A stretch of 33,417 bases of DNA, taken from the NCBI GenBank assembly GCA_937858325.1, contig CALMAB010000611.1:1-33417 (forward strand). The letters are read 5' to 3'. The notes below the pieces were generated by a model. The model did no database searches. It had not been told where the DNA came from and was given only the letters and a program-made list of their open reading frames with translations. Position 1 is the first letter of the stretch. Each line of letters starts with the position of its first letter. The stretch comes from an uncultured Acetobacteraceae bacterium. GTDB lineage: Bacteria; Pseudomonadota; Alphaproteobacteria; Acetobacterales; Acetobacteraceae. A program made the position numbers and the translations under genes. Shown here one piece after another: positions 1-33,417 of the stretch.

Positions 1-1709
1 GTGCTCAAGATCGCCCAGCAATTGGCGGCGGGGCGGCGCGCCGGGTCGTCGGCGACCACGGCGATCAGGCCCACGCCCTCCGCCGCCAATTGCTGGGCGA
101 GCTGGAGCACCGTCGGCCCGCCCTCCGCCGGCTGGCCACCGGTCATCGCAACGGCGTCGTTGAACAGGATCTTGTAGGTGATCGGCGCGCCGGCCGCGAC
201 GGCCTGGCGGATCGCCAGCAGGCCGGAGTGTTGGTAAGTGCCGTCCCCCATGTTGGCGAACATGTGCGGAACGGCGGTAAACGGCGCGAGGCCGACCCAG
301 GGCACGCCTTCGCCGCCCATTTGGCTGAAAGTCTTGGTTCCTTCCGAGGTGGTCAGCGCCATGGTGTGGCAGCCGATCCCCGCCATGGCGAAGCTGCCGT
401 CTGGCAGGCGCGTGCTGGTGCCGTGCGGGCACCCGGCGCAGAACGTCGGCGCGCGCGTCAGCAGGCCCGGCGTTCGGAAGGGGGTTGCAGCCGCCGCTGG
501 CCCGTCGATGTCCATGCCGCAGCGGCGGAGCACGCGGACGAGGGCCGCCATCGCAAGCTCCGGCGACAGCTCCATGGTCGCCGGCAGCAGCGGCGCGCCG
601 TCTCGGTCAAATTTGCCCTCGACGCTGGGCCGCTCCGCAAGGTCGTACAGCGCGGACCGAAGCTGGGTCTCGACATTCGGCCGCTTTTCCTCGACGACCA
701 GGATGACACGCTTGCCGCGCGCGAACTCCCGCATCCCCTCGGTTTCCAACGGCCAGGACAGCGCCACCTTGTAAACCGCGATGTCGGGATGCCGGTCCAG
801 GCCCAGGCGGCGCAGCGCGTGCACCGCGTCGTGGTGCGCCTTGCCGACCGTGACGATGCCGATGGACGCCTCCGCCCGCCCATGCACCAACCGATTCAGC
901 CCGTTCGCCCGCGCCCAGGCCCGCGCCGCCGGCAGCCGTTCCTCCACCATGCGGCGCTCAAGCTCGGCGCGCTCGGCCGGCCAGGGAAGTCGCGCATCCA
1001 GGTTCAGGCCATGCGGCGGCAGCGGCCGATCCGGGGTGACGAACTGCCGCCCGCTCGGGACGGTCACGACCGCGGACTGCTCCGCCGTTTCCGCAATCGT
1101 CTTCAACGCGACCCACAGCCCGACGTAACGTGACATGGCGATGCCGGCGAGGCCGTAATCCAATATCTCGCCGACATCGGCCGGTTGCAGCACCGGGATC
1201 TGCACGCTCTCGAAGATGCCGTCCGTCTGGTGTGGGAACACCGAGGAATGCGCCGCGTGGTCGTCGCCCGACACGGCCAATACACCGCCCAGCCGCGCGG
1301 TGCCGATCATGTTGGCGCAGCGGAGCGCGTCGGCGCTGCGGTCCACGCCGGGTCCCTTGCCGTACCACATGCCAAACACGCCATCAACGCGCTTGCCGGG
1401 AAAGGTGTCGATCTGTTGGCTGCCCCACAGCATCGTCGCTGCCAAGTCCTCGTTCAAGCCGGGCTGGAACCGGATGCCGTGATGCGTAAGCAGCTGTTCC
1501 TTGTGCCACAGCTCCCGGTCCAGGCCGCCGAGCGGCGATCCGCGGTAGCCCGAAACCAGCCCGCCGGTCCGCAGCCCGGCGGCACGGTCCAGCCGCGCTT
1601 GTTCCAGCAGCACACGCACCAGCGCCTGCGTGCCGGTCAGCAACGTCGGCTGGTCCAGGTCGGCGTAACGGCTATCAAGCGTCGTCGTGGCAGCAAAACC
1701 GATGTCCAT
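1..1709 (-). CDS. Indolepyruvate ferredoxin oxidoreductase-like (fused TPP/2-oxoacid oxidoreductase), 5' part, truncated by window start
   Basis: Own reverse-strand translation from ATG at 1709: MDIGFAATTTLDSRYADLDQPTLLTGTQALVRVLLEQARLDRAAGLRTGGLVSGYRGSPLGGLDRELW...; open to base 1 (no stop, hence absent from the ORF track); GYRGSPLGG and CxGCPHG-type motifs typical of the family. Confidence 0.85.
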   Translation of the reverse strand, partial: MDIGFAATTTLDSRYADLDQPTLLTGTQALVRVLLEQARLDRAAGLRTGGLVSGYRGSPLGGLDRELWHKEQLLTHHGIRFQPGLNEDLAATMLWGSQQIDTFPGKRVDGVFGMWYGKGPGVDRSADALRCANMIGTARLGGVLAVSGDDHAAHSSVFPHQTDGIFESVQIPVLQPADVGEILDYGLAGIAMSRYVGLWVALKTIAETAEQSAVVTVPSGRQFVTPDRPLPPHGLNLDARLPWPAERAELERRMVEERLPAARAWARANGLNRLVHGRAEASIGIVTVGKAHHDAVHALRRLGLDRHPDIAVYKVALSWPLETEGMREFARGKRVILVVEEKRPNVETQLRSALYDLAERPSVEGKFDRDGAPLLPATMELSPELAMAALVRVLRRCGMDIDGPAAAATPFRTPGLLTRAPTFCAGCPHGTSTRLPDGSFAMAGIGCHTMALTTSEGTKTFSQMGGEGVPWVGLAPFTAVPHMFANMGDGTYQHSGLLAIRQAVAAGAPITYKILFNDAVAMTGGQPAEGGPTVLQLAQQLAAEGVGLIAVVADDPARRPAANCWAILS

Positions 1710-1820
1710 AGAAGATGCCTCCCAAGAAGGCCGAACGCGCTTCGGCGTCCACGGCACGGCGCAGCATAGACCCGAAATAGGTAGCGAGTGCTGCCATAGT
1801 TGCGCTAACACGGCTCTGAA

Positions 1821-1839
1821 ATTGGCAGGGTTTGCCAAT
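1821..1839. promoter_or_regulatory. Perfect palindrome ATTGGCA-GGGTT-TGCCAAT in the ior/Lrp divergent region; candidate operator
   Basis: 7-bp arms 1821-1827 and 1833-1839, 35 bp upstream of the likely Lrp start. Confidence 0.45.
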
Positions 1840-1873
1840 GCTGCGCTGCGATACAGCAGGATTGCCCACCGCC

Positions 1874-2350
1874 ATGCGTCTTGACCGGATCGATCTCGCC
1901 ATCCTGGACCACCTGCAACGCGACGGTCGCGCGACCAGCAACGAGGTGGCCAACGCCGCCGGGCTGTCTCCAAGTCCGGCGCACCGGCGGCAGAAACTGC
2001 TGGAGGAAAGCGGTATCATCCGCCGCTACGTGGCGCTGCTGGACCAAGATCGGGTCGGGCTACCGGTGAACGTTTTCGTGTCCGTCAAGCTTTCCGCCCA
2101 AACCGACGAGCATCTGGCGGCGTTCGAAAAGGCCATCGCCGGGTTTCCCGAGATCATGGAGTGCTATGTCATGTCGGGCGCCAGCGACTACTTGCTGCGG
2201 GTCGTCGCCCCCGACCTCGGCGCCTACGAAGAGTTCCTGCGCACCCAACTCACCCGCATCCCCGGCGTGCGTGGAGTGGAGAGCGCGTTCGCGCTGAAGC
2301 GCGTCGTGTATCGCACCAACCTGCCGATCCGCCGCAGGCCGCGGGCCTAG
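1874..2350 (+). CDS. Lrp/AsnC family transcriptional regulator
   Basis: MRLDRIDLAILDHLQRDGRATSNEVANAAGLSPSPAHRRQKLLEESGIIRRYVALLDQDRVGLPVNVFVSVKL; wHTH plus RAM domain; ORF track starts at 1832 but the ATG at 1874 fits better. Confidence 0.93.
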   Translation: MRLDRIDLAILDHLQRDGRATSNEVANAAGLSPSPAHRRQKLLEESGIIRRYVALLDQDRVGLPVNVFVSVKLSAQTDEHLAAFEKAIAGFPEIMECYVMSGASDYLLRVVAPDLGAYEEFLRTQLTRIPGVRGVESAFALKRVVYRTNLPIRRRPRA

Positions 2351-2354
2351 CGCC

Positions 2355-3011
2355 ATGCTTGCGGCACTCCTGCTGGCTTTCCCCGCGCTGTTCAGCATCA
2401 TCAATCCCATCGCCGGCGCGTTCATCTTCCGGGAGGCCACCACCGACCGCACGCATGAGGAGCGTGTCAAGCTGGCCCGCCGGGTCGGGCTGTACTCGCT
2501 GTTGGTGATGCTGGTTGCGTTGTGGGCCGGATCCTACGTGCTGGCGCTGTTCGGCGTCACCCTCGCCGCGCTGCGCATCGCCGGCGGCATCGTGCTCGCG
2601 CTTTTTGCTTGGGAGTTGCTGGGCACGCCCGAAAAGCGCGAAGGGCGCAAGCAGGAGCAGGCGGCCGACGCCGGCCCGGCTGTGGCGGAAGACGTGGCGT
2701 TCTTCCCGCTGACGCTGCCGTTCACCACCGGGCCGGGCACGATCGCGGTGGCCGTGGCGCTCGGCGCTGGGCATCCCAGGATGAGCGGGGCATGGGCTGG
2801 GTTCTATGCCGGGACCGGCCTTGCTGCGGCGGCGATGGCGGGAGCGATCTGGCTGACCTACGCCAATGCGGACCGCTTGTCCGACCTGCTGGGCCGCACC
2901 GGCAGCAAAACGGTGACTCGCCTTTCGGCCTTCATGCTGTTCTGCATCGGGGTGCAGATGCTGATCACCGGGGTGGAGGACGTGTTGGGGCCTTTGCTGG
3001 GCGCAAAGTAG
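2355..3011 (+). CDS. MarC family (UPF0056) integral membrane protein
   Basis: MLAALLLAFPALFSIINPIAGAFIF...; hydrophobic segments and ALFSIINPIGA / FFPLTLPFTTGPGTIAVA motifs. Confidence 0.9.
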   Translation: MLAALLLAFPALFSIINPIAGAFIFREATTDRTHEERVKLARRVGLYSLLVMLVALWAGSYVLALFGVTLAALRIAGGIVLALFAWELLGTPEKREGRKQEQAADAGPAVAEDVAFFPLTLPFTTGPGTIAVAVALGAGHPRMSGAWAGFYAGTGLAAAAMAGAIWLTYANADRLSDLLGRTGSKTVTRLSAFMLFCIGVQMLITGVEDVLGPLLGAK

Positions 3012-3049
3012 CCGGGCAACTCCGGAAGCGAGGCGGCGTTGCCTGGCCA

Positions 3050-3994
3050 ATGAACGAATTCAGCCTAAACGACCTCGACGCCAAGTTGCTCGAGTTGGCC
3101 CGAGCCGTGCAAGACACGGGTTACACATTCACCACTCCCACCCCGGCCACCCATGCCCGCGTCAACGCGCGCGCCAGTTCAGCTTGGGCGCAAGACTTGG
3201 CCGGCGTCTTCGGGTGGAGCCGCCCGTTCCGTGAGGGCCTCCTGCCGCCCGGCATCCTGGCGCTCATGCGGGAGGCCGGCGTGCTCGTTTCTGGCGACGG
3301 CGGCCTGCGCAGCACCATACGGCTGTCCAGCCTGGACGGCCTGCTGTTCGTGCATTCCGCTTACCCGACCACGGCGGCAGACTCGGTGTTTTTCGGACCC
3401 GACACCTACCGGTTCGCCCGCGCCATCCTGGCCCAGCTCGAACAAGGCGGCCCAGTGCGCCGTGCCGTGGACATCGGCTGCGGCGCCGGACCCGGCGCTA
3501 TCCTGGTAGCGCGGACCCGCCCGGATGCCGAGGTGCTGGCGGTTGATATCAATGCCTCGGCTTTGCGCATGACGCGGGTCAACGCGGTGCTGGCTGGGGC
3601 GCAAGCCGCGGCGGTGAACAGCAACTTGCTTTCCGATGTTGCCGGGTCGTTCGACTTGATCGTCGCAAACCCGCCCTACCTTATTGATCCCGGAGCGCGG
3701 GCCTACCGCCATGGCGGGGGACCGCTCGGCGCCGGGCTGTCGCTTGCGATCCTGAACACTGCGCTGGAGCGGCTGTCGCCAGGCGGCACGCTGCTGCTGT
3801 ACACTGGTGCCGCCATCGTGAACGGGACTGACCCCTTTAAGATGGCCGCACTTGCCCAAATAGGCGGGTCCGGGGCGAGTTGGACGTATGAGGAACTCGA
3901 CCCCGACGTGTTCGGCGAGGAGTTGGACGGCGGCGCTTACGCGGCCGCCGACCGAATCGCTGCCGTGGTCCTGACAATCAAGAAATGGGAATGA
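3050..3994 (+). CDS. Class I SAM-dependent methyltransferase, PrmC/HemK-like
   Basis: VDIGCGAGPGAILVARTRPDAEVLAVDINASAL (motif I) and FDLIVANPPYLID (NPPY); start at 3050 rather than 2522. Confidence 0.85.
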   Translation: MNEFSLNDLDAKLLELARAVQDTGYTFTTPTPATHARVNARASSAWAQDLAGVFGWSRPFREGLLPPGILALMREAGVLVSGDGGLRSTIRLSSLDGLLFVHSAYPTTAADSVFFGPDTYRFARAILAQLEQGGPVRRAVDIGCGAGPGAILVARTRPDAEVLAVDINASALRMTRVNAVLAGAQAAAVNSNLLSDVAGSFDLIVANPPYLIDPGARAYRHGGGPLGAGLSLAILNTALERLSPGGTLLLYTGAAIVNGTDPFKMAALAQIGGSGASWTYEELDPDVFGEELDGGAYAAADRIAAVVLTIKKWE

Positions 3995-4000
3995 AACGAC

Positions 4001-4885
4001 ATGCCTGACGGCAGCCTGCACCCTACCCTTACGGCCGACGATCATTGGCACCGCCGGCTGGCGGCCTTCAACAACCGCCGGTTCGCTCCGGCGCTGCCCA
4101 GCCCGGATTGGCAAGGCGACATTGAAGCGCAATCGAGGCTGCTGATCGAGGAAGGGGTGTGGCTTGAAGCAGGGCGCGCCGCAGTTGCCGAACGGGCGGC
4201 CCGGGCGCCCCGTGACCCCGACGGCTTCGTAGCTTGGTTTGAAGAGCTGGACCGCACCGGGCCGGGGCAGAACGACTCCTTGTTCCCTTGGCTGGCCGAG
4301 ACCGCCACTCGGGAGGAGATGTGCTGGTTCCTGACGCAGGAAGTCGCCGGCGAAGCTGGGTTCGAGGACCTGGCGGCGCTGACCCAGGTGCGAATGCCGC
4401 AGCGGCCGAAGCTGGAAATTGCCCGAAATTACTGGGATGAGATGGGGCGCGGCAATCCCAAGGGTATGCATGGGCCATTGCTTGAAACGCTGGCGCACCG
4501 GCTGGGCCTGGCCCCCGAGGTCGAAACGACAGTGTGGGAAAGCCTGGCGCTGGCCAACACGATGGCCGGGCTGGCAGCCAACCGGCGGTATGCTTTCCAA
4601 TCCATGGGAGCATTGGGCGTCATCGAGCAAACGGCGCCGGGCCGCGCGGCGCTGGTGGCGCAGGGCCTGAAGCGTTTGGGCGTGCCGGCCAGCGACCGGC
4701 ACTATTTCGACTTGCATTCCGTGTTGGATGTGAAGCACTCGGCGGCGTGGAATGCCGAGGCGCTGCACCCGCTGGTGGCGGACAATCCAGAACTCGCGCC
4801 GGCCATCGCGGAGGGCGCGCTGATGCGCTTGGAATGCGGTGCAGCCTGCTTCTGGCGGTATCGTCAGGAATTTGGCCTGAACTGA
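4001..4885 (+). CDS. Iron-containing redox enzyme family protein (haem-oxygenase-like fold)
   Basis: LIEEGVWLEAGRAAVAERAAR...MCWFLTQEVAGEAGFEDLAALTQVRMPQRPKLEIARNYWDEMGRGNPKGMHGPLLE; pattern of TENA/PqqC-like haem-oxygenase-fold proteins. Confidence 0.75.
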   Translation: MPDGSLHPTLTADDHWHRRLAAFNNRRFAPALPSPDWQGDIEAQSRLLIEEGVWLEAGRAAVAERAARAPRDPDGFVAWFEELDRTGPGQNDSLFPWLAETATREEMCWFLTQEVAGEAGFEDLAALTQVRMPQRPKLEIARNYWDEMGRGNPKGMHGPLLETLAHRLGLAPEVETTVWESLALANTMAGLAANRRYAFQSMGALGVIEQTAPGRAALVAQGLKRLGVPASDRHYFDLHSVLDVKHSAAWNAEALHPLVADNPELAPAIAEGALMRLECGAACFWRYRQEFGLN

Positions 4886-4895
4886 TCGGCCCGTT

Positions 4896-4917
4896 GCCGG
4901 GTTTGGCACGACCCGGC
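4896..4917 (+). terminator. Hairpin GCCGGGT-TTGGCACG-ACCCGGC after the redox enzyme gene
   Basis: Perfect 7-bp stem, 8-nt loop, 10 nt after the stop; no U-tract. Confidence 0.4.
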
Positions 4918-5058
4918 GGCCTATTATCGAGACCGGCAGGGCGGCAAAAATCTCTTGTTCGCCGCTCTGCTGCGTCGAAGCGGACCCTGGCAGCGGCGTC
5001 CAAGTGACCCGAACGGCACCGCTCAGGTCTGCCGCTCACTGGACGATGCTGGGATGGC

Positions 5059-6612
5059 GTGCAAGGCTCCCTGCATTGTGCGAAGGTTTCGAGCTGGAAT
5101 GCCGGTGGAAGCCAAACCTTGAACGAGCCTTGTGATCTTGATGCAGTTGAGGCTCGACGGCTGATCGGTTGCAAGCGGCTATCCGCTGCCGAACTGACCG
5201 AAAGCTGCATTGCACGTATCCTCGCCATCGACCCGGCGGTGAACGCCTTGGTAGCTCCCGACTTTGACCGCGCCCGTGCCGCCTCAGCAGCCTGCGACGC
5301 CGCCACGATGCGTGGCGACGCGCTGGGTCCCCTGCACGGCCTGCCCTTGGGCGTGAAGGATTTGGAGGACGTGGCGGGCCTACGCACCACTTACGGCAGC
5401 ACGTTGTTCGGCGACCACGTGCCCGAGCGGGACGAATTGACCGTGCAGGCCGTACGGTGGTCGGGCGCGATCGTGCTGGGCAAAACCAATACGCCGGAGT
5501 GGGGCGCCGGTGCCAACACGCGGAATGCCGTGTACGGCGCGACGGGCAACCCGTTTGATCCCACGCGCTCCGCGGCCGGGTCATCGGGCGGGTCGGCGTC
5601 GGCGCTGGCGACCTGGATGGTGCCGCTAGCCACCGGGTCCGACATGGGCGGCTCGCTGCGCAACCCGGCCGCGTTCTGCGGCATCGTCGGGTTTCGCCCC
5701 ACGCCGGGTTTGGTGCCGAGCGAGAAACGGGCGCTGGGCTGGAACCCGCTTTCCGTGCTGGGACCGATGGCGCGCACCGTGCCGGACCTGTGCCTGTTGC
5801 TGTCATGCATGGCGTCCGATGATGCACGGGACCCGCTGGCCTACACGGTTGCCGGACGGGCAGTACGACAAAGCGCGGATTTTGCCACGCCTGGCACTGT
5901 CGATCTGGCCGGACTGCGCGTGGCGCTTACGCCTGATTTCGGCATTGCGCCGACCGAGCGGCACGTCGCCGAGGTGTTCGCCGAGAAGGTCGCGCTGTTC
6001 CGCCATGTCTTCGCCCGTTGCGAGGAAGCATCGCCGGATTGCGAAGGCACGAACGAGGCATTCGAGGCGTTGCGCGCTGCCGCGGCGCTGGCCAGCCACC
6101 ATGACCGGGTCCGCGACACGCCGGATGCGGTTGGCCCCAACGTGCATGCGGACGTCGCGGCGGGCTTGCGGCTCAGCGCGCTCGACGTAGCGCGGGCGAT
6201 GCAGCACCAAACGGTGCTGTATCACCGCTGGGTCGAATTCTTCGAGGGTTACGACGTCATCCTGTCGCCCGCTGTCACCATCAGCCCACGGCCTTGGTCG
6301 GAACTGTTTCCCGCCAGCATCGACGGCGTGCCCACCCGCACGTATTTCCATTGGCTCGCATTGGCCTACGCCGTGTCGATTGTGGGCCACCCTGCGGCGT
6401 CGCTGCCAGTTGGGCTGGACCGCAACGGCATGCCGTTCGGCTTGCAGATCGTGGGACGGCGCGGCGGCGATGCCCAAGTGCTGGCAGTCGCCGCGGCGCT
6501 GGAGCGCCTGCTGGCCGACGATCATCGCACAGCCCGCCCAGTGCCCGACATTGCGGCGCTTGCCGCCGCGGCGCCGTTGCGCGACGCACCGGGCTTTCTC
6601 GGTTTCGGCTGA
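5059..6612 (+). CDS. Amidase (amidase signature family)
   Basis: GLPLGVKDLEDVAGLRTTYGS... NPFDPTRSAAGSSGGSASALA...GSDMGGSLRNPAAFCGIVGFRPTPG; start uncertain (GTG 5059 or TTG 5119). Confidence 0.93.
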   Translation: MQGSLHCAKVSSWNAGGSQTLNEPCDLDAVEARRLIGCKRLSAAELTESCIARILAIDPAVNALVAPDFDRARAASAACDAATMRGDALGPLHGLPLGVKDLEDVAGLRTTYGSTLFGDHVPERDELTVQAVRWSGAIVLGKTNTPEWGAGANTRNAVYGATGNPFDPTRSAAGSSGGSASALATWMVPLATGSDMGGSLRNPAAFCGIVGFRPTPGLVPSEKRALGWNPLSVLGPMARTVPDLCLLLSCMASDDARDPLAYTVAGRAVRQSADFATPGTVDLAGLRVALTPDFGIAPTERHVAEVFAEKVALFRHVFARCEEASPDCEGTNEAFEALRAAAALASHHDRVRDTPDAVGPNVHADVAAGLRLSALDVARAMQHQTVLYHRWVEFFEGYDVILSPAVTISPRPWSELFPASIDGVPTRTYFHWLALAYAVSIVGHPAASLPVGLDRNGMPFGLQIVGRRGGDAQVLAVAAALERLLADDHRTARPVPDIAALAAAAPLRDAPGFLGFG

Positions 6613-6837
6613 CCCAGAGCGGGCACTTCGCCTATTGAAGCCAAACAAGTTTCGCAGAACTCGGTCGCGACGCCTACACGCCGCCCTTCAGACCTGGCAT
6701 GGTCGTGGCAAGCAATTGGGAGGCGTATCCGTGACCCTGATCTGTCTCGGTCGGAGCCGTTCCGCGTCGTCCTCGACGGCGCTGCTGCCACCAGCGTGTC
6801 AAGCAGCCAACTGCCACTGTGGCGGCTCGGTGCAGCT

Positions 6838-7200
6838 ATGACCGGCCCCGGGCCAGAGTCCGAGTACCGCGCCCACCTGCGGGATGGGCGCTTCATGATC
6901 CAGCGAAGCCGCGCCACCGGCGTCCACGTCTTCTACCCGCGCGTTGCTGTCCCTGGCACCGGGGAGCAGGATTTAGAATGGGTGGCGGCCAGCGGCCTTG
7001 CCACCGTTTACGCCATCACGGTGAACCGCACGCGGGAAGGGGCCTATAACGTCGCCCTGGTGGACCTCGACGAGGGACCGCGCATGATGACCCGCATCGA
7101 CGGGATCGAGACCGTGCCCATCGGAACCCGCGTCTCTGCCCGCATCATCGAGCAGGACGGCGCGCCGCTGGTCGTTTTCGTCCCGGAGCAGGCGGCATGA
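6838..7200 (+). CDS. DUF35 / OB-fold domain protein with Cys-less degenerate rubredoxin-like segment
   Basis: RFMIQRSRATGVHVFYPRVAVPGTGEQDLEWVAASGLATVYAITVNR; stop overlaps the next start (ATGA). Confidence 0.82.
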   Translation: MTGPGPESEYRAHLRDGRFMIQRSRATGVHVFYPRVAVPGTGEQDLEWVAASGLATVYAITVNRTREGAYNVALVDLDEGPRMMTRIDGIETVPIGTRVSARIIEQDGAPLVVFVPEQAA

Positions 7201-8348
7201 CGCACCCGCTTCGCGGCCGGGCGGCGGTGGTCGGCATCGGCTCTGCCGGCTGCGGCGAGGCGCCGGGCCGCACCGCCAACGAGCTGATGGCGGAGGCCGC
7301 GTTGGCCGCCGTTGCCGACGCCGGGCTTGCGCTGCACGACATCGACGGAATTTTCGCCGCGACCAGCACGCACGCCTTCCCGACGCTGTCCGTTGCCGAG
7401 TACCTTGGCATTCAGCCCCGCTACTTTGACGGCACCAACGTCGGCGGATCAAGCTTCGAGGCGCACCTGCTCAGCGCCGCGCTGGCGCTGGACGCCGGGC
7501 TGTGCGACGCGGCGCTGATCTGCTACGGCAGCAACCAGCGCACAGCGGGCGGCCGCCTGGTTTCTATGAGCGAGCCGCAGGCGCATGAAGCGCCATACAA
7601 GCCGCGCCATCCCATTACCGCCTACGCCTTGGCGGCCAGCCGGCACATGCACCAGTTCGGCACCACCCGCGCCATGCTGGCAGAAGTGGCGGTTGCCGCC
7701 CGCGCATGGGCCAACCTGAACCCGGCCGCCTTTGCCCGCGGGCCGCTCTCGGTTGATGACGTGCTGGGCGCCCGCATGGTCAGCGACCCGCTGGCCACCG
7801 CTGATTGCTGCCTGGTGACGGACGGCGGCGGCGCTTGCGTGCTGGTGCGGGCGGATCGCGCCCGCGACCTCAAGCATCCGCCGGCGTATCTGCTGGGCGC
7901 GGCCGGGGCTGGCTGGCACCGGGCCGTGATGTGCATGCCGGACCTCACGATCACCGCCGCCACCGACAGCGGGCCGCGTGCCTACGCCATGGCGGGCGTC
8001 CTGCCGTCCGACGTGCGGCTGGCCATGCTGTATGACGCCTTCACGATCAACACGCTGCTGTTCCTGGAAGACCTCGGCTTCTGCGCCAAGGGGGAAGGAG
8101 GGCCGTTCGTCCAGGGCGGCGCCATCGCGCCCGGCGGGCGGCTCGCGGTCAACACCAACGGCGGCGGGCTGTCCTGCGTGCATCCCGGCATGTACGGCAT
8201 GTTCCTGATCCTGGAGGCCGTGACCCAGTTGCGCGGCGACGCCGGTGAGCGACAGGTGTCGGGCCTCGACGTCGCCCTCGTGCATGGCAACGGCGGCACG
8301 CTGTCCAGCCAATGCACGGCGTTGCTGGGCACGGCAGCGGCGCTTTGA
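7197..8348 (+). CDS. Thiolase-like (lipid-transfer/SCP2-type) protein
   Basis: RGRAAVVGIGSAGCGEAPGRTANELMAEAALAAVADAGL...DGIFAA..., NTNGGGLSCVHPGMYGM, VHGNGGTLSSQ. Confidence 0.85.
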   Translation: MTHPLRGRAAVVGIGSAGCGEAPGRTANELMAEAALAAVADAGLALHDIDGIFAATSTHAFPTLSVAEYLGIQPRYFDGTNVGGSSFEAHLLSAALALDAGLCDAALICYGSNQRTAGGRLVSMSEPQAHEAPYKPRHPITAYALAASRHMHQFGTTRAMLAEVAVAARAWANLNPAAFARGPLSVDDVLGARMVSDPLATADCCLVTDGGGACVLVRADRARDLKHPPAYLLGAAGAGWHRAVMCMPDLTITAATDSGPRAYAMAGVLPSDVRLAMLYDAFTINTLLFLEDLGFCAKGEGGPFVQGGAIAPGGRLAVNTNGGGLSCVHPGMYGMFLILEAVTQLRGDAGERQVSGLDVALVHGNGGTLSSQCTALLGTAAAL

Positions 8349-10450
8349 GCAGCCGGTTCTCCAGCCTGGACACCATGCTGCGGCCTCGCAGCATCGCCGT
8401 GCTCGGGGCCAGCAATGATCCCACCCGCATCGGCGGCCGGCCGATTGCCTATATGCTGTCGCAGAAGTTCACGGGCGCCATCTTTCCTGTGAACCCAAAC
8501 CGTGCGGAGGTGCAGGGGCTCCCGGCCTACGCCAGCGTCGCGGACCTGCCCAGCGTGCCGGATGCCGCCATCGTCGCGGTGCCTGCGGAGCTTGCGGTGC
8601 AGGCGGTGGACGACCTCGGCGCACGTGGCGTGCGTTCGGCTGTCGTGTTCACCGCCGGGTTTGCAGAGATGAACGAGGCGGGGTCTCTGGTGCAGGACCA
8701 GATGCTCGCAGCGGCTGGGCGACACGGTATGCGCCTGCTCGGTCCCAACTGTCTCGGCCTGTTCAACGCGCACATCGGATTCTATCCGATCTTCTCCTCC
8801 TCGTTCGAGAACGGCTGGCCGCCGCCCGGCCGCATCGGCATCGCCAGCCAAAGCGGCGCTTATGGCACCCACATGTTCGCCACCGCGCGCAACCGCAACA
8901 TCGGCACGCCAATCTGCGTCACCACGGGCAACGAGGGCGACGTGACGGTCGGTGACGTGATCGGCTGGCTGGCCGAGGACCCCGACACCGACGTGATCGC
9001 CGCCTACGCCGAGGGCATCCGCGAGGCCGACAGCTTCCTCGCCGCCCTCGCCGCCGCCCGGGCCGCCCGCAAGCCGGTCGTGATGATGAAGGTGGGTACC
9101 AGCACGCTCGGCGCGCACGCCGCGCAGTCGCACACCGCATCCATTGCCGGAAACGACGCCGTGACCAACGCCGTGCTGGCGGAGTTCGGCGTCGTCCGCG
9201 CCCGCACCACGGAGGAAATGCTGGACATCGCGACCACCGCGACCCGGCGGATCTACCCGGCCCGCAACACGCTGGGCGTCATCACCATCAGCGGCGGCGC
9301 CGGCGTGCTGATCTCGGACGCGGCCGAGGCGCTGGGCCTGCCGATGCCGGAGATGCCGCCGGATGCGCAGGCGCGGCTCAAGGCCATGGTGCCCTTCGCC
9401 GCACCCCGCAACCCCGTGGACTGCACCGCGCAGGCGTTTAACGACATGAGCCTGATTGGCCGCTTCACCGACTCGATGATCGAGGACGGCGGCTACGCCT
9501 CGGTGCTCGGCTTCTTCACCCAGGTCGGCGGGGCCGATAGCATCGCGCCAAGGCTGCGCGAGCAGATGAACGCCTCCAAAGCCCGGCGTCCGGACCGGCT
9601 GTTCGTGCTGTCGGTCGTGGCGCCGCCAGAGCGCATCCGCGAGTACGAGGCGGACGGTTTCACGGTGTTCGAGGACCCGACCCGCGCCACTGTCGCCATC
9701 CACGCCATGGGCCGGTTCGGGGCAGCGTTCGCGAGCGCCCCCGGCCTGCCGCCGCCGGCGGTCCCCATCGTGGACCTGCCGCCCGCCACCCCGTCCGAGG
9801 CCGCCGCCAAGCGCATTCTCACGCTGGCCGGCATTCCCGCCGTGCCCGAGGCCGCCTGCGCCACCCCCGATGCCGCCGCGGAAGCAGCCGAGCGGATGGG
9901 CTACCCCGTCGTGCTCAAAATCCTCTCGCCCGATATCCTCCACAAATCGGAGATCGGCGGCGTGCTTCTTGACGTGCATGGCACGGCGTCCGTGCGGGCC
10001 GGCTTCGCTACGCTGCTCAACCGGGCGACGGCGGCAGCGCCTGCAGCTCGGATCGAGGGTATCCTGGTAGCCAAGCAACTCCGCGGCGGGGTCGAGTGCA
10101 TCCTGGGCATCCAGCGTGACCCGGTGTTCGGACCCGTCGCTATGGTCGGCCTCGGCGGCATATTCGTCGAGGTGCTGCGCGACGTGGCCCTGCACCGCTG
10201 CCCGTTCGGCCCCGATGTGGCGGAGGGAATGGTGCGCTCGCTGCAGGCCGCCCCGGTCCTGCTGGGCACGCGCGGCCGGCCGCCAGCGGACATCGCAGCC
10301 CTTTCGGCGATGCTGTCCCGCTTGTCGGTGTTCGCGCACCAGGCCGGGCCGCGGCTCCGCTCGGTTGACCTCAACCCGGTGTTCGCCATGCCGGCCGGGG
10401 AAGGGGCCTATGCCGCCGATGCGGTGATCGAACTCGGAGATGCCGGATGA
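8345..10450 (+). CDS. Acetate--CoA ligase family (NDP-forming acyl-CoA synthetase)
   Basis: LDTMLRPRSIAVLGASNDPTRIGGRPIAYM (CoA-binding), GIASQSGAYG, C-terminal ATP-grasp (GYPVVLKILSPDILHKSEIGGV); start TTG 8345 or ATG 8372 rather than 8312. Confidence 0.9.
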   Translation: MSSRFSSLDTMLRPRSIAVLGASNDPTRIGGRPIAYMLSQKFTGAIFPVNPNRAEVQGLPAYASVADLPSVPDAAIVAVPAELAVQAVDDLGARGVRSAVVFTAGFAEMNEAGSLVQDQMLAAAGRHGMRLLGPNCLGLFNAHIGFYPIFSSSFENGWPPPGRIGIASQSGAYGTHMFATARNRNIGTPICVTTGNEGDVTVGDVIGWLAEDPDTDVIAAYAEGIREADSFLAALAAARAARKPVVMMKVGTSTLGAHAAQSHTASIAGNDAVTNAVLAEFGVVRARTTEEMLDIATTATRRIYPARNTLGVITISGGAGVLISDAAEALGLPMPEMPPDAQARLKAMVPFAAPRNPVDCTAQAFNDMSLIGRFTDSMIEDGGYASVLGFFTQVGGADSIAPRLREQMNASKARRPDRLFVLSVVAPPERIREYEADGFTVFEDPTRATVAIHAMGRFGAAFASAPGLPPPAVPIVDLPPATPSEAAAKRILTLAGIPAVPEAACATPDAAAEAAERMGYPVVLKILSPDILHKSEIGGVLLDVHGTASVRAGFATLLNRATAAAPAARIEGILVAKQLRGGVECILGIQRDPVFGPVAMVGLGGIFVEVLRDVALHRCPFGPDVAEGMVRSLQAAPVLLGTRGRPPADIAALSAMLSRLSVFAHQAGPRLRSVDLNPVFAMPAGEGAYAADAVIELGDAG

Positions 10451-10469
10451 CCGACGCCCGCGGTCGCTC

Positions 10470-11225
10470 ATGCTGAGCGAAACCCGTGAGGGCGCCACCG
10501 CCGTCCTGACGCTGGACTATCCGGAGCGGCGCAACGCGCTCGCCATGCCGATGCGCCAGCGCCTGGTGGACGCGCTGGAGGTCATCGAGGCCGACCGGGC
10601 TTTGCGTGCCATCGTCATTACCGGCGCCGGGGCAACCTTCAGCGCCGGGGGCGACATCAGCGGCATGGACGTAGGCGACCTCGCCGCAGGGCGGGAGCGA
10701 TTTCGCCTGACGCATCGGCTGGTCCGGTTGCTGATCAAAGGTAGCAAGCCGGTGATCGCGGCGGTGGAGGGATGGTGCGTCGGCGCGGGGCTATCGGTCG
10801 CGATGTGCTGCGACACCGTGGTGGCTGCCGAAGATGCACGGTTTGCTGCGGGGTTCGGCAAGATCGGCCTGGTCGCCGACCTTGGCTTGCTGCACACCTT
10901 GCCGGCGCGGATTGGTCAAGGCCGGGCGCGGCAGGTTCTGCTTTATGGCGAGCCGACCGATGCCGGGCAGGCTGCCGCGATCGGCATGGTGGACCACGTC
11001 GTCCCGTCCGGCACGGCGCTGCAAGCCGCCCTGGCCCGCGCCGCGCTGTTTCATGGAGCCGCACCCTTGCCGATTGCCCTGACCAGGCAACACCTCGCTG
11101 TCGGGCTGGACGCGGCGCTGGATTGGGAGCGGGACGCGCAATCGGCGTTGTTTCTGACGGCCGACCATGCTGAGGGCAGGGCGGCCTTCCTCGCGAAGCG
11201 CCCGCCTATGTTCAAGGGCGCTTGA
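10470..11225 (+). CDS. Enoyl-CoA hydratase/isomerase family protein
   Basis: TLDYPERRNALAMPMRQRLVDAL, ITGAGATFSAGGDISGM, AAVEGWCVGAGLSVAMCCD; starts 10440 or 10470. Confidence 0.92.
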   Translation: MLSETREGATAVLTLDYPERRNALAMPMRQRLVDALEVIEADRALRAIVITGAGATFSAGGDISGMDVGDLAAGRERFRLTHRLVRLLIKGSKPVIAAVEGWCVGAGLSVAMCCDTVVAAEDARFAAGFGKIGLVADLGLLHTLPARIGQGRARQVLLYGEPTDAGQAAAIGMVDHVVPSGTALQAALARAALFHGAAPLPIALTRQHLAVGLDAALDWERDAQSALFLTADHAEGRAAFLAKRPPMFKGA

Positions 11226-11234
11226 TCGGATATC

Positions 11235-11519
11235 TCAGCGGGAAAGGTCTGGCGTCACTGAGTCGGTGCCGGGTCCACCTCCGTCGCGGGTGATGTCTGT
11301 TGGCCTGCTGTCCAACTGGGCACCCAGCGGCCGGGAGCTGAACGGAGACGAAGAATCCGCCCCGGTCGTGTTGCCCGCCCGGTCCGCGGGAGGCGGGTTT
11401 GTCGGCAGGTTGCCCGGCACGGGCGCCGCGGTCCAGACCTTTTCCGGGGGCTTATTCGTTTGTGCCCAGGCAACGACGGGCAGCGGGCAAACAGTGAGCA
11501 TCGCAATGATCAGTCGCAT
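11235..11519 (-). CDS. Small putative exported protein (signal peptide, Pro-rich mature part)
   Basis: MRLIIAMLTVCPLPVVAWAQ|TNKPPEKVWTAAPVPGNLPTNPPP...; start internal to the 145-aa ORF. Confidence 0.5.
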   Translation of the reverse strand: MRLIIAMLTVCPLPVVAWAQTNKPPEKVWTAAPVPGNLPTNPPPADRAGNTTGADSSSPFSSRPLGAQLDSRPTDITRDGGGPGTDSVTPDLSR

Positions 11520-11662
11520 GGGTTCTGGCTCCTTGTCCAATCGGAACGCCATGCCTGCAGCAAAGTTGTCGCCGCATTGTCCACGCGCCAACGGCTTTGT
11601 GCGCCGGGCGAAGAATGCAGGCAAGATGGGCTGCGCGCCACGAGGGGAGGAATGGGACGCCG

Positions 11663-12568
11663 ATGCCGCCATGGGTGCCGATCACGCTGGCCGCGGCGCT
11701 GTTCCAGACCTGGCGCACGGCCTTGCAGCAGCGTCTGCGCGGCCATCTCTCGGTCGGCACGGCCGGGCTTGTGCGCTATCTGTATGCCGTGCCGGTCGGG
11801 CTGGTGCTGTTGCTCTCCTACTGGGCGGCAAGCGGGGCCGTGCTGCCGGTTCCAACCCTGGTCTTCGTTCTCGACTGTGCGGCAGCGGGATTTGCTCAGG
11901 TTGTCGGTACGTCCTTGCTCATCATGGCGTTTGGGTACCGTAACTTCGCTGTCGGCACGGCCTACGCCAAGACCGACGCGGTGCAGGCGGCGCTGCTGTC
12001 ATGGCTGTTACTGGGCGAGGCGCTGGCGCCAGTGGCATGGTTCGGCATCGCCGTCGGCGCTTGCGGTGTGTTGACCTTGTCATTGGCTGGACGCGGTTTG
12101 CACGTCGGAGAACTGCTGCGCGCTACGGTGCAGCCGGCGGCCTTGTGCGGCTTGGGCGCCGGCGCCGGCTTTGCCGTGGCTGGCGTCGGCATCAAGGCCG
12201 CGACGGTGGCGCTTGCCGCTTCGAATGCCGTGCTGGGCGCATTGTTCGCGTTGGTGGTGACCAACGTCCTGCAAACGTTCATGCAGGGTGGCTACATGGC
12301 TTGGCGCGAGCCGGCAGGCCTGCGCGCCGCGTTTTCGTCATGGCGCAGTTCGGCTTGGGTCGGTGCGCTTTCCGCCGGAGGGTCCGCATGTTGGTTCGCA
12401 AGCTTTGCCTTGGCGCCCGTGGCCCTTGTGCGGACCCTGGGCCAGGTGGAAATGGTGTTCACCTTGCTTTTCAGTCGGTTTTACCTGAAGGAGACGCTGC
12501 GCAGTGCAGACATGGCCGGGCTGTTGCTGATCGTATTCGGGGTGGTGTTGGTTTTGCGGTTTCACTGA
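11663..12568 (+). CDS. EamA/DMT family transporter
   Basis: Multiple hydrophobic helices; C-terminal FALAPVALVRTLGQVEMVFTLLFSRFYLKETL; start ATG 11663. Confidence 0.85.
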   Translation: MPPWVPITLAAALFQTWRTALQQRLRGHLSVGTAGLVRYLYAVPVGLVLLLSYWAASGAVLPVPTLVFVLDCAAAGFAQVVGTSLLIMAFGYRNFAVGTAYAKTDAVQAALLSWLLLGEALAPVAWFGIAVGACGVLTLSLAGRGLHVGELLRATVQPAALCGLGAGAGFAVAGVGIKAATVALAASNAVLGALFALVVTNVLQTFMQGGYMAWREPAGLRAAFSSWRSSAWVGALSAGGSACWFASFALAPVALVRTLGQVEMVFTLLFSRFYLKETLRSADMAGLLLIVFGVVLVLRFH

Positions 12569-13053
12569 ACCGGCGACCTGGCTGAAACGTCAAGCCGAAA
12601 GAGTGCAGGTTCGACGGTCTATGCTGGGTGAGTGAGTGAATGAGGACTATGCTTTGCAGCGTTCTCGCCATCCCTTCCCGTCTCTCCTTCGGCAACGCTG
12701 TTGCGGGTGCGTTGTAGCAGGATTGATGCACGTACTTCCGCCGCGGGCCGCAACATGCTAAACGCGATCCGCTCGAGCAGCACGGCAGTCTGAACACCCC
12801 GTGTTGCGCTGGCGAATGACCCATAGAACGCGGCGTCCACAAGCGAAAGTAGGGCGCGGTCCATCCCACCGCAGAGAATGGTGCCGCGCTTCCGGGCGGC
12901 CCTCAAGCCCGCCTTCGGCGCCGCTGACGCGGTGCTGCGCAGGCTTGCCCGCCGCCCGGAAGCGCGGCGCGGGGAACCCGTCGGGACGGGAAGCGCCAAC
13001 AGGTGTTCGCCGCCGCGGGCGTCGAACAGGAAGCTGGTTCAGCAGCAAGGGGG

Positions 13054-15339
13054 TCACGGCAGGGCAGGCAGATCCAACGACAACGTCTCGGGCCGCAGGG
13101 AGACACCAGGCGGCGCCTTCACGGTTCGACGCAGTTCAGCCGGATCGCCAACCAGCACAACCGTTTCCACGCCACGCGTGACCGCCGTGTACAGGAGGGC
13201 GCGGTCCAGGATGCGGCTGCGCGACACCGGGACAATCACCCGGCGGAATGCGGAGCCCTGGGCCTTGTGGACCGAGATGGCCCAGCCACGGGTAAGATGC
13301 TCCAGGTCGGCCACATGGACGCGGTCCGCAGCGCCGTCGTCGAACTCAAGCCAGGCTCCGCCATCGGCAAGGCGACACACCATCCCAAGCGCGCCGTTGA
13401 TGAACCCGGTGAACATGGGCTCGCCGCTCACCGGATCGAGCAGCTGCTCACCGTTCGCTCCACGGAGGGGCGACTTGCCATAATCGTTGTGCAACCACAT
13501 GACCTTGCTGCCGACAGACAATCCCCAGCCGGGCACCGGCTCCTGGCGGGCCATCCACTCCCGCTCCACCGCCTCGTTCAGCACCTTGGATCCATCGGGA
13601 CCATTTTTGAGCGGACACAGGATCTGCACGTCCATATCGTGCAAGGCATTGGCCCTGCCCAGGGCGGGAGGCCGCCCGACCATGGCCCGGAACACCCCGA
13701 GCGCCGCCTCGCCCACGCCTCCCCTGGCAGCAGGAACAAGGAAAACGCCTGGGGCGAGAGGACGGCCGGGGTCGAACCGGGGCAGGTCCGGCAGGCGGCC
13801 CGCGCGGATTTCGCCAGCCACGGCGGGGATGCCGGTGCGTTCGGACTGGCGATGCACGATGTCCAGCGTCGTCCTGGGGACCGCGGCGGCCTTCACGAGT
13901 TGATGGAACGGCGCCCCCGGCCCAATGGGCGGCAGCTGACCCGGATCACCGACGAACAGCAGGTCGACGTCGGCGGGCAAGGCAACCAGGATCCTGTAGA
14001 GAAGCGGAATGTCGATCATCGACGCCTCGTCGACCACGAGCAGCCCGCGGCGGATCGGGTCCGCCCCGGCCTCAAGGCGGCGCAGGAACCGCGACACCGT
14101 GCTCGCCTGGCGCCCGGTAGCCTCCGCGATGCGTTTGGCAGCCCGCCCGGAGAGGGCCACCTGGCGCTGACCGAACCGGGCCTGGTCCACCGCGGGCAGC
14201 GCGTCGCGCGCACGGTCCGAAGCCGCCAGTACCGCGCGCACGGCCGTGGTCTTGCCGGTCCCCGCGCCACCGCACAGCACAGACATCGGGCTGCTCGCGG
14301 CCATCCGAACTGCCTCGCGCTGCCCTGGGGACAGTGGGTATCCACTACTCGCCTCAAAGGTCCTGACGGCCTCGTCCACGTTCAGATGGACTACGTTGGT
14401 CCGCGGTTGAGCCAGGCGCTCGCAGAGGATGCGTTCGATCTCGCGCTCCATGAACCAGGCGGCGCGCCCTTGGAGCAGGCCGTCCGGACCACGGATGATG
14501 CGCCCGGCCTCGACCGCATCACACACGGCTTGCGAAGCGGAAACCGCACAGCGCGGACCCAAAACGCCCGAGCAGTACGTCGTCAGCTCCCCTTCGGTCG
14601 CGGCTGTCCGTCCGGCCTTCCAACGCCGGGAGAACACCTCGTCGATCGCGGCCATGCGGCGCCTGCGGTCGTCGGGCGAGACGCCCAGCCGGAACGCGCG
14701 TTCGTCCACCGACCGCCATGGCTCCAGCAGGGCGAGCGCATAGGGATCGTCAGCGATCCGCCGGATGGCGCCACGGCCCCAAAGACCAGCCGCGGCCGCC
14801 GCGGTGCGTGGGCTGACGCCGTAGCGATCGAGCCAACGGAAAACCTCCACCTCGTCAGCGAGCAAGCCGAAACCCGTCACGACCGAGATGGCGCGCTCGG
14901 CGCCGATGACCCGAGCGATGGCGTCGACGTCCCCCGACCTCACCACGTCATAGAGGCGCTCGCCCAGTGTCGACCACAGCCGATCCGCCGTCTTCCAACC
15001 CACGCCGGGAAAACGAGCGTTGGTCGCGAGATACCGGACGATGGTCCGGCCCGAGGGCAAGAGAGGCAGGGAGACCCGCGCGTGGATCTGCGGGCCGAAC
15101 TCGGCATGGATCCTGGACGGCCCCGTCACCCGCCATGTCTCACCCGGCTGCGGGTCGCGCGCCGCCGTCCCTGTCGCGATCACGACCCGCCGGAGTTGCC
15201 CATCCGCACCTCGCCCGATCAGGATTCCGCCGCCGATTGGGCTGGGATGGAACGACGTAGCGGCGATCTCGTCGGTCTCATCCCCTTCGGCGAGCGAACG
15301 GCCCGGCACGCGCTCGGTCGGGGCCAGCGACCAGTTCAC
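13054..15339 (-). CDS. RecD2-like SF1B DNA helicase (AAA family ATPase)
   Basis: GGAGTGKTTAVRA (Walker A), LLVVDEASMID, FVGDPGQLPPIGPG, VHRQSER, WAISVHKAQGSAFRRVIVPV, RALLYTAVTRG; helix-hairpin-helix-like FPGVGWKTADRLWSTLG; GTG start overlaps upstream stop (GTGA). Confidence 0.88.
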   Translation of the reverse strand: MNWSLAPTERVPGRSLAEGDETDEIAATSFHPSPIGGGILIGRGADGQLRRVVIATGTAARDPQPGETWRVTGPSRIHAEFGPQIHARVSLPLLPSGRTIVRYLATNARFPGVGWKTADRLWSTLGERLYDVVRSGDVDAIARVIGAERAISVVTGFGLLADEVEVFRWLDRYGVSPRTAAAAAGLWGRGAIRRIADDPYALALLEPWRSVDERAFRLGVSPDDRRRRMAAIDEVFSRRWKAGRTAATEGELTTYCSGVLGPRCAVSASQAVCDAVEAGRIIRGPDGLLQGRAAWFMEREIERILCERLAQPRTNVVHLNVDEAVRTFEASSGYPLSPGQREAVRMAASSPMSVLCGGAGTGKTTAVRAVLAASDRARDALPAVDQARFGQRQVALSGRAAKRIAEATGRQASTVSRFLRRLEAGADPIRRGLLVVDEASMIDIPLLYRILVALPADVDLLFVGDPGQLPPIGPGAPFHQLVKAAAVPRTTLDIVHRQSERTGIPAVAGEIRAGRLPDLPRFDPGRPLAPGVFLVPAARGGVGEAALGVFRAMVGRPPALGRANALHDMDVQILCPLKNGPDGSKVLNEAVEREWMARQEPVPGWGLSVGSKVMWLHNDYGKSPLRGANGEQLLDPVSGEPMFTGFINGALGMVCRLADGGAWLEFDDGAADRVHVADLEHLTRGWAISVHKAQGSAFRRVIVPVSRSRILDRALLYTAVTRGVETVVLVGDPAELRRTVKAPPGVSLRPETLSLDLPALP

Positions 15340-15746
15340 GATGGAAGCTTCCCCGTCTCGGTCATCAAGCGTTCCATACGCCGGAACCGCTCCAGCTCGG
15401 CCCGCAGCGAGGCGTTCTCGACCATGAGGCGCAGGTTCTGCGCTTCCAGCGCGGCACGGTCTGCGTCGAGCTTGGCCTTGTCCTCATGGGCAAGCTCGGC
15501 ACGGGCGAGTTGATCGAGGTGCCGCGTCCGATCCGCCTCCTCGGCCTCGCGGACCAGCTGGGCGCAGCGCGGATTGGTCTGGAACACCTTGCGGTCGAAC
15601 CCGCACTCCTCGGCGAGCTTGGAGCGGTTGAGCTCCCCGTTGTAGCGTGGCAGTGGCCTGTCACCGTAGCCGGACAGCACGGCTACGAGCGCCTGCACGT
15701 TCTCCTCCGCGACCTCACGGCCGCTCTTGCCGGTTCCGGCCGCCAT
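15336..15746 (-). CDS. Small HTH plus coiled-coil protein
   Basis: LNRSKLAEECGFDRKVFQTNPRCAQLVREAEEADR then coiled-coil LDADRAALEAQNLRLMVENASLRAELERFRRMERL; TGATG coupling upstream, GTGA downstream. Confidence 0.75.
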   Translation of the reverse strand: MAAGTGKSGREVAEENVQALVAVLSGYGDRPLPRYNGELNRSKLAEECGFDRKVFQTNPRCAQLVREAEEADRTRHLDQLARAELAHEDKAKLDADRAALEAQNLRLMVENASLRAELERFRRMERLMTETGKLPS

Positions 15747-16258
15747 CAGCCCTCCCGTCTCCTTCGCGGAGCGGGCCCGGTTGGGGGCAGGGGCATCACC
15801 TCGGCATCAGGCATGGCGCCCAAGGCGCGCAGCTGCCGCACCGCGCCGTCATAGCCGTCGAAGAACCTGGCCCATGCCCGCAAGCCGCCCATCTCGCCGA
15901 CCGCCTGGATCAGGGCCAGGTGCGAGGCAGTGAGCAGAGCCACCTTGCGTTCGAGGTCGGCGGCGCGCCCCTGCTCCCGCGCCAGTGCCGCCGTGACGTT
16001 GGTCCTGGACGTCTTGTCCGACTTCTCGATCTGCCTGCGAATGCGCACCTGCTCGGCTTGGTGGTCGGCCAGCACGGCCGCCCGCCAGGGATCGCGCGTC
16101 AGGGAGGACGCGGCCTCGACCGACCCCATCCGGCGCACAGCAGCCCGCGCGGTGATGGTCTCGTCGTCATCGAGCATCTCTTCCAGGGTCACGAGCAGGG
16201 CACGGTCAAGAGCCGCCGCGGAAGCGGCCTTGCGGGCAGGAAGGGGGTGCTTATCCAT
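15746..16258 (-). CDS. Small putative DNA-binding/coiled-coil protein of the recombinase operon
   Basis: MDKHPLPARKAASAAALDRALLVTLEEMLDDDETITARAAVRRMGSVEAASSLTRDPWR...; start ATG 16258 overlaps the upstream stop by 8 nt; layout similar to Tn554 TnpC-type proteins. Confidence 0.7.
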   Translation of the reverse strand: MDKHPLPARKAASAAALDRALLVTLEEMLDDDETITARAAVRRMGSVEAASSLTRDPWRAAVLADHQAEQVRIRRQIEKSDKTSRTNVTAALAREQGRAADLERKVALLTASHLALIQAVGEMGGLRAWARFFDGYDGAVRQLRALGAMPDAEVMPLPPTGPAPRRRREG

Positions 16259-18530
16259 CCAAGACCGTCCTGGGCTCCATGAGCTTGGACAGGTCCGGGC
16301 CGTCCGGAAACGGTGCCTCACCCGCAGGCGTGCCCAGGATCTTTCCGATGTTCTCAAACACAGTTCGGGCGTGCGCCAGTTGATTGTCGCGGCCGATGCC
16401 GCCCTTGCGGCCCTCGATGATGTAGATGGCCTGCTCGGTCCTGCGCGCCAACGTTTTCAGGTTGTCTTGGTGCCGCTTGTTCCCGGTGCTCACCAAGTGA
16501 CAGCAGCCGTTGAAGCACTGCAAGTGCTTTGGGCATGGCTCCTGGGTAAAGCCGTTCACGCAGAACCCGTAAGGGGTGACGTGGAAGCCGTCCGCCTCGG
16601 CGGCAAGGAATTGGTAGGCCACCGTGGCACCCTGTTCACGCATGATGCGCTTGAACTCATCCACGACAGCCCCCCTGCCGCGGCCTGCCTTGATCATCTT
16701 GGCCACGATGCGGGCCTTCTCCGGCAACACGTCGGCCTCTGGCGGCAACGACATGGCCTCCAGTTCCTCAGCCAGGCTGCGATGATCATAGACGTGGCTC
16801 TGCACCACGCCTTTCCGATCGAACCGCTTCGTGATCGCCGCATCCGAGATCCCCAGACGGAACAGTTCTCCGTTCTGGAGATGGCGCAGAGCGTGGCTGT
16901 TCAGGGCGTAGGCACGCTCGGCCTCGGTTTCGCCGTAGCGGGCGAACAGCCCATCCTCGACGCCGCTAAGCTGTCTTATGATGTCGTCGGAGGTCAGGCG
17001 GCCAACGGAGAAGTACCGGCCAACGTCACACGCTCCGCCATTCCTGCCTTCGCTGACCGCCCGCTTGGGCATCAGGAACAGCATCTCGTACGCGGGCAGG
17101 GTGCCGCCGCCGAGCAGGGGTAGGGGATGCGTGTCCGAGAGCTTGGTTCTCATTTCCAATGCGACATGCCGTTCCAGGTCGGCCACAAGGGCGTGCAACT
17201 CGTTGAGGTCGCGCCTGCCGTCGCTGCGGACACGACCATCTGCCGTGCGCAGAGGCGGTCCACCCTCGTCCTCCCACCGTTTCCAGAAGCCATGGACCGG
17301 CATCCGAAATGCCGCCGTGCCAACCTGCATCTCCGCGATCGTGTCCATTTCGCGCTCGTTGAAGGTCCTCAGGTAAGCTGCGATCTCGTCGTCCAGAATG
17401 ACATTCTTGATGACCGGATTGCCCGTCAGGCGCGTGTAGAGGTCGGGCAAGGGGATGAGCGCGTCAAACGGGAACTCCGGAAACGACCGCCCCGCTTCGA
17501 CCTGCGCCTTGAGCCGACGTCGCAGCGGTTCGGTCAGAACTCGAATCTCGTCCAGGGTTCCCCTGAGGATGTCCTCGAACTGGGCCGGGACGTGCTGGAA
17601 GGTCTCGGTCAGGAGTGCCGAGTCCTCGTCGGCACCTTGCTGCTTGCCCGCGAAATGCCGGATCAGCATGGTCGAGGACACGCCGCCGACCAGCCCGGCC
17701 GGACGTCCCTCCAAATCGACGTGCTGCTGCGTCCGCTCCCAATCGGCGGGTATGGAACACGCCTCGCTGACCCGGAACCCGCACAGAAGCAGGACGCGCA
17801 GAATGGCGAACCTGAGCTTGTCAAGGAAGGTCAGCGGCCTGCGGGTGAACACGATGTCCACGAGCATCCACAACTTGGCGTTGCCGGGCAGCTTGTCCTC
17901 TGACCGCCGCTCGTAGAGCGACGCTCTGAGTTGAACAGGATGGGGACCAGGGGAGGTGCCCCGCTCCCGCATGGGCAGGACATGCGCGAGGGGGCCGTTG
18001 TCGCAGAGATGGCGCGCGTCCAGCACACCGCGGATGACTCCCTCCAAGTGGTTCGCCAGCGCGCCTGATGGCTGGACCGCCTTGGCCATCTCATGCGCGA
18101 ACCGAACGTCGTCGGCGGTGAGGTTCCACGGTTCAGCCCCGGAACTCGCTTGCACGCAGGTCGAGAGCACCCGCAGGGGGCGCACGACTTGGCCAATGAC
18201 ATGAGCTGCGGTGTTTCGTTCGACCAGCACCTGCCGGAGCGCGACGGCCTTCACCAGATCGCGCCAATGCTCCGGCAAGGTGAAAGGCGCCAAGCACTCG
18301 TGCCCATTGGCGGCGAGATGCTTGTTGAGCACCGTGAGCGTCCTGGCGTCGCTTCCAAGGTTGGACAGCTTGTAGCTGGGAGGTGGCGCGGCACCTGTGA
18401 TCGCAGTGACGTCCCACGCCTGGTCCAAGGGCACTGAGCCGTCTGGCTCGACGGGAACATCCCAGGGCAACCCACGCCGTAGGGCCATTCCGCGGGCGCC
18501 ATCGATGAACGCGGTGAAAATGGCGTTCAC
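16251..18530 (-). CDS. Large divergent tyrosine recombinase/integrase-like protein (759 aa) with C-terminal Cys-rich segment
   Basis: FAILRVLLLCGFRVSEACSIP (box I), LNSHALRHLQNGELFRLGISDAAITKRFDRKGVVQSHVYDHRS (HxLRH, Tyr), CVNGFTQEPCPKHLQCFNGCCHL; GTGA start overlap. Confidence 0.78.
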   Translation of the reverse strand: MNAIFTAFIDGARGMALRRGLPWDVPVEPDGSVPLDQAWDVTAITGAAPPPSYKLSNLGSDARTLTVLNKHLAANGHECLAPFTLPEHWRDLVKAVALRQVLVERNTAAHVIGQVVRPLRVLSTCVQASSGAEPWNLTADDVRFAHEMAKAVQPSGALANHLEGVIRGVLDARHLCDNGPLAHVLPMRERGTSPGPHPVQLRASLYERRSEDKLPGNAKLWMLVDIVFTRRPLTFLDKLRFAILRVLLLCGFRVSEACSIPADWERTQQHVDLEGRPAGLVGGVSSTMLIRHFAGKQQGADEDSALLTETFQHVPAQFEDILRGTLDEIRVLTEPLRRRLKAQVEAGRSFPEFPFDALIPLPDLYTRLTGNPVIKNVILDDEIAAYLRTFNEREMDTIAEMQVGTAAFRMPVHGFWKRWEDEGGPPLRTADGRVRSDGRRDLNELHALVADLERHVALEMRTKLSDTHPLPLLGGGTLPAYEMLFLMPKRAVSEGRNGGACDVGRYFSVGRLTSDDIIRQLSGVEDGLFARYGETEAERAYALNSHALRHLQNGELFRLGISDAAITKRFDRKGVVQSHVYDHRSLAEELEAMSLPPEADVLPEKARIVAKMIKAGRGRGAVVDEFKRIMREQGATVAYQFLAAEADGFHVTPYGFCVNGFTQEPCPKHLQCFNGCCHLVSTGNKRHQDNLKTLARRTEQAIYIIEGRKGGIGRDNQLAHARTVFENIGKILGTPAGEAPFPDGPDLSKLMEPRTVLDG

Positions 18531-20107
18531 GCCCGGACGGCTCCCTGGACGGCGGCCTCGAGATCAAGGATCACCTTCTGCACGGCATCCAGCATGATGC
18601 GTAGCTGGACGAACGCCGGGGACTGCCGTTCGCCACGGCTTTCGGCATGGAAGAAGCTGACGACTTCGCGGAAGTCGGCCAGGACCTCTCGATGGATCTC
18701 GGGCTCATCGATGGGTATGAACCGGCGGCAGGTGTAGCAGGAAAGGGCGGGGTTCAGGGAGCAGAGGCTCTGGCCCAGCTTGCATGCGCCGATGCCGCTG
18801 ACTGGAATGCCGTGCGGCACCGCGCCGATCTGATTGTCGCTTGGTTTGTCCGCCAGGGCGTCCCGGCCAATATACCCGTTCCGCGCGACTTCCACGATCC
18901 GGCTGTAGATGGGCGAGACAGCCAGGGCCTTGTTGATGAGCGGCCCTTGGGCGGCCGATGCCTCGAAGTAGATCAGGGATGTTTCCCAATGGGAGTGTCC
19001 AAGGAAGTTCGCCACCTCCTCGATGGAGGCCCCGGAGTCCACGAGCCTCTGGGCAACGCTGTGGCGCATGTCGGTCGCGGTTCGGCGCGTGCCGGTCACA
19101 GCCTCAACCGTGTCCCCGATGGTGGCGATGATCTCCTTAATCGGGAGGGGAAACGCCTTGTCGGAGCTGTTCAGGTTCCGACCGGAAGCAGCTTGCTCGG
19201 CCGCGCGGCGGCGCTGCCAATCCGCGAACGGGGCTGCCCATTCGCGCTTGACCTTGCGGACAAACGGCAACTTGTCGCGCGTGTTCCGTTTCTTGGCCCT
19301 GAAAGCGGTGAAGTGGACGATGGACCTCCCGTCGCCGCCCTTGTGGGTTCGCAGGTTGGCCAGGTCGATGCGGCCCATCTGTATCGGGCGGAGGCCGTGC
19401 TCGTAGGAGAGGCGCAGGAGGCAGTGCTCCAGCAGTTCACGGTCCGGAAGATGCTCGCCCGCCTCGACTCGGCGGCTCACCGCGTCAAGCCGTTCGATGA
19501 TGAGCGCCTCCTCGACCGTGGTCAGGATCGACACGCCGGACAACACGTCCTGGTAACTCTTCGAATTGGTCTTCGGCCACCGCAGCGTTCGCACAAATCC
19601 GGCGTGGCCCTGTTGCCACGTCCCGAGTGCCATGTCGCAGAAGAAGTAGAGCAGCGCCTTGACCGCATACGCGACGACGGGATCGCCCGACGCCCGGACC
19701 TCGGTCTCCCACACGTCAAACCACTCGTGGATAGGCCGTTCAAGTGCCGCCAGAAACCATGCGGTGCCCCGTTCCAGCATGATCCTTCGAAGGCCACGGT
19801 AGATCTCATAAGCGGTGACGACGCTGTTCTCCGTGATCTGCCACGCGATGGCTTGCCTGAGCAGTTTCTCGACGGATGCGTCATCTTCGACAGTGAGATC
19901 GAACCTGAAAGTCCTGGTGTCGGACTGAGCTGACCACAGCTGCGTCGATGCTGGGTTGGCGATGGTCCTGATGCTGTCGTCGTACTCGTCCAGGTAACGC
20001 AGATGAGATGGTAACCGGGGCAGGGCGGCAATCATGGTCCTCGCGCCGTCGAAGGCGGTCGGGAGAGGGGCGTCTTGGGAGGGACTGGGCGGCGTTGCCG
20101 TGCTCAT
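18527..20107 (-). CDS. Tyrosine recombinase/integrase-like protein (526 aa) with C-terminal Cys segment
   Basis: LLRLSYEHGLRPIQMGRIDL (box I), RRTATDMRHSVAQRLVDSGASIEEVANFLGHSHWETSLIYFEAS, CKLGQSLCSLNPALSCYTCRRF; ATGA start overlap. Confidence 0.82.
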   Translation of the reverse strand: MSTATPPSPSQDAPLPTAFDGARTMIAALPRLPSHLRYLDEYDDSIRTIANPASTQLWSAQSDTRTFRFDLTVEDDASVEKLLRQAIAWQITENSVVTAYEIYRGLRRIMLERGTAWFLAALERPIHEWFDVWETEVRASGDPVVAYAVKALLYFFCDMALGTWQQGHAGFVRTLRWPKTNSKSYQDVLSGVSILTTVEEALIIERLDAVSRRVEAGEHLPDRELLEHCLLRLSYEHGLRPIQMGRIDLANLRTHKGGDGRSIVHFTAFRAKKRNTRDKLPFVRKVKREWAAPFADWQRRRAAEQAASGRNLNSSDKAFPLPIKEIIATIGDTVEAVTGTRRTATDMRHSVAQRLVDSGASIEEVANFLGHSHWETSLIYFEASAAQGPLINKALAVSPIYSRIVEVARNGYIGRDALADKPSDNQIGAVPHGIPVSGIGACKLGQSLCSLNPALSCYTCRRFIPIDEPEIHREVLADFREVVSFFHAESRGERQSPAFVQLRIMLDAVQKVILDLEAAVQGAVRA

Positions 20108-21372
20108 CGCGCATGAATTCCTGCGTCGGGTTCCGGGAACACGCCGCCCTCACGCTCGAGCTGCCTGAGTTGTCGCAGAACGCCGACGCGGTCATCGAAC
20201 TTGCGCTGCCACACTTTCTTGAGCCGGTCCTCGAAGTAGGCGCGGGCATAGTGCTGGGGCATGTCCGATGACTTCGACCAGCCGAAGAACGCCCTGAGCT
20301 CCTGTAGGGCCAAGTTCATCTCCATCCCGGATTCGATGAACTCGCTGAGCCGGAACACGGCGCAGGTGTGCCGGAAATCGTGAGGCGAGATGGTCTCGCT
20401 GTGCATTCCCGCACGGAGAGCGGCTTTCGCAGCGTCCGACAGGGCGTTGGAGAGAACCTCAAAGATGGCGTTCACCGTCCGGACCGCGAGCGGCTTTCCC
20501 TGGTTCGACATGAACAGGTGGGCGCTGTCCTGCTTGCCCCGATGATTGTCGACGAAGTGGTCGACGATGGTTGCAATCTCCTCCGCAACCGGGATCTGAC
20601 GCTGGGAAAGCTCCGTCTTGAGACTGGGCCGCTCGTAACGCGGGTCCACGTCGGCACACGGCTCGATGTTCATCCAATGCACGATCTCGCCGATGCGACC
20701 GTCGATCCCGTCATGGATCGAGTTGGCGGGAAGGATGAGGGCCTCGCCGCGCCGGAGGCCCTGGTGGAGGTAAAGCAGGAACAGCGCATGGTTTCGCCAT
20801 CTTGCCTGCTCGGTCCGGAACGGGTTCTCCGGCGATTCAGGATCGGTCAGGGTATAAAGCTCCTCCACGACAACGGCGGGAAGCGCGCGCACCAGAGGGC
20901 GCTTGCGTTTCGGAGCGGACGGACGGAGTTGCTTGTGAAGCTGGTCGAGGTAGCGCAGATGAGCCTCGGCTTCGGCCAGTTCGTGGCCGCCTGCGCCTCT
21001 CACCAAGCGATCGGTGATGTCCCGGACGAAGTCGATGGCCGCCATCCAACTCTCCGTGCGGTCGTCGGCGGCCACTTGAGCTTGGTTGCGGAGCGACACG
21101 AAGTAACTTTCCAGCGCCGTTTCGAGATGATTGAAGTCGCGCTTGGCGATCAGCCGGTCCAGGCAGTCCTCTCCGAACTGCTCCTGCGCGGACACGTACA
21201 GCCGCTCGATCCGCATGAGCCGAGCATCGAGCGTGCCTGCGGCCAGATCCGCGCCATGGAGCGTCTGCCAGACCGATGCCCAATACCTCGGACGCCCTGT
21301 GTCCGCGCTGACAAGCACGCTGCCTGTCAGCGAAGGTGGTAGACCAGGAGCAGCAGGGCGGACACGGGGCAT
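20104..21372 (-). CDS. Tyrosine recombinase/site-specific integrase (422 aa), first gene of the minus-strand operon
   Basis: LLYLHQGLRRGEALIL (R), SLKTELSQRQIPV (K), ISPHDFRHTCAVFRL (HxxR), LRAFFGWSKSSDMPQHYARAYF (W, Y); start ATG 21372 (MPRVRPAAPG). Confidence 0.88.
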   Translation of the reverse strand: MPRVRPAAPGLPPSLTGSVLVSADTGRPRYWASVWQTLHGADLAAGTLDARLMRIERLYVSAQEQFGEDCLDRLIAKRDFNHLETALESYFVSLRNQAQVAADDRTESWMAAIDFVRDITDRLVRGAGGHELAEAEAHLRYLDQLHKQLRPSAPKRKRPLVRALPAVVVEELYTLTDPESPENPFRTEQARWRNHALFLLYLHQGLRRGEALILPANSIHDGIDGRIGEIVHWMNIEPCADVDPRYERPSLKTELSQRQIPVAEEIATIVDHFVDNHRGKQDSAHLFMSNQGKPLAVRTVNAIFEVLSNALSDAAKAALRAGMHSETISPHDFRHTCAVFRLSEFIESGMEMNLALQELRAFFGWSKSSDMPQHYARAYFEDRLKKVWQRKFDDRVGVLRQLRQLEREGGVFPEPDAGIHAR

Positions 21373-21495
21373 GGTCGCGACAATGGGCCGACCCGCCGAT
21401 GGCGGCAAGATCCCGCAACACGCCAACATGCAGTTTGTGGGAAGGGGCGTTGCAACTTTCAGGAGGTCTCAGGCCTCGATCACGCAACATCCCTG

Positions 21496-21525
21496 AACAT
21501 GCAGGACGGCCCGATAATGCATGTT
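21496..21525. promoter_or_regulatory. Inverted repeat AACATGCA-N14-TGCATGTT in the divergent region; third copy AACATGCAG at 21425-21433
   Basis: Arms 21496-21503 and 21518-21525, perfect 8 bp, beside an AT-rich patch (about 21515-21560). Confidence 0.45.
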
Positions 21526-21596
21526 ATGGAATTTCACATATGAAGATTCTTTATGTCATCCATGTCAACTAAGGAGCCGACTGGGTTGCGGCTTAG

Positions 21597-21632
21597 CGTC
21601 GTTGACGTTATTGCCTTAAGGTGTCAACGACG
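21597..21632. promoter_or_regulatory. Inverted repeat CGTCGTTGAC-N16-GTCAACGACG immediately upstream of the tnpA-like gene
   Basis: Arms 21597-21606 and 21623-21632, perfect 10 bp; 10 nt before the ATG at 21643. Confidence 0.55.
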
Positions 21633-21642
21633 GTGATAGCTG

Positions 21643-22830
21643 ATGCATTTACAGCGCCTTCTCATGCCCGATGGCCGAACGTCGTGGACCGTTTACGACG
21701 GCGATGACGTGGTAGACGAGGTACGAGAGTTCATCCTCCACTTGGAAGCTCTGCGGTTTGCCCCGAACACGGTCCGGCACTATGCCCGGCAGGTCGTACG
21801 GCTCGGGAACTTCCTCGCAAGCTCCGGCAGCACCTTCGCTGATCTTACGCCGATGATGTTTGATCGCTTCATCACTCTGATCGGCAGGAATGGCCGCAGG
21901 TTCGACACCGTTGGTCAAGCTATGAACATCGTCACGTTGCGCAAAGAGCACAGCACCGTTTCGGCCTCGCTGCATAACCAAGTTCTCTTTGCTGTGAAGG
22001 CGTTTTACGAGTTCGGCGATATGCGACGCCACGCCCTAGCATCAATCCACAAGGGCTCGCGCGGTCCGGCAATCGATGCATATAAGCCGTTCCTTCAACA
22101 TGTCCTGGCTCGCAAGGCGCAACGACCCAGGGAGGCGCGGTCGGATTTGACAGCAAAGGCGCGGTCGGCGCAGCGCGCAGCCGAGTTCCGACTCAAGCCG
22201 GACCAAGTTCTTAAAATCGTTGAGGCCGCGACCACGGGGCGCGACGCCTTCCTGGTTGTCCTTTTGTATGTCACCGGTATGCGCATAGGGGAAGCGCGTG
22301 GCCTTCTACACGAGGACATGCGCCTCGACGAGGACGTGGTTTGGGTGACGCCCCGACATCTTGAGAATGGAGCCCGCGCTAAAGGCGGAAGGGCCAGGCC
22401 AATTCCCGTTCCGGGATTTCTCATGAGGCTGTATGAGGACTACATTGCCTCGGACGATTACCTGCCCGCATTCGAGACCGGGACAGATTTCGTGTTTTGC
22501 AACATCCGGAAAGGCCGGATCGGCCGCGGCCTGACCGAGCCTAATGTCTACGAGATCCAGCGGGCTCTCATCCGTCGTTCCGGCGTGGAGTTCACCTGGC
22601 ATCGGTTCCGCCACACTCACGCAAGTGAGGCCATTGCACAGGGTTACAACCTTCTGGACGTGGCAGACCGGCTCGGGCATGGCAGTCCCCAGACTACCAA
22701 TGCCATCTACAAGCACTTGTTCAACTCTGAATACAGGAAGATGCTGATCAAGGGCCACAAACACCTTGAAGAGCATCTGGGCATAGCAAATCGCCGCATC
22801 GTCACGGAGGAGCAAGCCAAGTGGCTCTAG
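21643..22830 (+). CDS. Tn554 TnpA-like tyrosine recombinase
   Basis: VTGMRIGEARGLL (R), FTWHRFRHTHASEAIAQGYNLLDVADRLGHGSPQTTNAIYKHLF (HxxR, H, Y); N-terminal SAM-like core-binding domain; followed by TnpB/TnpC-like genes. Confidence 0.87.
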   Translation: MHLQRLLMPDGRTSWTVYDGDDVVDEVREFILHLEALRFAPNTVRHYARQVVRLGNFLASSGSTFADLTPMMFDRFITLIGRNGRRFDTVGQAMNIVTLRKEHSTVSASLHNQVLFAVKAFYEFGDMRRHALASIHKGSRGPAIDAYKPFLQHVLARKAQRPREARSDLTAKARSAQRAAEFRLKPDQVLKIVEAATTGRDAFLVVLLYVTGMRIGEARGLLHEDMRLDEDVVWVTPRHLENGARAKGGRARPIPVPGFLMRLYEDYIASDDYLPAFETGTDFVFCNIRKGRIGRGLTEPNVYEIQRALIRRSGVEFTWHRFRHTHASEAIAQGYNLLDVADRLGHGSPQTTNAIYKHLFNSEYRKMLIKGHKHLEEHLGIANRRIVTEEQAKWL

Positions 22831-25037
22831 CCGTTGTCCTGGCCCCTCCCCCGCAGGACACCTATGTCGGCGCATTGACAGGGTTCCTCAACCGTGTCTC
22901 GCCTGCGCTCCTCATACGCGACCGGTGGGGCTTCGACATCCTTCTCGATGTTTTCGGCATCGGTCCGGACTCCGGCCTGTATTCTAAGGCGAGTTGGCCA
23001 CTGGCTCGGCGGGAGTCGATCATGGCGCGGGGAAAGCTCATGTTGGATGGCGCAGCCGACCGCACCGGTTTCCTTGCCGACCTGGGTTTTGATTTCACAG
23101 CCGTTCCGGAACCTTACAAAACCGAGCTCAAGGCGTTCTTCGCCTGGCGCCTGTCGAGACCGGTGAACCGGACCTATGACTGGTATGTGAGGAGCGTGTA
23201 CCTCATCGCGTTCGTGACCGACTGGGCTACATCGGGACGCCGCGAGTGGCCGAGCAGCCTCATCACCTTCGGGCATCCGATCGAACAGGGCGAGGGCAAT
23301 GGCAGCACGCGGTTGCGCTTGCTCATGGAAAGGTGGCTTTTAGCGGGTAATCGCTCGACCGTGCAACAGAAGCAACGGTACATCGCGATAGGAAGACGTG
23401 ATCTGGAGATGGTGGAGCGGGCCTATGGCGGCGTCAACAGCATGCCCGCCAACGACCTTTTGCGCACACTCGTCCTTCTCCGGGAGAGGGGAAAACCAGT
23501 TGGACAACGCGATTTCCTGCTCAAGGAGGACGTGTTCCCCGAAGATCTGTTATTCCCGAACGGACGCAGGGAAGATGCCCTGAACTTCTACAAGCTTCGG
23601 CTCCCATGGCTGCGTGCTGCCGCGCGGGCCTACTTGCTTGACAGGATCGACTACCGAGAACTCGGCCCGACGACGACCGAGACGCATCTCGCGCAGTTCT
23701 GCTACCTCGAATGTTGTTTGTTCAAGACGCATTCGGTTCCGGAGCTGCGTCACATCACCCAGGAGTTTGTCAGCAGCACCTTTCTGAGCTGGGGAAACTC
23801 GAAGGGACTGGCCGGAAAGAACTGGTATTCCGACTCAATCAACCTGCTCTCCTGGGCCTGCCTCAACTTGTCGGCCGACGGCTGGCCCTCACTGACATTC
23901 GACAAGCGGAATCTCAGGAAAGTTCATGGCGAGTGGCCGGGTGGACGTGGCTACGACGAAAACATGAGGAAGCGAACCATTCCAGAAGAGGTGGTTGAGC
24001 AAATCTTCGGAGGTATCGAGAGCGGATCATTTCCCATTTTGTTGAAGCGGTTGTTCATTATCTCACGCTACACTGGCATGAGGGCGGGTGACCTGCATGA
24101 GCTTGACTGGGACTGTCTCAAACCTGATCCAGATGATGACCGTTTTTGCCTACTCACCTTCTTCCAGCGGAAAGTCCAGAAGTGGAACACTAAGCCGTTG
24201 CTTGTAGACGACGCAGCCCATGCGATGGTCATTGAAGCGGTCAACGCTCAAAAGCAGGAAGCGGTCAGCCAGTTCGGAAAACGGCCGAAGTACTTGTTTG
24301 GCGTTCGGTACGGTGATGCCGAGATCCCCCTGGGCACAGATCACTCCCGCGAGGAGATCGCGAGATGGTGCGTCGAAAACCGGGTTGTGGAAAAGGATGG
24401 CAAGGTCCATCGGTTTCGGTGGCACTCACTGCGGCACTTCTACGGAACGGAACTGGCGCTTCTCGGGCACGACATAACCCTGATCCAGATGGAACTAGGC
24501 CACGCCAGTCCGGACATGAGCATGGTGTATGTGAACCAACGGCTCAGGCTGAAAAAGAAAGCGGTGCTGGAGAAGGGCGCAGGACGATATATCGATATCA
24601 AGGGCCAAATCGACGAGAAAGTCGCGGAGTTGGCTGTCCGCAAGGATGCGTCCCTCACGGTCGATGTCCCTGGAGGTCTTTGTTCCATGCCGCAACAGAT
24701 CGGCGAGTGGTGCGAGCACAACCGGGCGTGTTTCGAGTGCGTGTTCTTTCGAGCCGACGTTGAGCAAATCTCGTTCTTCGAGAGTGAGAGAAAGGCCTTG
24801 ACCAGTACCGTCCGGCGCCTTGGTGCAGAAGCCGACACGTTTGAAGCCGATGGGCGTGCAAAAAGTGCCGAGATTGGGCGCAAGCGCGCCCAGCGCAGCG
24901 CAAACGCGCTGGAAACCGTCAACACTGTCTTGGCCACGATCAAGGCGAAGGGGACCTACAGTGGCACGGAACGCAAATACAAGCGGGCTGGCGGCGTCGG
25001 CGACGGAGCGCAGTGTCTTGGCCAGGAGGAAGGTTGA
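22821..25037 (+). CDS. Tn554 TnpB-like tyrosine recombinase (738 aa) with C-terminal Cys motif
   Basis: YTGMRAGDLHELDWDCL, FRWHSLRHFYGTELALLGHDITLIQMELGHASPDMSMVYVNQRL, CSMPQQIGEWCEHNRACFECVFFRADV; GTG start overlaps tnpA-like stop by 10 nt. Confidence 0.87.
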   Translation: MALAVVLAPPPQDTYVGALTGFLNRVSPALLIRDRWGFDILLDVFGIGPDSGLYSKASWPLARRESIMARGKLMLDGAADRTGFLADLGFDFTAVPEPYKTELKAFFAWRLSRPVNRTYDWYVRSVYLIAFVTDWATSGRREWPSSLITFGHPIEQGEGNGSTRLRLLMERWLLAGNRSTVQQKQRYIAIGRRDLEMVERAYGGVNSMPANDLLRTLVLLRERGKPVGQRDFLLKEDVFPEDLLFPNGRREDALNFYKLRLPWLRAAARAYLLDRIDYRELGPTTTETHLAQFCYLECCLFKTHSVPELRHITQEFVSSTFLSWGNSKGLAGKNWYSDSINLLSWACLNLSADGWPSLTFDKRNLRKVHGEWPGGRGYDENMRKRTIPEEVVEQIFGGIESGSFPILLKRLFIISRYTGMRAGDLHELDWDCLKPDPDDDRFCLLTFFQRKVQKWNTKPLLVDDAAHAMVIEAVNAQKQEAVSQFGKRPKYLFGVRYGDAEIPLGTDHSREEIARWCVENRVVEKDGKVHRFRWHSLRHFYGTELALLGHDITLIQMELGHASPDMSMVYVNQRLRLKKKAVLEKGAGRYIDIKGQIDEKVAELAVRKDASLTVDVPGGLCSMPQQIGEWCEHNRACFECVFFRADVEQISFFESERKALTSTVRRLGAEADTFEADGRAKSAEIGRKRAQRSANALETVNTVLATIKAKGTYSGTERKYKRAGGVGDGAQCLGQEEG

Positions 25038-25419
25038 GGAGACAATATCCGCGATGCGGGCGGCTGGCGAGCCGATCGCATACAACACGGTCGCGCAAAA
25101 AGCCAAGGTAAGCCGTCAGTATTTGTATGAGAACTTCAAGGATACCATCAACCAACTCCGGTCCCGGACCAGGCGCCAGACCGTCATGCTGGACGGGGAG
25201 GAGGTCGTCGTGCGCTCGGCGGGCCGGGCTGCCACCATCGAACTCGCTTTGCGGAACAAGGTCGCCCGACTCGAAGCTGACCTCAAAGAGGTCCGGAAAG
25301 AAGCTGGATTGTTGAGGAACCGCGTCGAGAAGGCATTGGGCGAAGCAGAGGAATGGCGCCAACGCCACAAGCAGGCTGTATCCGAGCTGCTTGAGCTTCG
25401 CAGCAGGGCTCAGCGCTAG
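24961..25419 (+). CDS. Tn554 TnpC-like (DUF6262-type) small HTH/coiled-coil protein
   Basis: VARNANTSGLAASATERSVLARRKVEETISAMRAAGEPIAYNTVAQKAKVSRQYLYENF...RNKVARLEADLKEVRKEAGLLRNRVEKAL; third position after TnpA/TnpB; start GTG 24961. Confidence 0.78.
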   Translation: MARNANTSGLAASATERSVLARRKVEETISAMRAAGEPIAYNTVAQKAKVSRQYLYENFKDTINQLRSRTRRQTVMLDGEEVVVRSAGRAATIELALRNKVARLEADLKEVRKEAGLLRNRVEKALGEAEEWRQRHKQAVSELLELRSRAQR

Positions 25420-25422
25420 ACC

Positions 25423-25460
25423 CACCTCTTGGTGAGACTGGACGTGCGGTCACCTCTTGG
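25423..25460. repeat. Direct repeat CACCTCTTGG just downstream of the tnpC-like gene
   Basis: Copies at 25423-25432 and 25451-25460, 28 bp apart. Confidence 0.5.
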
Positions 25461-25499
25461 AGCCGACCTGCCTTCGGCAGCACGGCCGCGCACAGCGGA

Positions 25500-25581
25500 G
25501 GTCAAAGGTGGCGAAGCCAGGACCGGAGCCACGCGCAGTCGCCTTTTGGCGGCGAGCATGGCGAGGACCCACCCTTTGACC
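25500..25581. repeat. Imperfect inverted repeat GGTCAAAGGTGG / CCACCCTTTGACC (one 1-nt bulge)
   Basis: Arms 25500-25511 and 25569-25581. Confidence 0.45.
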
Positions 25582-25667
25582 GGAGCGAGCACGGTCGTAG
25601 CTTATCAAGGCGGATGGCCCGCGTCGGCGCCACTAGGTAGTCGCTGGTGCTGGTAGGCGTGTGACGA

Positions 25668-27362
25668 TTGCCATGTAGCCGAATTTTAGAGACCCCCAAA
25701 GGGAGCACGAGGAACAAACTAAGCATCAAGCTCTATAACCGGCGGCGTACACTCCCTCTTTACCGGCCCAGGACATGCTGCGAGGTTGGCGGCCCATTTG
25801 CCGGAGCCACGACGCTGCCATCGGATAACCCGCCCTCGCCCTTCGTCAGCGCGCTGGCCGATTTATGCAGGAAACATCAGCTGAGCTGGCAGGAGTTCGC
25901 CAATCTCACCGGCCTAAGCGACGTTGTGTAGCAAAGTTGGCGGGATGGCGCTGTTCCGCCTCGGCGCGACTTCGATAGCTTGATACACCATATGGGGAGA
26001 GCCGATCCGTTCGATCGCGAGGATATCAGTCATCTGGTCGGCGGCTATTACCGTAGTGCCAGCAGGCGTGGCCGCAGCAAGAGCAGATATCACATTGACA
26101 TGCTCGAAGCGAATATTCGAACGAGACTTAGCAAGCCCAAAACCGAATTACCCCCACTGGACAGGACTCCGTTTTCCTTTGTTCTCGAACAGGCGCAAGT
26201 GGAGCTAGGGCTTTCGTTTATTGAATATGCTCAAATGATTGGCGTGACCGAACGGACGCTTTATACCTGGATGCAAGGCACTATTCCTTCGAGAGGGGCG
26301 TTCGAAAAACTGCTCAAACGAGTCTTGGATAGAGAGCGGGTTAGTAAAGGAACAATCGATCTTCTGCTCTCAACATATGGGAAAAGCACCGGCATTGGAT
26401 TTCATTCTGAAAAGATTGAGATTGTCGATGGAAGCGTCGTCGACAATTCACATAATGCCTTTGAGTCGATCCTGCGCGCGGACACGCCGCCCCCTGCAAT
26501 CCCCAAGCAAACCAGCCCCGGCCCACCCCTAAAACCCACCAGCACCGGCTTCGACATCGCGCCCCAGTCGTCGCCGGAGGCCGAGCGCGAAGATTCCGAA
26601 CTACAGCGCCTGCACCAGCAGCTGCGCCGACTGGTCGACCGCCTCACCGCATCAATGCCGCGGATCAGCAACACGCACAAAGAGCTTGCGGATCAGTTCG
26701 CCGCCTATGCGGAGTTCCTGGCCCCCGACCTCAATGACCTCGACATCACCAGCTTCTGGGCGGTCGGCACGGGCCTCGGCGCGCATATCCGGGCGCTCAA
26801 CCGGGCCGGTCCGAACGTCATGACGCCAGAGCTTGAGCCTGCGCTCATGGCGCAGTTCGAGACGCTAATGGCGGTACATGCCGCGTTCGTCCTCGGTTTC
26901 TCCGCAGCCAGGGAGATGCAAGCCCGCATCGCGCAGGCCCGCGCGGCCGCTCAGGACGACCCGGAGTTGCCGACGCGAGTGCAGTCGGTCCTCACGTCGA
27001 TGGTGAAGACGCCGCATCTCCTGGCGGACAAGGCGCGTCTACTCGTGGATGCTCTCGTGCATGGCATTCCCGCGGCGCCTGAGGCCGCTTTTGATGTGCT
27101 GTCGGGCCGCTATGAGACGGCGAGGAACGGCACCCACGCCTTCATGCGCGCCCTTCACCCGATCATCGAGGTCGCAGGGGCGGTTGGCCTGCTGAGCTTC
27201 GTGCACGCCACCGTGAGCGGCGACCAAGTCGATCTCATGCTGACGACCGGCGCCTACATCAACGCGCACATGCAGGAACTCATGGCGCTATACCGAAATG
27301 ATCAAATCACCACTGACTGGCTGAGATGGGCGCACCTGCGGCTGCAACGCCGCGACAAATAG
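25668..27362 (+). pseudogene. HTH protein with tandem HTH units, interrupted by in-frame TAG at 25929-25931 and lacking a clear start
   Basis: Same frame before and after the stop; unit 1 SPFVSALADLCRKHQLSWQEFANLTGLSDVV*QSWRDGAVPPRRDFDSLI aligns without gaps to unit 2 TPFSFVLEQAQVELGLSFIEYAQMIGVTERTLYTWMQGTIPSRGAFEKLL. Confidence 0.72.
25992..27362 (+). CDS. Possible residual HTH protein translated downstream of the TAG (second HTH unit plus helical C-terminal domain of unknown function)
   Basis: Open from TTG 25980 / ATG 25992 to 27362. Confidence 0.5.
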   Translation: MGRADPFDREDISHLVGGYYRSASRRGRSKSRYHIDMLEANIRTRLSKPKTELPPLDRTPFSFVLEQAQVELGLSFIEYAQMIGVTERTLYTWMQGTIPSRGAFEKLLKRVLDRERVSKGTIDLLLSTYGKSTGIGFHSEKIEIVDGSVVDNSHNAFESILRADTPPPAIPKQTSPGPPLKPTSTGFDIAPQSSPEAEREDSELQRLHQQLRRLVDRLTASMPRISNTHKELADQFAAYAEFLAPDLNDLDITSFWAVGTGLGAHIRALNRAGPNVMTPELEPALMAQFETLMAVHAAFVLGFSAAREMQARIAQARAAAQDDPELPTRVQSVLTSMVKTPHLLADKARLLVDALVHGIPAAPEAAFDVLSGRYETARNGTHAFMRALHPIIEVAGAVGLLSFVHATVSGDQVDLMLTTGAYINAHMQELMALYRNDQITTDWLRWAHLRLQRRDK

Positions 27363-27522
27363 CCGCTTAACGCGGCGTCACAACCAATAACGCACTTTTC
27401 CACGCCCCTATTCACGACTCGCGATAGTCCGGGAGCTTAAGCAGGGAAAGACACAGACCCGCTGTGGGTGACATGTCATCTACGTCTTGCTTGCGGAATT
27501 TAAGGCTCAGTCGCAAAGACCC

Positions 27523-28344
27523 CTAGGTACATGCAGAGTGATCCTGCTCGGAAGCGGAAATTTCCAGCAGCAACCCGTCATAGGCCGGCTCGATGTGCGC
27601 CGGCAGATTCCGCTTCATCCACGCCCAATCGATGTCATAGCCCATGTGCGTCAGCACCACCCGACGCGGACGCAGACGCTCGACCCAATGAAATACCTGC
27701 TCCAAGTTCGCGTGGGTCTTATGCGGCTGGCGCTGGAAACAATCCACGAGCCAGGTGTCCACACCGGCCAACGCCGCGAACGCGGTCTCGTCCAAAATGG
27801 CCACATCGGTCGAGTACCCAAACCCGCCGATGCGCAGGCCGAGCGTCGGCATGAATCCGTGGTCCTGCTCGAACAACCGCACCTGCAGGCCCGCAGCCTC
27901 GACCGTCTGCCCCGGCTCGACCACGCGCGGCGCAAGCACCGGCCGAAAGAAATACGGCTGGTTCCAGGGCTGGAACGCGTAATCAAAGCGCTTGTTCAGC
28001 TCCGCCAAGGTCCGCGCCGTGGCGAACGCATCAATGGGCCGGTTCACGATCCGGTTGAGAATCCGAACGTCGTCTATGCCGAGCACGTGGTCTGCATGAG
28101 CATGTGTGAACAGGATCGCATCCACCCGCGGTATCCCGCAGGCCAGCAACTGGCCTCGCATGTCGGGCGACGTGTCCACCAGCAGTCGCTCGCCCGCATC
28201 GCTCTCGATGACGATGCTGGAGCGGGTGCGGCGATTGCGCGGCTCGTTCGGGTCGCAGGCGCCCCAATCGCCACAGCCGTCGTCCCCGCCCAATTGCGGC
28301 ACGCCTGCTGACCCGCCGCAGCCAAGGATGGTCACACGCGGCAT
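27523..28344 (-). CDS. MBL-fold metallo-hydrolase (PhnP-like)
   Basis: MPRVTILGCGGSAGVPQLGGDDGCGDWGACDPNEPRNRRTRSSIVIE, LFTHAHADHVLGIDDVR. Confidence 0.9.
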   Translation of the reverse strand: MPRVTILGCGGSAGVPQLGGDDGCGDWGACDPNEPRNRRTRSSIVIESDAGERLLVDTSPDMRGQLLACGIPRVDAILFTHAHADHVLGIDDVRILNRIVNRPIDAFATARTLAELNKRFDYAFQPWNQPYFFRPVLAPRVVEPGQTVEAAGLQVRLFEQDHGFMPTLGLRIGGFGYSTDVAILDETAFAALAGVDTWLVDCFQRQPHKTHANLEQVFHWVERLRPRRVVLTHMGYDIDWAWMKRNLPAHIEPAYDGLLLEISASEQDHSACT

Positions 28345-28346
28345 CG

Positions 28347-29114
28347 CTAGGCCATACGCTTGAACAAAGCGCGAACGTTGTGCGTTGTCAATTCGTCCAT
28401 TGCCGCGAGCGGCATCCCGCGCAAGCTCGCGAGCACGCGCGCCGTCTCGACGACATAGCCGGGTTCGTTGCGTTTGCCGCGAAAAGGCACGGGCGCCAGG
28501 TAGGGCGCATCGGTTTCCACCAGCAGTCGGTCCGCCGGAACGTCACGGGCGATGTCGCGCAAAGCAGTGGATTTCGGAAACGTCAGGATCCCGGAAAAGC
28601 TGACATATCCGCCCAGCTTGAGAGCATCCTCCGCCAAGGCGCGGCCGGAGCTGAAGCAGTGCAGGACGAGCCGGAACGGGCCGCCAGCATCCCACTCCTC
28701 ATGCAGGATTGCTGCGATGTCCTGGTCGGCATCGCGGGCATGGATCACCAAAGGAAGCCCGGCCAGGCGCGCGGCGCGGATGTGCTGCCGGAAGCTCGCT
28801 TGCTGCATGTCGCGCGGCGCCTTGTCGTAGAAATAGTCAAGCCCGGACTCGCCGATGCCGACCACCCGCGGATCGTCGGCTAGGCTCGCGATCGTGGCTG
28901 CATCGGCCACCGGTCCGTCGCCGGCATTGTGCGGATGAACGCCAATGGTACACCACACGCCAGGACGCTGCGCCAACGCGACCAGCGGTGCGCGCTCGTT
29001 CAGCCGTGTGCCGATAGTGATCATCTCGCCCACCCCGGCATCCGCGGCCCGCTGCAGCACGGCGTCCAGTTCGGCCGGGTTAAGCATGTCCAGGTGGCAA
29101 TGGGAGTCGATCAA
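28347..29114 (-). CDS. tatD: TatD family hydrolase (DNase)
   Basis: (TTG)LIDSHCHLDMLNPAELDAVLQRAADAGV..., GESGLDYFYDKAPRDMQQASFRQHIRAARLAGLPLVIHARDAD, LVETDAPYLAPVPFRGKRNEP. Confidence 0.92.
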   Translation of the reverse strand: MIDSHCHLDMLNPAELDAVLQRAADAGVGEMITIGTRLNERAPLVALAQRPGVWCTIGVHPHNAGDGPVADAATIASLADDPRVVGIGESGLDYFYDKAPRDMQQASFRQHIRAARLAGLPLVIHARDADQDIAAILHEEWDAGGPFRLVLHCFSSGRALAEDALKLGGYVSFSGILTFPKSTALRDIARDVPADRLLVETDAPYLAPVPFRGKRNEPGYVVETARVLASLRGMPLAAMDELTTHNVRALFKRMA

Positions 29115-29124
29115 GATCGGCGCC

Positions 29125-30660
29125 CTACCCGGCCGTTTCGACGTAACGCGGGAACACGCCTTTCGGCGCCGGCAACGCCGTGCCCGACGGCAACGGCGCT
29201 GCAAGGTCCGCAAGGCCGCGCGCGTCCGGAGGCGCGCCAACCTGATCGAGCATCGCGGCCATGCTGCCCGGCATGAAGGGCTGCAGAACCGTAGCCACGC
29301 AACGGATCACCTCGACCAACACGCGCAACACGCTTGCCATGCGGGCCGCATCCGTCTTGCGCAGCACCCACGGCGCTTGATGGTCGATATAGGCGTTAGC
29401 CGCCCGGATGACCTTCCACGCATCCTCCAGCGCGTCGTTGAACGCGAGGCGGTCCAGGCGGTCCCGCACGGCATCAGGCAACGCCTGCGCCGCAACCAGA
29501 AGCGCCGTGTCCTGGACGGTCGCAGCGCCCAACTCCGGCAGCAAGCCGCCGCAGTTCTTGGCGACCTGGGACAGCGTACGCTGCGCCAGGTTGCCGAGGT
29601 CGTTCGCGAGTTCCACGTTCAGCCGGCGGATCAGCGCGGCGTCGCTGTAATCCCCATCGTTGCCGAACGGCACCTCACGCAACAGGAAGTAGCGCACGGG
29701 ATCGAGACCGAACGTGTCCACCAGCCGGGCGGCATCGACGGCGTTGCCCAGCGACTTGCTCATCTTCTCGCCCGCCGCCGTCCACCAGCCGTGGGAGAAC
29801 ACGCGTCGCGGCACCGGCAGACCGGCCGCCATCAGGAACGCCGGCCAATAAACCGCGTGGAAGCGAATGATATCCTTGCCAACCATATGCACGTCAGCTG
29901 GCCAAAACGGCCAGCGTGGATCGCTCACGTCCGGAAAGCCCACCGCGGACAGATAGTTGGTCAGTGCATCGACCCATACATACATGACGTGGCCCGGGTC
30001 GTCCGGCACCGGCACACCCCAAGTGAAGCTGGTGCGACTCACCGAAAGGTCTTCAAGCCCTCCCCGGACAAAGCTCACCACCTCGCTGCGACGGCCGGCC
30101 GGCGACACAAAATCCGGCTCGTTTTCATACAGTGCGAGCAGGCGGTCCTGCCAAGCCGACAGGCGGAAGAAGTACGAAGGCTCCCTCACCCACTCGACGG
30201 GCGCGCCTGTCGGTGCGACGCGGTTGCCGTCGGGCCGGGTGACCAGTTCGCTCGCGTTGTAGAACGCCTCATCGCGAACGGCGTAATAGCCTTCATAATG
30301 GCCCAAGTAGATGTCGCCCGATGCGCGAAGACGGCGCCAGAGGTCCTGACAGGCGTGCTTGTGGCGCTCTTCCGTGGTGCGGATGAAATCGTCGTTGGAT
30401 AATCCCATCAACGCGGACAAGTCCTGGAACTTCAAAGCAATACGGTCGGCAAACTCCTGGGGTGCCACGCCCGCGTCGTGCGCCGCCTTCTCAACCTTCT
30501 GACCATGCTCATCGGTGCCGGTCAGGAAAAACACCTCATGGCCGTCCAGCCGCTTCCACCGGGCCAGCACGTCGGCAGCAACCGATGTGTAGGCGTGGCC
30601 GACATGCGGCGCGCCATTGACGTAGTAGATCGGTGTCGTGACGTAGAACCGCTTGGTCAT
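29125..30660 (-). CDS. metG: Methionine--tRNA ligase
   Basis: MTKRFYVTTPIYYVNGAPHVGHAYTSVAADVLARWKRLDGHEVFFLTGTDEHGQKVEKAA; KMSKSLGN. Confidence 0.97.
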   Translation of the reverse strand: MTKRFYVTTPIYYVNGAPHVGHAYTSVAADVLARWKRLDGHEVFFLTGTDEHGQKVEKAAHDAGVAPQEFADRIALKFQDLSALMGLSNDDFIRTTEERHKHACQDLWRRLRASGDIYLGHYEGYYAVRDEAFYNASELVTRPDGNRVAPTGAPVEWVREPSYFFRLSAWQDRLLALYENEPDFVSPAGRRSEVVSFVRGGLEDLSVSRTSFTWGVPVPDDPGHVMYVWVDALTNYLSAVGFPDVSDPRWPFWPADVHMVGKDIIRFHAVYWPAFLMAAGLPVPRRVFSHGWWTAAGEKMSKSLGNAVDAARLVDTFGLDPVRYFLLREVPFGNDGDYSDAALIRRLNVELANDLGNLAQRTLSQVAKNCGGLLPELGAATVQDTALLVAAQALPDAVRDRLDRLAFNDALEDAWKVIRAANAYIDHQAPWVLRKTDAARMASVLRVLVEVIRCVATVLQPFMPGSMAAMLDQVGAPPDARGLADLAAPLPSGTALPAPKGVFPRYVETAG

Positions 30661-31661
30661 GGGCTATTCAGCAAATCCAGGCTCGAGACGATCGCATGCC
30701 GCTTGTCCAAGTTGAACCGCTCGGTATCATCCTGCAGCCTTGTCAGCGCGTGCCACAAATCACCCCATTCGGCTAGGGGCCGCAAGCCCGCCAGCCGTTG
30801 TTGGCCGACATCGGCGTGGCCCCGCGCGGCGTTGCGGACCGCAGCGCTGATCGCATCGCGCAGCAGGTCCATGAAGGCCGCGAACCCGGCGTCGCTCCGC
30901 GCCAGCTTGTCCGCGACCTCGTAGGTGCGCAACAGCGGGAGGTTCGGGGCCGCCCGCAGCACGTCGGCCACTAGGGCGGCGATTTCGACTCCCTGCTCCT
31001 CGGCCAACGCCAAGGCTCGGCCCGGCGCGCCCGACAAGGCAGCCAGCGCGGCGCGTTCCGCCCGGTCCATGTCCGGGAGGCATTGGGTCAGCACGCGCTC
31101 CATGTCCGCCAACCCGAGCTCGCCCAGCCGTAGCCGCCGGCACCGGCTGCGGATCGTCGGCAGCAGCCGGCCCGGCGATGCACAAATCAGCAGCAGCACG
31201 GCGCGTGGCGGCGGCTCTTCCAGCACCTTGAGCAGCGCGTTGGCGGCGTTGCGGTTCAGGTGCTCAGCCCCGTCCACCACCACGATGCGCCAGCCGCCCT
31301 CCGCCGGGGTTAGGCGCAGGAAGTCTGCGACGTCGCGGGCGCTGTCCACCACGATCTCCGAGCGCAGGCGCCTGCGCTTGTCGTCCCACTCGCGCTCAAC
31401 GGTCAGCAGGTCAGCATGGGTGCCCGCCGCGACGCGGCGAAACACCGGGGATGCCGGGTCGTTCGCGCCGGCGGCGGCCTGCGGGCCGGCCAGCAAACGC
31501 CGGGCGAAGCGGTAGGCCAGGGTTGCCTTGCCGACACCCTCCGGCCCGGTCAGCAACCAGGCATGGTGGATGCGGCCAGCCCGGACCGCATCCTCGATCA
31601 CCGCCTCCGCGGCGGCATGGCCCAGCAGGAACGGGTTCTCGCGCGGCATCGGCGCGGTCAT
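30657..31661 (-). CDS. holB: DNA polymerase III subunit delta'
   Basis: MTAPMPRENPFLLGHAAAEAVIEDAVRAGRIHHAWLLTGPEGVGKATLAYRFARRLL; VVVDGAEHLNRNAANALLKVLEEPP. Confidence 0.93.
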   Translation of the reverse strand: MTAPMPRENPFLLGHAAAEAVIEDAVRAGRIHHAWLLTGPEGVGKATLAYRFARRLLAGPQAAAGANDPASPVFRRVAAGTHADLLTVEREWDDKRRRLRSEIVVDSARDVADFLRLTPAEGGWRIVVVDGAEHLNRNAANALLKVLEEPPPRAVLLLICASPGRLLPTIRSRCRRLRLGELGLADMERVLTQCLPDMDRAERAALAALSGAPGRALALAEEQGVEIAALVADVLRAAPNLPLLRTYEVADKLARSDAGFAAFMDLLRDAISAAVRNAARGHADVGQQRLAGLRPLAEWGDLWHALTRLQDDTERFNLDKRHAIVSSLDLLNSP

Positions 31662-32272
31662 GCCGGGCTGGGCCGACGGCTGGCGATGACGGCGAGCACG
31701 GCACGGTGCACGTCGTTCATCCCGCCATCGGCCGAGACCACGGCGCAACGGTCTGGCTCCGCAGCCACAATGGCGGCAAAGCCCTCCGCAACCCGCGCGT
31801 GGAACGCCGGTCCCATCGCCTCGTAACGATCAAGCGCCTGGCGGCGGCCTGCCATCCGGTCGGCCGCAACGGCCGGGGACACTTCCAGCACGACGGTGAG
31901 ATCGGGCCGCACTGGCAACAGACGGCTCAACGCAGCGATCAGGTTGCGGTCGGCCCCGAGGCCGTAGCCCTGGTAGGCCATGGTCGAGTCGGCAAATCGG
32001 TCGCTGATCACGATGGCGCCCCGGGCCAGAGCGGGCTGGATGGTTCTCGCCACATGCTCGGCCCTAGCCGCGAAGTGGAGGTAAACCTCGGCCGGCGGCG
32101 ACCAATCGTGCTCACGCGACAGCAGCAGGCCGCGCAAAACCTCCGCGCCCGGCGCGCCGCCCGGCTCGCGCGTGCGCAGCACCGTGCTGCCGGCCGCCGT
32201 CATCGATTCGGCCAGGAGGCGCGCTTGGGTAGATTTTCCGGCCCCTTCCCCGCCCTCGAACGTGATGAACAC
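31658..32272 (-). CDS. tmk: dTMP kinase
   Basis: MFITFEGGEGAGKSTQARLLAESM; VISDRFADSTMAYQGYG. Confidence 0.97.
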   Translation of the reverse strand: MFITFEGGEGAGKSTQARLLAESMTAAGSTVLRTREPGGAPGAEVLRGLLLSREHDWSPPAEVYLHFAARAEHVARTIQPALARGAIVISDRFADSTMAYQGYGLGADRNLIAALSRLLPVRPDLTVVLEVSPAVAADRMAGRRQALDRYEAMGPAFHARVAEGFAAIVAAEPDRCAVVSADGGMNDVHRAVLAVIASRRPSPA

Positions 32273-32279
32273 TGAAGCG

Positions 32280-33335
32280 TCAGGAGCCTGTGACGTAGCG
32301 GACCATGACTGCGGCCGCCCGCCCCGGCAGCCAAAGCCGAGGCACGTCGGCGCCGGCCAGCAGCGGCACGTTCATCGCCGGCACTCCCTGGCCGGAGACA
32401 GTGAGCTTGCCCAGCACGTCGCCACGGCTGACCGGCGCCGGGATCGGATTGCTGTATTCGACTTCAATCTTGGCATTGCGCCGCCACTGCCGGGGCATGG
32501 TCAGCACCAGGTCCTGGCCGCCCACCAACGGCACGGTCGGTCGCGCGCCGAGCCAAACCTTCGCCTGCTCAACCGTGTCGCCCGCGGTGAAGAGCGTCAC
32601 GTTCTCAAACTCCCGGAAGCTCCACTCCAGCAGCCGCTCGCTTTCTTCGGCCCGCTGATGCATCGAGGTGAGGCCGTTCACCACGACGATCACCCGCCGC
32701 CCGGCCCGCGCGCTGCTGGCGACCAGGCCATAGCCGCCCTCCTCGGTGTGGCCGGTCTTCAAGCCATCCGCAGTGCCCTTCTGCACGAGCGGGTTGCGGT
32801 TCTGCTGCTCGATGTTGTTGTACTTGAACGACTTCTCGTTGTCGTACTTGTAGTACTCCGGGAAGTCCGTGATCAAGCACCGCGCCAGCACCGCGATGTC
32901 GCGACAGGACATGCGCTGCTGCGGGTCGGGCCACCCCGTGCTGTTCCGGAAGTATGATGCGGTCAGGCCAAGCTCCTTGGCCTTGACGTTCATCTGCTCG
33001 GCAAAGCCCTCCTCCGACCCGGCCACCGCTTCCGCCAGCACGATGCAGGCGTCGTTGCCGGATTGCACGATGACCCCGCGGATCAGATCCTCGACCCTTA
33101 CCGTCCCGCCCAACGGCACGAACATCTTGGACCCCTGCATGCGCCAAGCGCGCTCGCTGACCGGCAGTTCCTGGTCGAGCGTCAGGCGGCCCGCTTTCAG
33201 CATCCCGTATATGATGTACGCGGTCATCAGCTTGGTCATGGAGGAGGGCGGCATCGGCACGTCGCCCTCCTTGTCCAGCAACGTCGCGCCAGTGTTGAAA
33301 TCGAGGATCAGCGCGTATTTGGCCGCAGTGTCCAT
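32280..33335 (-). CDS. D-alanyl-D-alanine carboxypeptidase (S11, DacA/DacC-like); no signal peptide in this reading frame
   Basis: MDTAAKYALILDFNTGATLLDKEGDVPMPPSSMTKLMTAYIIYG (SxxK), SGNDACIVLAEAV (SxN), DGLKTGHTEEGGYGL (KTG); in-frame TAA upstream of the ATG. Confidence 0.88.
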   Translation of the reverse strand: MDTAAKYALILDFNTGATLLDKEGDVPMPPSSMTKLMTAYIIYGMLKAGRLTLDQELPVSERAWRMQGSKMFVPLGGTVRVEDLIRGVIVQSGNDACIVLAEAVAGSEEGFAEQMNVKAKELGLTASYFRNSTGWPDPQQRMSCRDIAVLARCLITDFPEYYKYDNEKSFKYNNIEQQNRNPLVQKGTADGLKTGHTEEGGYGLVASSARAGRRVIVVVNGLTSMHQRAEESERLLEWSFREFENVTLFTAGDTVEQAKVWLGARPTVPLVGGQDLVLTMPRQWRRNAKIEVEYSNPIPAPVSRGDVLGKLTVSGQGVPAMNVPLLAGADVPRLWLPGRAAAVMVRYVTGS

Positions 33336-33369
33336 CGGACCGAGCGGCGTGGCGGCGGCCGTGCTGGCC

Positions 33370-33415
33370 GGCGCCAGCCGTTCTTAGCCAGGTAGTTGCC
33401 GACCGACCCGAACAC
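33370..33415 (-). pseudogene. Possible lytic murein transglycosylase (MltB-like) fragment at window edge
   Basis: Reverse strand reads VFGSVGNYLAKNGWRR, resembling the MltB stretch DAIGSVANYFKAHGW; short match only. Confidence 0.4.
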
Positions 33416-33417
33416 AT

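Follow-up and report, generated by a model that had tools for sequence, protein, structure and literature searches.

GInts are genomic islands that carry the genes ginABCD (Bardaji et al., 2017; PMC5385486). The published GInts recombine with these four genes only, their cargo begins directly after ginD, and their direct repeats measure 10-17 nt (PMC5385486). Insertion places reported for GInts include ssb and nrdA. Another system, the Gamma-Mobile-Trio (GMT), was reportedly described by Mahata et al. in 2024 and is said to consist of gmtY, gmtZ and gmtX. The intermediates of strand-biased circularizing elements (SEs) are nicked double-stranded circles, and for GInt, SE, GMT and Tn554-like elements, it is an open question how transposition is completed once the tyrosine recombinases have exchanged a strand (PMC10214605).

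The window analyzed here is a stretch of 33,417 nucleotides from an uncultured Acetobacteraceae bacterium (contig CALMAB010000611.1). The assembly is incomplete and of the metagenome type (67% complete, 771 contigs). On the minus strand, the window contains an operon of six genes for three recombinases (Int1, Int2, Int3), two small proteins (S1, S2) and a helicase. The six genes form the core of a predicted GInt-like integrative element of 8.9 kb (window about 12593-21514) with almost no cargo, and the distance from the helicase stop to the right end is only about 0.45 kb. The first-pass annotation had claimed six overlapping genes, including a RecD2-like helicase with its motifs in place. Direct reading of all five overlapping junctions, together with six intact open reading frames, confirmed the first part, and alignment and the match to TIGR01448 bore out the second. 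Position 21372, previously given as the boundary of Int1, is its second ATG (Table 1). The overlaps may reflect the stoichiometric co-production proposed in the first-pass annotation. The overlap between S2 and helicase recurs in Azospirillum, in the loci L101 and L109, and in GMT operons, but is absent in Hyphomicrobiales, which have a conserved gap of about 140 bp instead.

Table 1. Positions of genes, gene junctions, element ends and flanking genes in the window.
Feature	Position	Strand	Details
EamA gene	11599-12568		flank of inserted DNA
attR (right end)	12593..12604	-	...CCTGC-ACTCTT-TCGGCT, then chromosomal flank of EamA gene
Right-terminal motif CACTCACTCACCCAGC	12619..12638	-	shared with right end of about 20 relatives
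RecD2-like SF1B helicase, cassette gene 2	13054..15339	-	761 aa; TIGR01448 348 bits
S2/helicase junction	15336-15339	-	GTGA; read directly
S2, VPA1267-family small protein, cassette gene 1	15336..15746	-	136 aa; NF040697 E=1.7e-13
S1/S2 junction	15744-15748	-	TGATG; read directly
S1, GinD/TnpC-like small protein	15746..16258	-	170 aa; directly after Int3 in 4-gene and 6-gene relatives
Int3/S1 junction	16251-16258	-	ATGGATAA; read directly
Int3, large recombinase-like protein, GinC position	16251..18530	-	759 aa; C-terminal Cys/His cluster
Int2/Int3 junction	18527-18530	-	GTGA; read directly
Int2, tyrosine recombinase	18527..20107	-	526 aa; PF00589 E=1.1e-8 (Pfam Phage_integrase)
Int1/Int2 junction	20104-20107	-	ATGA; read directly
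Int1, tyrosine recombinase	20104..21429	-	441 aa; PF00589 E=1.3e-12 (Pfam Phage_integrase); start at 21429
dif at left end (attL)	21507..21534	+	CCCGATAA-TGCATG-TTATGGAATTTC; matches empty site of three congeners and published dif pattern
MBL-fold gene	27523-28344		flank of inserted DNA

According to the alignments, Int1 has the Arg, His, Arg, Trp and Tyr residues all in place, and Int2 has a Thr in place of the box-II His. Int3 did not match any model in Pfam or the other family-model libraries searched, and its profile had no match among PDB sequences. Its AlphaFold2 model reached a mean pLDDT of 58 and yielded nothing usable in a Foldseek search against the PDB, so that motif conservation is the sole basis of the fold assignment: R253 (the box-I Arg), H546xxR549 and Y581 are invariant in the alignment of 13 relatives. 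The only Int3 in 387 alphaproteobacterial genomes was the window's own copy, which means that either the family is rare or the sample is thin.

S1 and S2 are both small and rich in coiled coils, and a comparison of their profiles gave no significant match. In the S1 family, DUF6262 was matched weakly by 7 of 14 members. DUF6262 also matches a Tn554-type TnpC within the same window. We do not assign S2 as a TnpC, because the comparison of the S2 and TnpC profiles gave no significant match. Against the VPA1267 model NF040697, S2 scores 50.9 bits, under the 90-bit cut-off, and all 10-11 relatives match this model as well. We regard S2 as a distant relative of VPA1267, and not as a member by the cut-off. 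The helicase shares the domain layout and helicase motifs of RecD2, and its match to TIGR01448 spans profile positions 28-698 of 713. However, the score of 348 bits is under the family cut-off of 500, and the protein belongs to a separate clade. It is a divergent RecD2, and its motifs are kept across the aligned relatives.

In a congeneric genome (L045), the EamA and MBL-fold genes are direct neighbors, separated by about 65 bp, with ACCCGATAA-TGCATA-TTATGGAAAGTCA in between, which identifies the window from about 12.57 to 27.55 kb as inserted DNA. The dif-like empty-site sequence is single-copy in each of three congeners, and it fits the 28-bp pattern (XerC arm, 6-bp centre, XerD arm) of the published list of alphaproteobacterial dif sites, for example TAATCGCATAAGATATATTATGGAACTT in Agrobacterium and GATTCGCATAAGGTATATTATGGAATAT in Bradyrhizobium (PMC2731167). 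A related element in Afipia (L028) adjoins GATTCGCATAAGGTATATTATGGAAT, with 26 bases identical to the published Bradyrhizobium dif. The predicted target is the chromosome dimer-resolution site dif, which stays nearly intact at the left end of the element. An exact ATAA-N6-TTAT core was present about 100 bp before int1 in about 20 relatives and with one change in L014 and L034; it was not found in exact form at this distance in the four-gene relatives L007, L013 and L020.

The counterpart of attR in about 20 relatives reads CCGAAACCGC-ACTCTT-TGGAAC, followed by host DNA. The imperfect direct repeats are 8-9 nt long (TTATCGGG/CTTTCGGC in the window, TTATGGAAC/CTTTGGAAC in relatives). The six end bases of attL and attR differ (TCGGGC/TCGGCT in the window, TGGAAT/TGCGAA in the Afipia element), in a way that may resemble the 6-bp footprint of SEs and Tn554, although this is suggestive only. 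The empty site predicted for the Rhizobium element L011, obtained by joining its flanks, was matched over its full length and in a single piece by five Rhizobium plasmid records. In the one record whose junction was read, it was exactly the predicted TTATGGAAC-TAGGGGG. Both ends have the segment TGGAAC. For L014, a query with the empty site gave no spanning match. Relative to dif, the gin-type element is on the XerC-arm side in the window and on the XerD-arm side in the Hyphomicrobiales relatives.

The neighboring trio of the window (21643-25419) is part of a second element, which adjoins this dif from the opposite side and had escaped the first-pass annotation. We considered that the two elements might be one composite and rejected this idea, because a second congener, with another Int1 homologue at this dif, lacks the Tn554-like genes between dif and the MBL-fold gene.

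The six-gene order is kept in the ten intact plasmid regions that were fetched, of which two have broken genes. It also recurs at 15 genomic loci, of which 13 are complete and two run into a contig end, indicating that it is more than chance. The genes int1-int2-int3-S1 are combined with S2 and helicase in Brucella, Mesorhizobium, Bradyrhizobium, Rhizobium and Sinorhizobium, and are found without this pair on plasmids of Cupriavidus, Paraburkholderia, Pseudomonas and Caulobacter. Some relatives, such as L011, do have cargo. In the tree of the trios, the window groups with helicase-less elements, and a single clade of helicase carriers was rejected (AU p=0.0007). This points to more than one gain of the S2-helicase pair, or to loss, but is uncertain given the long branches.

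A tblastn search of all plasmids identified 13 records with the helicase at 51-54% identity, all of which (13/13) were also Int3 records; after these, helicase identity dropped to 33% or less. A degenerate copy (L012, 48%) was accompanied by remnants of Int3, S1 and S2. The genome scan required exact peptide matches and was therefore non-exhaustive, a limit that the plasmid search did not have. In all 16 loci where it found an intact helicase together with upstream sequence, S2 and a recombinase set were present. The fragments L037, L039 and L040 offered too little context or sequence to judge; L040, which lacks a trio within its 10 kb of upstream sequence, is a remnant. Phylogenetically, 20 recombinase-linked helicases form one clade apart from 14 unlinked RecD2s (support 100/100). 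The unlinked set includes the ordinary RecD2 fragment of the host genome itself (C468) and is mostly alphaproteobacterial, and a wider sample could still reveal unlinked members. The first-pass annotation had described the helicase as locked into an integrase operon and had asked whether its clade tracks such operons, whether it separates from other RecD2 proteins and whether the gene order recurs. Plasmid search, genome scan and tree agree with this description, the order is conserved in other genomes, and neither search found close homologues outside recombinase operons.

S2 and helicase also occur together behind other recombinases. The helicase closest to that of the window (58%) is from Azospirillum (L022), where an M32 peptidase gene is the insertion site and S2 and helicase follow a trio of only 22-30% similarity. 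The GMT operons L085 (E. coli) and L086 (Vibrio) comprise gmtY, an integrase recognised by the GmtZ model, gmtX, VPA1267 and a RecD-like helicase. A scan of 399 Pseudomonadota genomes with the VPA1267 model found 12 genomes with a match. Leaving out the window and one doubtful VPA1267 match, a RecD2-like helicase followed S2 in 9 of 10 sampled genes, eight times directly and once after about 1.5 kb. Recombinase-type ORFs precede those S2 genes, all nine helicase-followed cases lie in recombinase operons, and two of these operons follow ssb and nrdA. The E. coli GMT operon L085 and the locus L101 share a block of 2605 bp at 93% DNA identity that begins with the S2 start codon and stops 5 bp past the helicase stop, and the two trios have no significant protein similarity. 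The same block is present at 83% in L102, with a third trio. We conclude that S2 and helicase constitute an exchangeable two-gene cassette behind unrelated recombinase sets, which suggests a portable helper in the movement of such elements. A tie of the cassette to dif was considered and dropped, because it is found at ssb, nrdA, nth and M32-peptidase sites too.

The core of trio and S1 appears to be of a known, GInt-like kind. As in GInts, three recombinase genes of rising size and a small HLH/TnpC-like gene form one operon at one end, insertion is site-specific with short imperfect direct repeats, and the target is left working. The window element differs from GInts in the addition of S2 and a RecD2-like helicase, in its dif target, in having almost no cargo compared to 2.5 kb or more, and in an Int3 that keeps the first catalytic Arg, which GinC is said to lack. 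The sequences of the window operon and L042, a GInt-type operon at ssb that stands in for the published GinABCD, are 26-31% alike over parts. In the GMT operons on E. coli and Vibrio plasmids, the corresponding position is taken by a VPA1267 protein and a RecD-like helicase. However, the GMT helicase is only about 28% identical to that of the window, and the NCBIfam GMT models (GmtY, GmtZ, GmtX), which recognise L085, did not match any of the window proteins. SEs and Tn554, compared here by their features, likewise combine several tyrosine recombinases with a small protein, target specificity, a 6-bp footprint at the ends and overlapping genes (PMC10214605), but have another gene order and no helicase. 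IMEX insert at dif and regenerate it as well, but rely on host XerCD and have no recombinase of their own (PMC5357621), whereas the window element encodes three recombinase-type genes.

In the open literature, we found no helicase mentioned for GInts and no GInt that targets dif, and a search for GmtY/VPA1267 retrieved no relevant paper. The GMT paper was outside this search and may mention the cassette. The locus had been put forward as an undescribed system. This is not the case for the trio and S1, which are laid out as in a GInt, and relatives of S2 and helicase are carried by GMT operons; for the swappable cassette and the dif target, we found no description in the literature searched.

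Our main interpretation, with a probability of roughly 0.55, is a GInt-like element at dif in which Int1-3 and S1 would exchange strands, and in which S2 and helicase, as an add-on, would act on the shared DNA intermediate. Most likely, the helicase would process the strand-exchange intermediate of the element. Int1, Int2 and Int3, positioned by S1, would carry out strand exchange within a 6-bp segment on the border of dif, in the manner proposed for GInts and SEs, and the element would pass through a strand-biased circle like that of SEs. S2 may bind DNA or mark the joint, and the RecD2-like 5'-3' helicase would unwind the strand joined by single-strand exchange, so that replication or gap filling could complete the copied-out circle or the integration. 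In this scheme, helicase activity, polarity and DNA binding by S2 are derived from family membership, and recombinase action at the 6-bp segment, the strand-biased circle and helicase action on it are what we infer beyond the sequence. Two arguments speak for a mobility role: the cassette always stands behind a recombinase operon, and it accompanies many trios. Given this range of partners, its substrate is probably a DNA intermediate that all of these trios share. Many dif-targeting relatives of the trio and the published GInts have no cassette, indicating that the helicase would be dispensable for strand exchange; at most, the evidence favors a role in modulation or efficiency. A broader claim, that VPA1267 and RecD2-like helicase serve multi-recombinase elements in general (GInt-type, GMT and others) as an exchangeable copy-out module, in which the helicase completes tyrosine-recombinase transposition after single-strand exchange, is one that we make only tentatively.

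RecD-type helicases act on DNA ends, and the cassette might shield the element from host nucleases or restriction during transfer, without any part in recombination. Its movement as a unit between unrelated trios would suit such a trio-independent function. However, in our samples the cassette stands only directly behind recombinase operons and never elsewhere, and S2 has no match to any PADLOC model, so that we consider this counter-defence role rather unlikely. A role in defence against phages, raised by the first-pass annotation, is hardly credible: RecD-like helicases do occur in some listed defence candidates, but PADLOC matches were limited to generic RecD-type ones for the helicase, with none for the other five proteins, and the locus has the precise ends and empty sites of a mobile element.

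The location at dif and the nicked double-stranded circles of SEs (PMC10214605) would also be compatible with a helicase that replicates or maintains the excised circle, or aids chromosome dimer resolution at the occupied dif, and a related operon (L021) contains a RepB-primase-type ORF. We think that this is unlikely, because the same cassette also occurs at ssb, nrdA, nth and M32-peptidase sites and hence independently of dif, and because neither a replication origin nor an initiator was identified in the window element. Finally, the cassette could be hitchhiking cargo, and the position behind the operon merely a frequent recombination point. GInt cargo starts right after ginD (PMC5385486), and helicase copies are broken or lost in L012, L017 and L037. 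Yet S2 and helicase, with overlapping reading frames, keep their order across lineages that have diverged widely, and conservation is higher for the helicase (52%) than for the recombinases (32-42%), which makes hitchhiking improbable.

A helicase cassette that has jumped cleanly between unrelated recombinase sets is a concrete and testable candidate for the missing step of transposition in these elements. If the copy-out module is real, it would represent a helicase step not known for the tyrosine-recombinase class. An element family that homes on dif with its own recombinases would represent a new lifestyle at a site that is indispensable to cells, and may offer a marker for finding dif and such elements.

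The XerD side of the first element's dif in the window is adjoined by a second, Tn554-like element (21535-27540, right end putative), so that this element and the six-gene element stand back to back across one dif. No family match was obtained for the 460-aa ORF that follows its three genes.

Genes of the Tn554-like second element
Feature	Window position
Three genes	21643-25419
460-aa ORF after the three genes	25980-27362

In a congener of the window's host, a further Int1 homologue (45%) was found adjoining the same chromosomal dif (locus L111, 5348-6077), where the contig stops. At four other loci (L029, 7909; L016, 22405; L012, 12285; L034, 8765), a second left-end-like sequence starts directly where one element finishes on its right side. 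Each of these junctions is a tandem or repeated insertion at one dif-type site.

The C-terminal part of Int3 (16251-18530) contains an invariant Cys/His cluster (residues 657-679), and Cys-rich tails resembling it were also observed in Int2 and in the window's Tn554-like TnpB. The stretch that separates the helicase from the first element's right end holds an inverted repeat (30 nt, 87%; 12883-12968).

In Hyphomicrobiales (L004, 15217-15355, and relatives), S2 and helicase lie about 140 bp apart; this gap is conserved and contains repeated GCAGTGAACG, and it is absent from the window. A Rhodovastum plasmid operon (L021, 3662-12151) has genes for a protein of the VPA1267 type and for a RecD2-like helicase, together with two large ORFs (recombinase-like or unknown) and a RepB-primase-type ORF. 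This operon is another variant of the setting of the S2-helicase cassette.
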